A stretch of 64,000 bases of DNA from contig SHVS01000005.1 of the NCBI GenBank assembly GCA_009694135.1, positions 25,017 to 89,016 on the forward strand. Reading direction: 5' to 3'. Positions 1 to 64,000 of this stretch are shown piece after piece (the stretch's first letter is position 1; each line of letters starts with the position of its first letter). The DNA comes from Alphaproteobacteria bacterium. GTDB lineage: Bacteria > Pseudomonadota > Alphaproteobacteria > UBA6615. The notes under the pieces were generated by a model. The model was not told the DNA's origin. It did no database searches and was given only the letters and a program-made list of their open reading frames with translations. The translations under genes were made by a program, and so were the position numbers.

Positions 1-110
1 TGCGCCGCGTCACGCGCCAGCAGCTCGGCCGACAAGGGGTCAAGGCCGCGCCGCGCCCGTCCGGCGTCATATTGGCTGGGGTTATCGCGAATCCATTTGA
101 GGTCGAGCAT
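1..110 (-). CDS. serS: Seryl-tRNA synthetase, N-terminal fragment (runs off the left edge)
   Basis: The reverse strand from an ATG at 110 reads MLDLKWIRDNPSQYDAGRAR and continues RRGLDPLSAELLARD to the window edge. This is the characteristic start of bacterial SerRS, which charges tRNA-Ser and begins with a helical tRNA-binding arm. Only about 36 residues are present, so no catalytic motif can be checked. The gene follows tatC on the same strand, the usual alphaproteobacterial order tatABC-serS. It is too short for the ORF track. Confidence 0.9.
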   Translation of the reverse strand, partial: MLDLKWIRDNPSQYDAGRARRGLDPLSAELLARDAA

Positions 111-173
111 CGGCTCCTACTAGCCGATCGCGCGGCTATGCGCGCGCATTTTCTTACCAGCCACGACTGCGGG

Positions 174-977
174 CTAAGCGCCCTCGCCCGCGACCGCGGA
201 TTCGAGACTACGCTCGATCAGCCGCGCGCAGATGATCGAGATTTCATACAGAATTACGAGCGGAACCGCGAGCGAAGTCATGCTGATGGGATCGGGCGGC
301 GTGAGCACGGCCGCGACCACGGCTATCGCTACAATCGCGTAACGGCGCTTTTCGGCCAAGCCATCCGCGCTGACCAGCCCGGCGCGCGCCATGAGCGAAA
401 GCGCGACCGGCATCTCGAAGCACAGGCCAAAGGCGAAGATCAGCCCCATGACCAGGGACAAATACTCGTTCACCTTCGGCTCGAGCACGATCGCGACCTC
501 GCCCGGCATGGCGGCCTGTTCGAAGGCGGCGAAGAACTTCCACGCCATCGGCATGATGACGTAGTAGACGAATCCTGCCCCGACCAGGAACATGATCGGC
601 GTCGCCAGCAAGAACGGCAGGAACGCGCGCCGCTCATTGCGATAGAGGCCAGGCGCGACAAACATCCAGATCTGCGCGGCAACAAAGGGAAAAGACACAA
701 ACGCGGCGGCGAACATCGCCACCTTGACGTTGGTGAAGAACTTTTCCTGCATGGCGGTGAAAATGAACCGCTTGTCGGTCAATCCGGCATCCGCCCACAC
801 TCTGACCAGCGGCCGCACCAGAAAATCAAAGATGACGTCGGCGTAGATAAAAGCGATCCCGAAGGCGATAAAGAAGGCGAACAGCGAATAGATCAGGCGC
901 TGGCGCAGCTCGATCAGATGCTGCAAGAGCGGCATGCGCTTGTTTTCGACCTCGGTGTCCTGACCGGGGATGCTCAT
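174..977 (-). CDS. tatC: Sec-independent protein translocase TatC
   Basis: TatC is the multispanning inner-membrane receptor of the twin-arginine pathway, which exports folded proteins. The 267-residue ORF has the family length and about six hydrophobic segments. The N-terminal signature PLLQHLIELRQRLI lies near residues 16-29, MQEKFFTNVKVAMFAA follows the first periplasmic loop, FEMPV carries the conserved glutamate in mid-protein, and LTPPDPISM lies near the C-terminus. It follows tatB by about 15 bases and precedes serS, so it is most likely in one operon with tatAB. Confidence 0.97.
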   Translation of the reverse strand: MSIPGQDTEVENKRMPLLQHLIELRQRLIYSLFAFFIAFGIAFIYADVIFDFLVRPLVRVWADAGLTDKRFIFTAMQEKFFTNVKVAMFAAAFVSFPFVAAQIWMFVAPGLYRNERRAFLPFLLATPIMFLVGAGFVYYVIMPMAWKFFAAFEQAAMPGEVAIVLEPKVNEYLSLVMGLIFAFGLCFEMPVALSLMARAGLVSADGLAEKRRYAIVAIAVVAAVLTPPDPISMTSLAVPLVILYEISIICARLIERSLESAVAGEGA

Positions 978-992
978 GAATTGATTCGGCGA

Positions 993-1505
993 CTAGCCGC
1001 GGCCGGAGGCCGGGCGCGCAACTTCGGACGGCGCGGCGGCCACGGCTTCGGGCGTCGGCGGCACATGCACCGACGCCAGCCGGGGCGGAGTCGGACCCAT
1101 GGCCGTCGCCGGGTCAACCTGCGGCGGAGTCGGGCTGCTGGACGGCATGGAGGATGGCAAAGGAGTGGAGGTAACCGTCCGACGCGGAATCGGTTCGAAA
1201 TTCTCGTCCAACTCCTGTTCGGGCGGTAAGATTTTGTCCAGTTCGGCGTCGTCGATGCCGGCGGCTTTCTTCAACTCTTCGCCCGGGTCATAGCGGGTGA
1301 ACTCGTCGAATTCCTGTTTGACCTTGTCGAGCTCGGCCTCTTTCGCCAGCTCGGCCATGCTGTCCTGAAAATCACGCGCCAGCGACTTGGCCCGGCCGAT
1401 CCATTTGCCGACGGCGCGAATCGCGATCGGCAAATCCTTGGGACCGATCACGACCAGCGCCACGACCACAACCATGAGGATATGCGTCCAGCTGAGATCA
1501 AACAT
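993..1505 (-). CDS. tatB: Sec-independent protein translocase TatB
   Basis: TatB forms the twin-arginine signal receptor with TatC. The 170-residue product starts MFDLSWTHILMVVVVALVVIGPKDLP: a short membrane helix, the conserved E/G-P hinge, then an amphipathic helix (AIRAVGKWIGRAKSLARDF). A charged region follows, and then a Pro/Ser/Thr-rich tail that is probably disordered. The length and acidic linker separate it from TatA. It sits between tatA and tatC on the same strand. Confidence 0.95.
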   Translation of the reverse strand: MFDLSWTHILMVVVVALVVIGPKDLPIAIRAVGKWIGRAKSLARDFQDSMAELAKEAELDKVKQEFDEFTRYDPGEELKKAAGIDDAELDKILPPEQELDENFEPIPRRTVTSTPLPSSMPSSSPTPPQVDPATAMGPTPPRLASVHVPPTPEAVAAAPSEVARPASGRG

Positions 1506-1587
1506 CGCTCACACCCGGCGCAAGGAAACCGAGGCGGAAGCCGCCCCGCCACCCAGCCGCTCGCACAGGAGGCGCAAACGCTGCCTG

Positions 1588-1809
1588 CTAGCTTTTGGTG
1601 GCCTTGTCCTGAGCCGGCTCGCCTTCGATCTGCTTGGCGGCTGCCGTCTCAGTGCCTTCCTTGTCATCCTTCATGCTGGTCTTGAAGGATTTGATGCCCT
1701 TGGCCACATCCGCCATGAGCGACGGAATCTTGCCGCGTCCGCCAAAGAGCAGCAACACGACCACCAGCACGATCAGCCAGTGCCAAATGCTGAAGCTTCC
1801 TATACCCAT
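1588..1809 (-). CDS. tatA: Sec-independent protein translocase TatA
   Basis: TatA oligomerises to form the Tat translocation pore. The 73-residue protein begins [23 protein letters not shown]: one membrane helix, then the [11 protein letters not shown] hinge, an amphipathic helix and a charged tail rich in K, D and E, all standard for TatA. It is the first gene of tatABC. The spacing to tatB is 82 bases, the largest gap in the operon. Confidence 0.95.
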
Positions 1810-1917
1810 GCCGCGTTACTCCCTCGCTGACGCCCGCTGATTAATCTGGACAGAGTAGCACGAAACGCCCAACGCCGGACAATGCCGGCACCGACCCATG
1901 CCAATTCTTTTTTCTAT

Positions 1918-2988
1918 CTAGGTATCACGCCGGGCAAATACAAAGGCTTGCGACGAGTCCAGGCGTACCGCGAAGCGTTCGTCCGCACGCGGCAGGAAGC
2001 GCCCGGGCACCCGCGCATGCAAATGCAAGGCATTTCCTCCGGCCACGGCGAGTTCGAAATGCACTAAACTGCTGCGTCCCAACAGTCGCGCGGCCAAGAC
2101 CCTACCGATCAGCGCCGGCGCCGCATCGTCCTCGACCTGGCGGAGCAAGGTGATGGCCTCCGGCCTGACCAAAACCTCGACCTCGGCCCCATCGGGCCAG
2201 GACTCCGCAGCGACCTCGCCGAGGGCGGTGGCAACCCGGCCACCGAGGGCGCGACCGGCGATGCGATTGACCTCGCCAAAGAACTCTGCGGCGAAGGGTC
2301 CGTTCGGCCGGTAGTAAAGCTCCGCCGGAGAACCGGTCTGCACCAATCGACCGGCGCGCATGAGCGCGACGCGGTCGGCCATGAACAACGCCTCGTCCGG
2401 ATCATGCGTTACCAGCAGCGTGGTCACGCCACTGTCCTTGAGCAGATGCAGGGTCTCGTCACGCACCTGACGCCTGAGCCGAGTGTCGAGGCCGGAGAAC
2501 GGTTCGTCCAGCAGCATGACCCGCGGACCGGGAGCGAGCGCACGCGCCAACGCCACGCGCTGCTGCTGCCCCCCGGACAGGCGCGACGGATTGGCCTCGG
2601 CCAAGGATTCGAGGCCGACTTGCGCCAGAGCCGCCAGTGCCTTCGCGCGCCGCTGTTGCACCGGTAGGCGGTCGAGGCCGAAGGCGACGTTCTGCAAAAC
2701 GGTCAGATGGGGAAACAGCGCGTAGTCCTGGAAGACCATGCCGACCCCGCGCGCCTCGGGTGGCACGCCGGCCGCGCCGGCGCGCTCGAGCACCTGCTCG
2801 CCGATGGAGATCTCGCCCGCTTGCAACGGCTCAAGTCCGGCGATCAGCCGCAGCAATGTCGACTTGCCGCAGCCCGAAGGGCCGACAAGCGACAAAAGCT
2901 CGCCCGCGGCCAGCGCCAAATCGACGCCATCGACCGCAAGGGTCGAATCATACAGGTGGCGGATGCCGGACAGGCGGAGCGCGCTCAT
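1918..2988 (-). CDS. ABC transporter ATP-binding protein, FbpC/PotA type
   Basis: This is a 356-residue ATPase of the ferric iron/spermidine importer class. Walker A is GPSGCGKST (about residues 37-45), the Q-loop is MVFQDYALFPHLTV, the signature is LSGGQQQRVALARAL, and Walker B is VMLLDEPFSGLD, followed by the H-loop VTHDPDEAL. The last ~120 residues form a TOBE-like regulatory domain (VLVRPEAITLL). No permease or binding-protein gene is adjacent: neighbours are scpB and tatA. The partner membrane subunit must therefore be elsewhere. An iron substrate is a family-level guess. Confidence 0.85.
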   Translation of the reverse strand: MSALRLSGIRHLYDSTLAVDGVDLALAAGELLSLVGPSGCGKSTLLRLIAGLEPLQAGEISIGEQVLERAGAAGVPPEARGVGMVFQDYALFPHLTVLQNVAFGLDRLPVQQRRAKALAALAQVGLESLAEANPSRLSGGQQQRVALARALAPGPRVMLLDEPFSGLDTRLRRQVRDETLHLLKDSGVTTLLVTHDPDEALFMADRVALMRAGRLVQTGSPAELYYRPNGPFAAEFFGEVNRIAGRALGGRVATALGEVAAESWPDGAEVEVLVRPEAITLLRQVEDDAAPALIGRVLAARLLGRSSLVHFELAVAGGNALHLHARVPGRFLPRADERFAVRLDSSQAFVFARRDT

Positions 2989-3030
2989 GCCGCTGCACTC
3001 TAAGCGGAGCGGAACGGCTTGGCGACCAGC

Positions 3031-3729
3031 TTACTCGGCCGCGGCAGCGGCCAGATTCCGCGTTTCGTCCTCGCTCGCCACCGGGCCGTCTGCTTCATCG
3101 GATAGGACCAGCGGTTCGGGCAGCACCTCCTCTTCGGACGGCAACTCTGCCGCCGGCTCATCGATTTCACGTTCGGCCTGTGCCGCGATCGCCGGCCGAG
3201 TGTCGAGTAGTCCGGCCGCTTCCAATTCCTTCGCCCCCGGCAACTCGCCCAGACCGCCGAGGCCGAAATGGTCGAGAAACACTTGCGTCGTTACCCAAGT
3301 CAGCGGCCGACCGGGCGCCTCGCGCCGCCGGCTGGGCCTGATCCAGCCGGCTTCGAGCAGCGCGTCGAAGGAGCCCTTGCTCGACGCCACGCCGCGAATC
3401 GTTTCGACCTCGGCGCGCGTCACCGGCTGGTGGTAGGCGACAATCGCCAGAGTTTCGAGAGCCGCCTGAGACAGCCGACGCTGAACGTCGCGCTCGAGTT
3501 TCAGCAGCGGCGCCAGATCGGGCGCGGTGCGGAACGACCAACGCTCGCCCGTGCACACCAGATTGACCCCGCGTCCGTCATATTCGGCGGCGAGTTCGGC
3601 GAGCAGGCCTTCGGCGTCGGCGCCGTCCGGCAGCCGCGCGGTGATCGCCGCCAAGTCAAGCGGTTCGGCGGCGGAAAACAGCAGCGCTTCGAGCGTGCGG
3701 AGATCTTCATTGCGCCCGGCGTCCATCAT
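3031..3729 (-). CDS. scpB: Segregation and condensation protein B
   Basis: ScpB is the winged-helix kleisin-associated subunit of the SMC-ScpAB complex, which compacts and segregates the chromosome. In the 232-residue ORF, LRTLEALLFSAAEPLDLAAI begins the first winged helix. The core LETLAIVAYHQPVTRAEVE plus IRGVASS marks the second and is highly diagnostic. The acidic C-terminal tail is typical and probably disordered. The start codon overlaps the end of scpA by 4 bases (ATGA), indicating translational coupling. Confidence 0.95.
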   Translation of the reverse strand: MMDAGRNEDLRTLEALLFSAAEPLDLAAITARLPDGADAEGLLAELAAEYDGRGVNLVCTGERWSFRTAPDLAPLLKLERDVQRRLSQAALETLAIVAYHQPVTRAEVETIRGVASSKGSFDALLEAGWIRPSRRREAPGRPLTWVTTQVFLDHFGLGGLGELPGAKELEAAGLLDTRPAIAAQAEREIDEPAAELPSEEEVLPEPLVLSDEADGPVASEDETRNLAAAAAE

Positions 3730-4565
3730 CCCTGTCCTTCCGTAACAAAAACCTGCGCCGCGGCGCGCAAACGCACATAAATAGCGCCAAAGGCCGCATC
3801 CTGGCGCAGAAGCGCCGAACCCGATTTAGCCAATTCAAGCGTCGCGCCAAAAGTCGCCGCCAAGGCGGAGCGGCGATCGAATTCATCCTCCGTCGATGAC
3901 GGCAACAGACTCGTAAGTGTCGCCCAATCGCTGACCCCGGGCAACAGCGCCCGCAAGCGCGCGAGCGCCCGCTCGATCGACCAGGCGACCTCCGGCGCAA
4001 TGCGTAGTTGGCGTGGCTGAACGCGGCGCTTGATGGCGCCATAGGCCGACAGCAGATCAAAGAGGCTCGCGTGATAGACAGTATGGCTGGTGAGCGCGAG
4101 ACCTTCCGGCTGGCCGCGGCCGAACACCTCGACGCCCAGGCGCGGGCGGGCTATCAGCCGCGTCGCCGCCTCGCGCATAGCCTCGAGCCGTTGCAATTGG
4201 AAGCGCAGCGCGGCGGCCATTTCCTCGCCGCTCGGCTCGTCTTCCTCGACCGCGTCATGCGGCAGCAGCAGCCGCGATTTCAGATAGGCGAGCCAGGCGG
4301 CCATGACAATATATTCGGCCGCCACTTCCAGCCTGAGATGCCGTGCCGCCTGCACATAGGCGAGATATTGCTCCGCCAGGGCAAGGATCGAGATACGCGT
4401 AAGGTCGACCTTTTGCTCGCGCGCAAGCGACAGCAAAAGATCGAGCGGCCCCTCGAAGCCGTCAAGCCGCACGACCAGTCCGGCCTCGCCCTCGGCGTCC
4501 GGTCCATCCGCGGTCTTTGCTTCGAATTCCTCGTCCGCCTGCACGATCGTCCCCGACTCTTGCAC
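3726..4565 (-). CDS. scpA: Segregation and condensation protein A (kleisin)
   Basis: ScpA is the kleisin that bridges the SMC heads. The 279-residue protein has the diagnostic start VRLDGFEGPLDLLLSLAREQKVDLTRISI (about residues 30-58), the LEVAAEYIVMAAWLAYLKSRLLLP segment, and a C-terminal winged-helix region (EDEFDRRSALAATFGATLEL). An acidic N-terminal extension of about 28 residues precedes the kleisin domain. It follows the M50 protease gene by 18 bases and overlaps scpB by 4 bases. Confidence 0.95.
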   Translation of the reverse strand: MQESGTIVQADEEFEAKTADGPDAEGEAGLVVRLDGFEGPLDLLLSLAREQKVDLTRISILALAEQYLAYVQAARHLRLEVAAEYIVMAAWLAYLKSRLLLPHDAVEEDEPSGEEMAAALRFQLQRLEAMREAATRLIARPRLGVEVFGRGQPEGLALTSHTVYHASLFDLLSAYGAIKRRVQPRQLRIAPEVAWSIERALARLRALLPGVSDWATLTSLLPSSTEDEFDRRSALAATFGATLELAKSGSALLRQDAAFGAIYVRLRAAAQVFVTEGQG

Positions 4566-4583
4566 CCGACTCGCCTGGATATT

Positions 4584-5270
4584 CTATCTCAGACCACTCA
4601 GACCGAGGATCGTATCAATCAGAAATTCTACCGGCCCAGCGAGCAACCAGTTGAAAATATTCAAATCAATTCGCAGACTCCGGCCCAGCTCTGGCAATAC
4701 GAACAGACCAAAAATCAAGATCATCATGCCGTAGCGTTCGACCGAGGCCAACGCGCGCGCCAGGCCATTCGGCAAAAGGCCGACGGCCACCCGCCCGCCA
4801 TCAAGCGGCGGCAGTGGCAGCATATTGAACACGGCCAACACAACATTGAGTTGCAAGGAGTTGACCAGATTCTGCTGCGCCCACTTGACCACCGAAGCGG
4901 GCAGTTGCCCGGTTGCGTGCAGGGCGAGCGCGGATATTAACGCCAAGGCTATGTTCATAGCCGGCCCGGCGGCCGCGACCCAAACCATATCGCGCTTCGG
5001 ACGGTGCAGGCGGTTGAAATTCACGGGTACGGGTTTGGCCCAGCCGAAGAGCAACCCTGAGCCAGAAAAGATCAGTATCGCCGGCAGAAGCACTGTGCCG
5101 AACGGGTCGATATGGCGCAGCGGGTTAAAGGTGACGCGGCCAAGCCGATAGGCAGTGTCGTCGCCGAGCTTGAGCGCCGCCCAGCCATGCGCCGCCTCGT
5201 GCAGCGTGATGGCAAACAACGCCGGCAACACCCAGATCGAAGCCTTGAAGGCGAGATCGTACCAATCCAT
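4584..5270 (-). CDS. Site-2 protease family membrane metalloprotease (M50)
   Basis: This is a 228-residue polytopic membrane protein. It has the zinc motif HEAAHGWAALKLGD near residues 24-37 (HExxH) and the second conserved element NMLPLPPLDGGRV near residues 149-161, which supplies the third metal ligand. The layout matches the short, rhomboid-like-sized M50 proteins that have no PDZ domain and are found beside nagZ and scpA in many Alphaproteobacteria. The substrate is unknown. It lies 12 bases after nagZ. Confidence 0.9.
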   Translation of the reverse strand: MDWYDLAFKASIWVLPALFAITLHEAAHGWAALKLGDDTAYRLGRVTFNPLRHIDPFGTVLLPAILIFSGSGLLFGWAKPVPVNFNRLHRPKRDMVWVAAAGPAMNIALALISALALHATGQLPASVVKWAQQNLVNSLQLNVVLAVFNMLPLPPLDGGRVAVGLLPNGLARALASVERYGMMILIFGLFVLPELGRSLRIDLNIFNWLLAGPVEFLIDTILGLSGLR

Positions 5271-5282
5271 GCCGGCGCGCCC

Positions 5283-6311
5283 TCAGGCAGCGCGGGCGAG
5301 CAGCTGATAGAGCCGCGCGGCGCTGTCTTCGGCCGGCAGCGCGCCCGCCGTCCGCGCCGGAACCAGGGCGCGTGCGCGCTCCAGCCGGCGCACAGCCGCG
5401 GGCGTGAGCGACGGCACGACCTCGGCGATGGTTTCCATCTCTGCCATCTCGCCGCTGCAATGCAGGGCGGCGTCACAGCCGGCGCTCAGTGAGGCGACGG
5501 CGCGTTCGGCGGCCGTGCCGGACAGAGCCTTCATCGTGATATCGTCGCTCACCAGGAACCCCGCAAAACCAATCACGCCGCGGATGACCCGCTCGATCAC
5601 GATCTTCGATGTGGTCCCGGGCGCGGAAGGATCAAGCACCGGATAGACGATATGCGCGGTCATGCCCCAGGGCATGCCGGCGGCGGCGATGAACGGCGCA
5701 TAGTCGGCGCGCAGCAGCTCGGCCTCGGTGGCCGCGACGCGCGGAAGCTCCATGTGGCTATCGACCCCGGCCCGCCCGTGCCCCGGCATATGCTTGATGA
5801 CCGGCATCACGCCGCCCGCCAAGAGCCCGGCGCAGGCGGCAAGGCCAAGCTCGGTCACGATCATCGGATCGTCGGAGAAGGCGCGGTCGCCGATCGCCGC
5901 TGTCATGCCCGCCTGCGCCACGTCAAGAACCGGCGCGCAATTCACATCGATGCCAAGCGGCGCCAGATCTGCCGCAATCAAGCGATAATGCAGATAGGTC
6001 GCCTCGACCCCCGCCGCGCGATCCCGGCGGGCGATGGCCCCCAGCGCCGCGCCCGAGGGACCGATGCGCCAATGCGGCGGCTTGAGCCGCGCGACCCGCC
6101 CGCCCTCCTGATCGATCAGGACCGGAGCATCGGCGCGGCCGACGCAGGCGCGCAGCGCATCGACCAGCGCCCGCGTCTGTTCCGGTGTCTCGCAATTGCG
6201 CTTATAGAGGCTAAACCCAAGCGGCTTGCTGCGCGTGAAGAAAGCGCTCTCGGCCGGCGACAGAGTCGTGCCGGCGCAGCCGAAAATAACGGCCAATGGC
6301 CGGGACATCAC
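5283..6311 (-). CDS. nagZ: Beta-N-acetylhexosaminidase NagZ
   Basis: NagZ is a cytoplasmic family 3 glycoside hydrolase that removes N-acetylglucosamine from recycled anhydromuropeptides. In Gram-negatives it can feed beta-lactamase induction. The 342-residue ORF has the general-acid loop KHMPGHGRAGVDSH (about residues 168-181) and the nucleophile motif VSDDITMKAL. The substrate motif LIDQEGGRVARLKPPH appears near residue 64. The ATG overlaps the upstream SPOR gene by 4 bases, placing it in the argS-SPOR-nagZ-M50-scpAB operon. Confidence 0.95.
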   Translation of the reverse strand: MMSRPLAVIFGCAGTTLSPAESAFFTRSKPLGFSLYKRNCETPEQTRALVDALRACVGRADAPVLIDQEGGRVARLKPPHWRIGPSGAALGAIARRDRAAGVEATYLHYRLIAADLAPLGIDVNCAPVLDVAQAGMTAAIGDRAFSDDPMIVTELGLAACAGLLAGGVMPVIKHMPGHGRAGVDSHMELPRVAATEAELLRADYAPFIAAAGMPWGMTAHIVYPVLDPSAPGTTSKIVIERVIRGVIGFAGFLVSDDITMKALSGTAAERAVASLSAGCDAALHCSGEMAEMETIAEVVPSLTPAAVRRLERARALVPARTAGALPAEDSAARLYQLLARAA

Positions 6312-7141
6312 GGGGCGAGGACGAGGCAGGTCGATTTACGTGCGCGCAGCGCTCCGCACAACGTGTCGGCCGCGTCACGGCTGGCGAGCGGCCCAACCTG
6401 AACGCGCCAGACGACCCGCTTGTCGGGCAGCGTCGCCGGCGTGACCGTCCCTTCAAGCCCCGACAGCAAATCAGCGTAACTCGTGCGCGCCTTGGTCCAG
6501 GCTTGGCGCGCAGCCTCCTCGGTTTGCAACAAGACCAGCTGCACGCTAAAGGCGCCAGGGCGTGTGGGTACTTGCGCAATTTGCCGCGGCGGAGCCGCCG
6601 GCGGCGAGGCCTCAGTCACCGCCGGCAGTGCGGCTGTTGGCTTCGGACTGACGGTCGAGGGCGCGGGCCCGGCCGCCGGTTCATCCTTGAGGATCCCCTC
6701 GATCAGCTTATCCAGCGCCGGGCTGGACCGGGGAGCCGTATTCGGGACAGCGGGCGGAGTTTCGGCCGGAATCCGCGCAAGTGGTGATGGCGGCGCGGCC
6801 AGTTGCGTCTCCACCGGGCCCGGCAGCGGCGGCGCGGGCCGGGCAAGCGGCGTCTCGGGCGGCGGCAGCACGCGCTCAACCTGCCCCGGGGCCGCCGGCC
6901 GTTGAAGTTTATAAATTTCACGCTCGAGCGCTTGCGGCGGCAATCCCACAGGCGTTACCGGTTTGACCTTGATCAGCGTCGCATCGGCGTTCAACAGCGG
7001 CGCGCCATTATCCTGGTTGCCCACGGAGTAGGCGTACCAAAGAACGCCGCCAAATCCCGCGAGCGCCACACTGACCGCGCCCACGACCAGCAGCCATCCC
7101 CGGTCGCCAAAACGTCGCCCCGTCTTCTCGGCCGCGCTCAT
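6308..7141 (-). CDS. SPOR domain-containing cell envelope protein
   Basis: This is a 277-residue single-pass membrane protein: a short cytoplasmic N-terminus, one helix ([20 protein letters not shown], about residues 14-33), a long Pro/Ala-rich periplasmic linker, and a C-terminal SPOR fold ([18 protein letters not shown] ... [20 protein letters not shown]). SPOR domains bind denuded septal peptidoglycan, so a division-site role is expected. It overlaps argS and nagZ by 4 bases each, the usual alphaproteobacterial context. Confidence 0.9.
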
Positions 7142-8919
7142 TCGCGCATCTCCTCCACCGGAGCCACTCCCATTATGCTTAGCCCTGCAGCGACGATGCT
7201 CGCAACTCCTTCAACCAACGCCAGACGCGCCATGGTCAACGGCCGGTCGCTTTCTATCAAAAAACGAAGCTGCGCCTCATCTTTTCCGCGTGTCCACAAT
7301 CCGTGAAACGCCGCCGCGACTTCCGACAAATAGAAAGCGATCCGATGCGGTTCATGCGCCAAGGCCGCCGACTCGACGACTCGCGGCCACTGCGCGAGCA
7401 CCTGAATGAGCCCGATCTCGGCCCGATCTTCAAGACGCGCGAGCGGTGACGAGGCCAAGGCCGCGCCGTCCAGCGCGGCGTCGGGATAGAGCTCGTGCGC
7501 GTGGCGCAGCACCGATCGGCAGCGGGCATGCGCGTATTGGACATAGAAGACCGGGTTGTCGCGGCTCTGCTCGCGCGCTTTGACCAAATCGAAATCCAGC
7601 GACGCATCGTTGCGCCTTGTGAGCATGATGAAGCGGACCACATCCTTGCCGACCGCCTCGATCAAGTCGCGCAGCGTGACGAAGGTGCCGGCGCGCTTCG
7701 ACATCTTTGCCGGCTGGCCATTCTCCAACAGCTTGACCAATTGGCAGATCTTGACGTCGAGCGCGGCGGCATCCTCGGTCAGAGCCTTGACCCCAGCCTG
7801 CATGCGCTTGATATAGCCGCCGTGGTCGGCGCCCCACACGTCGATCATGACCTGGAAACCGCGCCGCCATTTGTCGAAGTGATAGGCCAGGTCGGTCGCG
7901 AAATAGGTCCATGACCCGTCTGATTTTTTCAACGGCCGATCGACCTCGTCGCCGAACTGCGTCGCGCGGAACAAGGTCTGTGGGCGCGGCTCCCAATCGT
8001 CCGGCTTCTTGCCCTTGGGCGGTTCGAGCACGCCGGTGTAGATCAGCCCGCGCGATTCAAGAACCTTGACCGCGGCATCGACCGCGCCGGCATCGACCAG
8101 CGCGCGTTCCGAGCTGAAGATGTCATGCCTGACGCCAAGCGCGGCCAAATCCTCGCGAATGAGCGCCATCATCGCCGCGATAGCCTGGTCGCGCACGATC
8201 GGCAGCCAGACCGCTTCGTTTTTGCCGGCGAGGTCGCGACCATGGTGCGCGGCGAGCGCGGCGCCGAGCGGCACAAGGTATTCGCCGCGATAGGCCCAAT
8301 CGCGCCCGGGAACCAATCGCGCGAACGCGGCCTCGTCCATGCTCGTGCCAAGCGCCTCCAGGTAGCGGGCATAAGCGGACACAGCGAGCGCATCGACCTG
8401 CGCGCCAGCATCGTTGATATAGTACTCGCGGGTCACGCGATAGCCGGCGAAGGCGAGCAGATTGGCCAGCGCGTCGCCGACCACCGTGCCGCGCGCATGC
8501 CCGACATGCAGCGGGCCGGTCGGATTGGCCGAGACATACTCGACATTGACCGCCTGCCCATGGCCGATAGCGGCCTTGCCGTATTCCCGCCCGGCCCGCA
8601 GTAGCGTCGCAAGTTCGGCGCGCCAAACCTCGGGCGCTAGCCGCAAGTTGATGAAACCCGGTCCGGCGACCGTGACTTCCGTAACGTCGGGAATCATTCG
8701 CAGACGCTCGGCCAACAGATCGGCGATGGCACGCGGCGGCTTGCCGGCCGGCTTGGCCAGCACCATGGCGGCGTTGGTGGACAGATCGCCATGCGCCGCC
8801 TCGCGCGGTGGATCGACCGACAGGGCGGACAGGTCGAGACCAGCGGGCAGCGCTCCGGCCTTAGCCAGAGCCTCGATTTCGGCCCGCGTGATGGCTTCAA
8901 ATCGTCTAAAAATATTCAT
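7138..8919 (-). CDS. argS: Arginyl-tRNA synthetase
   Basis: This class I synthetase charges tRNA-Arg. The 593-residue ORF has the HIGH-like motif in [16 protein letters not shown] (about residues 130-145), the partner sequence [11 protein letters not shown], a degenerate KMSKS element (KMSKRAGTF), and a C-terminal DALR anticodon domain ([16 protein letters not shown] onward). The length is normal. The ATG at 8919 faces erpA across a 128-base divergent intergenic region. It is the first gene of the long minus-strand operon. Confidence 0.97.
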
Positions 8920-8968
8920 AATCTTATACCATCATACATAGCTGCGGCCTTGCGGAATTGGCCGTCAA

Positions 8969-8996
8969 TTGACTTGGTACGCTTCGAGCCTACATA
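8969..8996 (+). promoter_or_regulatory. Putative sigma70-type promoter for erpA
   Basis: TTGACT (8969-8974) is followed after 16 bases by TACATA (8991-8996), about 50 bases before the erpA start. Match and spacing suit a housekeeping promoter. An alternative -10 (TATAAA) overlaps a few bases downstream. No transcript evidence is available. Confidence 0.4.
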
Positions 8997-9047
8997 TAAA
9001 CCGTGGGCGGGCCGAATCGCCCGCACCTTTAGCTTTACGGGTTACGG

Positions 9048-9431
9048 ATGACGCAGCCGAGCGCCCTTGCCAATACGCCCACGCCAGCTCCGGTGCCGCG
9101 TACGCTCGCCATAACCGAGCGGGCGGCGCGCCGGATTGCCGCGCTCACCGTCGATGAACGGGCGAAAGGCCAGGATCCGCTGTTCCGCGTGCATATCGAT
9201 GGCGGCGGCTGTTCCGGCTTCCAATATGGCTTCGTGCTCGACACGGCTGTCAATGGCGACGACACGGTATTCAACCGCGACGGCGTGCGCGTGGTGGTGG
9301 ACGCAAGCTCGCTCGACCTGCTCGCCGGCTCGGAATTGGACTGGGTTGAAACCCTGGCCGGGGCTTCGTTCCAAATCACCAACCCGAATGCGGCGTCCTC
9401 CTGCGGCTGCGGGTCATCCTTCGCCGTCTGA
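9048..9431 (+). CDS. erpA: Iron-sulfur cluster insertion protein ErpA (HesB/IscA family)
   Basis: This A-type carrier delivers Fe-S clusters to apoproteins. The 127-residue ORF has the three conserved cysteines: one in VHIDGGGCSGFQYGF (about residue 58) and two in the C-terminal CGCGSSF. The core LTITERAARRI and NPNAASSCGCG patterns are family standard. The first ~18 residues are a Pro/Ala-rich extension. The gene is divergent from argS. ErpA is preferred over IscA because no isc/suf gene is nearby, but the subfamily is not certain. Confidence 0.9.
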   Translation: MTQPSALANTPTPAPVPRTLAITERAARRIAALTVDERAKGQDPLFRVHIDGGGCSGFQYGFVLDTAVNGDDTVFNRDGVRVVVDASSLDLLAGSELDWVETLAGASFQITNPNAASSCGCGSSFAV

Positions 9432-9454
9432 TTGCCGGCCGCCCTCTCCAGCCT

Positions 9455-9477
9455 CATGCTGAGCCAGTCGAAGCATG
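9455..9477. repeat. Dispersed palindromic repeat (CTGAGC..GTCGAAG type)
   Basis: CATGCTGAGCCAGTCGAAGCATG has 6-base inverted arms (CATGCT/AGCATG) around an 11-base centre. It resembles the short palindromic repeats with CTGAGC and GTCGAAG cores that are scattered between genes in many Alphaproteobacteria. It sits between erpA and xth. Translating through it gives the spurious LSQSKHG-type N-terminus in the ORF track. Confidence 0.5.
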
Positions 9478-9488
9478 GGGCTGACCCG

Positions 9489-10277
9489 ATGAAAATCGCC
9501 ACCTGGAACGTCAATTCGATCAAGGCGCGGCTGCCCAATGTGCTGGCGTGGCTGGATGCGGCCAAGCCCGATGTCCTGCTGATGCAGGAAATCAAGACTG
9601 TCGCCGACGGCTTCCCCACCATGGAATTCGAATCGCGCGGCTACAATCTCGCGATCCATGGACAGAAGACCTATAACGGCGTCGCGATCGCCTCCATATT
9701 CCGGCTCGACGATGTGCGGCGCGGCCTGCCCGGGTACGAGGATCCGCAGGCGCGCTTCATCGAGGCCTGGATCGATGCCGGCGACCGTGGATGCCGCGTC
9801 GCCTCGATCTATCTGCCCAATGGCAATCCGCTCGGCACCGAGAAATTCGTCTACAAGCTCGACTGGATGGAGCGGCTGATCGCGCATGCGCGCAAGCTGC
9901 TGAAGGATGAGGAAGCCGTGGTGCTAGGCGGCGACTATAACGTGATCCCTGAAGACCGCGATTGCCACGATCCCAAAGCCTGGGCGGGCGATGCGCTCTT
10001 CCAGCCGGAAAGCCGCGCGGCATTCCGCAAACTTCTGCATCTTGGCTATACCGAGGCGTTTCGCGCCCTGCATGACGAGCCGCTCGCCTACAGCTTCTGG
10101 AATTACCAGGCGCGCGCCTTCGAGCGCGATGCCGGCATCCGCATCGACCATCTGCTGCTCTCGCCGCAAGCCGCCGACCGGCTCACCGCTTGCCAGATCG
10201 ACAAGGCGCCGCGCGCTGAGGAGCACGCTTCCGACCATGTGCCGGTGTGGTGCTCCCTCGCCGCGCCCGAGCGTTAG
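9489..10277 (+). CDS. xth: Exodeoxyribonuclease III (AP endonuclease)
   Basis: This Mg-dependent exonuclease/AP endonuclease acts in base excision repair. The start is placed at ATG 9489 (MKIATWNVNSIKARLPNV), where homology begins; the track's TTG start adds 19 residues from an intergenic repeat. The protein has 262 residues. Catalytic elements are visible: LLMQEIKT (metal Glu), YLPNGNPLGTEKF, GGDYNVIPEDRDCHDP, and the C-terminal IRIDHLLLS plus ASDHVPVWC (Asp-His pair). It converges with the MAPEG gene, and the two stop codons overlap. Confidence 0.95.
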   Translation: MKIATWNVNSIKARLPNVLAWLDAAKPDVLLMQEIKTVADGFPTMEFESRGYNLAIHGQKTYNGVAIASIFRLDDVRRGLPGYEDPQARFIEAWIDAGDRGCRVASIYLPNGNPLGTEKFVYKLDWMERLIAHARKLLKDEEAVVLGGDYNVIPEDRDCHDPKAWAGDALFQPESRAAFRKLLHLGYTEAFRALHDEPLAYSFWNYQARAFERDAGIRIDHLLLSPQAADRLTACQIDKAPRAEEHASDHVPVWCSLAAPER

Positions 10278-10663
10278 GCCAGTCCGATCAGGATCAGCAG
10301 GGTGCCAAGGGTTGCGAAGCCCCAAGCGGTGGAGCGGAACATCTGCTTGCCTAAGGCGTAAAACGGCACATAGGCGACGCGCCCCCAGAAATAGAGATGC
10401 GCGCCAATCAGCGTGAGCCAGCCGTGCCTGTCGGCCACCTGGGCCATCAATACGGCCGCCGCGAAGAGCGGAAAGGTTTCGCTGTAATTCTTGAATGCGC
10501 GCTCCAGCCGCCCGGCGACTCCGGTCAAGGGCGGGACAGCTTCGTCGCGCGAACTCTTATACCACTCGGTCGATCGCTGCGCCTTTTGCGCCCGCGAAAC
10601 GAGACTGATCTGCACGAGGCCGAGCACGACGCTCGCCGCCAAAAGCCACAATTCCTGGTTCAT
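10274..10663 (-). CDS. MAPEG family membrane protein
   Basis: This is a 129-residue protein with four hydrophobic segments. It carries the MAPEG (membrane-associated eicosanoid/glutathione metabolism) pattern: an arginine-rich loop after helix 1, then GRLERAFKNYSETFPLFAAAVLMA and the helix-3 region GAHLYFWGRVAYVPFYALG. Bacterial members are usually uncharacterised; a glutathione-dependent role is only a family suggestion. Its stop overlaps that of xth in the convergent orientation. It follows ilvD. Confidence 0.85.
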   Translation of the reverse strand: MNQELWLLAASVVLGLVQISLVSRAQKAQRSTEWYKSSRDEAVPPLTGVAGRLERAFKNYSETFPLFAAAVLMAQVADRHGWLTLIGAHLYFWGRVAYVPFYALGKQMFRSTAWGFATLGTLLILIGLA

Positions 10664-10684
10664 TCTGCCAGACTGTTTGCGGGG

Positions 10685-12409
10685 CTAAATGTCCGCATAA
10701 AGATGTGTCTCCGACTTCGCGCCCGGATGCGTGACCGCTCCCAGATGCGCCGGGCCGACCGTCTGCGCATATTTCCACAGCGTGCCCGAATTGAAGTCAT
10801 GCGCGCGCGCCTTCCAGGCTCGTCTGCGCTTGGCTAGTTCGGTCTTGGACAACTCGACTTCGAGCGTCCCCTTGGCGGCATCGATGGCGATGATATCGCC
10901 GTCTTGCAGCAGAGCGATCGGCCCACCAACGGCCGCTTCCGGCCCGATATGGCCGATGCAGAAGCCCCGCGTCCCGCCCGAAAAACGCCCGTCGGTAATC
11001 AGCGCCACCGTGTCGCCAACGCCCTGCCCGTAAAGGGCCGCGGTGGTGGACAGCATCTCGCGCATTCCCGGCCCGCCGCGCGGCCCCTCGTAGCGAATGA
11101 CGATCACATCGCCCTTTTTGTATTTACGCTTCATGACCGCATCGAGTGCATCTTCCTCGCGGTCGAACACGCGCGCCGGGCCACGGAATTGCAGCGTCTT
11201 CATCCCGGCGACCTTGACGATGGCGCCGTCCGGCGCGAGCGAGCCTTTAAGGCCCACGACGCCGCCCGTGGGCGAGAGCGCCTTCGAAACCGGATAGACC
11301 ACGTCCTGGTCCTTGGGCAGGCGTATGTGCTTGTGGTTCTCGGCGATCGTCTTGCCGGTCACGGTCATGCACTCGCCGTGGATGAACCCGCCATCGAGCA
11401 GCGCCTTGATCAGTATAGGCACCCCGCCGACGTCATACAGGTCCTTGGCGACATATTTCCCGCCCGGTTTCAGATCGGCGATATAGGGCGTGCGGCGGAA
11501 AATGCGCGCCACGTCGTCAAGGGTGAAGGAAATCCCGGCCTCATGCGCGATCGCCGGCAGATGCAGCGCGGCATTGGTCGAGCCGCCCGAGGCGGCCACC
11601 ACAGTCGCGGCATTTTCCAGCGCCTTCAGCGTCACGATATCGCGTGGGCGGATGTGCTTGGCGATCAGATTCATGACCGCACGGCCAGATGCCTGGCCGA
11701 ACACATCGCGGCTTTCATAGGGCGCGGGCGGCATCGCCGAGCCGGGCAGCGCGAGCCCCATGGCTTCCGACACGCAGGCCATGGTGTTGGCGGTATATTG
11801 CCCGCCGCATGACCCGGCCGAGGGACAGGCGGCGCATTCAAGCTCATGCAGATCGGCGTCGCTCATCTTGCCGGCGGCATTGGCCCCGACGCCCTCGAAC
11901 ACATCGACGATGGTCACGTCCTTGCCGTGGAACTTACCCGGCAGGATCGAGCCGCCATAGAGGAACACCGATGGCACATTCAGCCGCAGCATGGCCATCA
12001 TCAGACCCGGCAGCGACTTGTCGCAGCCGGCCAGTCCGACCAGCCCGTCATAGCAATGGCCGCGCACGGTCAGCTCGACCGAATCCGCGATCACCTCACG
12101 GCTGACCAGCGAGGATTTCATCCCGGCATGGCCCATGGCGATACCGTCCGTGACCGTGATGGTGGTGAACTCGCGCGGCGTACCACCAGCCGCCTTCACG
12201 CCATGCTTCACCACCTGCGCTTGGCGGGCGAGCGAGATGTTGCACGGCGCGGCCTCGTTCCAGGTGGTGACCACACCGATGAAGGGCTGGGCGATATCAG
12301 CCTCCGACATGCCCATGGCGTAGTAATAGGCGCGGTGCGGCGCGCTTTTGGCGCCCACGGAGACATGGCGGCTGGGCAGTTTCGACTTGTCGAATTTCTT
12401 CTCGGCCAT
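10685..12409 (-). CDS. ilvD: Dihydroxy-acid dehydratase
   Basis: IlvD is an Fe-S dehydratase making 2-keto acids in valine, leucine and isoleucine synthesis. The 574-residue ORF carries the conserved cluster cysteines in [24 protein letters not shown] and [17 protein letters not shown], and the C-terminal [20 protein letters not shown]. Length and motifs are complete. A gap of about 100 bases separates it from the cytidine deaminase gene upstream, so it may have its own promoter. Confidence 0.97.
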
Positions 12410-12511
12410 CGGGTCCTCGGCGGACTGGGGTTATTGCCGCCTGACCCTATAGTCCGGCCCCGATTTTGCCCAGTCCGACGGACGCATGGGCCTATGAGGC
12501 TGATCGTCCGG

Positions 12512-12937
12512 CTAAGGCCGGCGCACGTATTTATACGGTAGGAGATCCTTGATCGGCACGCGCGAGAGGTGGCCGTCGCGGTCGAGGATGACCGAACAAT
12601 CGGGCGCGAAATCAGCCAGAAGTTCGCGGCAGTTGCCGCAGGGCGAGACGACATGGATCACCTGGTTCTTCTCGCGCGGGCGCGGATGGCGGACCGAAAC
12701 CACGGTCGTGATCTTCCCCGGGCCGGAGCCCAAGGCCGTGCCGATGGCTACCGCCTCGGCGCAGACGGACGCCCGCCCGACATAGGTGTCGATGTGCAAG
12801 CCGGTGTGGATCGTGCCGTCCTTGAGCCGGACCGCGGCGGCGATGTGATGCCGCCCTTCGGCATAGCGGTCGCGGATCAGCCCCTCGGCGGCCTTGATCA
12901 GTGCCCGGTCGGTGCGGGTGAGCGCGGGCTTGGCCAT
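12512..12937 (-). CDS. Cytidine deaminase-like zinc enzyme
   Basis: This 141-residue protein has the two zinc motifs of homotetrameric cytidine deaminases: VCAEAVAIG (zinc Cys and catalytic Glu) and SPCGNCRELL (two zinc Cys). It begins with a helix, then HHIAAAVRLKDGTIHTGLHIDTYVGR as the substrate strand. Cytidine or a modified pyrimidine nucleoside is the likely substrate; some members of this branch act on other bases such as blasticidin S. Its start codon overlaps the valS stop, so it is co-transcribed with valS. Confidence 0.8.
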   Translation of the reverse strand: MAKPALTRTDRALIKAAEGLIRDRYAEGRHHIAAAVRLKDGTIHTGLHIDTYVGRASVCAEAVAIGTALGSGPGKITTVVSVRHPRPREKNQVIHVVSPCGNCRELLADFAPDCSVILDRDGHLSRVPIKDLLPYKYVRRP

Positions 12938-15618
12938 TACGCCGCCAGCCGTCCAAGCGCGGTTGTGAGCTTGCCCTTGGCATCGAGCGCATCGGCGCGG
13001 CGTTCGCGCTGCTCCTCGACCACCTCCGCCGGCGCGCGGGCCAGAAACTTCTCGTCGCCGAGCTTGGCGTCGATCTTAGCGACTTCGCCGTCGAGCCGGG
13101 CGATTTCTTTTTCCAGGCGGCGGCGTTCGGCGGCGATGTCGATCACGCCCTCGAGCGGCAACACCAGCGTCGCCTCGTCGAGCACCAGCTGCGCCGCGCC
13201 TTTGGGCATGGCGCCGTCGAGCGCGATGTTAGCCAGCCGGGCGAGTGTCTTGATCTGATCGGCGTTGCGATCGAGCCGCGCGCGCGAGGCCGCATTGGCG
13301 TCGCGCACGACCAGGTCGATGCGCGCCCCGGCCGGTACATTCATTTCCGCCCGCACCGCGCGCACGGCGGAAACTAGCCGCACCACCCAGATCATTTCGG
13401 CCGCAGACGCGGGATCGCGCAGCAGGGGATCGTCGGTCGGCCACGTCGAGAGCATCAACAGCTTGGTGCCGTCAGCGGGGCGGAACTGCGCCCACAACTC
13501 CTCGGTCACGAAGGGCATGAACGGGTGCAACAGATGCAACACGCGCACCAAGACCCAGGCGACGGTCGCGCGCGCCTCGCTGCGCGCCGGACCATCCGGC
13601 CCTTGCAGCACCGGCTTGGCCAGTTCGAGATACCAATCGCAGAAGTTGCCCCAGACGAAGTGATAGAGCGCGAGCGCCGCGGAATCGAATTTGAACGCCT
13701 CCAGGCTGGCATCAAGCTTGGCCCCGACCGTTGCCGCCTCGCTTATGATCCAGCGGTTGAGGATTGCGTTGGCGCGCTTCGGATTGAAGCCTGCGTCATA
13801 GGCGCAGCCGTTCATTTCGGCGAAGCGGGCGGCGTTCCATAATTTCGTGGCGAAGTTGCGGAAGCCCTCGACCCGCGCGGTGGACAGTTTTACATCGCGC
13901 CCCTGCGCCGCCATCGCCGCCAGGGTGAAGCGCAGCGCATCGGCGCCGTAGCGGTCGATCAGTTCCAAGGGATCCATCACATTGCCCTTGGATTTCGACA
14001 TCTTCTGCCCCTGCTCGTCGCGGACCAAGGCATGGATGTAGACGGTGTGGAACGGCACCTCGTGTCTGAGATGCAGCCCCATCATCATCATGCGCGCGAC
14101 CCAGAAAAAGATAATGTCGAAGCCGGTGACCAGCACATCGGTCGGATAATGGCGGGCAAGCTCCGGCGTCTCGTCAGGCCAGCCAAGGGTCGAGAACGGC
14201 CAGAGCGCCGAGGAAAACCAGGTATCGAGCACATCTTCGTCGCGCTTGAGCGTGACGGCATTGCCGTAATGCGCGCGCGCCGCCGCCTGGGCCGCCGCTT
14301 CGGTTTCCTCGACGAAGACCTTGTCGTCCGGACCGTACCAGGCCGGGATCTGATGCCCCCACCACAGCTGGCGCGAAATGCACCACGGCTGGATATTGCG
14401 CAGCCATTCGAAGTAGGTTTTCGACCACTGCGCCGGGACAAAACGCGTGCGACCGTCCTCGACCGCCTTGATCGCCGGCGCCGCTAGCGTGGCCGCGTCG
14501 GCATACCATTGCTCGGTCAGATAGGGCTCGACCGGAACGCCGCTGCGGTCACCGTAAGGCACCGAATGCGTAATATCCTCGATCTTCTCGACCAGCCCTT
14601 GCTCGGTCAGGTCGGCGAGCACGCGGTCGCGCGCGACGAAGCGTTCCAGCCCGCGATAGGCCGCGGGCGCGGCGTCGTTCACATGCGCGGTGCGGTCGAA
14701 GATACCAATCGCCGGCAACTTATGGCGGCGGCCGACCTCGAAATCGTTGAAGTCATGCGCCGGCGTGATCTTGACCGCGCCGGAGCCTTTTTCCGGGTCG
14801 GCGTACTCGTCGCCGACAATGGGAATCTCTCGCCCGACCAGCGGAAGGACCGCATGTAGCCCGATCAGATGCTTTGTGCGCGGATCTTCCGGATGCACCG
14901 CGATGCCGGTGTCACCCAGCATGGTTTCGGGACGCGTGGTCGCCACGGTCACGAATTCGCCCGGCCGCTCCTTGAGCGGATAGCGCAGGTACCAGAGCTT
15001 GCCCTTCACCTCGCGCGGCTGGACTTCGAGATCGGAAATTGCTGTTGCCAGCTTCGGGTCCCAATTGACCAGGCGCTGGTCCTTGTAGATCAGCCCTTCC
15101 TTGGCCAGGGCGACGAACACCTTGGTGACGGCGCGCGACAGCCCCTCGTCCATCGTGAACCGTTCGCGCCGCCAATCGCAGGAGGCGCCCAGGCGCTTGA
15201 GCTGTCCGACGATAGTGCCGCCGGACTCCTCCTTCCAGGCCCAGACCTTTTCGAGAAAGGCCTTCCGTCCGATGCGCGTGGAATTGCCGCCATCCGCGCT
15301 GCCGCTACGGTCAAGTGTGATCCCCTTCACCGCCAATTGCCGCTCGACCACCATCTGCGTCGCGATGCCGGCATGATCGGTGCCCGGCTGCCATAGCACG
15401 TCCAAGCCTTGCATCCGCTTCCAGCGCACCAGCACGTCCTGCAAGGTGTTGTTGAGCGCATGGCCCATATGCAGGCTGCCGGTCACATTCGGCGGCGGGA
15501 TGACTATGGTATAGGGCTTGGCGCTTGGCCGCCGGCCGGATTCGAAGGCGCGGGCGTCTAGCCACGCCTGGGAATGGCGCGCCTCGACCGGCTTGGGCTC
15601 AAAAGTCTTATCGAGCAT
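12937..15618 (-). CDS. valS: Valyl-tRNA synthetase
   Basis: This class I synthetase charges and edits tRNA-Val. The 893-residue ORF has HIGH in PPNVTGSLHMGHALNNTLQD (about residues 41-60), the CP1 editing domain (TTRPETMLGDT and EKGSGAVKITPAHDFND), KMSKSKGNVMDP, the anticodon-binding domain, and the C-terminal coiled-coil arm (AAERRRLEKEIARLDGEVAKI). Length is normal. It lies downstream of the PopZ-like gene, and its stop overlaps the start of the cytidine deaminase. Confidence 0.97.
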   Translation of the reverse strand: MLDKTFEPKPVEARHSQAWLDARAFESGRRPSAKPYTIVIPPPNVTGSLHMGHALNNTLQDVLVRWKRMQGLDVLWQPGTDHAGIATQMVVERQLAVKGITLDRSGSADGGNSTRIGRKAFLEKVWAWKEESGGTIVGQLKRLGASCDWRRERFTMDEGLSRAVTKVFVALAKEGLIYKDQRLVNWDPKLATAISDLEVQPREVKGKLWYLRYPLKERPGEFVTVATTRPETMLGDTGIAVHPEDPRTKHLIGLHAVLPLVGREIPIVGDEYADPEKGSGAVKITPAHDFNDFEVGRRHKLPAIGIFDRTAHVNDAAPAAYRGLERFVARDRVLADLTEQGLVEKIEDITHSVPYGDRSGVPVEPYLTEQWYADAATLAAPAIKAVEDGRTRFVPAQWSKTYFEWLRNIQPWCISRQLWWGHQIPAWYGPDDKVFVEETEAAAQAAARAHYGNAVTLKRDEDVLDTWFSSALWPFSTLGWPDETPELARHYPTDVLVTGFDIIFFWVARMMMMGLHLRHEVPFHTVYIHALVRDEQGQKMSKSKGNVMDPLELIDRYGADALRFTLAAMAAQGRDVKLSTARVEGFRNFATKLWNAARFAEMNGCAYDAGFNPKRANAILNRWIISEAATVGAKLDASLEAFKFDSAALALYHFVWGNFCDWYLELAKPVLQGPDGPARSEARATVAWVLVRVLHLLHPFMPFVTEELWAQFRPADGTKLLMLSTWPTDDPLLRDPASAAEMIWVVRLVSAVRAVRAEMNVPAGARIDLVVRDANAASRARLDRNADQIKTLARLANIALDGAMPKGAAQLVLDEATLVLPLEGVIDIAAERRRLEKEIARLDGEVAKIDAKLGDEKFLARAPAEVVEEQRERRADALDAKGKLTTALGRLAA

Positions 15619-15709
15619 AGAGGAACTCCCGCTCCGGCGGCGGAACCGTCACACCGAGCAGGAGTGTTTAGCGCCCGAAGCTCACGCGGCCAAGCGCGGC
15701 CTTGCGCAA

Positions 15710-16240
15710 TTAGCGGCCGCGGGCGCGGCCGACGACGCGTCTGATCTCGTCCTTGACCAGGGTTTCGACCAGGGTAGGCAAGTTTTCGTCGAGCCAGGCA
15801 TGCAGCATGGGGCGCAACAATTCGCGGGTGATCTCTTCGATCGTTTTGCCCCCGGCGCTGATCAGCTCATCCTTGACGGCATCCAGAAGCCCGCCCATCG
15901 CGGCCGCCGCAGCGGCCTCGCGCGCTTCCGACATCAGCCCGGCCTTGCCCGACGATGCCCCGGCGGCCATCGCCGCCCCAGGCCCAGACGCCGCGGCCGG
16001 CTCCTTGGGCGCTTCGGCCGCAGTAGCCTCTGGCTTGCGGGCCTTTTCTGACTTCTCGGCCAAGTTAACGACCTCGCCACCCTCGGCGACCACCTCGGTC
16101 AGTTCGAGAACCGGCTCTACTTCGGCCTTCGGCGCCGCTTTAGCGTCACCATCCTCGCCGTCCTCGGAAATGATTCTCCGAATGGACGCGAGGATCTCCT
16201 CCATCGATGGTTCTTGCTGGCGTTCGTTGGCAGCGGGCAT
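15710..16240 (-). CDS. DUF2497/PopZ-like polar organising protein
   Basis: The start is placed at ATG 16240 (MPAANERQQEPSMEEILASI), giving 176 residues; the track's earlier start adds 30 residues with no family resemblance. The N-terminal SMEEILASIRRIISEDGE and the C-terminal helix set (IEEITRELLRPMLHAWLDENLPTLVETLVKDEI) are hallmarks of DUF2497, the family that includes the Caulobacter pole organiser PopZ. The centre is acidic and Pro/Ala-rich, as expected for a disordered spacer. The context tolC-DUF2497-valS recurs in Alphaproteobacteria. Confidence 0.85.
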   Translation of the reverse strand: MPAANERQQEPSMEEILASIRRIISEDGEDGDAKAAPKAEVEPVLELTEVVAEGGEVVNLAEKSEKARKPEATAAEAPKEPAAASGPGAAMAAGASSGKAGLMSEAREAAAAAAMGGLLDAVKDELISAGGKTIEEITRELLRPMLHAWLDENLPTLVETLVKDEIRRVVGRARGR

Positions 16241-16329
16241 GGCTCTCACGGTCGGAGACTCGGCGAGACGAATCACGCTAACACGTCCGCGCCGCGGCAC
16301 ACCATTGCCGATCGTGGCTGTGCAATGCA

Positions 16330-16359
16330 ATGGGCGCGCCGTAGGTTGGGCGCGCCCAT
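16330..16359. repeat. Inverted repeat between tolC and the PopZ-like gene
   Basis: ATGGGCGCGCC and GGCGCGCCCAT form perfect 11-base arms around an 8-base loop, just after the tolC stop and 90 bases before the PopZ-like start. No run of T follows on the minus strand, so it may be an imperfect terminator, an RNA-stabilising hairpin or an operator. Confidence 0.6.
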
Positions 16360-16383
16360 GCGCAACGACCTTGGCCGCAAAAT

Positions 16384-17754
16384 CTAACGGTCGATCTCGG
16401 CGCCCGCCCAGCGGTTACGGACTCGGTTATAATATTCGCTAGGATCATAGGCCGTGCCGGCAAGGCCCAGGTCCTTGGCGGTCATCCGGCCGACCGAACT
16501 GAACACCAGATAAGCCGAAACAACGGCATTGCGCCGCACCCGCACCAGATTGACGCGGCCGTTGAACAACTCCTGCTCGGCGTTGAGCACGTCGAGGGTC
16601 ATGCGCGCCCCGACGCGGGCTTCTTCCTGCACGCCCTCATAGGCGATCTCCAGCGCCCGCACCTCGGCCTCGAAGGCGACGACGGTGGCCTGCGCGGTCT
16701 GCAGGCTCTCCCAAGCGCTGGTGGCACCCTCGACCGCCACGCGCCGAGCGTTGGCCAAATCCTGCATCCGTTGGCTCGCGGTCTGCTTCGCCCCGCGCAA
16801 ACGCGCGTAAACACTGCCCGACAAATAGAGCGGGACGGTCATGGTCGCCGTCATGGTCTCGGTCAGGGTCTCGGTCGTTGCCGGATTCAGATCGGCGCCA
16901 TAGGACATGGTGCCATTCAGCGACAGCGACGGGTAGAGCTCGCCACGGACCAGATCGACGGACTTATTCGCCGCCCGCTCGTCATAGTCGGCCGCGATAA
17001 CATTGGGGTTTCCGGCGCGGGCCGCCTCGATCGCCTGCGCTTCGTCATTTGGCAAGGAGGTTGGCGGCAGCGGGAAGGCCAGATCGCGCGGCGCGTGCCC
17101 GACGACATAGACGTAGGTCGCAATCGAACTAGTCAGGGTCCCGCGCGCAGTGACCTGATCGGCGATCGAACGCTGCAACCGGCTTTGCGCCTGCGCCACG
17201 TCGGTGCGAGTCAACTCGCCGACGCGAAAACGGTCCTCGGTCGCCTGCAACTGCTTGCGCAAGACTTCCACATTGGCCGTGCTCAATTCAAGCACCGCAC
17301 GGTCGCGAACGACGTTCATGTAAGCGGTAACAGCGTCGAGCAGAACGGTCTGTTCGGTGGCAACCAGCCGAGCGCGCTCGGCCAAGACCAGATTCTCGGA
17401 GCGTTCGGTGTCGGCGGTGGTACGGAAACCACGGAACAAAGGCTGGGAAAAGGCCAGTTTCAAATCGCCGGGAATGCCGAAGGCATTCGTCGTGCGATTG
17501 GTCGGCAAATAACGATCCACATTTTCCAGGCCAATATCGCCCGTCGCGCTAATCGAGGGGCGCCAGCCGGATAACGCCACCGGAACGTTTTCGTCGGTCG
17601 CCCGCAGCCGCGCGCGTGCCGCCAACAGACGCGGATTGCTGGCGTAGGTGTCGGCCAAGGCCTCGATCAAACCTTCGGCTCGTACCGGAGCTTCCGGCAG
17701 AAGCAGAAGAACAGCCACGACCAACCCGAAGCGGAGCATTTTTTCAGACCGCAT
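16384..17754 (-). CDS. tolC: TolC family outer membrane efflux protein
   Basis: This is a 456-residue trimeric outer-membrane channel protein for type I secretion or RND efflux. There is a signal peptide (LVVAVLLLLPEAPVRAE, about residues 11-27). Two duplicated OEP halves follow, with LIEALADTYASNPRLLAARA at the start and VGELTRTDVAQAQSRL and VGARMTLDVLNAEQELFNGR as the paired coiled-coil/hairpin signatures. It stands alone without pump genes, as alphaproteobacterial tolC often does. It follows pcm on the same strand. Confidence 0.93.
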   Translation of the reverse strand: MRSEKMLRFGLVVAVLLLLPEAPVRAEGLIEALADTYASNPRLLAARARLRATDENVPVALSGWRPSISATGDIGLENVDRYLPTNRTTNAFGIPGDLKLAFSQPLFRGFRTTADTERSENLVLAERARLVATEQTVLLDAVTAYMNVVRDRAVLELSTANVEVLRKQLQATEDRFRVGELTRTDVAQAQSRLQRSIADQVTARGTLTSSIATYVYVVGHAPRDLAFPLPPTSLPNDEAQAIEAARAGNPNVIAADYDERAANKSVDLVRGELYPSLSLNGTMSYGADLNPATTETLTETMTATMTVPLYLSGSVYARLRGAKQTASQRMQDLANARRVAVEGATSAWESLQTAQATVVAFEAEVRALEIAYEGVQEEARVGARMTLDVLNAEQELFNGRVNLVRVRRNAVVSAYLVFSSVGRMTAKDLGLAGTAYDPSEYYNRVRNRWAGAEIDR

Positions 17755-17825
17755 TTCGCCCTCTATGCCTCGTTGCGAGGTCTAGCTCTTACTCCGACGG
17801 CGCCCCAAGGGGACGGCCCAGCCCA

Positions 17826-18482
17826 TCAAAACACGAAGCCGGGCGAAGCTGCAAATTGGTCCAGCGCCGGCGTGGCCGCATCGAACAAGGTCGTAAACCC
17901 AAGTCCGGAGGCCGACTCTGTACCGACAACCGCCCTGCCCGGGCCGTTCTCCGGGCGCAAAACAGCCAAGAGCCGCCCGCCAGGAGCGAGTTGCGGGCGC
18001 ACTTGAGGCGGAATTTCCGTTACCGCGCCGCAAAAGAGAATGACGTCATAAGGCGCCTGGGGCGCATGCCCGTCCGCCGGATCGCCGGCCATCAGGATCA
18101 CGGTGTCGCTGCCGAGGGCACCGAGCGCCGTCGCGGCTTGGGCGCGCAGCGCGCCGTCGGCCTCGACCGCGACCACTGTCCCGGCCAATTGGGCCACCAC
18201 GGCCGCTTCATAGCCGGTGCCGCAACCAAGGATCAAAACGAGATCGGTGGGCCCGATGCGCGCGGCGTCCAGCAACCGAGCGAGGACCCGCGGCTCCATA
18301 AGCCAGCGGCCCGGAGCGATCGGCAATCCTGCATCGAGATAGGCCACGCCTTGCAGCGCATTGGGCACAAACAGCTCGCGCGCCACATGGCCCATGGCGG
18401 CAAGCACGGCCTCGTCGCGCACTTGATTGGGGCGCAACTGGCTATCGACCATGGCGCGCCGGGCGGCCGCGTAGCGGGACAT
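17826..18482 (-). CDS. pcm: Protein-L-isoaspartate O-methyltransferase family protein
   Basis: This is a 218-residue SAM-dependent methyltransferase. The PCMT N-terminus MVDSQLRPNQVRDEAVLAAMG is followed by the substrate region ARELFVPNALQGVAYLDAGLPI. The SAM motif VLILGCGTGYEAAVVAQLAG (about residues 82-101) and DVILFCGAVTEIPPQV complete the fold. The family repairs isoaspartyl residues; this subgroup, located next to tolC, is shorter and more divergent, so the repair function is inferred. It is 70 bases upstream of tolC. Confidence 0.85.
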   Translation of the reverse strand: MSRYAAARRAMVDSQLRPNQVRDEAVLAAMGHVARELFVPNALQGVAYLDAGLPIAPGRWLMEPRVLARLLDAARIGPTDLVLILGCGTGYEAAVVAQLAGTVVAVEADGALRAQAATALGALGSDTVILMAGDPADGHAPQAPYDVILFCGAVTEIPPQVRPQLAPGGRLLAVLRPENGPGRAVVGTESASGLGFTTLFDAATPALDQFAASPGFVF

Positions 18483-18569
18483 CGCAATTGGACCTCGATC
18501 AGCGCCGGCTCTCCCGCCGACGGGATCAAGTGATAGCGGGACGCGGCCGCGGCCTCAACCGCCGCGCCG

Positions 18570-19568
18570 CTAGGGTGCGGTATGCTGGGCGATGCGCGCC
18601 GCCAGCCCCCGCTCCCATGCGAGCGCGCTGGTAACGATGCGGTCGAGGTCGTCATACCTGGGCGTCCAGCCGAGATTCTTGCGCGCCAGGGTTCCATCCG
18701 CCACCAGCCGAGGGGCGTCCCCCGACCGGCGTTCGGCCATTCGTCGCGGAAGCGTTTTGCCGGTGGCGCGTTCCACGGCGCGGATGACCTCCTTGACCGA
18801 AGCGCCTTGCCCGTAACCGAGGTTGAAGGCGCGCGGCACGCCACCGCGTTGCAGATAGGCGAGTGCATCGAGATGCGCGTGCGCGACATCGTTGACGTGC
18901 ACATAGTCGCGAATGCAGGTGCCGTCCGGCGTTGGGTAATCCTGACCAAAAAGGGTGAGTTCGGACCGTTTGCCGGTCACCACCTCGGCCGCGATCTTGA
19001 TCAGATGCGACGCGACCGGGGTCGACTCCCCGGCGCGACCATCCGGGTCCGCCACGGCGACATTGAAAAAGCGCAGGCTCACGGCCTTCAGCGGCGCGCT
19101 GGCGCACAGATCGGCGATCATGCGTTCGCCCATCGCCTTGCTGGCGCCGTAGGGGTTGATGGGGGCGATCGCCGCCCGCTCGGTCACCGGCACGCGGCGC
19201 GGCGCGCCATAGACCGCGGCGCTGGAGGAAAACACCAACCAGCGCGGTGTGTGGCGCTGGCACGCCGCCAGCAGTGCATGCGTGCCGAGCACATTGCTGC
19301 GGTAATAGCGCAGCGGCTCGGCGACCGATTCCGAGGACATGGATTCCGCCGCCAGATGGATCACTGCCTCGAAGCGGTGCTGGGTGAAGAGACGGTCGAG
19401 CAACGCGGCGTCGGCGATGTCACCCTTGACCAGGGTGCCGGACTTAACCGCCCACGCGTGCCCGGTCGAGAGATTGTCGAGCACCACCGCCTCATGCCCG
19501 CCCTCGGCCAGGGCGAGCACGACATGGCTGCCGATATACCCGGCTCCCCCGGTCACGAGCGTACGCAT
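18570..19568 (-). CDS. galE: UDP-glucose 4-epimerase
   Basis: This extended short-chain dehydrogenase interconverts UDP-glucose and UDP-galactose with bound NAD. The 332-residue ORF has the Rossmann motif TGGAGYIGSHVVLAL (about residues 6-20), the catalytic FSSSAAVYG serine region and NPYGASKAMGERM (Tyr-x-x-x-Lys). The substrate motif SLRFFNVAVADPDGRAGE and TPDGTCIRDYVHVNDVA agree with GalE. Neighbours are unrelated to sugar synthesis. Other UDP-sugar 4-epimerases are possible. Confidence 0.92.
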   Translation of the reverse strand: MRTLVTGGAGYIGSHVVLALAEGGHEAVVLDNLSTGHAWAVKSGTLVKGDIADAALLDRLFTQHRFEAVIHLAAESMSSESVAEPLRYYRSNVLGTHALLAACQRHTPRWLVFSSSAAVYGAPRRVPVTERAAIAPINPYGASKAMGERMIADLCASAPLKAVSLRFFNVAVADPDGRAGESTPVASHLIKIAAEVVTGKRSELTLFGQDYPTPDGTCIRDYVHVNDVAHAHLDALAYLQRGGVPRAFNLGYGQGASVKEVIRAVERATGKTLPRRMAERRSGDAPRLVADGTLARKNLGWTPRYDDLDRIVTSALAWERGLAARIAQHTAP

Positions 19569-19729
19569 CCCGACTCCTGTCGGACTATTTCCGGCGCCAT
19601 CCTAGCCAGAATTTGGTTAACGCCGGTCCCCTGCGCGAACAGGCGAAGTCTGGTCGACTTTGCGTGCCGCTTCCCTGACGCCGCGCCCTCTGACATTGTG
19701 CGCCCTCATTTTAGCGAAGGTGCCTGGAG

Positions 19730-20893
19730 ATGAAGGACGAAACCAAGATCGTCCACGCGGGACGCGACAGCGCGGCGCATTCCGGCGCGGTCAACACGCC
19801 AGTTTATCACGCCTCGACGATCCTGTTTCCGACGCTGGCGGCGCTCGATGCGGCGCCCAGGGCGCGCATACGCTATGCCAGGCGCGGCACGCCGACGCTG
19901 TTCGCGCTCGAGGATGCGCTGACGGCGCTCGAAGGCGGGGCCGGCGCCGCTCTGTTCCCCTCCGGCCTGGCGGCGGCAGGTTTCGCGCTCCTGTCCTGTC
20001 TGAAGACCGGCGACCATGTGTTACTGACCGACAGTGTCTATGACCCAGTGCGCGCTTTCGCCGACCGGGTGCTGACCGGACTCGGCATCGCGGTCGAGTA
20101 CTACGACCCGCTGATCGGCGGCGGAATGACGCGACTCCTGCGCTCCAATACGCGCGTGGTCTATTGCGAATCTCCCGGCTCGCACACCTTCGAGATCCAG
20201 GATTTGCCGGCGATCGCCGCCACCGCCCACGCTGGCGGGGCAAGCGTAATCGCCGACAACACCTGGGCCACGCCGCTGCTTTGTAAGCCGCTATCGCTTG
20301 GCGCCGATATCGTCATTCATGCCGCGACCAAATACATCGGCGGCCATAGCGATCTCATGCTCGGCGTCCTGGTGGCCAACGAGGCGACGGTGCGCAAGGT
20401 CAAACTGACCGCCGGGCTGTTCGGGCAGACGTCCGGGCCCGACGACATCTTTATGACCCTTCGCGGCCTGCGCTCGCTCAAGGCGCGCCTCGACCGCCAT
20501 TCTTCCAGCGCAAGACGGGTGTCGGGCTGGCTGCAAACGCGGGCGGAAGTCGCGCGCGTGCTCGACCCGTCATTGCCCGACTTCCCCGGTCACGCCTTGT
20601 GGAAGCGCGACTTCGCCGGTGCGTCCGGGCTGTTTAGCTTTATACTCGGGCGCGACTGGCCAAGGCCGGCGCTCGCCGCCATGCTCGACGGCATGCAGCT
20701 GTTCAAGATGGGCTACAGCTGGGGCGGGTTTGAATCCCTCATCCTGCCGTTCGACATCGCCAAATATCGCAGCGCGACCCGGTGGGAGACGCCCGGTCCC
20801 GCCATTCGCCTATCGATCGGCCTGGAAGACCCCGACGAGTTGATCGCCGATCTGGCCGCCGGTTTCGCGCGTTTGACGAGTGCGGCGTCATGA
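19730..20893 (+). CDS. metC: Cystathionine beta-lyase
   Basis: This PLP enzyme of the Cys/Met metabolism family converts cystathionine to homocysteine. The 387-residue ORF has the PLP lysine in HAATKYIGGHSDLMLGV (about residue 202). YARRGTPTLFALEDALTALEGG and SPGSHTFEIQDL match MetC rather than gamma-synthase or gamma-lyase. The C-terminal SWGGFESLILP supports this. The stop overlaps the hisI start by 4 bases, an unexpected pairing of methionine and histidine genes. Confidence 0.93.
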   Translation: MKDETKIVHAGRDSAAHSGAVNTPVYHASTILFPTLAALDAAPRARIRYARRGTPTLFALEDALTALEGGAGAALFPSGLAAAGFALLSCLKTGDHVLLTDSVYDPVRAFADRVLTGLGIAVEYYDPLIGGGMTRLLRSNTRVVYCESPGSHTFEIQDLPAIAATAHAGGASVIADNTWATPLLCKPLSLGADIVIHAATKYIGGHSDLMLGVLVANEATVRKVKLTAGLFGQTSGPDDIFMTLRGLRSLKARLDRHSSSARRVSGWLQTRAEVARVLDPSLPDFPGHALWKRDFAGASGLFSFILGRDWPRPALAAMLDGMQLFKMGYSWGGFESLILPFDIAKYRSATRWETPGPAIRLSIGLEDPDELIADLAAGFARLTSAAS

Positions 20894-21261
20894 CGGGTGC
20901 CGGCGCGCTCTGGACGGCGCTCAAACTCGACGCCAACGGCTTGATCCCGGCGGTAGCGCAACAATACAACAGCGGCGAGATCCTCATGCTCGCCTGGATG
21001 AACCGGACGGCGATCGAGGCGACGCTGGCGACCGGCCAGGTCACCTACTGGTCGCGCGAACGGCAAAAGCTGTGGCGCAAGGGCGAGACCTCCGGCCATA
21101 CCCAGCGCCTGGTCGAGCTTCGCCTGGATTGCGACGGCGATGCGCTGGTCGTGCTGGTCGATCAGGCCGGCCCGGCCTGTCACACCAACCGGCGGACATG
21201 TTTCTATCGCGCGGTCAGCGACAACCAACTGATGGTCAAACTACCGACCGAGAGCGCCTAG
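20890..21261 (+). CDS. hisI: Phosphoribosyl-AMP cyclohydrolase
   Basis: HisI opens the adenine ring of PR-AMP in histidine synthesis. The start is set at ATG 20890, which overlaps the metC stop (ATGA); the track start at 20782 lies inside metC. The 124-residue protein carries LIPAVAQQYNSGEILMLAWMN, YWSRERQKLWRKGETSGHTQ, the metal-binding DCDGDALVVLVDQ and GPACHTNRRTCFY cysteines. It is monofunctional, without a HisE domain. Confidence 0.95.
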   Translation: MTGAGALWTALKLDANGLIPAVAQQYNSGEILMLAWMNRTAIEATLATGQVTYWSRERQKLWRKGETSGHTQRLVELRLDCDGDALVVLVDQAGPACHTNRRTCFYRAVSDNQLMVKLPTESA

Positions 21262-21264
21262 GCG

Positions 21265-22089
21265 CTAGTCCCAAGCCAGCACCTCGACCGCATCGCCGAC
21301 GGCGATCCGCCCCGCGCCGGCGTGATTGAAATTGCGCCCGAAGGTGACCCCCGCCGCCGCACGCCGATAGCTGGCAAGCGTTGCCAGCGGTTCCTTGCCG
21401 CGTAGGCCGGTCGCTGGGTCGGTGGTGGTGATGGCGCAGCGCACGCAGCTCGCCATGCCGGTGAACTCGATCATGCCCACGCGCATGCGGGCGATGCGGT
21501 CCTCGGCGTAGGCGGCGCTGTTGGACAACACGATGTTCGGCCGGAAACGCTGCATCGGCAGCGGCGCGCCCATACGCCGATTGAGATCGGCGAGCGAGGC
21601 TTCGGACGCGATCAGGAATGGGTAGCCATCGGCGAAGGCGAGCGCACCTACGCCCCGGCTTGGTGCACGCACACCGTGGTCGGGCATACGCACGAGGCGA
21701 TAGTCGCCCGGGCGCTCGCGCGCGCAATAGGCGCTGATCCAGTCCGCAGCCTGCGTGCCCTGATCGACGGCAAGGCATTTTTGGCCCCAGACCCGAACTG
21801 TGACCTCCGCTCCCGCTCGCCCCGTCAAGGGCAGATGCAATTCGGGCATGGACGGCGCGCGCAGAGACAACGTGTTGCCCGTGATCGCCGTGTCGATAAA
21901 ACACATCGATGCAACGGCGACGCCAAGACTTTGCTCGGCCCGCTGGGCGACGAAACGTCCGCGCTCGTCGATCACCATCCATTGCCGGTCGTAGCGAATG
22001 CCCATGCGAGTGATATCCGCCGCCTGCAGAGCAATTCCGCGGCACGACTTAACCGGGTAACAATGGAGTTCGCTGACAGAGACGGTCAT
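21265..22089 (-). CDS. MOSC domain protein (YcbX/mARC-like)
   Basis: This is a 274-residue protein with an N-terminal MOSC beta-barrel (SELHCYPVKSCRGIALQAADI, about residues 6-26; RQWMVIDERGRFVAQR) and a C-terminal MOSC domain (RFRPNIVLSN, FTGMASCVRCAITTTDPATG). The Cys in the latter is the expected molybdenum ligand of mARC/YcbX enzymes, which reduce N-hydroxylated compounds. It usually needs a ferredoxin partner, which is not fused here. It converges with hisI with a 3-base gap. Confidence 0.85.
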   Translation of the reverse strand: MTVSVSELHCYPVKSCRGIALQAADITRMGIRYDRQWMVIDERGRFVAQRAEQSLGVAVASMCFIDTAITGNTLSLRAPSMPELHLPLTGRAGAEVTVRVWGQKCLAVDQGTQAADWISAYCARERPGDYRLVRMPDHGVRAPSRGVGALAFADGYPFLIASEASLADLNRRMGAPLPMQRFRPNIVLSNSAAYAEDRIARMRVGMIEFTGMASCVRCAITTTDPATGLRGKEPLATLASYRRAAAGVTFGRNFNHAGAGRIAVGDAVEVLAWD

Positions 22090-22128
22090 TTCCTGTCGCC
22101 AGCTATTGAGCGACCGCTGGCACTAAGC

Positions 22129-22205
22129 TGGCGCGCCCGGCAGGACTCGAACCTGCGACCCCAAGCTTAGAAGGCTTGTGCTCTGTCCACCTGAGCTACG
22201 GGCGC
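22129..22205 (-). tRNA. tRNA-Arg (anticodon TCT)
   Basis: The minus strand folds as a full cloverleaf: acceptor GCGCCCG/CGGGCGC, D-arm GTAGCTCAG, anticodon arm CAAGC-CTTCTAA-GCTTG with anticodon TCT, and T-arm GCAGG-TTCGAGT-CCTGC. The discriminator is G and the CCA end is encoded. It reads rare AGA codons. Confidence 0.97.
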
Positions 22206-22237
22206 CCATGGAGCGATTCGCCGTCGATCATACCCTT

Positions 22238-22543
22238 TTAGTGCGTCCATAGGCCCTTGCGTTTATGCGCAAAGTTCTCGGCATAAGCTTTGGGCTTCAC
22301 CGCAAGCGGTTGCGGCTCCGCGACCTGGACCTCAAGTCCCTGGCGCACGGCATAGGCCTCGGCCGCCGCGCGGGTCTCGAAGGAGAGCCGGACTTGCCCC
22401 TGGGTGTCGCTGGCCCCGCTCCAGCCCATCAGCGGGTCGGGACGCGGCTTGCGCGCGGTCTCATATTCAAGCACCCAATCATGTGTCTTCGCCCGCCCGG
22501 ATTGGGTGGCCGTCTTCGCCGGCTGGTATATGCGCGCCCGCAT
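22238..22543 (-). CDS. ETC complex I subunit (NDUFS4-like)
   Basis: This is a 101-residue soluble protein matching the NDUFS4/18 kDa accessory subunit found with alphaproteobacterial and mitochondrial complex I. It has ARIYQPAKTATQSGRAKTHDW near the start, then EYETARKPRPDPLMGWSGASDT and VRLSFETRAAAEAYAVRQG, ending AYAENFAHKRKGLWTH. The family stabilises the NADH-oxidising arm. It lies between two tRNA genes on the same strand, away from nuo genes, as is usual for this gene. Confidence 0.93.
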   Translation of the reverse strand: MRARIYQPAKTATQSGRAKTHDWVLEYETARKPRPDPLMGWSGASDTQGQVRLSFETRAAAEAYAVRQGLEVQVAEPQPLAVKPKAYAENFAHKRKGLWTH

Positions 22544-22578
22544 GTTTTATGTCCCCTCGGCCTGGACCTTCGTTCATC

Positions 22579-22655
22579 TGGTCGGGGCGGCTGGATTCGA
22601 ACCAACGACCCTCAGCTCCCAAAGCTGATGCTCTACCGGGCTGAGCTACGCCCCG
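22579..22655 (-). tRNA. tRNA-Pro (anticodon TGG)
   Basis: The minus strand gives acceptor CGGGGCG/CGCCCCG, D-arm TAGCTCAGCCCGGTAGAGCA, anticodon arm TCAGC-TTTGGGA-GCTGA with anticodon TGG, and T-loop GGTTCGAATCC. The discriminator is A and CCA is encoded. Confidence 0.97.
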
Positions 22656-22741
22656 ACCGGCTGAGAACTAAGGGGGTTTCACCGCCGGCGCAAGACTGCG
22701 AGCCTGTCCGCCATCGAACCAAACCCCTCTGGAGCCCCGCC

Positions 22742-23404
22742 ATGGCCAGCGCCAACTGGATGATCGACCCGAAGATCGCCGACTACATACGAGCCGCCAC
22801 GCTGCGCGAGCCTTCGCCTCTGGTTCGCTTACGTGAACTCACCCAGGCCAAGATCGAACGCGCGGGGATGCAGATCGCGCCCGAACAGGGGCAGTTCATG
22901 GCTCTGCTGGTCCGGCTGATCGGCGCCAGGCGCTGCCTCGAGATTGGCACCTATACCGGTTACAGTTCGACGGCGATGGCACTGGCCCTGCCCGAGGATG
23001 GACGGCTGCTGTGCTGCGACGTCAGCGAGGCCTGGACCCCCTATGCGCGCAAGGCCTGGGCCGAGGCGGGCGTGGCGCACAAGGTCGAGCTCCGCCTGGC
23101 GCCGGCGGTCGAGACCCTGGCAGCGCTTACGGCCGAGGGCGCGCGTTTCGATCTGGCGTTCATCGACGCCGACAAGGAAAATTACGACGCCTATTACGAA
23201 GGCTGCCTAAAGCTGGTGCGGCCGGGCGGGCTGATCATGATTGATAACGTATTATGGTCGGGCGCGGTCGCCAATCCCGAGGATCACTCGCCCCCGACCG
23301 AGGCGGTGCGCGCCCTTAACGCCAAAATCGCGGAAGATCGCCGGGCGCTCCCCACGATGGTGCCGATTGGCGACGGTCTTACCCTGGCGCAGGTCATCGG
23401 CTGA
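22742..23404 (+). CDS. O-methyltransferase (class I SAM, caffeoyl-CoA OMT type)
   Basis: The start is placed at ATG 22742 (MASANWMIDPKIADYI), giving 220 residues; the track ORF begins 477 bases earlier inside tRNA and minus-strand genes. Motif I is CLEIGTYTGYSSTAMALALP, and the metal/catalytic region is DLAFIDADKENYDAYYEGCL with IDNVLWSGAVANP. These define the divalent-metal O-methyltransferase 3 family (YrrM/catechol OMT). The substrate is unknown. It stands alone. Confidence 0.92.
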   Translation: MASANWMIDPKIADYIRAATLREPSPLVRLRELTQAKIERAGMQIAPEQGQFMALLVRLIGARRCLEIGTYTGYSSTAMALALPEDGRLLCCDVSEAWTPYARKAWAEAGVAHKVELRLAPAVETLAALTAEGARFDLAFIDADKENYDAYYEGCLKLVRPGGLIMIDNVLWSGAVANPEDHSPPTEAVRALNAKIAEDRRALPTMVPIGDGLTLAQVIG

Positions 23405-23482
23405 TTTCCCTCAGCCTTCGTTAACGAGTCCAACCGAAACTGCTCTGCCGGAGTTTTTTTGCCGGCGGGGTTGGGGGATCGG

Positions 23483-23800
23483 ATGGTGCGTTGGACCTGT
23501 GCAGCGGCGCTGCTGTTGACGGCTTGTGCGTCGCCGCAAGTCGCGGCCGATGACGATCCCGTCGAGATGCAGATGTGCGTCGACCGCGACATGCTTCTGC
23601 GCCAACTTCATTCCAAGTTCGACGAGACGCCGATCGCCGTCGGCCTTACCAGCGCGGGCGGAGTCATGGAGTTGCTTATCAGCAAGCAGGGCCGCACCTG
23701 GACACTGATCGTCACGCGCCCGAGCGGCTTGTCCTGCCTGTTCACCGCCGGCGAGGGCTGGGAACCCCTGCCCGCACCGGCGACCGAGATCCGCTTCTAA
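23483..23800 (+). CDS. Small putative lipoprotein, unknown function
   Basis: The preferred start is ATG 23483, preceded by a GGGGGA ribosome site; the track uses a TTG 24 bases earlier. The 105-residue product opens MVRWTCAAALLLTACASP, a signal peptide with a lipobox (LTAC), so it is probably attached to the outer membrane. The mature part has two further Cys (MCVDRD, LSCLF), which may pair. No family is recognised. It converges with the DUF192 gene, 4 bases apart. Confidence 0.75.
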   Translation: MVRWTCAAALLLTACASPQVAADDDPVEMQMCVDRDMLLRQLHSKFDETPIAVGLTSAGGVMELLISKQGRTWTLIVTRPSGLSCLFTAGEGWEPLPAPATEIRF

Positions 23801-23804
23801 AGCA

Positions 23805-24278
23805 CTAGCGCCGCAGCGTGAACGCGGCATAGACGACGCGGTCGCCGACGCCGATCCCGAGCCGGGCCGACGTCCCGCCATTCAGCTCCAAAACAGCTTG
23901 CGCCAACGCGCCAGAGCCAATCGTCACCGTCGAATGCGGAACCGTGCGCTCGGCGATATTCACGATCTTTCCGTCGGCGGCGATGAACAGCATATCCAGC
24001 GGGATGAAGGTGTTAGCCATCCACATCAAGAGCGGCTGCTCATGATCATAGAGAAACAGCATCCCGGCATCGGTCGCCAGCTTTTGGCGGTACATCAGCC
24101 CCTGCGCCTGCTGCTCGGGCGTAAGCGCGAGTTCGATGTCGAAGCTGTACTTACCCGCCTTGGTCTCGATGTCCAGCTTGGTGCGATCGAAGGTTTGCAA
24201 ACCCTGCTGCGCTGAAGCCGCCAAAGGGAGCAGCACGAGAGATGCGCACAGCGCCCGCCGCGAAAGCATGACTTGCAT
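23805..24278 (-). CDS. DUF192 family exported protein
   Basis: The track start lies inside the upstream ABC gene; a start at 24278 (MQVMLSRRALCASLVLLPLAASA) or 24269 gives a signal peptide and about 154 residues. The mature domain shows DUF192 signatures: ALTPEQQAQGLMYRQKLATDAGMLFLY, LLMWMANTFIPLDMLFI and GSGALAQAVLELNGGTSARLGI. The family is a small beta-barrel of unknown function. It follows the Atm1-type exporter by 13 bases and may be co-transcribed. Confidence 0.88.
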   Translation of the reverse strand: MQVMLSRRALCASLVLLPLAASAQQGLQTFDRTKLDIETKAGKYSFDIELALTPEQQAQGLMYRQKLATDAGMLFLYDHEQPLLMWMANTFIPLDMLFIAADGKIVNIAERTVPHSTVTIGSGALAQAVLELNGGTSARLGIGVGDRVVYAAFTLRR

Positions 24279-24291
24279 CGATTGAATGTCC

Positions 24292-26235
24292 TTACTCTGC
24301 CGCCGCCGGAGCCGAGGCGACGGGCGCGCGTTGCTGCGTCCCCTGGCCATCGAGCGCGAGCTGCGCCTTGGCCGAGCTTTCCAATTGCCGCCGCCACATG
24401 GCGGCATAGCGCCCCCCTTGGCTCAAAAGATCCGTATGCCGGCCACGTTCGACCACTTTGCCATCGTCGAGCACGATAATCTGGTCGGCGTCGACCACGG
24501 TCGATAAGCGGTGCGCGATGACCAGCGTCGTGCGATTGGCCGAAACCTCCCTTAGCGAACGCTGGATTTCCTTTTCCGTATGGGTGTCGAGCGACGAGGT
24601 CGCCTCGTCGAAGAGGAAAATGCGCGGGCGCTTCAAGACCGTGCGCGCGATCGCCACGCGCTGCTTCTCGCCGCCGGACAGCTTCAGTCCGCGTTCGCCG
24701 ACGACGGTGTTGTAACCATCGGGCAGGGCGCGCACGAAATCGCTGATTTGCGCCAGGCGCGCCGCTTCGTCGACCTCGTCGTTCGTGGACTGCGGCCGAC
24801 CGAAGTTGATGTTGTAAAAGATGCTATCGTTGAACAGCACGGTGTCCTGCGGAACGATGCCGATCGCCGCGCGCAAGCTCGATTGGCTCACGTCGCGGAT
24901 GTCCTGGCCGTCGATCGTGATCCGCCCCTCGTCGATATCGTAGAAGCGGAACAGCAGCCGGCTGATGGTCGATTTGCCGGCGCCGGTCGGGCCGACGATG
25001 GCCACGGTCGATCCGGCCGGAACCTCGAAGCTCACGCCCTTGAGGATCGGGCGGCGCGGGTCATAGCTGAAATGCACGTTGTCGAAGCGCACCGTGCCGC
25101 CACGAACGGCGAGCGCCGGCGCGCCCGGTTTGTCGGCCACTTCCTGCGCCACTTCAAGCAGGGCGAACATCGACTCCATATCGATCAACGACTGGATCAC
25201 TTCGCGATAGACGACGCCGAGCCAGTTGAGCGGGATTGATAGCTGAATCAGATAGGCGTTGACGGCGACGAAATCGCCGATGGTCATGGTTCCGGCAGCG
25301 ACGCCATAGCCGGCCATGACCATCATCGTCGTCAGGCCGCAGGCGATCAGCACGCCTTGTCCGATATTGAGCAGCGACAGCGTCGTCTTCGACTTGATCG
25401 CCGCGTGCTCGTAACGCCGCAGGGCGTCGTCGTAGCGCTCGGCCTCGTGTTCCTCGTTGCCGAAATACTTGACCGTCTCATAGTTGAGCAAGCTATCGAC
25501 GGCGCGGGTCGAGGCCTCTTGCTCGGTCCGGTTCATCTCGCGCCGGAACTGCCGGCGCCATTCGGTCATCATCACCGTGAAGGCAACATAGGTAACGATC
25601 AGCGCGACGATAACCACACTGAACCAACCGCTATACATCACCCACAAGATGCCGATGACCAACGCCAGTTCGACCAGCGTCGGCAGGATATTGAACAGCA
25701 AAATGCGTAGCAGCTGATCGATGCCATTCGTCCCGCGCTCGATCGCCCGGCTCAAGCCGCCGGTCTGGCGGTCGAGGTGGAAGCGGAGCGAAAGAGCATG
25801 CAGATGGCGGAAGGCCTGCAGCGCGACCCGGCGCATCGAGCGCTGCGCCACCTTGGCGAAAATGAGGTCGCGCAGCTCGGCCATGGTCATGCCGCCGACG
25901 CGCAGCGTGCCATAGGCGAGGATCAGTGCGACCGGCACGGCGACTATGCCGAGCGCCACGGCCTCGGGCCCCTGCTTGGCCAGTGCCGTCAATGCGTCGA
26001 CCGCGTATTTGTAGGCCAGCGGCACATAGACCGAGACGACTTTGGCCGCGAGCAGCAGCACGATCGCCGCCACCACCCGAAGCCGGAGTTCAAGCTGGCC
26101 CTTCGGCCACAAATAGGGGATCAACGCGCGCACGGCGCGCCCCTCGAACCCGGTCACGGGCATGACCGGCGGTTCGCCGGAGCGTCCGCCACCGCCAAAC
26201 CGGCCGCCGCCCATCCCCATTCCGCGTGGCATCAC
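24292..26235 (-). CDS. ABC half-transporter, Atm1/HMT1 family
   Basis: This is a 647-residue fused permease-ATPase. The six-helix ABC membrane domain (about residues 50-345) includes the diagnostic RAVDSLLNYETVKYFGNEEHEAERYD of Atm1-type exporters. The nucleotide-binding domain has Walker A GPTGAGKST, signature LSGGEKQRVAIARTVL, and Walker B IFLFDEATSSLDTHTE. Bacterial Atm1 proteins export glutathione-linked metal or sulfur species. The N-terminus is Gly/Met/Arg-rich. The substrate here is inferred from the family only. Confidence 0.92.
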   Translation of the reverse strand: MMPRGMGMGGGRFGGGGRSGEPPVMPVTGFEGRAVRALIPYLWPKGQLELRLRVVAAIVLLLAAKVVSVYVPLAYKYAVDALTALAKQGPEAVALGIVAVPVALILAYGTLRVGGMTMAELRDLIFAKVAQRSMRRVALQAFRHLHALSLRFHLDRQTGGLSRAIERGTNGIDQLLRILLFNILPTLVELALVIGILWVMYSGWFSVVIVALIVTYVAFTVMMTEWRRQFRREMNRTEQEASTRAVDSLLNYETVKYFGNEEHEAERYDDALRRYEHAAIKSKTTLSLLNIGQGVLIACGLTTMMVMAGYGVAAGTMTIGDFVAVNAYLIQLSIPLNWLGVVYREVIQSLIDMESMFALLEVAQEVADKPGAPALAVRGGTVRFDNVHFSYDPRRPILKGVSFEVPAGSTVAIVGPTGAGKSTISRLLFRFYDIDEGRITIDGQDIRDVSQSSLRAAIGIVPQDTVLFNDSIFYNINFGRPQSTNDEVDEAARLAQISDFVRALPDGYNTVVGERGLKLSGGEKQRVAIARTVLKRPRIFLFDEATSSLDTHTEKEIQRSLREVSANRTTLVIAHRLSTVVDADQIIVLDDGKVVERGRHTDLLSQGGRYAAMWRRQLESSAKAQLALDGQGTQQRAPVASAPAAAE

Positions 26236-26301
26236 TGACCCTCGTGGTAGCCGGACCCTAACGTGGTGCCTAGCGGCGCGCCGCGCAAACCCTGGCGTTG
26301 C

Positions 26302-27615
26302 TTATAAATAGCGCAACCAGACATAGGCGGTCGAGATAACAATGCTCATGAGCATCATCGGAAAAGCATACCACAGAAAGGACATGAAGCGGAATGGCAC
26401 CCCGGCGCGCTCGGCAATGCCGGCTACCGTCAGATTGGCGCTCGCCCCGATCAGCGTCCCATTACCGCCCAGGCAGGCGCCAAGCGACAGCGACCACCAC
26501 AGCGGCAGCAAGGCCTCCGGCCCGCCGAAACTGGGCGCCATGTTTTGAATGACCGGGATCATGGTGGCGACGAAGGGAATATTGTCGATCGCCGCCGATA
26601 GCAGGGCCGACGCCCAGATCAGCGCCACGGCCGTGACGGCCAAATTGCCCCCGGTCAGGCCAATGATCTCCTTGGCGAACCAGTCGAGCAGCCCGGCGCG
26701 TTGGACGCCAGCCACAATGGCGAAGAGTCCGACGAAGAAAAAGATCGTGATCCAATCCACTTCGGCGAAGCTGCGGTTGATCCGCGCGACCTGCGCTTCG
26801 ATCGGGAGGCCTCGGGTATCGAGCAGCAGCAGCAAAGCGGCGCCGCATAGCGCGATCGTGCCGGCATCGAGGCCGGTCTGGTGCGCGGTGACGAAGCCAA
26901 GCACCACCACGCCGAAGACGGCGAGCGCCTGCTTGAGCAGCCGGTGATCGGTAATCGTGGCCGATGGCTCCAGCGCCATCACGGCCGCCCGCGCCCCTGG
27001 ATCGGCGCGCATCCTGCGCCCCCAGACCAGATGGTTGACGACGAGCTGGGCCGCCAGAACCACGAGGATCACAGGGGTCAAGTGCCAGACAAAGTCGTTG
27101 AAGGTCAGCCCGGCGGCCGAACCGATGAGGATATTCGGCGGATCGCCTATGAGGGTCGCGGTGCCGCCGATATTGGAGGCGAATATTTCCGTGAATAGAA
27201 AAGGATAAGGCGGAACTTTAAGTTGTTCGGTGAGAACGAGCGTAACTGGCGCGATGAGTAGGACCGCGGTCACATTGTCGAGGAACGCCGATGCGACGGC
27301 GGTGACCAGTGTCAGCAGCACCAAGACCGTCCACGGCTCGCCGCGCCCGGCCTTGGCCGCCCACACCGCCAGATACTGGAACATGCCGCTGCGGCGCGCG
27401 ACGGCGACCAGCAACATCATGCCAATGAGCAGCGCCAGGGTGTTGAAATCCACGCCCGCGATCGCTTGCTTTTGCGTGATAACACCGCTGACGATCATCA
27501 CGCCCGCGCCGATCAGCGCGACAATCGCTCGATTGATGCGCTCGGTCATGATCAGCGCATAGGTGATCAGCAAAATCGCGGTCGAAGTCCACAAGGGATC
27601 GAAGCCGAAGACCAT
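26302..27615 (-). CDS. ArsB/NhaD-type (ion transporter superfamily) permease
   Basis: The start is set at ATG 27615 (MVFGFDPLWTSTAILLITYAL), giving 437 residues and 10-12 hydrophobic helices. Two inverted halves carry the matching motifs NIGGTATLIGDPPNILIGSAAGLTFNDF and GACLGGNGTLIGASANLTVAGIAERAG, plus AFLDNVTAVLLIAPV and AIDNIPFVATMIPV, typical of the NhaD/ArsB/YbiR branch. The substrate (Na+/H+, arsenite or an organic anion) cannot be told from sequence. It starts 2 bases after the CBS gene stop, suggesting that protein regulates it. Confidence 0.85.
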   Translation of the reverse strand: MVFGFDPLWTSTAILLITYALIMTERINRAIVALIGAGVMIVSGVITQKQAIAGVDFNTLALLIGMMLLVAVARRSGMFQYLAVWAAKAGRGEPWTVLVLLTLVTAVASAFLDNVTAVLLIAPVTLVLTEQLKVPPYPFLFTEIFASNIGGTATLIGDPPNILIGSAAGLTFNDFVWHLTPVILVVLAAQLVVNHLVWGRRMRADPGARAAVMALEPSATITDHRLLKQALAVFGVVVLGFVTAHQTGLDAGTIALCGAALLLLLDTRGLPIEAQVARINRSFAEVDWITIFFFVGLFAIVAGVQRAGLLDWFAKEIIGLTGGNLAVTAVALIWASALLSAAIDNIPFVATMIPVIQNMAPSFGGPEALLPLWWSLSLGACLGGNGTLIGASANLTVAGIAERAGVPFRFMSFLWYAFPMMLMSIVISTAYVWLRYL

Positions 27616-27617
27616 GA

Positions 27618-28073
27618 TCAAGCGCGCCCGGCGATTGCGCCCAAGGCATCCCAATAGGACAAAACGCCGACCACCTGTCCGGTCGCCGTTTCTACCACTG
27701 GCAGGGTGCTTCGCTGGCGGTAAAACAGCAGCAGCGCTTCCACGATCGGCGTATCGGGCGCCAGTGTCGGCAGATCCGAACGCGCGTGTGCCTGCAGCGC
27801 TTGGCCGGAAAAATGCTCGAGTTTAGTATGCAAGCCAGGCAGATCATCAGGCATAAAGCGCAAATTGGGGACCAGCCGATCGAGCGTGGCTGCTTTGGGC
27901 AGCAACATCCCGAGCAGATCCCAAATGTCGAATACGCCGCGATAGCGCCCGGTGGCGTCCACCACCGGCAAAAGGATGTAGTGCCGCCCAAGCAGGAGCT
28001 CGACCGCCCGTCCGACAGTGTCGGTTTGGCGAACCGTCTCGGGATCGCGCGTCATGATCGAGCCGACGGTCAT
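27618..28073 (-). CDS. CBS domain pair protein
   Basis: The start is placed at ATG 28073 (MTVGSIMTRDPETVRQTDTV), giving 151 residues; the earlier track start adds an unlikely extension. Two CBS motifs are present: residues ~1-60 (GRAVELLLGRHYILLPVVDATGRYRGVFDIWDLL) and ~90-150 (TPIVEALLLFYRQRSTLPVVETATGQVVGVLSYWDAL). CBS pairs bind adenine nucleotides. Direct coupling to the downstream permease suggests energy- or ligand-dependent control of transport, which is an inference. Confidence 0.88.
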   Translation of the reverse strand: MTVGSIMTRDPETVRQTDTVGRAVELLLGRHYILLPVVDATGRYRGVFDIWDLLGMLLPKAATLDRLVPNLRFMPDDLPGLHTKLEHFSGQALQAHARSDLPTLAPDTPIVEALLLFYRQRSTLPVVETATGQVVGVLSYWDALGAIAGRA

Positions 28074-28196
28074 GGCTTGTCTCCTCAGCTTGCAGGCGGG
28101 GTCAGTATGATCGGACTCACGGGCCACGCAAATCATGTGTGCTTGTCGGCGAGACGCGGGGACTGTAGAGCCTCTCTCGAAGGCTGACTGGAAGGA

Positions 28197-28775
28197 ATGG
28201 CGATGGAATTGACGGGTTCGATCCGTCTCGACGCATCACGCGAATCGGTTTGGGCGGCGCTCAATGACCCGGAGGTGTTGCGCCGGGCGATTCCCGGCTG
28301 CGATAGCTTAAGCCGCCTTTCGCCAAGTGAATTCACGGCGCGGGTAACGACGCGCATCGGCCCGGCCAAGGCGAGCTTTTCCGGCACGGTCCTGCTGTCG
28401 GAGGTCGATCCGCTTAACAGCTACATGATTTCCGGCGAGGGTACAGGCGGCGCAGCCGGCTTCGCCAAGGGCTCGGCCAAGGTCAAACTCACGGACGAAG
28501 GACAGGCAACCCTGCTCAGCTACAGCGTTTCGGCCAGCGTGGGCGGCAAGCTGGCGCAGATCGGCGGAAGGCTGATCGAGGCCGCCGCGCAGAAGCTGTC
28601 GCAGGAATTCTTCCATAATTTCGCGTCGATCGTCGTTCCGCCGACGGTTGCCGCGGCATCGCCCGCCCCCATGCCCGCGACGGACAGCGCGCCCGCGCCC
28701 CGCTTCGGTTTGGCCATTCCGGCCGCAGTACTTTTGGCGATCCTCCTGCTCCTCTATCGCGCGGCGCATCCTTAA
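28197..28775 (+). CDS. coxG: CoxG-like SRPBCC family protein (CO dehydrogenase subunit G type)
   Basis: This is a 192-residue protein with the CoxG start MELTGSIRLDASRESVWAALNDPEVLRRAIPGCDSL and the helix-grip core ending QIGGRLIEAAAQKLSQEFFHNFA. A Pro/Ala linker and a C-terminal membrane helix (LAIPAAVLLAILLLLYRA) follow, as in CoxG that anchors molybdenum hydroxylases to the membrane. ATG 28203, six bases in, is better spaced from GGAAGGA and may be the true start. It begins the coxG-S-M cluster. Confidence 0.9.
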   Translation: MAMELTGSIRLDASRESVWAALNDPEVLRRAIPGCDSLSRLSPSEFTARVTTRIGPAKASFSGTVLLSEVDPLNSYMISGEGTGGAAGFAKGSAKVKLTDEGQATLLSYSVSASVGGKLAQIGGRLIEAAAQKLSQEFFHNFASIVVPPTVAAASPAPMPATDSAPAPRFGLAIPAAVLLAILLLLYRAAHP

Positions 28776-28844
28776 GCGTCCGCTTCCGCCGTTGACGCCA
28801 GCGCGCGCCGGCACAAGACTCCGCGCGGCACCGGGGAGCGCGCG

Positions 28845-29327
28845 ATGATTCAAGTATCACTAACGGTGAACGGCGCGTCCGTGACGGCGGAGATCGAGCC
28901 GCGCATGTTGCTGGTTCAATTCCTGCGCGAGCAGCTTCGTCTGACTGGAACGCATGTCGGCTGCGACACCAGCCAATGCGGCGCCTGCGTCGTCCATGTC
29001 GATGGCGTGTCGGTGAAATCCTGCACAATGCTGGCCGTGCAGGCGCAGGGCGCCGCGGTCGCGACCATCGAAGGCCTGGCCGCGGGCGAAACGCTGCATC
29101 CGATGCAAGCGGCCTTCCGCGCGCACCATGGGCTGCAATGCGGCTATTGCACACCCGGCATGGTGATGAGCGCGCTTGACCTAGTGCGCCACAACCCGGA
29201 CCCGAGCGAGCGCGCAATCCGCGACTGGCTCGACGGAAATCTGTGCCGCTGCACCGGCTATCAGAATATCGTCAAGGCGATCGCGGCCGGCGCGCAGGCG
29301 ATGCGCGGCCCCGCCGCCAGTTCCTAA
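28845..29327 (+). CDS. coxS: Molybdenum hydroxylase 2Fe-2S small subunit (CoxS-like)
   Basis: This is a 160-residue iron-sulfur subunit. The plant-type 2Fe-2S motif is [21 protein letters not shown] (about residues 43-63), and the C-terminal helical cluster has [15 protein letters not shown] and [13 protein letters not shown]. All eight cluster cysteines are present. In CO dehydrogenase and related enzymes it passes electrons from the molybdenum site to the FAD subunit. It precedes coxM by 11 bases. No large subunit is encoded next to it. Confidence 0.95.
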
Positions 29328-29338
29328 GGGCGCTCAAG

Positions 29339-30133
29339 ATGCACGCGTTCAATTATCACCGCCCAACCTCGATCGAAGACGCTACCAAGGCTTTAGCGGC
29401 CGCGGCCGACGGAAAATATCTCGCCGGCGGCATGACGCTGATCCCGACGCTCAAGCAGCGGCTCGCGCGCCAGAGCGACCTGATCGATCTCGCGGCAATT
29501 CAGCAGCTGCGCGGGATTCGCGATGACAAGACGGGCGTGTCCATCGGTGCCATGACCACGCATGCCGAGCTGGCGGCCTCACCCGCGCTACGCGCCAAGC
29601 TTGGCGGACTGGCCCGACTGGCCGAGTGCATCGGTGACCCGCAAGTCAGAAACCGAGGCACCATCGGTGGCGCGCTCGCCAACAACGACCCGGCGGCGGA
29701 TTATCCCGCCGCCTGCCTGGCGCTTGGCGCGACGATCGTGACCGACCGGCGGGAAATCGCCGCCGATGGTTTCTTCAAGGGATTGTTCGAGACCGCCCTG
29801 GACGCCGGCGAGTTGATCACGGGGGTGCGGTTTCCCCTGGCCCGAAAATCCGCCTACGCCAAGTTCCGTAATCCGGCCTCGGGCTATGCCATCGTCGGCG
29901 TGTTCGTGGCGCAGTGTAGCGGCGAGTCGCGCGTGGCCGTGACCGGCGCGCGGCAGAGCGGCGTTTTTCGCATCGAAGAGATGGAGCGGGCGCTGACCAA
30001 GTCCTGGAGTCCCGACGCGGTGGCGAAACTCTCGGTCACGGCCGAGGGCCTTAACGCGGATATCCACGCCTCGGCGGTGTATCGCGCGCAGCTGATCACC
30101 GTGATGGCCAGGCGCGCGGTGGCAGCCGCCTGA
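29339..30133 (+). CDS. coxM: Molybdenum hydroxylase FAD-binding medium subunit (CoxM-like)
   Basis: The start is set at ATG 29339 (MHAFNYHRPTSIEDATKALA), giving 264 residues. FAD motifs are AGGMTLIPTLKQRL (about residues 34-47) and TIGGALANNDPAADYPAACLAL (about residues 109-130), both standard for CoxM/CutM. The C-terminal domain (GYAIVGVFVAQ, NADIHASAVYRAQLITVMARRAV) is complete. The stop overlaps an ATG at 30133 (TGATG) that probably belongs to the next gene, implying one transcript. Confidence 0.94.
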   Translation: MHAFNYHRPTSIEDATKALAAAADGKYLAGGMTLIPTLKQRLARQSDLIDLAAIQQLRGIRDDKTGVSIGAMTTHAELAASPALRAKLGGLARLAECIGDPQVRNRGTIGGALANNDPAADYPAACLALGATIVTDRREIAADGFFKGLFETALDAGELITGVRFPLARKSAYAKFRNPASGYAIVGVFVAQCSGESRVAVTGARQSGVFRIEEMERALTKSWSPDAVAKLSVTAEGLNADIHASAVYRAQLITVMARRAVAAA

Positions 30134-30236
30134 TGCCGCCGCCCCGGTCACCGCGCGCACGGAACATCCAAAATCTACGCGCCCGCGTGCGACGCTCGCG
30201 CTCACGATCCTGGCGCTGCTTCTCGGCGGCCTATGG

Positions 30237-33200
30237 TTGGCGCGCGTCCCCGTGGCCACCTGGGCTATTGGCGGCTTCGCCTATGTCTTGGGCCACGAGC
30301 CGATCCGCCTCAAAATAGAATCCGTCGACTTTGGCCACCTGCGGGCGCGTGACGTCAGTTATGGCGAAGCGCTGTTTGCCAATGCGGTCGAGACGGAGTT
30401 CACGCTCGACAGTATCTTCGCCGGCAAAGTCTCCCGGCTCGATGTCGAAGGGCTGTGCCTCACCTTGCAGTTCGCAGAGGACGGAGTTGCGCTCGCCGGC
30501 CTTTCGCCGGCCACGGTCGCATCGAAGTCGTGGCCCCTGCCCTTCGCTACGCTGCAAGTGCGCGGCGTCGAGGCGACGTTACGCAGCGCGGCCGGTGACG
30601 CCGTTTGGCGCGGCAATCTTCGCCTGCAACCGGCCGAGTCGGGCGGCCAGTCGCTCACGCTCGTAGGCATGCTTGCGACGCCGCGCGGCGAAGCGCCGCT
30701 CGATGCGGTCGGCACCGTTACCAGCGATCCGGTCATCGGGCGGGTATTGGCGCTGGCGATCTCCGCCGGCTCACAGACCCCAGGCGTCGGTTTCGGCTTG
30801 ACCGGCCGGCTGCAGGCGCTGTGGACCGGAGGCGCCTTGGGCGCACGCTTCGCCTTCGAGCGCGCCTGGGCCGCTTCGGGCGAAAATCGTCTGGTCGGGA
30901 TGAAGGGCAATATCGAGCTTTCGACCGGACGGGGCGGCCTGCAGCGGCTCACGATCAACGCTGGCTACGACAGCATTGGGACCGAGGGCATCGCGCTCGC
31001 GCCCGGCCGGATCGCGCTCACCTATGAGGCCGGAGCGCTCGACGCCAGTGTCGAACTCGGCTGGGGAAAGAGTCGTGGCCGGATCAATGCGCATGGCCGG
31101 GTGGATGACCCGGACGCCCCGCTGCTACTCGACGGCGAAGCGGCGTTGCTTGCCGGCGATGCGCTGGCCATTGCTGGGCTGGAGGGCGAAGCAAGTGGCC
31201 GGATCGAGTTTCGCCTGGCGGCCGCGCTGTCCGATCCGCGGGCGCTGCTGGCGAACCCAGGGCTTTCGACAGCGACGGCGCGTACGGCGTTCGACCGGCT
31301 GCGCGGGCGCGTGGATCTGGCGGTCGCGATCGAGCACGCCGCGCTGGCGCAAGTCGGCGCCGGCCTCGATATGTCTGGGCGTTTGATCGCCCAAATCGAC
31401 GACCAGGGCCTGCGGCTCGAAATCAACGAAGGACTGATCGCGACCGCCGAGACGCTGAGCGAGGCACTGTTGGACGCGCTGCCGAATCTGCTGCGCCCGG
31501 CCCTGGTCGGCCCGCAAGCCCTAGCACTCGGTGGCGCCGATGCGCGACCGACGACATTCACATGGCTGCGCGTTGGCGAAACCTATGAGCTTGCCCTGAA
31601 CGGCACGGCGCGCTTGCACGGTCAATTCGCTGACATGAGTGCCGAGGCGGCCGGGCGCCTGACGCTCGACGCCGCGTTGCAGCCGCAAGCGATCGCTATC
31701 TCCGATGCATCGCTCGTGGTGAACGAGCTGTGGCTCAACCCCGCCGGAATGGCCGCCGAGCTGCATGTAAAAGAATTTTCCGGTACGGCGGACGCCGCGC
31801 ATGGCGGGTTGCAGCTCGAAGCCATGCTGATCGATCTGGGTGAACCCGGCTTTGCGCTTGACGAAGCGAGTCTGGCGCTCGACGGCGAGTTGAACTGGCG
31901 GCAGGGACGGCTCGAGTTCGCGCCCTCTCCCGGCGGGCGAATCGCACTGCGCGGGATGGGGTGGGCGGACCGGCTCTATGTGCCGGGCTCGATGGAGTTG
32001 CAGCTTGCGGTCGGCGCCAATGCGGTAAGTTTCATCCCAGCCAGCGGCGAGCTACGCTACGCCGTGACGCTTGCCCCGTTTAGCCTTAGCGGTCGGGCGC
32101 TGATGCCAAATGGCGTGGCGGCCAATCTGGATCTCATCGTTCCTTCGGCGAGCGTGCAGGGCAATTTCGCCGGCGATCACTCCCTGCTGCTGCGCGACGC
32201 GCGGCTTGACTTGTCACGGCCCGATTTGCGTGCGCAGGGCATCGACCTCGATTTTAATTGGAACGCCGCGACCGACCGTGCGGTCCTGACAGCCAAGGAA
32301 CTGCGCGATGCATCGCCTGCTCCGTTGCTGGCTCCAGTGACGCTGCGCGCGGATGCTGTCGTCGGCGATGGCCGGCTGTCCTACACGGCGCAATTCTCGG
32401 CTGACGAAGGACGTGCAGCCGGAGCCGCCGAGGGGACTATCGATATCGCCAGCGGACGCGGGGAAACACAGTTCAAGATGGATCCGCTGAAGTTCAGCAT
32501 TGATGGAATGCAGCCGGCCCATGTGTTTCCGTCCTATGGACGCGCACTGGCCGATGTCTCCGGTGCAATGGAGCTCGCCGGCGGCATCAATTGGGGCGGG
32601 GGCGGCGCGCCGGAAACACGCGCCCGGATCACGCTACATACGCTGGCGCTGTCGGCTGACGGCGCGCGGGTGTCCGAGTTGAATGGCCCCATCGATCTGG
32701 CATCGCTCGCGCCCTTGGTTACCGCGCAGACGCAGCGCATGACTGGCGTGCTGTCGCTCGACGGACGCGTTCCGACCGGCTTCGATGTTTCCTTCCGGCT
32801 GCCGGAATCCGGTTTGCCTGTGATCGAGCGCCTCTCGGTCGAAATCGCCGACGGAACTCTCATGGCCGAGCCCTTCACCCTTGATCCGAAGAATCTTATC
32901 TTCGACGTGGCGCTGCTGGATCTGGACCTTGCCGAGTTGGGTACGCGCCTGGGCGTCGAAGGATTGCTGACCAACGCGCGGGTGTCCGGCCATGCGACGC
33001 TCCATCTCGGTCCTACCGGACTGACTATTGCCGACGGCGAGCTCAGTTCGGTCGAGCCCGGTTTCCTGCACTATGGCGGGCCGGCGATCGCGGCCCAGTA
33101 CCGCAACCAGCCGGAAACGGTCGCGCGAATGATGCAGGCGCTCGACGGGTTCGATTTCGATGGGCTGACGCTCGCCTGGGACAAGCCGCCGAATGGCTCG

Positions 33201-33374
33201 GGCACGCTCCGCGCCGAACTCGCCGGCGTTAACCCTGCGGTGCTCGACGGCCAACCTTTCGAGCTGGAGCTGGTGCTGCGTACGGATTACGCGCCGCTGA
33301 CGGCGGTGGCCGGGTCGCTGCGGGCTGCGGCCACGGGCTTTCTTGCCTGGCCGCGGGCTTCGGTGGCTCACTGA
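30237..33374 (+). CDS. ydbH: YdbH-like large envelope protein (start uncertain, possible frame slip)
   Basis: This 1045-residue ORF is rich in short beta-strand patterns (LDLDLAELGTRLGVEGLLTNARVSG; TLRAELAGVNPAVLDGQPFELELVLRTDY), as in the YdbH/AsmA-like intermembrane lipid-transfer superfamily. The track start is a TTG at 30237. Upstream in the same frame an uninterrupted signal-anchor (RATLALTILALLLGGLWLARV) is encoded but has no ATG, GTG or TTG. The ATG at 30133, coupled to the coxM stop, is in another frame, so a one-base loss near the C run at 30142-30145 is suspected. The assignment to YdbH is moderate. Confidence 0.7.
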   Translation: MARVPVATWAIGGFAYVLGHEPIRLKIESVDFGHLRARDVSYGEALFANAVETEFTLDSIFAGKVSRLDVEGLCLTLQFAEDGVALAGLSPATVASKSWPLPFATLQVRGVEATLRSAAGDAVWRGNLRLQPAESGGQSLTLVGMLATPRGEAPLDAVGTVTSDPVIGRVLALAISAGSQTPGVGFGLTGRLQALWTGGALGARFAFERAWAASGENRLVGMKGNIELSTGRGGLQRLTINAGYDSIGTEGIALAPGRIALTYEAGALDASVELGWGKSRGRINAHGRVDDPDAPLLLDGEAALLAGDALAIAGLEGEASGRIEFRLAAALSDPRALLANPGLSTATARTAFDRLRGRVDLAVAIEHAALAQVGAGLDMSGRLIAQIDDQGLRLEINEGLIATAETLSEALLDALPNLLRPALVGPQALALGGADARPTTFTWLRVGETYELALNGTARLHGQFADMSAEAAGRLTLDAALQPQAIAISDASLVVNELWLNPAGMAAELHVKEFSGTADAAHGGLQLEAMLIDLGEPGFALDEASLALDGELNWRQGRLEFAPSPGGRIALRGMGWADRLYVPGSMELQLAVGANAVSFIPASGELRYAVTLAPFSLSGRALMPNGVAANLDLIVPSASVQGNFAGDHSLLLRDARLDLSRPDLRAQGIDLDFNWNAATDRAVLTAKELRDASPAPLLAPVTLRADAVVGDGRLSYTAQFSADEGRAAGAAEGTIDIASGRGETQFKMDPLKFSIDGMQPAHVFPSYGRALADVSGAMELAGGINWGGGGAPETRARITLHTLALSADGARVSELNGPIDLASLAPLVTAQTQRMTGVLSLDGRVPTGFDVSFRLPESGLPVIERLSVEIADGTLMAEPFTLDPKNLIFDVALLDLDLAELGTRLGVEGLLTNARVSGHATLHLGPTGLTIADGELSSVEPGFLHYGGPAIAAQYRNQPETVARMMQALDGFDFDGLTLAWDKPPNGSGTLRAELAGVNPAVLDGQPFELELVLRTDYAPLTAVAGSLRAAATGFLAWPRASVAH

Positions 33375-33454
33375 AGGCACCGGCCGCCTTTGGACAAGCA
33401 AACCCCGGCGGACTACATCCCTGGCAGGAACTCACCCCTGCTAGGTTCTATCGC

Positions 33455-33796
33455 ATGCAAAAGTTCGAGGCCTCAACCGCCAATGCCGATGACGTTCTGG
33501 CCCGCGCCGCCCAATGGCGCAGCTCGGGCCGCAAGGTGGCGCTGGCCACCGTGGTCAAGACCTGGGGCTCGTCGCCGCGTCCGGCCGGAAGCCAGCTTGC
33601 GACCGACGACGCCGGCAACATGATCGGCTCGGTATCGGGCGGCTGCATCGAGGGTGCGGTGGTGAGCGAAGCGCGCCAAGTGATGGAGCATGGCAAGCCG
33701 AAGCTCCTGCGCTATGGCGTGACCAACGAACGCGCCTGGGAAGTCGGGCTCGCCTGCGGCGGTTCGGTCGAAGTGTTCGTCGAGCGGCTGGACTGA
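33455..33796 (+). CDS. XdhC/CoxI N-terminal-domain protein
   Basis: This 113-residue protein consists of just the XdhC_CoxI domain: VALATVVKTWGSSPRPAGSQLATDDAGNMIGSVSGGCIEGAVV, then GVTNERAWEVGLACGGSVEVFVERL. XdhC proteins bind molybdenum cofactor, aid its sulfuration and insert it into xanthine dehydrogenase-type enzymes. Here the usual two-domain protein is split into two adjacent genes, a common arrangement in coxSML-type clusters. The next gene carries the second domain, 5 bases downstream. Confidence 0.92.
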   Translation: MQKFEASTANADDVLARAAQWRSSGRKVALATVVKTWGSSPRPAGSQLATDDAGNMIGSVSGGCIEGAVVSEARQVMEHGKPKLLRYGVTNERAWEVGLACGGSVEVFVERLD

Positions 33797-33801
33797 CGGC
33801 G

Positions 33802-34509
33802 ATGCGCCGGCAAGTGCTCGATGCGATCCTGTTGGCCCGCGCCGCGACGCGCGCGCTGGCGCTGGTCACCAACGTCGTAGACGGTGCGCAGGCGCTCGTG
33901 TCTCTCGATGAGGTGTCTGGCGATCTGCCCCTGTCGACCGAGACGCTCGCGACCGTGCGCCGCGCGTTGATCGAGGACAATTCCGGCCGCTTGTCTGACT
34001 CGCTGTTCGTGCAATGCTTCAGCCCGCCGCTGCGCATGGTGCTGGTCGGGGCGGTGCACATCGCCCAAGCTCTCGCCCCGATGGCGTCGCTGACCGGCTT
34101 TGTCGTCACCATCGTGGACCCGCGCGGCACCTTCGCCACCTCCGGGCGCTTCCCCGGCGTTGCACTCGATCAGCGCTGGCCGGATGAGGCTCTGGCCGCG
34201 CTGGCCCCCGACCGCCGCACCGCCGTGGTGACGCTCACCCACGACCCGAAGCTCGACGACCCGGCGCTGGTCGCCGCCTTGCGCACCGACTGCTTTTACA
34301 TCGGCTCGCTGGGCAGCAAGCGCACGCATGCGACACGGCGCGAACGGTTGCTGGCGGCCGGATTTGACGAGCGCGCCTTCGCCCGCATCCATGGCCCGAT
34401 CGGGCTGTCGATCGATGCTGAAAGCCCGGCTGAAATCGCGGTCGCCATCCTGGCTGAGATCATCAAGGTGCGGCACGCGCCGGCATCGGCGCTGCAAGGC
34501 GTGGCATGA
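33802..34509 (+). CDS. XdhC C-terminal Rossmann-domain protein
   Basis: The start is placed at ATG 33802 (MRRQVLDAILLARAATRALA); the track start lies in the previous gene. The 235-residue product has a short N-terminal XdhC-like part and a Rossmann domain (RMVLVGAVHIAQALAPMASLTGFVVTIVDPRGTF) with DCFYIGSLGSKRTHATRRERL and IHGPIGLSIDAESPAEIAVAILAEII, the XdhC_C signature. It should cooperate with the preceding gene in cofactor maturation. Its stop overlaps the next start (ATGA). Confidence 0.9.
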   Translation: MRRQVLDAILLARAATRALALVTNVVDGAQALVSLDEVSGDLPLSTETLATVRRALIEDNSGRLSDSLFVQCFSPPLRMVLVGAVHIAQALAPMASLTGFVVTIVDPRGTFATSGRFPGVALDQRWPDEALAALAPDRRTAVVTLTHDPKLDDPALVAALRTDCFYIGSLGSKRTHATRRERLLAAGFDERAFARIHGPIGLSIDAESPAEIAVAILAEIIKVRHAPASALQGVA

Positions 34510-36152
34510 AATTCGGCGTCGTTCCTCTGCAAGACGCGCTCGGCGCCATTCTGGCGCACACGCGCAAGCTGGGCGACGTGTCGCTGAAGAAAGGCCGCAC
34601 GCTGTCCGTGCAGGATCTGAAGGCGCTGGCCGCCGCCGGCATCGGCGAGATCATGGTGGCGCGGCTCGACCCCGACGATGTGGATGAGGACAAGGCCGCC
34701 AATCGCGTGGCGGCCGCATGCCTAGGGCCCGGTCTGTCGCGCACTTCGGCCTTCACCGGCCGATCCAATCTGATCGCTGAGCACGCCGGCGTTCTGGTGA
34801 TCGATCGCGCGCGTCTCGACCGGCTGAACGCGGTCGACGAGACAATCACGATAGCGACCCTGGCCCCGTTCGATACGGTCGAACCGCGGCAGATGGTGGC
34901 GACCATCAAGGTGATTCTGTTCGCGGTCGCGGAATCCGCCGTGGCCGAAGCCGCGCGCATCGCGCGCGAGGATCCGGCGCCGGCATTGCGGATCGCGCCC
35001 TTCCGGCCGCGGCCGACGGTGCTGATCCAGACGCGGATCGAAGGGATGAAGGAGTCGGTGCTCGACAAGACGGTCGAGGTGACGCGCGCTCGGCTGGCCG
35101 AGCTGGGAACATCGCTCGGCGGCGACGCGCGCTGCGCGCACACCATCGAAGCCGTCACGGCGGCGATCCGCGACGCGCTGGCGCGCAAGGCCGAACTGAT
35201 CCTGATCAATGGCGCCTCGGCCAATATCGACCGGCGCGACGTGCTGCCGGCGGCGATCGCCGCGGCCGGCGGGATGGTCGAGCAAGTCGGCATGCCAGTC
35301 GATCCCGGCAATCTGATTCTGACCGGCCGCATCGGCCCGGTTCAGGTCATCGGCCTGCCCGGCTGCGCCCGCTCGCCCAAGCTCAACGGCTTCGACTGGG
35401 TGTTGCAGCGTCTGATCGCCGATCTTCCGGTCGGACGCGCCGAGATCATGCGCATGGGCGTCGGCGGGCTATTGAAGGAAATTCCGTCCCGCCCCTTGCC
35501 GCGCGCGGAAGCCCAGACATCGCGGCCACGGGTGCCGCGCGCACCGCGCATCGCCGTGATCGTGCTGACCGGCGGAATGTCGCGCCGCATGGGCCGCGCC
35601 AATAAGCTATTGGCGGAAATCGGCGGCACCCCGATGGTCGCGCGCGTGGTCGATGCCGTGCTCGCCTCGCGCGCCCGGCCGGTCGTGGTCGTGACCGGTC
35701 ACCAGGCGGACGACCTGCGCGCGGCGCTCGCCGGCCGCGGCGTCGCCTTCGCGCATAATCCGGAGTTCGCCGCCGGGCTGAGCGGCACGCTCAAGGCTGG
35801 GCTCGCGTGCCTGCCGGAGGATTGCGACGGGGTGCTCGTCTGTTTAGGCGACATGCCTCGGGTCAAAGGCGATCATCTCGACCGGCTGATCGCCGCCTTC
35901 AACCCGGCCGAGGGACGCGCGCTCTGCGTTCCGACCGCGAACGGCAAGCGGGGCAATCCCGTTTTGTTTGCACGCCGCTTTTTCGGCGCGATGGCCGAGG
36001 CGCAGGGCGACATCGGCGCGCGCGCGCTGATCGCGGACAATGCTGAGCTGGTGGTGGAAGTGGCGATGGAAGACGACGGGGTGCTGATCGACGTCGATGA
36101 ACCGCAGGCGCTAAGCGCCATCCGTGCGACGCACGGCGCCGCGCCCGTATAA
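34506..36152 (+). CDS. Molybdopterin-binding / NTP-transferase fusion (MoeA-like plus MobA/MocA-like)
   Basis: This is a 548-residue two-domain protein. Residues ~1-335 form a molybdopterin-binding module (GVVPLQDALGAILAHTRKLGD, VDPGNLILTGRIGPVQVIGLPGCARSPKLNGFDWVL). Residues ~347-545 form a MobA-like nucleotidyltransferase (VIVLTGGMSRRMGRANKLLAEIGGTPMVARV, DGVLVCLGDMPRV). Such fusions probably make the cytidylyl form of molybdenum cofactor (MCD), used by CO dehydrogenase-type enzymes. Coupled to XdhC, it completes the maturation set. Confidence 0.9.
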   Translation: MKFGVVPLQDALGAILAHTRKLGDVSLKKGRTLSVQDLKALAAAGIGEIMVARLDPDDVDEDKAANRVAAACLGPGLSRTSAFTGRSNLIAEHAGVLVIDRARLDRLNAVDETITIATLAPFDTVEPRQMVATIKVILFAVAESAVAEAARIAREDPAPALRIAPFRPRPTVLIQTRIEGMKESVLDKTVEVTRARLAELGTSLGGDARCAHTIEAVTAAIRDALARKAELILINGASANIDRRDVLPAAIAAAGGMVEQVGMPVDPGNLILTGRIGPVQVIGLPGCARSPKLNGFDWVLQRLIADLPVGRAEIMRMGVGGLLKEIPSRPLPRAEAQTSRPRVPRAPRIAVIVLTGGMSRRMGRANKLLAEIGGTPMVARVVDAVLASRARPVVVVTGHQADDLRAALAGRGVAFAHNPEFAAGLSGTLKAGLACLPEDCDGVLVCLGDMPRVKGDHLDRLIAAFNPAEGRALCVPTANGKRGNPVLFARRFFGAMAEAQGDIGARALIADNAELVVEVAMEDDGVLIDVDEPQALSAIRATHGAAPV

Positions 36153-36186
36153 GTGTGGGGCTGCGCCCGGTCTAGCGCTCGCTGAC

Positions 36187-36534
36187 TTAAACCTTGCTAT
36201 CGACCAAGTGGCTGACCATCTCGTCGGCGGTGCGCAGCACGGCGAGGTTCGCCTTATAGGCCTGCTTCTCGATCATCAGCGAAATGAAATCCGTGGCGAG
36301 GTCGGTCTGGCCCGAAGTCGAGAATCCCTGCCCATCGGCGTTCGGCTGGCCGCCGGTCACGGGACTCTGGCCCGCGGCCGGTCCGGTGACGACCGCGGTC
36401 GTCGCGCCGGTCGGCGTGCTTGCCGCGACGCCGGCATCGGCCAGACGCAGCTGCGCGATGTTATTGGCCGCCTGAAAGGCGCGCTCTTCGGCGTTGCGGA
36501 GGCCACTAAGCGCCGTCTGCATGATATTGAACAT
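36187..36534 (-). CDS. Miniature flagellar basal-body rod-like protein
   Basis: The start is placed at ATG 36534 (MFNIMQTALSGLRNAEERAF), giving 115 residues; the track adds an implausible 53-residue extension. The N-terminal helix MQTALSGLRNAEERAFQAANNIAQ resembles the rod/hook N-terminus. The C-terminal TDLATDFISLMIEKQAYKANLAVLRTADEMVSHLVDSKV resembles its C-terminal partner helix. Between them is only a short Gly/Ala/Thr/Pro-rich spacer, with no folded D1 domain. A role in the flagellar axial structure is inferred. Confidence 0.75.
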   Translation of the reverse strand: MFNIMQTALSGLRNAEERAFQAANNIAQLRLADAGVAASTPTGATTAVVTGPAAGQSPVTGGQPNADGQGFSTSGQTDLATDFISLMIEKQAYKANLAVLRTADEMVSHLVDSKV

Positions 36535-36673
36535 GCGGGACCTCGCTGGATGTGAACGGGCATTATCCCCCTTTTCCATTCGCGTATTCAACACGCATCG
36601 TCGCTGAAAATGCTCGTATTTTACTTGGATTTTAGCGATCCTGACGGCCAACAGCGCTTCAGACGGAGGATGC

Positions 36674-37177
36674 ATGCCGCCCGGTCGAACCATTAAAAAT
36701 CGTGATCAGGATAAAGCGCTCTCGATGCGCGCGGCGATCGCACTCGCCATCTCCGGTATGGAGCGCGGCGACGGCGGGCCCTTCGGCGCCGTGGTGGTGA
36801 GGGACGGACGCATCGTCGGGCGTGGCTGGAACCGTGTCCTGGTCGATCATGATCCGACGGCGCATGCCGAGATCGTGGCGTTGCGCGCGGCCTGCCGCAG
36901 GCTGGGCACGCATGTCCTGTCCGGTTGTGAAATATTCGCCAGCTGCGACCCCTGCCCGATGTGCCTGGCGGCGATCCACTGGGCGCGGGTCGACAGGATC
37001 TGGTATGCCGCGCCAAGCCGGGCGGCCGCCGCGGCGGGGTTTGACGATACGCGCTTCAAGCGGGAGCTTCGGCTGCCGCCCGGCAAGCGCCGCCTGCCGG
37101 CGCGGCGCATCCTGTCGGCCGAGGGCGCGGAGCCTTTCCGCCGCTGGGCGAAAATGAGCACCCGCACGTTATATTAG
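36674..37177 (+). CDS. Nucleoside/guanine deaminase family enzyme
   Basis: This is a 167-residue CMP/dCMP-type deaminase. Zinc and catalytic motifs are HAEIVALRAACRR (about residue 64) and SCDPCPMCLAAIHWARVDRIWYA. FGAVVVRDGRIVGRGWNRVL is the conserved strand. C-terminal features (AAAAGFDDTRFKREL, plus a terminal Tyr) resemble guanine deaminase GuaD more than the tRNA adenosine deaminase TadA. An AGACGGAGG ribosome site precedes the ATG. It is divergent from the flagellar-like gene across about 140 bases. Confidence 0.85.
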   Translation: MPPGRTIKNRDQDKALSMRAAIALAISGMERGDGGPFGAVVVRDGRIVGRGWNRVLVDHDPTAHAEIVALRAACRRLGTHVLSGCEIFASCDPCPMCLAAIHWARVDRIWYAAPSRAAAAAGFDDTRFKRELRLPPGKRRLPARRILSAEGAEPFRRWAKMSTRTLY

Positions 37178-37191
37178 TTAACCGCGGTTAA
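37178..37191. repeat. Perfect palindrome TTAACCGCGGTTAA between convergent genes
   Basis: This 14-base perfect palindrome lies exactly between the deaminase stop (TAG 37175-37177) and covers the TAA stop at the end of the minus-strand hypothetical reading frame. The TTAA-N6-TTAA layout is close to a CtrA-type site (TTAA-N7-TTAA), but the position at a convergent junction argues against promoter use. Confidence 0.5.
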
Positions 37192-37460
37192 GGATAGACG
37201 CAGCGATCGGCGGACAATTCGACAAACGCCCGCGCGCCGGCCACGGCGCTGAAGCGCCACGCGTGATCACCGATCACGACCGTATGATACAGCGGCAACG
37301 GCCCGGTCGCCTCGCTGGTCTGACCGCCGGGGCGGGTGAATTTGAGCGTCACCGGCGCGGTCTGGTCGTACCAGGCCTGGATGCGGCCGGCATCGTCCCG
37401 CGCGGAGCGGCCGGTGCCCGCAACGATGATACTGCCATTGGCGAAGCGCCCGACGCCTCC
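37188..37460 (-). pseudogene. C-terminal part of the hypothetical gene, separated by an in-frame TAG
   Basis: Directly after the TAG at 37461-37463 the same minus-strand frame stays open for 90 codons to a TAA at 37188-37190. It reads GGVGRFANGSIIVAGTGR, then IQAWYDQTAPVTLKFTRPGG, VVIGDHAWRFSAV and FVELSADRCVYP. The composition is protein-like and consistent with a small beta-rich domain. No ATG, GTG or TTG start is available at its head, so it is best read as the missing C-terminus of the upstream ORF. Not recognised as a family. Confidence 0.65.
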
Positions 37461-37925
37461 CTAGCTTAGACTATCCGTGGTCGCAAGCGCGATGCACCGT
37501 GTTTCCAGCGCCGGTTCGCAGCGCTCCTCGGGCGGCGCGGCGGCGACAATCGAGGCGATGCGCGCGACCGGCACGCCGGATTCGATCCGTCGCCGCGCCT
37601 GGCGGACGATTTCCACCTCGGCGGCTGTCGGCACATCGCGCCGGTAGCGCGCCGTCGCGCCATCGAGCGCCAATTCCAATTGGCGCAGGCGAACTTCCTG
37701 CGCCGCGCGCACCGGCGCCGCGGCCGCCATTTCGCCGGTCATGCGATTGACTTCGCGTTCGAACGAGGCGCGCTCTTTCTCGGACACCCCGCTCCCCACC
37801 TGGTATCCATAGAGGCCGACAATACCCAAAGTGCCTAGAATCATCAGCCCCTTGAACGCCGCCTTGGTTATGCGGCCACGGTCACCGCGTCGGCGGTGCC
37901 GTACATCGGCGAGTCCCCAACTCAT
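37461..37925 (-). CDS. Hypothetical membrane-anchored protein, probably truncated by TAG
   Basis: This is a 154-residue ORF with a basic N-terminus (ADVRHRRRGDRGRITK), one membrane helix (GLMILGTLGIVGLYGYQV, about residues 26-43) and a charged helical periplasmic region (LRQLELALDGATARYRRDVP). It ends at TAG 37461-37463 right after ALATTDSLS, but the frame continues open beyond (see the adjoining pseudogene entry). The function is unknown. The upstream neighbour is the Flp pilin gene on the same strand. Confidence 0.65.
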   Translation of the reverse strand: MSWGLADVRHRRRGDRGRITKAAFKGLMILGTLGIVGLYGYQVGSGVSEKERASFEREVNRMTGEMAAAAPVRAAQEVRLRQLELALDGATARYRRDVPTAAEVEIVRQARRRIESGVPVARIASIVAAAPPEERCEPALETRCIALATTDSLS

Positions 37926-38002
37926 CGCGCGACGTTCCTAAGCCCATTTTACGCGTTGCGCAATCTCACGCCTGTGCGCCGCCTAGCAAGAGCTAAAAGA
38001 GA

Positions 38003-38037
38003 AAGGCCCGGCGCACCACTCGGGCGCGCCGGGCCTT
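38003..38037 (-). terminator. Rho-independent terminator after flp pilin
   Basis: AAGGCCCGGCGC and GCGCCGGGCCTT form a perfect 12-base-pair stem with an 11-base loop. On the minus strand it is followed by TCTCTTTT. It lies 28 bases past the flp stop, so it terminates the pilin transcript and isolates it from the downstream hypothetical gene. Confidence 0.85.
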
Positions 38038-38064
38038 CACGTGAACTCAGCGTCTGGCGACGCT

Positions 38065-38256
38065 TTACGTGCAGTCCACGGCAGTCCGGTTGGTGATGCA
38101 GGTGCCGGCCTCGTTGATCGCGCCCGAGATCGCGCCGCCAAGGAAGATGGCGGCGGCGATGCCGGAGCCGACGATCGCCAAGATCAGCGCGTATTCGACC
38201 GCCGAAGCGCCCGATTGATCATTCAAGAACTTTAACATCTGATTCGAAATCTTCAT
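38065..38256 (-). CDS. flp: Flp family type IVb pilin
   Basis: This 63-residue pilin precursor begins MKISNQMLKFLNDQSGASAVEYALILAIVG. The leader is short, the GASAVEYALI segment contains the Glu-Tyr pair of mature Flp pilins, and the rest is hydrophobic. A C-terminal Cys pair (TCITNRTAVDC) could form a disulfide. Flp pili serve tight adherence and surface sensing and need cpa/tad machinery, which is not in this window. It has its own terminator, and the upstream gap holds a TTAA-type motif. Confidence 0.95.
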   Translation of the reverse strand: MKISNQMLKFLNDQSGASAVEYALILAIVGSGIAAAIFLGGAISGAINEAGTCITNRTAVDCT

Positions 38257-38567
38257 CTGGGACTCCCTCTGATGTGTCAGCTAACACGGGGTGGAGCGAA
38301 GCGCCGGGCGCCATCTTGGCCTACCGACAAACTGCTCGACCCGACGGAACAACCGCTCGATTGCGGCAGCCTTCGCGTTCGAGGGCATAATCCGGTCACA
38401 CCTGTTAACAAATCATGAATCAGAGGGGCCGCGACGCCATGCGCGAAGAAAGTATTACCAGTAAAATCGATAAATTTTGCGGCAATTGCCGGGTGTCAAG
38501 ACACCGCGCCGCGCGCCCTGAGGAGGCGCCGGCATCAGCTCAAACGGCGGGCGGCTTGCCGGCCAGA
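38257..38567. promoter_or_regulatory. Intergenic region upstream of flp with a CtrA-like half-site
   Basis: This 311-base stretch holds no convincing gene; the track ORF at 38415-38600 has no family resemblance. It should carry the flp promoter on the minus strand. The segment 38397-38475 is clearly richer in A/T and contains TTAACAAATCATGAA (38405-38419), a TTAA-N7-TGAA arrangement close to a CtrA site. The same TTAACAAATCAT string recurs before pqqA. Pilin genes are CtrA targets in Caulobacter, so control by CtrA is plausible but unproven. Confidence 0.4.
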
Positions 38568-39098
38568 TTAGTGGGCGCTGGTCGCCTTGCCGTTCGGTAG
38601 GGCGAGATCGGCGCGGACCGGCATCCGCTCACCCTTGGGCTCGCGCACCTGTTTGGCGACGACGGAGAGCGGCCGGATCTCGGCGGCCTGAGGATGCAGA
38701 TCGCTCAGTGTCAGCGGCTCCTCGTTCGGCTTCGAGTCGCGCGTCTCGCGGTGGCGAAGCTGCCCTTCGAAATACGCGCCGTACTCGATCGCGATGTTTT
38801 CGTGGCGGATATCGCCGATGACCCGCGCGGTCGGCGTGAGCGTCACCGCGCGGCCATTGATCTGGCCCTTGACCCGCCCGCAGATGCGCGCCGTTTCACA
38901 TTCAATCTCGCCGGCAATGGTCGCCGACTCGCCGACCGTGATCGACTGGCATTTGATGTTGCCCTCGACCAAGCCCTCGATCATCAAATCTCCCTGGCAC
39001 ACCAAATCGCCGATGATGCGCAATTCGGCGCTGATGATCGACGGCATGCCCCGACTCCCGTTATCGCGGCCCGAGGTCTTCTTACTGCTTGAAAACAT
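38568..39098 (-). CDS. Bactofilin (polymer-forming cytoskeletal protein)
   Basis: The start is placed at ATG 39098 (MFSSSKKTSGRDNGSRGMPS), giving 176 residues; the track start lies far into the upstream gene. The beta-helical DUF583 core reads SIISAELRIIGDLVCQGDLMIEGLVEGNIKCQSITVGE and AVTLTPTARVIGDIRHENIAIEYGAYFEGQL. Tails are disordered. Bactofilins form nucleotide-free filaments that position cell-wall enzymes. Its start overlaps the end of the M23 peptidase gene by 17 bases, a known pairing. Confidence 0.93.
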   Translation of the reverse strand: MFSSSKKTSGRDNGSRGMPSIISAELRIIGDLVCQGDLMIEGLVEGNIKCQSITVGESATIAGEIECETARICGRVKGQINGRAVTLTPTARVIGDIRHENIAIEYGAYFEGQLRHRETRDSKPNEEPLTLSDLHPQAAEIRPLSVVAKQVREPKGERMPVRADLALPNGKATSAH

Positions 39099-41385
39099 AT
39101 TTCCCTGCCCGCAAGAAGTTGGCTGGATCCAAGGTTTCGTCGTCGAACAGCACTTCGTAGTGCAAATGAAGACCCGTGCTGCGACCCGTGTTGCCGATGA
39201 TGCCGATCTTTTCGCGGAACTCAACTAGTTGATCGCGCACCACGTGAATCTCTTTTAAGTGGCCGTAGCGGGTACGCACGCCAAGGCCGTGATCTATCTC
39301 GATCATCTTGCCATAGCCGCCCTTGTAGCCGACGAAGGTCACGCGCCCCGGCGCGGTCGATAAGATGACCGAACCCGGTTCGGCGGACAGATCGACTCCG
39401 GTGTGAAAGGCCCATTCGCCGTTGAATGGGTCCTTGCGACGGCCATATCCGCCAGTGGACCAGGAATTGTCGATCGGCGGCGCCAGCGGAAGAATGGCGA
39501 GAATCTGCCGCAGACCGTCCATCCGGTCGAACTGGGTTTCGAGCAGGGCGATCCGTTCGGCCAGTTCAATCTGCGGCATGTCGGCGGGATCGTCGGCGAC
39601 AAACGGCCCGCCCTGCGGCTGCGGCACAAGGCCAAGCCGCATGAGGAGCTTGTTCGAGTTGAGGCCGGTCATGACGACCGTACGCTCGACCGAGTTGACG
39701 CCTTCGGTGGTCAGATCATTGAGTCGGGCCAGCGCGGGCTTGTTGTCTTCCGCCAGCCTGCCGAGTCGGTTCGCCAGCAGGTCAACCCGCTCGGCCAGCA
39801 TGTCGCGCTCGACCACCGCTTGGGATCGATCGTCGGCGAGAGTGGCCAGTAAGGCTTCCGCAGCGGCCAGGTCGTGCTCGACCAGAGTCTTCTCGCTCTT
39901 GAGGCGATCGATATCGGTCTCCAGGCGAGCGATTTCCCCTTGCGGTGTTTTTCCGCGGGCAGCCAGCAAGCCCTCCAGGCGATCGACCTTGGCGGCCAGC
40001 GCGCTGCGCTCGTCCTGCAAGCGGGCACGGTCGGTGACCGCCATGTTGAGTTCGGCGACACGCGCCGCCAGGGAGTTACGCTCCCCCTCCAGCCGGGCGC
40101 GCTCGGCGGCCAAGGGCTCGAGCGCCGTGACTTTGGCTTCAAGCCCGACGATGACGGCATGCGCCCGCGCCCTCTCGGCTTCGGCCGCTTCGCGCTCCTT
40201 GAGCTGGACCGCGAGCGCATTACGCTGCCGCTCGATTTCAGCCCGCTCGGCGGCCAGCGGCTTGAGCGCCGCCACCTCCTGCTCGAGCGCCAGGCGCGCG
40301 GTCTCCAGCTGGGCACGCTCGGCCACGGCGGATTCCAACTGCGCGAGGCGTGCGACCAGCGCCTTACGCTCGTCTTCGAGCTTTGTACGCTCGGCGACTT
40401 GCGGCGCCAGGGTCGCTACTTGTTCCTCAAGCCGCGTTCGCTCGACGATGAGTCGCTGACGCTCGGTCGCGGCCGCTTCCAGCACGGCCACGCGGTCTTG
40501 CAACGCCGTCCGTTCGGCCTCGAGTCTTGTCCGCACCGCCAGCAGCGGTTCCAGCTCGGCGACACGAGCAGCCAATTCGCGCCCCGTCTGCTCCAGCCGG
40601 CCACGATCTTGGGCGGCCGTCTCCAACCCGATCACGCGCGCGGCCAGCTCGTCCTGCTCGCGTTCGATTTCGGCGCGGGTGAGCAGCGCCTCTTCCAATT
40701 CGGCGATGCGCACTTCAAGCGCGGATTTGGCCTCGGTCGCGGTCGATAACTCGGCGATGCGCGCCTCAAGCGCGGCGTTGGCCTGGTCGAGAGCGGCGCG
40801 CTGTTCATGCGCCCTCTCAAGCTCGCCACGCGCCTCGGCCGTCTGACGCTGGAGGTCGTTCTCCTCGCTGCGCAACCCGGCCAATCGCGCCTCAAGCTCG
40901 CCAAGCCGCTGCGTGCCGCGTGCGTGCTCGTCTTCCATGCGCGCGATCTCGGCCTCGAGTTTGCTCTGCGCCGCCTCGGCAGCACCGGCATCGACAGGCG
41001 CCGCACGGTCGAGAAACTGCGGTAGATCGACCGATCGGCCAGGCGCTTTGGCCTCCGTGGCGCGACCTGCGCTGCCGGTCTTATTGATCTCGCGCATCAG
41101 CGCGGCGAGCTTCTGCCGCTCCGCCTGCAATTCCTGTTCGAGTTCGCGCGCATCCGGCGAGACCGAATGCTGCGCCGCCTGTTCAGGCGCGGAACGATCG
41201 GACATCAACCAATATGCGCTGGACATTAGGGAGAAAAGAAACAGCCCGCCGATGCCAGCGGCCAGCCCGATCTGCGCCGCCGGTGGTAGGCGCAGATAGA
41301 AAACGCGATCCTCGGTACGCAGGATGAGCTGTCGGTGTCGTGGAACGAGGAACACCGCGATGCGGCCGATCTCCCAACCTCGCAA
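39082..41385 (-). CDS. M23 (LytM) peptidoglycan peptidase with long coiled coil and 24-residue repeats
   Basis: This 767-residue type II membrane protein has a cytoplasmic N-terminus, a membrane helix (IGLAAGIGGLFLFSLMSSAYWL, about residues 39-60), a very long Glu/Arg/Leu-rich helical region and a C-terminal M23 domain. The zinc motifs are HTGVD, GHLKEIH and HLHYEV, all present, so the enzyme should be active. Residues 227-466 are ten tandem 24-residue repeats. M23 peptidases beside bactofilin genes shape the cell wall in other bacteria. This one is unusually long for that group. Confidence 0.92.
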   Translation of the reverse strand: MRGWEIGRIAVFLVPRHRQLILRTEDRVFYLRLPPAAQIGLAAGIGGLFLFSLMSSAYWLMSDRSAPEQAAQHSVSPDARELEQELQAERQKLAALMREINKTGSAGRATEAKAPGRSVDLPQFLDRAAPVDAGAAEAAQSKLEAEIARMEDEHARGTQRLGELEARLAGLRSEENDLQRQTAEARGELERAHEQRAALDQANAALEARIAELSTATEAKSALEVRIAELEEALLTRAEIEREQDELAARVIGLETAAQDRGRLEQTGRELAARVAELEPLLAVRTRLEAERTALQDRVAVLEAAATERQRLIVERTRLEEQVATLAPQVAERTKLEDERKALVARLAQLESAVAERAQLETARLALEQEVAALKPLAAERAEIERQRNALAVQLKEREAAEAERARAHAVIVGLEAKVTALEPLAAERARLEGERNSLAARVAELNMAVTDRARLQDERSALAAKVDRLEGLLAARGKTPQGEIARLETDIDRLKSEKTLVEHDLAAAEALLATLADDRSQAVVERDMLAERVDLLANRLGRLAEDNKPALARLNDLTTEGVNSVERTVVMTGLNSNKLLMRLGLVPQPQGGPFVADDPADMPQIELAERIALLETQFDRMDGLRQILAILPLAPPIDNSWSTGGYGRRKDPFNGEWAFHTGVDLSAEPGSVILSTAPGRVTFVGYKGGYGKMIEIDHGLGVRTRYGHLKEIHVVRDQLVEFREKIGIIGNTGRSTGLHLHYEVLFDDETLDPANFLRAGKYVFKQ
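39988..40707 (-). repeat. Ten tandem 72-bp units encoding 24-residue repeats
   Basis: Within the M23 peptidase, residues 227-466 divide into ten consecutive 24-residue units with no insertion or deletion. The approximate consensus is VAxLExxxAERxRLExERxALxAR. An eleventh, incomplete unit (17 residues) precedes them. Repeats are conserved at protein rather than DNA level, so they are old rather than a recent expansion. As 24 is not a multiple of 7, the helix phase shifts in each unit. Confidence 0.85.
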
Positions 41386-41577
41386 AATATCCCCCTTTGG
41401 CCGGTCGTTTTTTTCCAGCCTGTGGCGGGGACCTTCCTGGTCTCTCCTCCCAGTGGATAGACCCTAGCCGCTAGCTTCATGCTCGACAAGGGTTAGGAAT
41501 CGCCGGGCGCCGACGAGGCGGAAAAATCGCAGAAAGCCGCTGAAAACTGGAGTTATTATCGTGTGCAGACGGGCGCG

Positions 41578-42042
41578 CTACTCTTCGCGGTGCGTGCGTT
41601 CCATCCGCTCGTGCATCTCCTGCGCCTCGAGACTCAGAGTCGCGATCGGACGCGCGATCAGCCGGCGGAGGCCGATGGCTTCGCCGGTTTCCTTGCAATA
41701 GCCGTAAGTGCCGTCGTCGATCCGGCGCAAGGCATCCTCGATTATCGTCAGCAGTTTGCGATAACGCTCGCGCGTATGCAGCTCGAGTGCGCGGTCGGTT
41801 TCCAGGCTGGCGCGATCGGTCAGGTCGGCCTCGTTCAGGCTCTCTTGCTGCAGACTCGCGAGCGTCTGCCCGGATTCGCGCAAGAGCTCCGCTCGCCAGT
41901 CGATCAGCCGGCGACGGAAATACTCGCGCATTTTCCGGTTCATAAATGCTTCCGCCTCGCTCGGCACATAGGCCTCACGAGGCTTCTTCCTGGAAATACC
42001 AGAGCTTTTGCGTCGAAGCTTAGTTTTCGCCTTAGCCTTCAA
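41578..42042 (-). CDS. dksA: DksA family RNA polymerase-binding regulator
   Basis: This is a 154-residue DksA protein. The basic N-terminal tail is followed by the coiled coil (MNRKMREYFRRRLIDWRAELLRESGQ ... DRASLETDRALELHTRERYRKLLTIIEDALRRIDDGTYGYC) and the C-terminal pseudo-zinc finger CKETGEAIGLRRLIARPIATLSLEAQE, which has a single Cys, as in alphaproteobacterial forms. DksA acts with ppGpp in the RNA polymerase secondary channel. It sits between fliX and the M23 gene; dksA next to fliX is common in this class. Confidence 0.95.
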   Translation of the reverse strand: MKAKAKTKLRRKSSGISRKKPREAYVPSEAEAFMNRKMREYFRRRLIDWRAELLRESGQTLASLQQESLNEADLTDRASLETDRALELHTRERYRKLLTIIEDALRRIDDGTYGYCKETGEAIGLRRLIARPIATLSLEAQEMHERMERTHREE

Positions 42043-42126
42043 CCGGGCCTCCGCGGTGCTCGTCGAAAAAGCGGGCGGAGTATAGGCATTCGCCGGCTGG
42101 CGACAAGGCGGCTGGCGCGTCGGTGG

Positions 42127-42555
42127 CTAAAAGGCCTCTAGCTTGGCGAGCTCGACGCTCGCACGCAGCTCGATTTCGGCCAGGAGTTCGGCCAAGAGCG
42201 GGTCAGGTGGCGGTATAATACGATCCTTGAGCCGCCCCAGCAGCGTCTCGAGCTGCTGGGGCGGTAGTACCCCGGCAAGCAGCCCGGCTCGGATATCTTC
42301 CAGTCCGCGCAGCAAATCTTCGGCCCGCATGCGGCCAAGCCGGCGGGCCTTACCGCTGGTCGAATCATCGACGCCCTGCATGGCCAACAGCGCCTCGATC
42401 GAGCCAAGCGGAAGAGTGCCGGACACAGCCGAGGCAGCGCCGCCCCCCTGCCCCTTTTCCAGGCGACGGGCGAAGTCGCCGCCGCGCGCTGGCGACGAGC
42501 GTGTGGAGCGAGCAATCGCTCCCGCCTTCACCGAGCCTGAACGATCGATTTGCAT
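42127..42555 (-). CDS. fliX: Flagellar assembly regulator FliX
   Basis: The preferred start is ATG 42555 (MQIDRSGSVKAGAIARSTRS), giving 142 residues; the track adds 14. Family features are SGTLPLGSIEALLAMQGVDD and the C-terminal helices LEDIRAGLLAGVLPPQQLETLLGRL and LLAEIELRASVELAKLE. FliX is confined to Alphaproteobacteria and, with FlbD, couples flagellar basal-body assembly to later gene expression. No flgI/flgJ is seen here; dksA follows 84 bases on. Confidence 0.9.
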   Translation of the reverse strand: MQIDRSGSVKAGAIARSTRSSPARGGDFARRLEKGQGGGAASAVSGTLPLGSIEALLAMQGVDDSTSGKARRLGRMRAEDLLRGLEDIRAGLLAGVLPPQQLETLLGRLKDRIIPPPDPLLAELLAEIELRASVELAKLEAF

Positions 42556-42623
42556 GAGATTCAACGCGCTCCGGTTTCTGGGACGCTCAAACTTCAAACG
42601 AGCTTAGAGTGCGACCGTTATGC

Positions 42624-43805
42624 TTAGCTCTTCGTTAAAGCCGCGGTTTGGGCCGGGCTACGGGGGGAAACATATCGTTGGTAGAGAAACCCGATGCCGA
42701 TCAGCGACCCGCCGAGCCCGACGAATGACGCCACCCGCCACAAATCGCGCAACTCCGACATGTCGATCAGAAAGACCTTGGCGACCGTAAGCATCATCAG
42801 CGCCAGGGACGCATAGCGCAGGCTGGCTAGGCCAGAACGCAACCCGAGTGCGAGCAGCACCCCGGCATAGATCAGCCAGACGAGCGAATAAGTATAAAGC
42901 TCGCTCTCGGCCGCGTTCGACCCCCTGAGTACATCGCCGCGGAATAGATGCCGCGTCTCCAAGGAGAGATAAACAAACACCAGCACATAGGCAGCCAGCG
43001 CCGCCCACAGGGCCGGACCCGCCCGCCCGGCGTGCCGGTAAAGGCGTGCGAACAACAGGGCGAATATCGCCGGAACAAAATAGGCCAGAAGCAGTAGGTC
43101 GAAGATCGCCCAAGCGCCGACCCGCTCTCCCGTGAAGATCGGATTATTGGCCAGCAGCTGACCCAGGATCACTTGCGCTGCGGCCAGCGCCGCCAAGGCC
43201 CGTCCGCCCCAAAGTAGCGCGGGACGAGCGTCGAGCGCGGGCGTGCGGGCAAGGCCATAGCTGATCGCCAGCCAGGAAATCGTCTGCAGGCTCTGCTCGA
43301 ATAATCCATAGCGCGGCGCATTAAGCCGCTCGCCCACCAGGCTACGTAATTCGAAAGAGACCAGCAAAGTCACGAAGGCGAGCGCTCCGGCTTCGAGCAG
43401 CCCAACCAGCCAAACGTCGCGCGTGGTGCGGAAACTGCGCGCCGCAGAGGCAAATGCAGCCGCCGGGACTCCGTAGCCATACAGCATCCAGTTGAGCAGC
43501 GGAGTCGTTCCCAGCGCGTAATCGAAAATGCGTGGATTGAGCGCCAAACGGACGAGAACCACCCCGGCGATGATCGCTGCCAAACTGCGCAACGAATTGG
43601 CTCGGAGCTTGGCGTGGATCCAGGCAAGCGCCGGCAATTCAAGCGCCAGGGCGACGGTCAGCCACGCATTTTCGAATGCCATGGCAGCGCCGAGCGACAG
43701 CAAGGCCACCACGGCGGCGGCATAGGCGGCGGCGACCTCGGTAAAGCCAGGCGCGTCCCGGTGGCGCAGCACCCGCTCGGCGGCGGCGACCGCCAGAGCA
43801 GCCAA
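42624..43805 (-). CDS. DUF2339 membrane protein, C-terminal part (split from the N-terminal part by TGA)
   Basis: This ORF has about 393 residues and 10 or more hydrophobic helices, ending with the typical DUF2339 tail TVAKVFLIDMSELRDLWRVASFVGLGGSLIGIGFLYQRYV. The track start is a TTG inside what should be a transmembrane segment. The true reading frame continues upstream without a break to TGA 43857-43859 and then into the N-terminal ORF. It is thus the second half of one gene. DUF2339 proteins are about 900 residues long and of unknown function. Confidence 0.8.
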   Translation of the reverse strand: MAALAVAAAERVLRHRDAPGFTEVAAAYAAAVVALLSLGAAMAFENAWLTVALALELPALAWIHAKLRANSLRSLAAIIAGVVLVRLALNPRIFDYALGTTPLLNWMLYGYGVPAAAFASAARSFRTTRDVWLVGLLEAGALAFVTLLVSFELRSLVGERLNAPRYGLFEQSLQTISWLAISYGLARTPALDARPALLWGGRALAALAAAQVILGQLLANNPIFTGERVGAWAIFDLLLLAYFVPAIFALLFARLYRHAGRAGPALWAALAAYVLVFVYLSLETRHLFRGDVLRGSNAAESELYTYSLVWLIYAGVLLALGLRSGLASLRYASLALMMLTVAKVFLIDMSELRDLWRVASFVGLGGSLIGIGFLYQRYVSPRSPAQTAALTKS

Positions 43806-43856
43806 GCCGACCGCGACCAGGGTCCAACGCAGGTCGAGACCGAAACCAAGGATCCG

Positions 43857-45377
43857 TCAATAGCCGATGGCTAGCGCCAGAACAGGCGTAAACCCCGAGC
43901 TCCAGGCGAAAAGGCCGGGTCGCCGCGCGCCCCACAGGGCGATGAACCCGCCACCGGCAATGAGCGCTGACAACCCGGCCGCGACCACGGCAAAGACTTG
44001 CAGCTCCGGCGGGAGGATCGGCCCCGGCACGGTCCCTTGGGTCTCGCCCATGATCGAAATCATCGGCGCGTTGCGGGTGATCAGCGTCGGCAGATGCCAC
44101 GTCGCCAATAAACACAGTGCCACACCGGCGGACACCGGCGCCAGGACATCGAAGGCACTCTCGCGCCGCGCGAAGGCAAGGTAACATGCGATCAAAAGTG
44201 CTGCCGCGACCAGCCCGCCCGGCCCATAGCGGTCCATGCGCACCAGCGCATATAGCAAGCTGGCGACGGCAAGCGCGGCCGTAAGCGCGACTCGATCGGC
44301 GGGCGATAAGCCTCCAAAACCGTCGCTCAACGTGACCGGCCGGCTCCTTGTCCCCGGGACGCGCAGCAGAAAAAGAAATAGGCCCACCAGCAGCAGGTAA
44401 GTCGCGAGCGGCAAGACGTCGCCCGGAGACCAGGTCGTCGCCATCCATAACAGCGGCCAGAGTGCCGCGCCGGCCAGCGCCGCCCAGGCGAGCCACGCCG
44501 CGCCAATGACTCGTACGACGAGCAAGGCGCCGGCGGTGATCGCCAGGAGATAGGGGAACAATCCCCAGGCGGAGGGCTGCCCGGTCGAAACCAGGAACGG
44601 TGTCAGATAGCCGCCAAGGATGCCGAGCAGCGCAACAAATGGCCCGTGCCAGATGGCCAAAACGCCGGCCCCAGCCGCCACCGATCCGAGCAAAGCGAAG
44701 GCCAAGAGCGGCCCGATCAGCGCATAAAGCTCATAGGCGGCGAAAACGCTGGCGAACAGCGCGAAGAGACCGGCCGCGATCAGCGCCGGCGGAACCGTAT
44801 TCGGCTGCATGGAGGCAATGGCGTGCCCCAGCGGCCGGGCGCGCACCCATTCTCCAGCGGCGATCAATCCGAGCCCGAACAGCGCGCCCATTAACACGCG
44901 CACGACCGGCGAGAGCAGGCCCTGGTCGATCGAGTACTTGACCAGGAACCCGGCGGCGAGCGCGAGCGTGCCCGCGCCGAGCCAGACCAGCCAACGCGAG
45001 GCGAGGCGCTCCTCCAGCCCCGGCTCCTTGGACGATGCCGAGCCCGATACCGGCGCAACCGGAGGCGCAGGCGGGACAACGGCTGGCGGCCGGGACCCTC
45101 TTTCCGCCGATTCCCAAGGCGTTGGCGGTACGACCGGCGCGCTGCTTGGCTGAGGCGGCGGCGGAGCGGCGACCGTCGGCGGCTGGCCTGACAGCCGCCC
45201 CATCTGGCGCCGCAGCTCGATCTGTTCGCTGTCGAGGCGGCGCAATGCGTCGAGCGTTGCCGCAAGCTGTTGCTGCAAGGACTTGAGCCGGCCGAACGCC
45301 GCCAAGCCAAAACCCGGCCCGACCAGGAGATAGATGGCAAAAGCCAGGCCGAGGAGAACCCAGACTATTTTGTCCAA
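43857..45377 (-). CDS. DUF2339 membrane protein, N-terminal part (ends at in-frame TGA)
   Basis: The start is best placed at TTG 45377, seven bases after AGGAG (product LDKIVWVLLGLAFAIYLLVG), giving about 506 residues; the track start at 45785 lies inside the lysR gene. It has an N-terminal helix, a short coiled coil (LKSLQQQLAATLDALRRLDSEQIELRRQM), a Pro-rich linker, then the DUF2339 membrane core beginning RWLVWLGAGTLALAAGFLVKYSIDQGLL. It stops at TGA after VLALAIGY, in the same frame as the downstream ORF. The role is unknown. Confidence 0.8.
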   Translation of the reverse strand: MDKIVWVLLGLAFAIYLLVGPGFGLAAFGRLKSLQQQLAATLDALRRLDSEQIELRRQMGRLSGQPPTVAAPPPPQPSSAPVVPPTPWESAERGSRPPAVVPPAPPVAPVSGSASSKEPGLEERLASRWLVWLGAGTLALAAGFLVKYSIDQGLLSPVVRVLMGALFGLGLIAAGEWVRARPLGHAIASMQPNTVPPALIAAGLFALFASVFAAYELYALIGPLLAFALLGSVAAGAGVLAIWHGPFVALLGILGGYLTPFLVSTGQPSAWGLFPYLLAITAGALLVVRVIGAAWLAWAALAGAALWPLLWMATTWSPGDVLPLATYLLLVGLFLFLLRVPGTRSRPVTLSDGFGGLSPADRVALTAALAVASLLYALVRMDRYGPGGLVAAALLIACYLAFARRESAFDVLAPVSAGVALCLLATWHLPTLITRNAPMISIMGETQGTVPGPILPPELQVFAVVAAGLSALIAGGGFIALWGARRPGLFAWSSGFTPVLALAIGY

Positions 45378-45471
45378 AGCCGAACTCCTGCGCCCCGATT
45401 TTCCCTTGGCCGCGCGTGACGGTACAAGTACCAGATTGCCCGCTTCCAAGGGCCGCGCAAATAGGATTGCA

Positions 45472-46461
45472 ATGGCAAATACTGGACCGATGTCACTACA
45501 CCAGCTTCGCATTTTCTGGGCGGTGGCGCATTCCGACTCGCTGACCAAGGCGAGCAAGCTGCTCGGCCTGACCCAGCCGTCGCTGTCACAGCATCTGGCG
45601 AAGCTGGAAAAGTCGCTTGGGACACGCGTGTTCAAACGTGGCGGCAGCAAGCTTGAATTGACCGACGCCGGCGCCTTCCTGATGCGCCGCGCCGAATTGA
45701 TCCTGGCCGAGGTCGACGAGACCCAAGCGGGATTGCGGCAATTCGCGACCGGCGAGCATGGCTCGATTTCGATCGGCGCACCCAATTCAATCGCGCGCCT
45801 GCTCGTGCCGTCCGTTTACGCCAAAGTGGCCAAGCAATACAGCGCGCTCGACATCGACGTGCATGAAGTGGCTCCGGCGGAGGCGATCAATCTTCTCTAT
45901 GGCCGGCGGTTGCATATCGCTTTGATCGCGCGCGCCTCGATCGCCGGGGCGAGCCTATCGTTTCATCAGAGCGAGATCATATCCGACCCGTATGTGCTGG
46001 CCGTGCCGAAGGGCCTCTCACTCGGCGGCATCAGCGATCCCGAGCGTGAGTTGGCCGAACCAGAGCGGCGAATACTCAATAGCTGCATCCAGTTCAGCTT
46101 CGGCACCCTGCACACGCAACGCGTCGCCGAATGGTATCGCCGAACCCTGCCGCGTCACCGCCTGGTCGCGCAGACGCGTACCTATGACATGGCGCTATCG
46201 CTGGTCGAAGCCGGCGTCGGTGTCGCGCTCGTTCCGGCACTAGCCGCCTATATCGGCCAGGACTCGCTCCCGTTCGCCGTCACGCTCTATCGCACCCATT
46301 TGCCGGGGCGCTCGATCGTGGCGCTCATGCCGACGCAATATGTACGCGCGCAACCTTATGCCGCCTTCCGTGAGGCCTTGATCGATGCCGGAAAAAGAAT
46401 CGGCACACCGCCCACCGAGCCAACGCCCCCCTTCATGCCTCGTGAAGTAAAGGATAATTGA
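45472..46461 (+). CDS. LysR family transcriptional regulator
   Basis: The start is set at ATG 45472 (MANTGPMSLHQLRIFWAVAH), giving 329 residues. The winged helix-turn-helix is LRIFWAVAHSDSLTKASKLLGLTQPSLSQHLAKLEKSLGTRVFKRGG (about residues 11-57), followed by a LysR effector domain (ISIGAPNSIARLLVPSVYAKVAK onward). It is divergent from the DUF2339 gene and upstream of pqqABCDE on the same strand with a 435-base gap. Control of pqq is possible from position alone. Confidence 0.92.
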   Translation: MANTGPMSLHQLRIFWAVAHSDSLTKASKLLGLTQPSLSQHLAKLEKSLGTRVFKRGGSKLELTDAGAFLMRRAELILAEVDETQAGLRQFATGEHGSISIGAPNSIARLLVPSVYAKVAKQYSALDIDVHEVAPAEAINLLYGRRLHIALIARASIAGASLSFHQSEIISDPYVLAVPKGLSLGGISDPERELAEPERRILNSCIQFSFGTLHTQRVAEWYRRTLPRHRLVAQTRTYDMALSLVEAGVGVALVPALAAYIGQDSLPFAVTLYRTHLPGRSIVALMPTQYVRAQPYAAFREALIDAGKRIGTPPTEPTPPFMPREVKDN

Positions 46462-46896
46462 AGCTCTCGCGGTTGCGGCTGCCCCATTAAGTTTCGTTAT
46501 GGCAGCCATAGGTGGGCAGCGCGGGGCCACAGTCCTAGACCAGCAATGCTCTGTACGAGCGGAGCGCGCATGACTTTTACTTGGCACGGTGCGCGCCTCG
46601 ACACTGCGCGAGTCGCCGCCGATAGTCCGGGCTGGGGCTGATCCCATGCAAAATCCTGGCTCGGGGGCAGCCTTCGGCGGCGGCTCGCCGAGTCGCGTTG
46701 CGAACACCCCGCTGCCCCGTGTGCCGGGGGTTTGCGCTTAACAAATCATCAATATTTTCAGCGCGATCCTGGGTTCTTGCGACGCATAAGCAAACGTTAT
46801 CGAGGCCATAGCTATCCCCTGGACTCGTTTCGGCCTATGCAGTGTCGTGTCCCGTTACTGGGACAATTGTATGAACACACAACTGGAGTAACGCAC
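46462..46896. promoter_or_regulatory. Long leader region between lysR and pqqA
   Basis: These 435 bases contain no recognised gene and should hold the pqq promoter. Visible elements are the candidate 23-codon ORF at 46570-46641, the TTAACAAATCAT motif at 46738-46749, a short hairpin TGTCCC-GTTACT-GGGACA at 46848-46865, and a GGAG ribosome site at 46885-46888 ahead of pqqA. The longer minus-strand track ORF (46240-46707) overlaps lysR and has no family resemblance. Confidence 0.5.
46570..46641 (+). CDS. Candidate 23-residue leader peptide upstream of pqqA
   Basis: The ATG at 46570 is preceded at a 5-base spacing by GGAG. The peptide is MTFTWHGARLDTARVAADSP plus GWG and then TGA. It is not recognised. 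With two Trp and a good ribosome site it could be a regulatory leader peptide, but so short an ORF can arise by chance in a GC-rich spacer. Confidence 0.25.
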   Translation: MTFTWHGARLDTARVAADSPGWG

Positions 46897-46974
46897 ATGG
46901 CTTGGAAGACCCCAACTGTCCGCGAAATCAGCGTTGGCATGGAAATCAACCTCTACGTCTGCGCCACGCTGTAA
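46897..46974 (+). CDS. pqqA: PQQ precursor peptide PqqA
   Basis: This 25-residue ribosomal peptide is the substrate from which pyrroloquinoline quinone is made. It reads MAWKTPTVREISVGMEINLY, then VCATL. Glu16 and Tyr20, in the E-x-x-x-Y motif EINLY, are the residues that are cross-linked by PqqE. The start at 46897 follows CTGGAGTAACGCAC. The track shows it only as the end of a longer false ORF. It is the first gene of pqqABCDE. Confidence 0.97.
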   Translation: MAWKTPTVREISVGMEINLYVCATL

Positions 46975-47015
46975 CGAGTGATACGCCGCCGGCAGTCCTT
47001 GATGGGTTTGTCACC

Positions 47016-47948
47016 ATGCACATTCTCGTCTTGGGGGCAGCAGCCGGCGGCGGCTTTCCGCAGTGGAACTGTAATTGCGCGGCCTGCCGCCGCGCGCGTG
47101 CGGGCGATCCTTTAGCGCGCAAGGCGCTACAAGCTTCGATCGCCGTCAGCGCCGATGCCAAGCAGTGGTTTCTGATCAACGCCTCGCCTGATCTGCGTCA
47201 GCAGATCGCGGAAAATCCGTCGTTGCATCCCAAGAATGGCGCGTTGCGCGGCACACCCGTCGCCGGCGTGGTGCTGACCAATGGTGATGTCGATGCCGTG
47301 TGCGGACTCTTGAACCTACGCGAAGGCACGTCTTTCACGATTTACGCGCATCAGCGCGTCATGCGCATTCTTGACGAAAACACCATCTTCAGCGTGCTTA
47401 ATCCGGCGCTCGTCAAGCGTAGGCCCCTGGCGCTCGATCGCGCCCAGTCGCTCGATCTTCCCGACAGCACGAAATCAGGTCTGGAAATCATTCCCTTCGC
47501 CGTGCCGGGCAAGGTCGCGCTTTACCTTGAGCGCGCGGAGGAAGGCCCCTCGCTCGGCTCGCGTGACGGCGACGTGATCGGGGTCGAGGTGCGCGCGCCG
47601 GCAACGGGCAAACGGTTCATTTTTGTCGGCAATTGCTCAGCCTTTACGCCGGCGCTGGAGCGCCGCTTGAAGGGCGTTCCGCTGGTGTTTTTCGACGGCA
47701 CGCTGTGGTCGGATGACGAAATGATCCGCGCCGGCATGGGTCACAAGACCGGCGGCCGCATGGGCCATCTCAGCATGTCCGGGCCGAACGGAACGATCGC
47801 CGCGTTCGAGCGCCTGGGCGTCGCCCGCAAGCTGTTCCTGCATATCAACAACTCGAACCCGGCGCTGCTCGCGGATTCTCCCGAGCGCCAGCAATTGGAG
47901 CGGGCCGGCTGGGAAGTGCCTAAAGACGGAATGGAGATCGCCCTGTGA
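47016..47948 (+). CDS. pqqB: PQQ biosynthesis protein PqqB
   Basis: The start is set at ATG 47016 (MHILVLGAAAGGGFPQWNCN), giving 310 residues. PqqB is a metallo-beta-lactamase-fold protein that probably hydroxylates the cross-linked Glu-Tyr intermediate. The Cys cluster WNCNCAACRRA, NASPDLRQQI and MGHKTGGRMGHLSMSG plus FLHINNSNP are all present. In the conserved TNxDVDH element the His appears to be replaced by Ala (LTNGDVDAVCGLL). The stop overlaps the GTG start of pqqC. Confidence 0.95.
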   Translation: MHILVLGAAAGGGFPQWNCNCAACRRARAGDPLARKALQASIAVSADAKQWFLINASPDLRQQIAENPSLHPKNGALRGTPVAGVVLTNGDVDAVCGLLNLREGTSFTIYAHQRVMRILDENTIFSVLNPALVKRRPLALDRAQSLDLPDSTKSGLEIIPFAVPGKVALYLERAEEGPSLGSRDGDVIGVEVRAPATGKRFIFVGNCSAFTPALERRLKGVPLVFFDGTLWSDDEMIRAGMGHKTGGRMGHLSMSGPNGTIAAFERLGVARKLFLHINNSNPALLADSPERQQLERAGWEVPKDGMEIAL

Positions 47949-48682
47949 CCGTTCTCACCACGGCCGAGCAACTGGAAGCGCGGCTGCGCCAGATCGGGCG
48001 CGAGCGCTATCACAGCAATCATCCGTTTCATAAGCTGCTGCATAACGGCAAGCTCAACCGCGGCCAGATTCAGGCCTGGGCGTTGAACCGCTACTACTAC
48101 CAAAGCCGTATCCCGATGAAGGACGCGGCGCTGATGTCGCGCATTTCCGACCCGGCGCTGCGGCGCGAGTGGTCGCAGCGGGTCATCGATCACGACGGCA
48201 CCCGCGAAGGCCAGGGCGGCATCGCCCGTTGGCTCTTTATGTGTATCGATCTCGGCCTCGACCGCGACTATGTGATGTCGGAGGAGGGCATCCTTGCCGG
48301 GACCAAATTCGCCGTCGATGCCTATGTCCGCTTCGTGCATGAGCGCACGCTGAGCGAGGCGATCGCCTCGTCGCTGACCGAACTCTTCGCCCCGTCGATC
48401 ATCGGCGAACGCCTGGCCGGCATGCTGGCGAATTACGATTTTATCAGCCGCGAGACGCTGTCCTATTTCGACGCGCGCCTGACGCAGGCCCCGCGCGACG
48501 CGGCCTTCGCCCTCGACTACGTGAAGACGCATGCGCGCACGCCGGAGGAGCGCAAAGCCGTGGCCGATGCGCTCATCTTCAAATGCGACGTGCTCTGGTC
48601 GCAGCTCGATGCGCTGCATTTCGCCTATGTCGCTCCGGGCAATATTCCGCCCGGCGCCTTCACGCCCAAGGACCCGCGCTGA
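47945..48682 (+). CDS. pqqC: PQQ synthase PqqC
   Basis: PqqC is the cofactorless oxidase that performs the last eight-electron oxidation to PQQ. The 245-residue ORF starts with GTG overlapping pqqB. Signatures are YHSNHPFHKLLHNGKLNRGQIQAWALNRYYYQSRIPMKDAALMSR (about residues 21-65) and VIDHDGTREGQGGIARW, all standard active-site elements. The length is normal for the family. The stop overlaps the pqqD start (TGATG). Confidence 0.97.
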   Translation: MTVLTTAEQLEARLRQIGRERYHSNHPFHKLLHNGKLNRGQIQAWALNRYYYQSRIPMKDAALMSRISDPALRREWSQRVIDHDGTREGQGGIARWLFMCIDLGLDRDYVMSEEGILAGTKFAVDAYVRFVHERTLSEAIASSLTELFAPSIIGERLAGMLANYDFISRETLSYFDARLTQAPRDAAFALDYVKTHARTPEERKAVADALIFKCDVLWSQLDALHFAYVAPGNIPPGAFTPKDPR

Positions 48683-49002
48683 TGGAGCCGATCAAGGTCG
48701 GAGCCACAAGCCGGATTGTCCTGCCGCGCCACGTCAAGCTCAAGCACGACACGGTGCGCGACCGCTGGATTCTGCTCGCCCCCGAGCGCGTCCTCAATCC
48801 GGACGAAACCTCGCTCGAAATCGTGCGCATGCTCGATGGCGTGTGCAGCGTGGGGGATATCGTTGGCACCTTGGCCGTGAAGTACAACGCGCCAAGCGAG
48901 GTGATCCTCGTGGACGTCATCGGAATGCTGCAAGACTTGTGTGATAAAGGTTTCCTGGTCTCGGCCGAGACCGTGGCCACGCACGCTGGGAGAACGTCAT
49001 GA
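48682..49002 (+). CDS. pqqD: PqqA-binding chaperone PqqD
   Basis: The start is placed at ATG 48682, overlapping the pqqC stop; the track start at 48583 lies within pqqC. The 106-residue protein has the RiPP recognition element fold: [48 protein letters not shown], then [19 protein letters not shown]. PqqD binds PqqA and presents it to PqqE. It overlaps pqqE by 4 bases, giving tight coupling. It is not fused to PqqC or PqqE. Confidence 0.95.
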
Positions 49003-50147
49003 ACGAAATTACCAAGCACGCGCCTGCGCCCGCCCCGACATCGAGCGCCGCTTGCAGCGTGCCGCTTGCCGCACCAATCGCGGTCCTGGCCGAGCTCACG
49101 CATCGCTGCCCGCTGCAATGCCCGTATTGCTCGAACCCGCTGATGCTTGAGAAGGCCAATGTCGAGCTCAAGACCGAAGACTGGCAGCGAGTGTTCACCG
49201 AAGCCGCGGCGCTCGGCGTGTTGCAGGTGCATTTCTCGGGTGGCGAGCCGACGCTGCGCACCGACCTTGCGGCGCTGGTCAAACACGCCAATGGACTTGG
49301 GCTCTACACCAATCTGATCACCTCGGGCGTGCTGCTGGACGCCAAGAAATTAGCGGCGCTGGTCGATGCCGGACTCGACCATGTACAGCTTTCGTTCCAG
49401 GATTCCGAGGCCGAGAACGCCAATAGGATCGGGCACTACAAGGGTGGCCATGAGAAAAAAGTCGCCGTCGCCGCCCTCATCCGCGCTGCCGGATTGCCGC
49501 TGACCATGAACGCCGTAGTGCACCGGCAGAACCTCGATCATCTGGCGGAAATCATCGCTCTGGCTGACAAGATCGATGCCTCGCGCCTCGAAGTGGCGCA
49601 TGTGCAATATTACGGCTGGGCGCTCAAGAATCGCGCCGCGCTCATGCCCACCCGCGCGCAGCTCGATCGCGCCACGGCGATGGTCGATGCCGCACGCATC
49701 CGCCTCAAGGGGCGTCTGGTGATCGATTATGTCGTGCCGGACTATTACGCCAAGCGGCCGAAGAAATGCATGGACGGCTGGGGCCGCCATTTCTTCAACG
49801 TGTCACCCGCCGGCAAGGTCTTGCCCTGCCACGCCGCCGAAAGCATCGACGGACTTAAGTTCGACAGCGTGCGCGAGCGTTCGGTCGAATGGATCTGGGC
49901 GAATTCGGAAGCCTTCAACCGCTTCCGCGGCACCGACTGGATGCCTGAGCCCTGCCGCAGTTGCGACCGTCGCGAGCTTGATTTCGGCGGCTGCCGCTGC
50001 CAGGCCTTCGCGCTCACAGGTTCGGCCGGCAACACCGATCCGGCCTGCGAGTTGTCGTCCAACCATCAGGCGATGTTCGAGGCGGCCTTGGCCGATGCGG
50101 CCTCGGGCGAACCGAATTACGTTTACCGCCGCATCGGGGGAGCCTAG
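48999..50147 (+). CDS. pqqE: PqqA peptide cyclase PqqE (radical SAM)
   Basis: This radical SAM enzyme forms the Glu-Tyr carbon-carbon bond in PqqA. The 382-residue ORF has the SAM cluster [14 protein letters not shown] (CxxxCxxC, about residues 37-44), the SAM-binding [10 protein letters not shown], and the C-terminal SPASM Cys set including [20 protein letters not shown] and [10 protein letters not shown] Pro/Ala-rich stretch of about 20 residues precedes the core. It ends the operon. No pqqF protease gene follows, as is common in Alphaproteobacteria. Confidence 0.97.
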
Positions 50148-50198
50148 GCGCGCTTCAGCCGCTCGGCTAAGGCGGGCCCCCCGCTGGAAGAAAGATGT

Positions 50199-51515
50199 TT
50201 AGCGCGCGGGCGGAGGCGTAGCGCCGGCGGGGGCGTCGCCGCGTTCAGCAGCGGCGGCCGCGTCCTGCAACTGCTTCAGCACCTCCGGCGGCATGGGCGG
50301 GAAACCCGGTGGCAAGGGTTCGCCCGCACGCGGCAGCGGGATCCCGCCCGGCGCCATACCGCCGGCGGCGGCGCCGCCGCCGAACGGATTGGCGCCCTGC
50401 GGCATGCCGGGAATGCCTCCCGGCCCGCCCGGAAGCCCTTGGAACTGCTGCAAGGGCGCAACCTCATCGGGATCGGCGAGCATATCTTCCAGCTTGACCG
50501 TCAGCCGTTCATAAACATGCGGCTGAAGCTGGTAGGCCCAGCCGGTCGCGGTCTTGTTGATGGTATCGACCGCGTCGCGCGCGGCCTTTGCTTCGGCGAC
50601 GCTTTGCCCCTCTTTGCCGATGAATTTGGCGCTGAAGGTCGCCCAGCCTTTGTCGTCGATCTTCGCCAGGGTGGCGTTCACTTCCATGCCGTCGAAGGTT
50701 AGGTATTTCACGGCGAAACGTTCTTCGGGGAATTTCACATCCGCCACGCGCTTGACGTCGTCGAGATCGACATTGGTCAGCCCGGCGGCAAATCGGCTGG
50801 TTGACCCGTCACGGATTTTCTTCTTCTCCGGCAGCGCGGTGGTGACCTTTATGGCTTCATCCGGGACGTTCTTCTCCGCCACAATAGCGCTGCCCTTGGT
50901 CGGGGTGATCTCGACAAGGCGCACGTTCTTCGCCTCGACATGCAGAACGGTCACATTCAGCCAATCCGCCATGCGCGGCAAAATACGTACTGCGCCGCTT
51001 GCCAGCCACGCCTGCTGTTCGTTCGGACGCCGGATATAGGTGCCCGCGCGCTCGACGCCGGTGGCGCGGCCGCGCGTGCGCCCGATGATCGCCTCGGCTA
51101 GCACCTGGCCCTTGTCGTCGAACACTTTGACCAGGCTGGATTTGGATTTATCGGCGGTCGGTTCCTCAAGCACGAGGCGCGACAGGCGCTCCTTGCGATT
51201 GGTCTTGGCCTCGATCAGATGCATATCGGCCATCTTGGACAAGACTTCCTTGATCTCGTCCGATTTGGCCGGGTAGTTGGCGCGATCGGCCGCGCCCCAT
51301 ACGCCGTCGGCCAAGCGCACGAGATTGACCGTCAATTCTCTTCCCTCGATCGACATTCTGGCGGCCGCCTCGGGGTGCGCATTCAGCGCCTTGAAGGCTA
51401 ACTCGCTGTTGACCCGGACCGTCGTTATCACCGGCTGGCTGAGAACGGCGGCGACCGCCCCCAAGACCGCGAGCAGCGTGACCACGGCGAGAGATAGAAA
51501 TGTTTTCGGCGTCAT
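50199..51515 (-). CDS. DUF4340 domain-containing envelope protein
   Basis: This 438-residue protein has an N-terminal membrane anchor (FLSLAVVTLLAVLGAVAAVLSQ) and DUF4340 repeats (LADGVWGAADRANYPAKSDEIKEVLSKMADMHLIEAKT; RPNEQQAWLASGAVRILPRMADWL). The C-terminus is rich in Gly, Pro and Met. DUF4340 genes commonly follow GldG-like genes in ABC-2 operons and may form a periplasmic part of the complex. It is the last gene of the four-gene set and lies 48 bases after the GldG-like gene. Confidence 0.9.
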   Translation of the reverse strand: MTPKTFLSLAVVTLLAVLGAVAAVLSQPVITTVRVNSELAFKALNAHPEAAARMSIEGRELTVNLVRLADGVWGAADRANYPAKSDEIKEVLSKMADMHLIEAKTNRKERLSRLVLEEPTADKSKSSLVKVFDDKGQVLAEAIIGRTRGRATGVERAGTYIRRPNEQQAWLASGAVRILPRMADWLNVTVLHVEAKNVRLVEITPTKGSAIVAEKNVPDEAIKVTTALPEKKKIRDGSTSRFAAGLTNVDLDDVKRVADVKFPEERFAVKYLTFDGMEVNATLAKIDDKGWATFSAKFIGKEGQSVAEAKAARDAVDTINKTATGWAYQLQPHVYERLTVKLEDMLADPDEVAPLQQFQGLPGGPGGIPGMPQGANPFGGGAAAGGMAPGGIPLPRAGEPLPPGFPPMPPEVLKQLQDAAAAAERGDAPAGATPPPAR

Positions 51516-51563
51516 CGAAACCTTCCCGGCGTAATTACGCCAAAACCTTTGGTTGCAGGCGCA

Positions 51564-53477
51564 TCAATGCTGGATCGAGGCTTGGAAACGCGACGCCCGC
51601 GCACGGCGGAGCCCAGCGAGCGCCATCGCCACTAAACCCACGAGCAGCGGCACGGCCCAGATATTCAATGCCCGCAACCAGGATCCGAGCCGCTCGACGT
51701 CCTGGCGCAGCGCACGTTGCACGCCGCGCAGTTCCTGGCGCAAATCAAGCATATCGCTGCGAAATTTCTCGATTTCCTTTTGCTGCTCGGCCGTCAGTAA
51801 CACGCCGCCACGCTGCTCGCGCTGCTGCATTTCCTCGATCTTCGTCTGCGTGTCCTCGATTTTCTTTTGCAGCTCACGCTCCTTGGCGCGGAAACGAAGC
51901 TGGGCGTCCTCTTCCATCTGCTGCAGGACAACGAACGGACGCAACGACAGCCCGCGACCGCGCAAGCCAAGCAATCCCTCGCTGCCGGAAAGATTGTCGA
52001 GCGCTGCCATGAATAGATCGCCATTGTTGGCGATCTGACTGACGGAACGCTGGCCCATCATACTCTGCACCTGCACCCAGACCGCGTCGGTCAGCATATC
52101 GGCATCACCGAACAACAGCAGATTGAGCGGCGTCTTGCCCTCCTTCAGATGGGCGGCGCGGATATCCTCTTTCTCGACCGCTGCGGGCGGACCGTCGGGG
52201 AATGCGCTCTTGACCGGACCGGTCACGCGCGCCGCCAATACCATCGGCTGCCCGGTCGGTTGGAATTCGGCCAGAAGATCGCCGACATTGGGCATCGTTT
52301 GCACTTTGCCGGTAAGCACTTCCATCACGTCGGGCGTAGTGAGGATGATCGGCTCGATGCGCGTCGTGGCGCCAGGGCGCGGACGGATCGCGCCCGGCGA
52401 GCGCAGATTGATCCGCTGGATTCCAGCGGTGATCACGTCGTTGGCGTTCATGTTCTGCTTTTCGACCGTGATCCAGGCGATATAGGGGGCGACGATCGGC
52501 CGGCCCTTGTCGGTCGCCTGCACTTGGCGTCCCAGCTGCCGGTCGCCCACCACACGGTCCGGGGTCATGGACACGCCCCAAGAGGCGAGCAGCTTGTCGA
52601 TATCGGCGGCGGCGGTTTGTTTTGGCGCCCGGCCTGGCACCATGTTCACGTCGAGGATCTCGGCCACCGGATCGACGAAGGCCAAAACGCGCCCACCGCG
52701 CATGACGAACTGGTCGATGGCGTAGAGCGTCTTTTCGTCCTTGATCATCGGCTGGGCGAGCAGAAGGATCGAGGCATCGTCGGGGATAAGATCGACGGTT
52801 CCGCCCATCATGCGGATATCGTAAAGCTGCTGCGCCTGTTCGAGCACCACCCAAGGGCGGAAATTATTCTGCTGCGTGCCACGCAACGGCAGATCGCCGA
52901 TGACGGCCACGATTGGTTTCTCCGGATGGGACAAATTGTAAACCATCCGGGTCAGGTCGTATTCCAGAAAATCGGCGCGATCCGGCGACAGGAACGGGAT
53001 CGCATCCACGTCGTCGGTCGAATTCACGCCGGCCAGGCCGAAATAAACCTGGATCGACTCAGCGCCGATCGCAATCCCGCGCAATCCGTCGCCGACCGCG
53101 AGGTCCTCTTCCGGCGAGAACGGCTGCGGATCGTAACGCTCGACCTTGATCTTGTCGCCCGACAGGCGGGCGTATTGCTTGAGGAGTTCGTTCACCCGCT
53201 TCGATTGGGTCGATACGAAGGTGCCGAGCTTCTCGGCGTCCTTCGATTGGTAAAAGCGGATCGTGAGCGGCTCGTCGATATGCGCCAGCACGTCATAGGT
53301 GCCGCGCGACAGGGTGAACAACCGGTCCTCCGTCAGGTCGACGCGCGCCGAGCCGAGCGACAGATTGGCGGCAATGGTCACCGCCAAAAACAAGATCACC
53401 GACAGCACGATGCCGCCGGCGGCAAGCGTCGTCCGGTCGAGGCGTTCGATCCTTGCGAGCAGCTCATTCATGCTCAT
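51564..53477 (-). CDS. GldG-like ABC-2 auxiliary protein
   Basis: The start is set at ATG 53477 (MSMNELLARIERLDRTTLAA), which overlaps the permease stop by 4 bases; the track ORF is falsely extended by 141 residues. The 637-residue protein has an N-terminal membrane helix, a large periplasmic GldG/IFT52-like domain (DLTEDRLFTLSRGTYDVLAHIDEPLTIRFY; ADFLEYDLTRMVYNLSHPEKPIVAVIGDLP), a charged coiled coil near residues 520-590, and a C-terminal helix. The role is inferred from gliding-motility ABC systems. Confidence 0.9.
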   Translation of the reverse strand: MSMNELLARIERLDRTTLAAGGIVLSVILFLAVTIAANLSLGSARVDLTEDRLFTLSRGTYDVLAHIDEPLTIRFYQSKDAEKLGTFVSTQSKRVNELLKQYARLSGDKIKVERYDPQPFSPEEDLAVGDGLRGIAIGAESIQVYFGLAGVNSTDDVDAIPFLSPDRADFLEYDLTRMVYNLSHPEKPIVAVIGDLPLRGTQQNNFRPWVVLEQAQQLYDIRMMGGTVDLIPDDASILLLAQPMIKDEKTLYAIDQFVMRGGRVLAFVDPVAEILDVNMVPGRAPKQTAAADIDKLLASWGVSMTPDRVVGDRQLGRQVQATDKGRPIVAPYIAWITVEKQNMNANDVITAGIQRINLRSPGAIRPRPGATTRIEPIILTTPDVMEVLTGKVQTMPNVGDLLAEFQPTGQPMVLAARVTGPVKSAFPDGPPAAVEKEDIRAAHLKEGKTPLNLLLFGDADMLTDAVWVQVQSMMGQRSVSQIANNGDLFMAALDNLSGSEGLLGLRGRGLSLRPFVVLQQMEEDAQLRFRAKERELQKKIEDTQTKIEEMQQREQRGGVLLTAEQQKEIEKFRSDMLDLRQELRGVQRALRQDVERLGSWLRALNIWAVPLLVGLVAMALAGLRRARASRFQASIQH

Positions 53478-54223
53478 TGACCCTTCTTCATCTCGACGAT
53501 GGCGGTGTTGATCACCAGGCTGACCCCGATCAGCGAAAGAAAGTAAACGACCGCGCGCGTGTCGATCACGCCCTCGGTCAGATCGAAGAAATTGGTGAGG
53601 AAGCTGATCTGCGCCACGGCGCGCACGAACAGCTCGGGCGCCCAGGAGCGGAAGAACGACTGCACCATTTCCAGCCCGCTCATCAGGAACATAAAACACA
53701 CGGCCGCGGACAGTACGAAGGCGATCACCTGGTTCTTGGTCGTGGCCGAAACGCAGGCGCTGATGGCAAGGAAGCTCCCAGCCATCAGCCAGGAGCCGAA
53801 ATAGGCGGCGAGGATCAACCCGTTGTCCGGATCGCCCAGGTAGTTGACCGTGATCCAGATCGGGAAGGTCAGCACCAGCGCGATGCCGGCGAACAGCCAT
53901 GCGGCCAGAAACTTTCCGCCGACTGCCTCGCTGGTTCGGACCGGCAGCGTCATCAGGAACTCAATCGTCCCCGACTTGCGCTCCTCCGCCCACAGCCGCA
54001 TGCCGAGCGCCGGGATGAGGAACAGATACAGCCAAGGGTGGAAATTGAAGAACGCCTGCAGATCAGCGCGACCGCCTTCGAGGAAACCACCGACATAGAA
54101 GGTCACGCTTCCAGCGAGCGCCAGGAAGATGACGATGAATACATAGGCCAGCGGCGACGAGAAATACGCAGAAAGCTCGCGCTTACAGATGACCCAGACA
54201 TTACGCATGGGGCGTTCCTCCAC
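53474..54223 (-). CDS. ABC-2 transporter permease
   Basis: This is a 249-residue six-helix membrane protein of the ABC-2/GldF type. It has MRNVWVICKRELSAYFSSPLAYVFIVIFLALAGSVTFYVGGFLEG at the N-terminus and PALGMRLWAEERKSGTIEFLMTLPVRTSEAVGGKFLAAW, the conserved coupling segment. It pairs with the ATPase upstream (24-base gap) and the GldG-like protein downstream (overlap). The substrate is unknown; related sets act in gliding, polysaccharide or surface functions. Confidence 0.92.
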   Translation of the reverse strand: MEERPMRNVWVICKRELSAYFSSPLAYVFIVIFLALAGSVTFYVGGFLEGGRADLQAFFNFHPWLYLFLIPALGMRLWAEERKSGTIEFLMTLPVRTSEAVGGKFLAAWLFAGIALVLTFPIWITVNYLGDPDNGLILAAYFGSWLMAGSFLAISACVSATTKNQVIAFVLSAAVCFMFLMSGLEMVQSFFRSWAPELFVRAVAQISFLTNFFDLTEGVIDTRAVVYFLSLIGVSLVINTAIVEMKKGQ

Positions 54224-54247
54224 AGGAGGCGACGGCGAAATGCATGC

Positions 54248-55207
54248 TTACGCCTCCTTGTTGCGCGATTTGGACGTCAGCTTGCGGAACACATCGTCCA
54301 GCCGCCCATGCTCGACATGGATCTGCTGTAGCGTGACCCCGGCCTTGCTCACCGCCTGATGCACGGTCGAGAGAATATCGGCGCCGCCAGCCGACAGCGC
54401 GCGTAGCTGTGCGGTGCCGTTCCACTGCCCGATGCGCTCGACCTTGACGACATAGGCCATGCCGCTCAGCACCTTTTCCGCCTTTTCGGCATCGGCGGTC
54501 GGCATGCGCATCACCACGGCGTTATGGTAGGCGGAGCGCGTTTCGAGCTGCCCCGGCTGGGCGTCGGCCATGACTTTGCCGTCGCCGATGATGATCACGC
54601 GCGAGCAGACGGCATCCACCTCTTCGAGAATGTGGGTCGAAATGATGATCGCCTTATTCTTCGCCATCTGCTGCAGCAGGTTGCGAACCTGAAACTTCTG
54701 ATTGGGGTCGAGGCCGTCGGTCGGCTCGTCGAGGATCAAGACTTCCGGGTCGTGCAGGATCGACTGCGCCAGGCTTACGCGACGTTTGAAGCCCTTCGAC
54801 AGGGTTTCAATCGGGCGTTGCAACACCGATTGAAGTTCGAGCCTTTCGACCGAGGTCTGAATCAACTTGTCGCGCTTGGCGCCGGTGATCCCGCGCAGCC
54901 CGGCGGCGAAGCGCATCAGGCCGAGCGGAGTCAGGTCGCCATAGGCCGGCGCGCCTTCCGGCAGGTAGCCAAGCCTGCGCTGCACATCGATCGTCTGCCT
55001 GGTGATGTCGTAACCGCATACCGTCGCCGAACCGGAGGTCGGGGTCAGATAGCCGGCGAGCATTTTCATGGTCGTGGACTTGCCGGCGCCGTTCGGACCG
55101 AGGAACCCGAGAACTTCGCCGCGCTTGACAGAGAAGGTCACGCCCTCGACCGCCTTGACCGGGCCGAAATACTTGGTCAAGCCGCGAATATCGACCAGCG
55201 TGTCCAT
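54248..55207 (-). CDS. ABC transporter ATP-binding protein (GldA-like)
   Basis: The start is set at ATG 55207 (MDTLVDIRGLTKYFGPVKAV), giving 319 residues. Walker A is GPNGAGKSTTMKMLAG, the signature is LSKGFKRRVSLAQSILHDP, and Walker B is LILDEPTDGLDPNQ, followed by ISTHILEEVDAV. A C-terminal ~90-residue domain typical of ABC-2 exporters follows. It is the first gene of the ATPase-permease-GldG-DUF4340 operon, whose promoter should lie in the long upstream gap. Confidence 0.94.
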   Translation of the reverse strand: MDTLVDIRGLTKYFGPVKAVEGVTFSVKRGEVLGFLGPNGAGKSTTMKMLAGYLTPTSGSATVCGYDITRQTIDVQRRLGYLPEGAPAYGDLTPLGLMRFAAGLRGITGAKRDKLIQTSVERLELQSVLQRPIETLSKGFKRRVSLAQSILHDPEVLILDEPTDGLDPNQKFQVRNLLQQMAKNKAIIISTHILEEVDAVCSRVIIIGDGKVMADAQPGQLETRSAYHNAVVMRMPTADAEKAEKVLSGMAYVVKVERIGQWNGTAQLRALSAGGADILSTVHQAVSKAGVTLQQIHVEHGRLDDVFRKLTSKSRNKEA

Positions 55208-55777
55208 AGTCTGGCTCCATTCCTTCGTAACGTCCGGCCACCGGTGCGCATCGCACCAAGCCGCCGTTACAACAAAAGATCTTGACCCGCAGGCTTGACG
55301 CCGGGCCGAGGTTGGCCGAGCGATCCCTGCCACCCCTTTGCCGGGCGGCTGCCGGGCGCGGGCGATTTTGTCCACTACGGCAGGAATTTCAAGGGGAATG
55401 CGCAGACGGCGGATTTAAAGCCTCAAGCCGGCGACTCGGGACGGCCCTGCCCGGCGGCGTTTCGCCAAGGCCACGGCGGCTGTCCCGTCGCCCACGGTAT
55501 CGGGTGCATCGCGGCATAAATTTTCAATTCGCCGTGACCTGCGAGAGGCAGGGCGGCGCGCTTGGCCCCAAAATGGCGGGTTACCGAATTCCTACCGCGC
55601 CAATCGGGACGTCAAATCCGAGCGGGCCAGGACTATGCCGTCTTTGCTTCCTCTGCCCTCATCCCGAGCCATTCGCGTCGATTCCCATGGCATGCGTATG
55701 ATGATCCTCACCGAACATTGGCGGATACGGGCCGGCGATGGCAACATTCGCTCGTTTCGAGAAGGGAGTATGCGGCG
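55208..55777. other. 570-base region without a convincing gene
   Basis: This lies between two divergent units. It should hold the promoter for the ABC operon on the minus strand. A small palindrome GGTGCG-CAT-CGCACC lies close to the start of that operon. A TTG-initiated 74-codon frame (55295-55519) is open but unsupported. No RNA gene, repeat family or transposon end is recognised. Confidence 0.5.
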
Positions 55778-56638
55778 ATGCTTTCAGGCGACGTGCTCCA
55801 AGAATTGCTGCGGCCATCCGCCGTCCAGGAAATCCAAGTCACGACCGCCTGGCCATCGCTTTCGGTCAAATCCAAGCTGCAAATAATTCAGGCTTCACAG
55901 CGCGGTTCATGGGCATTGACACCTAGCTACCTGACCAAGCTCGCGCTCGACGATCCGCACCCAATCGTCCGGTTCTGGGCATTGCGCTACGCGGCGCTTT
56001 CTGAACGGCCTTCTGAAGTGCCCGCGCCAGGCTCGCCCATGTATCAGCTATTCACGCCGCCAAGCGAGGAGGAGCTTGAGCTTACGCGGCGCGCGCGGAG
56101 CGATGGCGACAAATTGGTGCGTGCGATGGCCGAAACAAAAGGCTTTGATACGACGACGAGCGAGGATGCTCAGCTCAGACGCTTTCTTGGACTCCGCTAT
56201 AGCGGGTCAGTGCGACCACACCTTTCCGAATTTCTCGACGCAATCGAGGCGATGATTGACTCAGATTCCATATCTGATGAGGATCTTGCCTGGTGCCTCT
56301 ACGAGCTTTTTCACTCTCCGCGACTCGAAGAGATATCCTCCGACAAAATGTCGGCTCAACTTGGCGAACACGCTATGAACGTAAATTTAGTTTGCCGCAT
56401 ATGGCGTCTCGCAAAAAAGGCTCCGCCCACCACCCTGAATCGGATTTTGTATGACGCACCGTGGCGTGTCGGAGGTATCAATGTAATGGCCGAAGTCTTT
56501 CCCGAATTACCGCTGCCGGTTCAGAAAATGCTGCTTTCGCAACATCGGTGGGATGTCGGGGAACTCGTGAACCTTGTCAAGAGTCGGCCAGAACTTTTCT
56601 CGGCCGATCTGTATGATGAATTGGAACAAACAGAATAA
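55778..56638 (+). CDS. Hypothetical protein, possibly helical-repeat, of foreign base composition
   Basis: The start is set at ATG 55778 (MLSGDVLQELLRPSAVQEIQ), giving 286 residues; the track ORF starts 216 bases earlier without support. The protein is mostly helical and soluble. LALDDPHPIVRFWALRYAALSE near residue 55 resembles a HEAT-like repeat, and no signal or membrane segment is seen. From about 56150 the codons are clearly richer in A and T than in neighbouring genes, suggesting acquisition. It precedes hicBA on the same strand. The function is unknown. Confidence 0.7.
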   Translation: MLSGDVLQELLRPSAVQEIQVTTAWPSLSVKSKLQIIQASQRGSWALTPSYLTKLALDDPHPIVRFWALRYAALSERPSEVPAPGSPMYQLFTPPSEEELELTRRARSDGDKLVRAMAETKGFDTTTSEDAQLRRFLGLRYSGSVRPHLSEFLDAIEAMIDSDSISDEDLAWCLYELFHSPRLEEISSDKMSAQLGEHAMNVNLVCRIWRLAKKAPPTTLNRILYDAPWRVGGINVMAEVFPELPLPVQKMLLSQHRWDVGELVNLVKSRPELFSADLYDELEQTE

Positions 56639-56859
56639 AGTTAGCGTGGAATGTTGCTCTGTTAAAGTGGCCAACGCCCCCACGAACGTTCTGTCGCGGA
56701 TGCCGCGCCGACATTAGTCGCGCCGTACGGTTGAGGTCGAGCCCTTTGCCGACGGCCCGCGCAATGCCGGCGTGCCGGATTAGCGTTTCGCAACCGATTT
56801 CCGCTAATGTTCCAGGCGCGGCGGGATCGACGCTCATTCAAGTGGAAGAAGGTCAAGGC

Positions 56860-57075
56860 ATGCCCAGGCAATTCGATGTGATCGTGGAGCGCGACGCCGA
56901 CGGCTGGCTCGTCGCCTCGGTACCCGCTCTGCCCGGCTGTCACACGCAGGCAAAGTCGCTCGACAAGCTGATGGTCCGCATCCGCGAAGCGGCCGAGCTG
57001 TGCATGGCAGCCGAGGGTCGGGAAGCGAGCGATCTGGAATTCGTCGGCATCCAGCGCATGATCGTAGAGGCATGA
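56860..57075 (+). CDS. hicB: HicB-type antitoxin
   Basis: The start is placed at ATG 56860 (MPRQFDVIVERDADGWLVAS), giving 71 residues, after AGGTCAAGGC. The short HicB-like fold has VIVERDADGWLVASVPALPGCHTQAKSLDKLMVRIREAAELCM, which lacks a DNA-binding tail. It neutralises the HicA mRNA interferase. The stop overlaps the hicA start by 4 bases. The antitoxin comes first here, an order seen in some hic loci. Confidence 0.88.
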   Translation: MPRQFDVIVERDADGWLVASVPALPGCHTQAKSLDKLMVRIREAAELCMAAEGREASDLEFVGIQRMIVEA

Positions 57076-57296
57076 CACGGCGGCCCGTCCTTACCGGCAA
57101 GGAGCTGATCGCCGCGCTCGGACGCGCCGGTTTCGCCGCCATCCGCAGCAAGGGCAGCCACCGCTTTCTTCGTCATCCCGACGGGAGGGCGACGGTCGTG
57201 CCAGTACACGCCGGGGAAGCCCTTGGGCCGGGCCTGTTGAGCAAGATTCTGCGCGATTGCGACCTGACGAAGGAAGAGCTCGACCGACTTCGTTAG
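57072..57296 (+). CDS. hicA: HicA-type toxin (mRNA interferase)
   Basis: The start is placed at ATG 57072, overlapping the hicB stop. The 74-residue protein has the double-stranded-RNA-binding-like HicA fold: LTGKELIAALGRAGFAAIRSKGSHRFLRHPDGRATVVPVH. The catalytic His is in KGSHRF, and the C-terminal LGPGLLSKILRDCDLTKEEL is typical. It cleaves mRNA when free. It converges with the broken gcdH gene 20 bases downstream. Confidence 0.92.
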   Translation: MTRRPVLTGKELIAALGRAGFAAIRSKGSHRFLRHPDGRATVVPVHAGEALGPGLLSKILRDCDLTKEELDRLR

Positions 57297-57316
57297 TCGT
57301 GTCTCTACTGCCCCCC

Positions 57317-58495
<1,179 letters not shown>

Positions 58496-58535
58496 GTAGC
58501 CCCCAGACTCGTAGTCCAGGGCCGAGACTAGCAGA

Positions 58536-59732
58536 TCAAGCGGCGGCCGGGCGCGCGGCGCCGCGTTCCAGATAAAATGGGCCAACCAGGGCGGCGAGCG
58601 AGACAAGGGCGCACAGCACCATCGCCACGGTCATCGGCGTTGGCGTCCCGTCATCAAGCATGCCGACAATCTGCACTACGATTGCGCCAGTCATCATCTG
58701 CATGAAGGCCATCAGGCCCGATGCCGCGCCCGCCGCCCTCGGATTGACGTTGATCGCGCCGGCCATGGAATTGGGGCCGGACAACCCGCTGGCGGAGGCA
58801 AGCAGCATGGCTGGGGCAAAGACACTCCACGGCGTCGGCCAGATGGCGACCAAAATCTCCAGGGCGAGTGTCCCGATCAGGGACAATACGGCGCCGGCCA
58901 AAACCATGCGCTTCACCCCGACGCGCTGCGAGATGCGCGCGGCGACGAAATTGCCGCCCATGAAGGCGACCGAGATCAGCATGAAATAGAGGCCATATTC
59001 CACCGTCGTCACGCCCATGAGCGAGATCACGATATGCGGCGCGGTGGAGGCAAAGGTGAAAAACACCGCCATCGAACAGGCGCCTTGCACGGAATAGCCG
59101 GTGAAAGTCGGCGAGCGCAGCAACGCGGCAAAGCTCGCGAGCAGTCCGGCCAATCCAGGCAACGGGGTCGTTTCCCGATGCGTCTCCGGCAGGCGCAGCG
59201 CCAGCAGCAGCGCCCCAACCCCGGCGACGCCGAGAAAGCCAAAGATCGCTCGCCAGCCAAAATAGTGCGTGATCGCTCCGCCGATGGTCGGCGCCAGCAT
59301 CGGCGCGACCACCATCGCCATGATCAGATAGGCGAGCACGCTCGCCACCTGGTCGCGCTCGAACACGTCGCGCACGATGGCGCGGGTCAGCACGATGCCC
59401 GCAGCGCCGCCGGCCGCCTGCACTGCTCGGCCAATGATCAGCGTCACGATATCCGGCGCGAAAGTGCACAGCGCGCTGCCGATCAAGAAAAACACCAGCC
59501 CGACCAGCATCACCGGCTTGCGACCGAAGCGGTCCGAATAGGGGCCATAGAAGAGCGTCGCGAGAGCGATCGACGCCATTGAAACGCTCACCGTGAGCTG
59601 CGCCACGGCCAGCGAGACGCCGAAGCTTTCCTGAATATTGGGCAGCGCCGGCATGAAAATCTGCATCGCCAGCGGCGCGATAGCGGTCACGATCACGAGC
59701 GTGAACAGGAACAGGGGGGATATCTTCCCCAT
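58536..59732 (-). CDS. MFS multidrug efflux transporter, Bcr/CflA family
   Basis: The start is set at ATG 59732 ([20 protein letters not shown]), giving 398 residues and 12 helices; the track adds 13 residues. Signatures are [30 protein letters not shown] at helix 1, [28 protein letters not shown] (MFS loop motif), and [29 protein letters not shown], characteristic of Bcr/CflA drug:proton antiporters. The drug range is unknown. It lies 40 bases upstream of gcdH on the same strand. Confidence 0.92.
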
Positions 59733-59864
59733 ATGCGGGCGCCTCCAATGGGAGTGAGAGACTCGCTGCACGTGGCGCGGCGAGCCGACGCGGCAGCTTA
59801 CCCAATTGGCGGGGGATTTCTATTGCGAAAAGCTCACGCGCGCGTGACCCGGCAAATGAATTGG

Positions 59865-61793
59865 TCAGCGCTTCGGTGCGGTGCTTTCCTTGTCACGCAC
59901 GCGCGCCGCAGGCGGCATCGGCGACCCGGCTCCGGCCAGATTGCGCTCCACATAGTCAGCCAACTGCTCCAGACAAGGCGCGATATCCAAGGTGTTCGTA
60001 TCGACGACCATCTCCGGCGCGGTCGGCGCCTCATAGGGCGCATCGATGCCGGTGAAATCGGCGATCTCGCCCGCGCGTGCGCGCTTGTACAGGCCCTTGG
60101 GGTCGCGCGTTTCGCAAGTGGACAGGGACGCCTGCACATAAATCTCGTGGAAGGATGTGCCGGCGGCGGCGCGCGCCCGGTCGCGGTCGGCCTGGTAAGG
60201 CGATATGAACGCGGTAATGCAGATGAAGCCGGCATCGGCGAAGAGCGCCGCCGCCTCGCCCACGCGGCGGATGTTCTCGGCGCGGTCGGTCGGCGAGAAG
60301 CTGAGGTTGGTGTTGAGCCCGGCGCGCACATTGTCGCCGTCCAGCACATAGACGTGAAAGCCGCGCTGGAACAGTACCTGCTCCAGCCCCATGGCGAGCG
60401 TCGATTTGCCGGCGCCGGACAAGCCGGTGAGCCATAACACCGCGCCCCGATGGCCATTGCGTTTTTCGCGCACATCGCGCGGCACACGATGCTCGACGGC
60501 GAACAGGTTGCTGGACCGCACCGTTAGAGCCTGACGCTGGTCGGGGTAGCCCTCCATCGAGATCACGCCGCCGGCGACCGTGTCGTAACCGTCGATCAGG
60601 ACAAAGCGCCCGGTGCGCGCGATCGAACGATACTCGTCGAGCGCCAGCGGCTTGCCATCGCGCGCCCGTAGCACGACCTCGGCCACGGCATTGCGCTCGA
60701 CGCGCTCGCCTTTGCGCCGTTCCAGCGTATCGGTATCGACAATGCGCTCGATCGCCTGCACGATCACCGGCGCCTCGCGCGTGCCGAGCTTGAGTTTGTA
60801 GACCTTGCCGGGTTCCATCGGCTCGGCCCCGAGCCAGAACAGGTTCGAGCGGAAAACCGTGGTGAGCATCGGCGGGCGATCTTCGTGGCTCGCGATCTCG
60901 CCGCGTTCGACGAAGATCTGCTCATCGAGCGTGAACCCAACCGACTGGCCGGCGCGCACCTCAACGGGCATAGGCGCGTGCCAGGCTTCGATCGTCTTCA
61001 CGCGCGCGCTGCGGCCCGAGGGCGAAAACAGAAGTTTATCGCCGACGCGCAAAATGCCGGACTCGATCCGCCCAGCGAAGATGCGACGCGCGTCGAAGCG
61101 ATAAACATCTTGGATGGGCAGCCGCAGCGGTCCTTCGACCGGCACGGTCAGAGCCTGGAAGCGCTCCAGCGCGGCGACAATCGTCGGCCCCTGGTACCAC
61201 GGCATAGAACTCGCGGCGGTCGCGACGTTATCGCCATCGCGCGCCGAGATCGGAATGACATAGGCCGGCGTCACGCCGATCTCGCCCAAGTAGCGGGTGA
61301 TCTCGTTTTCGACCTCGGCGAAGCGCTCGCGGCTGTGGCCGACCAGGTCCATCTTGTTGATGACTACCGCCAATTGGCGGATGCCGAGCAAATGCAGCAG
61401 ATAGCCGTGGCGGCGGGTCTGCTCGCGCACGCCCTCGCGTGCATCGACCACCAGAAGCGCCCCATCGGCCGCGGCCGCGCCGCTCACCATGTTTTTGAGA
61501 AATTCGCGATGGCCGGGCGCGTCGATGATCACGATGTCGCGCGTCGCGGTGCGGAACCAAATCTGCGTCGTGTCGATGGTGACGTTCTGGTCGCGCTCGG
61601 CCTGCATGGCATCGAGCAGAAATGACCATTCCAGCGCCATGCCGCGGCGCTCGGACATGGCCTTGATTTCCTCCATCTTGCCGGGAGGCAGCGAGCCGGT
61701 GTCGTACAGCAGACGACCGATCAATGTCGATTTGCCATGATCCACATGGCCCACAACAACGATCTTGAGCAATCCGCCGGATGCTTGGGCCAT
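59865..61793 (-). CDS. cysNC: Bifunctional sulfate adenylyltransferase subunit 1 / APS kinase (CysNC)
   Basis: This is a 642-residue fusion. The N-terminal GTPase (about residues 8-440) has [39 protein letters not shown] and NKMDLVGHS; it drives ATP sulfurylase with CysD. The C-terminal APS kinase has [46 protein letters not shown] and [25 protein letters not shown]. It makes PAPS for sulfate assimilation or sulfation. It follows cysD by 9 bases. Confidence 0.96.
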
Positions 61794-61802
61794 GGGTCCC
61801 GC

Positions 61803-62597
61803 CTACATGTAACCGGCGGCGCGCAGACGCTCGAAGGCGTCTTCGTGCTCATGGTCCATGGCGCGCCCGGCCCGCTCCGAAGTGCGGGTGCTGGCAAGCT
61901 CTTCGATAATATCGTCGATCGTGGCGGCATTGGAGTCGATCGGCGAGGTGATGTCCTGGTCGCCGAGCGAACGATAACGTTTGCCATTGCGGGCAAAATA
62001 GAGCGGCACGATCGGGATCTCCTCGCGGCGGATGTAGTGCCAGATATCCAGCTCGGTCCAGTGCAGCAGCGGATGGATGCGGATATGCATTCCCGGCGGG
62101 AAATCAGTTTTGTACTGGTCCCAGAACTCGGGCGGCTGGTCCTTCACATCCCAGTGGCCAGTCAGCCCGCGCGGGCTGAACACGCGCTCCTTGGCGCGCA
62201 TCGCCTGCTCGTCGCGCCGGATGCCGGCGATGATCCCCTGGTAGCCGTGCTTTTCGATCAACGCCTTGAGTCCGTCGGTCTTGCGCGCCGCCGAACGCGC
62301 CGCCGGCGGCAGCGACGGGTCGATGGCCTCGATCGGCGGGCAGTCGCCGACGACCAGATTCAACCCCCATTCGCGCGCATAGCGGGTGCGGAAGTCGTAC
62401 ATCTCCTTGAATTTCTTGCCGGTATCGACATGCACGCACGGAAACGGCACGCGGCCGAAGAACGCCTTCTTCGCCAGCCAGACGATGACGTTGGAATCCT
62501 TGCCCATCGACCACAGCATCGCCAAGGGGTCGATACGGTTGTAGGCTTCGCGCAGGATATAGACCGACTGTGCCTCGAGTTCGTCCAAACGCTGCAT
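61803..62597 (-). CDS. cysD: Sulfate adenylyltransferase subunit 2
   Basis: CysD is the ATP-PP-loop subunit that makes adenylyl sulfate with CysN. The 264-residue ORF is short but complete for alphaproteobacterial forms. Signatures are LEAQSVYILREAYNRIDPLAMLWSMGKDSNVIVWLAKKAFFGR, HVDTGKKFKEMYDFRTRYA and the C-terminal SLGDQDITSPIDSNAATIDDIIEELASTRTSERAGRAMDHE. It is first in the cysD-cysNC operon; a strong inverted repeat lies upstream. Confidence 0.96.
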   Translation of the reverse strand: MQRLDELEAQSVYILREAYNRIDPLAMLWSMGKDSNVIVWLAKKAFFGRVPFPCVHVDTGKKFKEMYDFRTRYAREWGLNLVVGDCPPIEAIDPSLPPAARSAARKTDGLKALIEKHGYQGIIAGIRRDEQAMRAKERVFSPRGLTGHWDVKDQPPEFWDQYKTDFPPGMHIRIHPLLHWTELDIWHYIRREEIPIVPLYFARNGKRYRSLGDQDITSPIDSNAATIDDIIEELASTRTSERAGRAMDHEHEDAFERLRAAGYM

Positions 62598-62671
62598 GGG
62601 CGATATCTGTCCTACGGTCGATACGGGGGGCGGAGCGGACTATAGTCTTGCCGCAATCCCGGGCAAGCGCC

Positions 62672-62706
62672 ATGCGCGCGGGCGGCATTATGCCGCCCGC
62701 GCGCAT
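62672..62706. repeat. Perfect 16-base inverted repeat between cysD and the sensor kinase
   Basis: ATGCGCGCGGGCGGCA and TGCCGCCCGCGCGCAT flank a 3-base TTA centre. It lies between divergent genes, about 75 bases from the cysD start and 17 bases before the most upstream kinase start. No T run follows in either direction, so it is not a standard terminator. An operator or an RNA hairpin is possible. Confidence 0.8.
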
Positions 62707-62723
62707 TCCACGGCTGGAATTTC

Positions 62724-63671
62724 ATGCAGCTGGAGCGAATGCCGCTGGCGCGGGATTGCCCAAACGCTCATAGCATGATGTTGGGGCTGAAATTCCGGGG
62801 GCCGAGGGACGCGACAAAGATGGGTCGTATGGTGTCGGCCAAGACTGAGCACTCCGGCGAGGCGCTGGACAGCACGGCGTCCGAAACTCCGGCTGAAAAG
62901 CCGGAGGAGACCGCACGCCGGCTCTTGGCGCTACTCGAAGCCGCGCTGGAGGAGAAAGACGCGCTCGAGCGCCAGTTGGAGCAAGCCGGCGGCGACACTT
63001 TGGCGGCGCGGCTGCGCGCGCTGGCGCATGAGCTGCGCGGGCCGCTCAACGCCATCATCGGCTTTTCCGACATCATCCGCGGACGTGTGTTCGGCGACGA
63101 CCTCGACCGCTATGTCGAATACGCCGGCGATATTCACACCAGCGGGTTGCATCTTCTTGAGCTGATCGAGACCTCGCTCCAGGCGGTCCCGACCGAGACC
63201 AACGCTGAACCCATAGACGCCGTCGCTTTGGCCGTGGGTGTCTTGCGGCTGGTCCATTTCAAGGCGCGGGCGGCCGGGATCACCTTGGTCCCCGAAATGC
63301 CGACCGGCGCGCTCATGGTGCGCGCGCGGCCGCGCGCGCTACGCCAGATCCTGCTCAATCTGTTGGAAAACGCGCTCAAATTTACCCCGCGCGACGGGCT
63401 CATCGCGCTCACCGTGCGCGCCGAGGGACAGACCGTGCGGCTTACGGTCGCCGATACCGGCATCGGCATTCCGCAGGCCGAGGCCGCGCGCATCTTCGAG
63501 CGCGACTATCGCATCCGCAGCGACCCGCGCCACCTGCGCGCCGGCGGCACCGGGCTCGGCCTTTCGATCGCCCGCGACCTGGCGCGCGGCATGGGCGGCG
63601 AGCTTTCGGTCGAAAGCGCTCCCGCCCAGGGCGCCAGCTTCACCCTGACCCTGCCCCGCGCCGAGGCGTAA
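62724..63671 (+). CDS. Sensor histidine kinase, no obvious sensor domain
   Basis: This ORF has up to 315 residues. After a variable N-terminus and a short coiled coil (RRLLALLEAALEEKDALERQLEQA) comes the H-box LAHELRGPLNAIIGFSDIIRG, a dimerisation helix, and an ATPase domain with ENALKF (N), DTGIGIP (G1) and GTGLGLSIARDLARGMGG (G2). No membrane helix or PAS domain is seen, so it is probably cytosolic. ATG 62820, 10 bases after GAGGGA, is a likely alternative start. No response regulator is adjacent. Confidence 0.88.
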   Translation: MQLERMPLARDCPNAHSMMLGLKFRGPRDATKMGRMVSAKTEHSGEALDSTASETPAEKPEETARRLLALLEAALEEKDALERQLEQAGGDTLAARLRALAHELRGPLNAIIGFSDIIRGRVFGDDLDRYVEYAGDIHTSGLHLLELIETSLQAVPTETNAEPIDAVALAVGVLRLVHFKARAAGITLVPEMPTGALMVRARPRALRQILLNLLENALKFTPRDGLIALTVRAEGQTVRLTVADTGIGIPQAEAARIFERDYRIRSDPRHLRAGGTGLGLSIARDLARGMGGELSVESAPAQGASFTLTLPRAEA

Positions 63672-63732
63672 CCGACGCGGCATTGACACGCGGCCTAAGC
63701 CGCCGCAGAACACGCCCTCGGCCAAAGATTTC

Positions 63733-63807
63733 GGGCGTATAGCTCAGCGGGAGAGCGCCTCGTTCACACCGAGGAGGTCCAAGGTTCGATCCCTTGTGCG
63801 CCCACCA
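63733..63807 (+). tRNA. tRNA-Val (anticodon CAC)
   Basis: The cloverleaf has acceptor GGGCGTA/TGCGCCC, D-arm TAGCTCAGCGGGAGAGC, anticodon arm CCTCG-TTCACAC-CGAGG with anticodon CAC, T-arm CAAGG-TTCGATC-CCTTG, discriminator A and encoded CCA. Its 3' end is immediately followed by an A/T-rich tract. Confidence 0.97.
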
Positions 63808-63857
63808 TATTTTTCAATTACTTAATAGACATATCTTTGGCCAGAACGCGAGGTCTA

Positions 63858-64000
63858 ATGGCCAGCAGCAATCACCTGGCAATCACGCGGCACAGATTGG
63901 CGAGTTGTATAATCGCCGGCGACATGGCTGCGATCAGGGAAATTGGCGACCAGCTCGATGGAAAGCCGCACCAGTCCGCCGACGTTGCGGTCGCACGCGA
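63858..64000 (+). CDS. Partial ORF resembling phage/island DUF5681-type proteins
   Basis: From ATG 63858 the frame stays open to the window edge (47 codons), including AGDMAAIREIGDQLDGKPHQS. This string resembles the C-terminal GDMxAIREIxDRLDGKP pattern of phage-associated DUF5681 and terminase-linked proteins. The N-terminal part of that family is absent, so it may be a short remnant. It begins 50 bases past tRNA-Val, in a stretch with more A/T than usual, consistent with an element inserted at the tRNA. Confidence 0.45.
   Translation, partial: MASSNHLAITRHRLASCIIAGDMAAIREIGDQLDGKPHQSADVAVAR

Follow-up and report, generated by a model that had tools for sequence, protein, structure and literature searches.

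The BacA-LmdC module shapes many bacteria. LmdC is a DD-endopeptidase that the bactofilin BacA recruits via a hairpin, and this β-hairpin, located at the LmdC N-terminus, is the bactofilin-binding element; in Hyphomonas neptunium, the lmdC and bacA genes overlap by 17 bp (PMC10945521). Most alphaproteobacterial members of the family also carry a DUF5930 region (PMC8416486). The 64,000-nucleotide stretch of DNA analyzed here (the window) comes from a draft genome that is 79% complete and encodes an M23 peptidase of this type, in which an array of 24-residue repeats lies between the membrane anchor and the enzyme.

The LmdC-type gene and its bactofilin neighbor

The features of the gene pair are as follows (window coordinates).

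39082 to 41385, minus strand: lmdC-type M23 peptidase gene, 767 aa, with a TTG start and a ribosome-site-like GGGGG run just 5′ of it
41287 to 41334, minus strand: N-terminal cytoplasmic β-hairpin, residues 18-33 (AF2 strands 18-24 and 27-33)
41203 to 41280, minus strand: transmembrane helix, approximately residues 36-61 (hydrophobic stretch within AF2 helix 35-73)
39124 to 39408, minus strand: M23 catalytic domain, residues 660-754, with H661, D665, H740, and H742 (PF01551 match)
38568 to 39098, minus strand: bactofilin gene of the bacA type, 176 aa, ATG at 39098, N-terminus MFSSSKK (PF04519, E = 1.3e-24)
39082 to 39098, minus strand: lmdC/bacA overlap, 17 bp, the same length as in H. neptunium

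The PF01551 match at residues 660-754 is strong (E = 4e-26, 91.5 bits), and the HxxxD and HxH motifs of the domain are intact (H661, D665, H740, and H742). Comparison of 41 sequences revealed invariance of H661, D665, and H740 and near invariance of H742. AF2 modeled most of the domain with a pLDDT above 95, and its best relatives among solved structures are M23 peptidases, e.g., NMB0315 and ShyA. Along with these active-type motifs, the protein has an N-terminal hairpin followed by a single transmembrane helix, a periplasmic coiled-coil region (helices between the membrane segment and the M23 domain in the AF2 model, together with a periodic apolar stripe), and a place in a bactofilin operon. 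The DUF5930 profile (PF19353) scored 18.7 bits, for a cut-off of 27. The domain order, catalytic residues, and downstream bactofilin gene identify the 767-aa protein as an LmdC orthologue, which would be expected, by analogy with LmdC of other species, to act as a DD-endopeptidase and to bind BacA.

The initial annotation had described this peptidase as bactofilin linked, and the overlap of 17 bp between the end of lmdC and a PF04519 bactofilin gene bears this out. Such an arrangement is common in the family: of 131 loci, 118 have a bactofilin gene downstream of the lmdC homologue, and 57 of 132 show an overlap of exactly 17 bp. In the window, the overlapping nucleotides (39082-39098) encode both the LmdC C-terminus (YVFKQ followed by the stop) and the first residues of the peptide that targets BacA to the membrane (MFSSSK); the corresponding peptide in Caulobacter is MFSKQAKS (PMC12448750). 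Most other overlapping loci (-11, -20, -23, -26, -29, -32, and -44) keep the relative frame unchanged, so that [YH]VFK and MFS[KR] are often co-encoded. Immediately upstream of lmdC, and in its orientation, are dksA and the flagellar regulator gene fliX (41578-42597). A DUF2339 membrane protein at 42624-45785 is divided between two ORFs in different frames (profile positions 2-294 and 254-658), reflecting a frameshift, a pseudogene, or an assembly error.

The 24-residue repeat array and its distribution

The repeats occupy the following positions.

39988 to 40707, minus strand: ten gapless 24-residue units, residues 227-466, with an apolar period of 3.43 (self-offset, codon, and spectrum analyses)
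40708 to 40758, minus strand: degenerate unit of 17 residues, one heptad short of 24, at residues 210-226 (a self-offset of 17 scores best or close to it)
39952 to 39987, minus strand: partial 11th unit (half unit), residues 467-478, followed by the GKTPQG break (self-offset analysis)

The division of residues 227-466 into ten indel-free units, first noticed in the initial annotation, maps exactly to 39988-40707 and was confirmed statistically (z of approximately 8 to 14). The three highest-scoring self-offsets of all those tested were 48, 24, and 72 residues (mean BLOSUM62 scores of 1.82, 1.34, and 1.26, respectively), and the next fell below 0.5. Array self-similarity reached z values of 7.6 to 14 against residue, 4-mer block, and 7-mer block shuffles, which stayed at or below 0.67 for all offsets between 15 and 79. 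The units share 20 to 62% protein identity, with strong conservation at position 1 (V, L, or I in 10/10 units), L4 (9/10), R11 (10/10), L or I14 (9/10), R18 (7/10), and L21 (10/10). Odd and even units differ (the best of 126 possible splits), the odd ones being more alike than the even ones, which explains the best period of 48 and makes the array a 48-residue repeat as well. Proline occupies position 6 in units 3, 5, 7, and 9; at this 48-residue spacing, the prolines may bend the rod or make it fold.

At unit offsets, the same codon was used at 161 of 421 same-residue sites, for 153 expected from codon usage (ratio of 1.05; 1.02 at control offsets). Codon sharing near the codon-usage expectation indicates that silent sites are saturated and that the duplication is old; the earlier proposal that the DNA copies diverged while the protein pattern was kept thus holds. 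TRF did not detect the array in the DNA at 39988-40707. Recent DNA duplication and assembly artefact were both rejected because the silent sites are randomised. Pfam and NCBIfam searches with the array returned nothing specific and yielded weak generic coiled-coil matches (e.g., SMC models).

We compared the protein with 125 other LmdC-type proteins. Their stalks range from 104 to 393 residues (median of 204), and that of the protein studied here measures about 480 to 500. The 24-residue period was absent from all 125 homologues (next-best z of 3.9 versus 10.1 here). A search with the array sequence across 385 genomes of the class found no match outside its own genome, and a query of 190 genomes around G039 retrieved no relative, with one weak match at 3.8e-4. 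Neither the genomes sampled from its family nor a GTDB 220 scan yielded close relatives with other unit numbers. The array thus appears to be lineage specific as far as sampled. One homologue, from the alphaproteobacterial genome G076 (L024/L087; L087:3367-5415), has tandem units of 38 residues (z of 11 to 12; 38/11 = 3.45). As a separate observation, many homologues (L007-L147) have in common that their heptad coils match themselves strongly at offsets of 28, 49, and 77 residues, which suggests an ancient internal repeat common to the LmdC family.

Helical periodicity and structure models

The spectrum of L, I, V, M, and F residues over the array peaked at 3.425, close to 24/7 (3.43), with the flanks at 3.495 and 3.51. 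Sliding windows of 96 residues gave 3.41 to 3.445 across the array and returned to approximately 3.5 outside. Of the homologues, 97 show a clear apolar period (median of 3.50), and nearly all of these are heptad coils; only 0.55% of 545 homologue windows of 144 residues were at or below 3.445. On a 24/7 helical wheel, the core stripe consists of L4, R11, L21, R18, L14, V1, and A7/A8, so that arginine is found in two of the seven core layers, R11 being invariant. The Kyte-Doolittle scale also put its top peak at this period, but the presence of arginine in the core stripe kept the peak from reaching significance.

Most non-heptad coiled coils lie above 3.5, and stammers, for which 10/3 is the assumed lower limit, raise left-handed winding (PMC4786415). 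With an apolar period of 24/7, a unit can be parsed into two heptads and one decad, i.e., one stammer per 24 residues, and this reading predicts an overwound, more tightly left-handed helix. By simple phase arithmetic, the supercoil pitch would shorten from approximately 15 to approximately 9 nm. The array therefore departs from the heptad period of 3.5 (3.425 to 3.43, between flanks at 3.50) and, at the level of its sequence, matches 7+7+10. This agrees with the earlier assertion that a 24-residue period is not that of an ordinary heptad coil, the apolar period being 3.43 versus 3.50 in both flanks and homologues.

AF2 modeling of the full protein from 41 sequences (mean pLDDT of 75, pTM of 0.41) predicted helices at residues 133-262, 271-476, and 482-572; the stretch 257-271 had pLDDT values below 50 and was partly non-helical. 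Modeled alone from a single sequence, the array formed one continuous helix (residues 2-277 of 283, pLDDT of 86). Both monomer models have a low pTM (0.41 and 0.27). The models support helix continuity through the prolines rather than any particular oligomer.

Origin, possible role, and described counterparts

We favor, with a probability of about two in three, the explanation that this is an LmdC orthologue whose stalk was lengthened by an old, lineage-specific tandem duplication and that selection kept its helix and register. The membrane-anchored M23 DD-endopeptidase would be recruited by the BacA bactofilin for local loosening of peptidoglycan. Tandem duplication of a 24-residue and then of a 48-residue segment would have generated a longer periplasmic coiled coil, with later selection maintaining helix and register. 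The array would then be an extended rod, wound more tightly in the left-handed sense and probably formed by two parallel chains, with two of its seven core layers occupied by arginine. With the N-terminal hairpin bound to the bactofilin filament, the stalk could bring the enzyme up to the wall; we infer dimer state, handedness, and function of the array. The evidence for expansion comes from the sequence: the units are ten in number and exact, their silent sites are saturated, the 24/7 period lies inside flanks at 3.50, and the array is absent from the sampled homologues.

A clearly less probable explanation is that a permissive linker was expanded by tandem duplication and became a neutral relic, in which the 24-residue period is merely inherited and the role is limited to helicity. 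Confinement of the array to one lineage, the 38-residue units of another, and the very variable coil length all fit a neutral relic. However, V1, L4, R11, L14, and L21 have stayed near invariant, and no indel has entered 240 residues, despite randomised silent sites.

It is unlikely that the rod is instead a folded-back helical bundle, in which the prolines would split the chain every 48 residues into antiparallel-packed helices of approximately 7 nm. Such folding would account for the position 6 prolines of units 3, 5, 7, and 9 and for the 48-residue super-period, but units 3 to 10 contain no loop sequences, and the AF2 helix runs unbroken through P328, P376, and P424.

The initial annotation had also proposed a defined rod or ruler of about 240 residues between the membrane anchor and the enzyme. 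A ruler of this kind, holding membrane and wall at a fixed spacing, now seems improbable, more so than a bundle. The gapless units and the long continuous AF2 helix would suit a ruler, and the determinant of the inner-membrane-to-wall distance is unknown (PMC5771553). Nonetheless, no sampled homologue keeps the unit (0 of 125 with a 24-residue period, one with 38-residue units), and the coils are anywhere between 104 and 393 residues long. The annotation had itself set the check, namely that the number of units should differ between species and their length should not; this pattern was not observed in the 125 homologues. Moreover, an array of 36 nm (240 × 0.15 nm) exceeds the 30 to 32 nm that separate the inner and outer membranes in E. 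coli (PMC8824477) and thus could not stand straight and perpendicular unless the periplasm is much wider in this species. The stalk most likely lies parallel to the envelope or folds up instead of crossing it straight. As this protein shows, an LmdC stalk can grow to over twice its length and adopt another helical periodicity without loss of the enzyme or of the connection to bactofilin, and this speaks against a role in keeping a fixed distance.

Finally, an ordinary heptad coiled coil that is periodic in appearance only, as the helical, E/R/L/A-rich composition and the heptad coils of nearly all clear-period homologues might suggest, is refuted at the sequence level by the spectrum (3.43 over 240 residues) and by offset peaks at 24, 48, and 72, which are not multiples of 7.

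More speculatively, the array might be assigned to a class of regular overwound rods, as a uniform natural coiled coil with a period of 24/7 = 3.43 over at least 240 residues and an invariant arginine core layer in every unit. If this is true, the G076 lineage (38/11) would have acquired such a rod independently, a hint that LmdC may favor 7n+3 expansions. The array could also serve, as a naturally occurring sequence, to test the limits of coiled-coil overwinding. A literature search with partial coverage found no papers on a 24-residue coiled-coil repeat. The closest precedents are the stammer (decad) insertions described in PMC4786415 (citing Brown 1996 and Hartmann 2009), which likewise insert three residues relative to heptads and lower the period below 3.5. 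Those stammers are local interruptions, whereas here one occurs per 24 residues across ten units, with a conserved core arginine.

Among peptidases, EnvC, MepM, and ShyA have the M23 fold in common with this protein (Foldseek and HMMER matches) but belong to other clades, and their family models score far below equivalog cut-offs here. The G076 LmdC (L087) resembles it in having a long stalk with non-heptad 7n+3 tandem units; its unit, however, spans 38 residues (38/11) and differs in sequence, and its array is apparently an independent expansion. LmdC of H. neptunium and Rhodospirillum rubrum (BacA-LmdC; PMC10945521) shares the hairpin, transmembrane helix, coiled coil, M23 domain, and bacA operon with the protein described here, which differs in building its stalk from 24-residue repeats at a 24/7 period, not from heptads.
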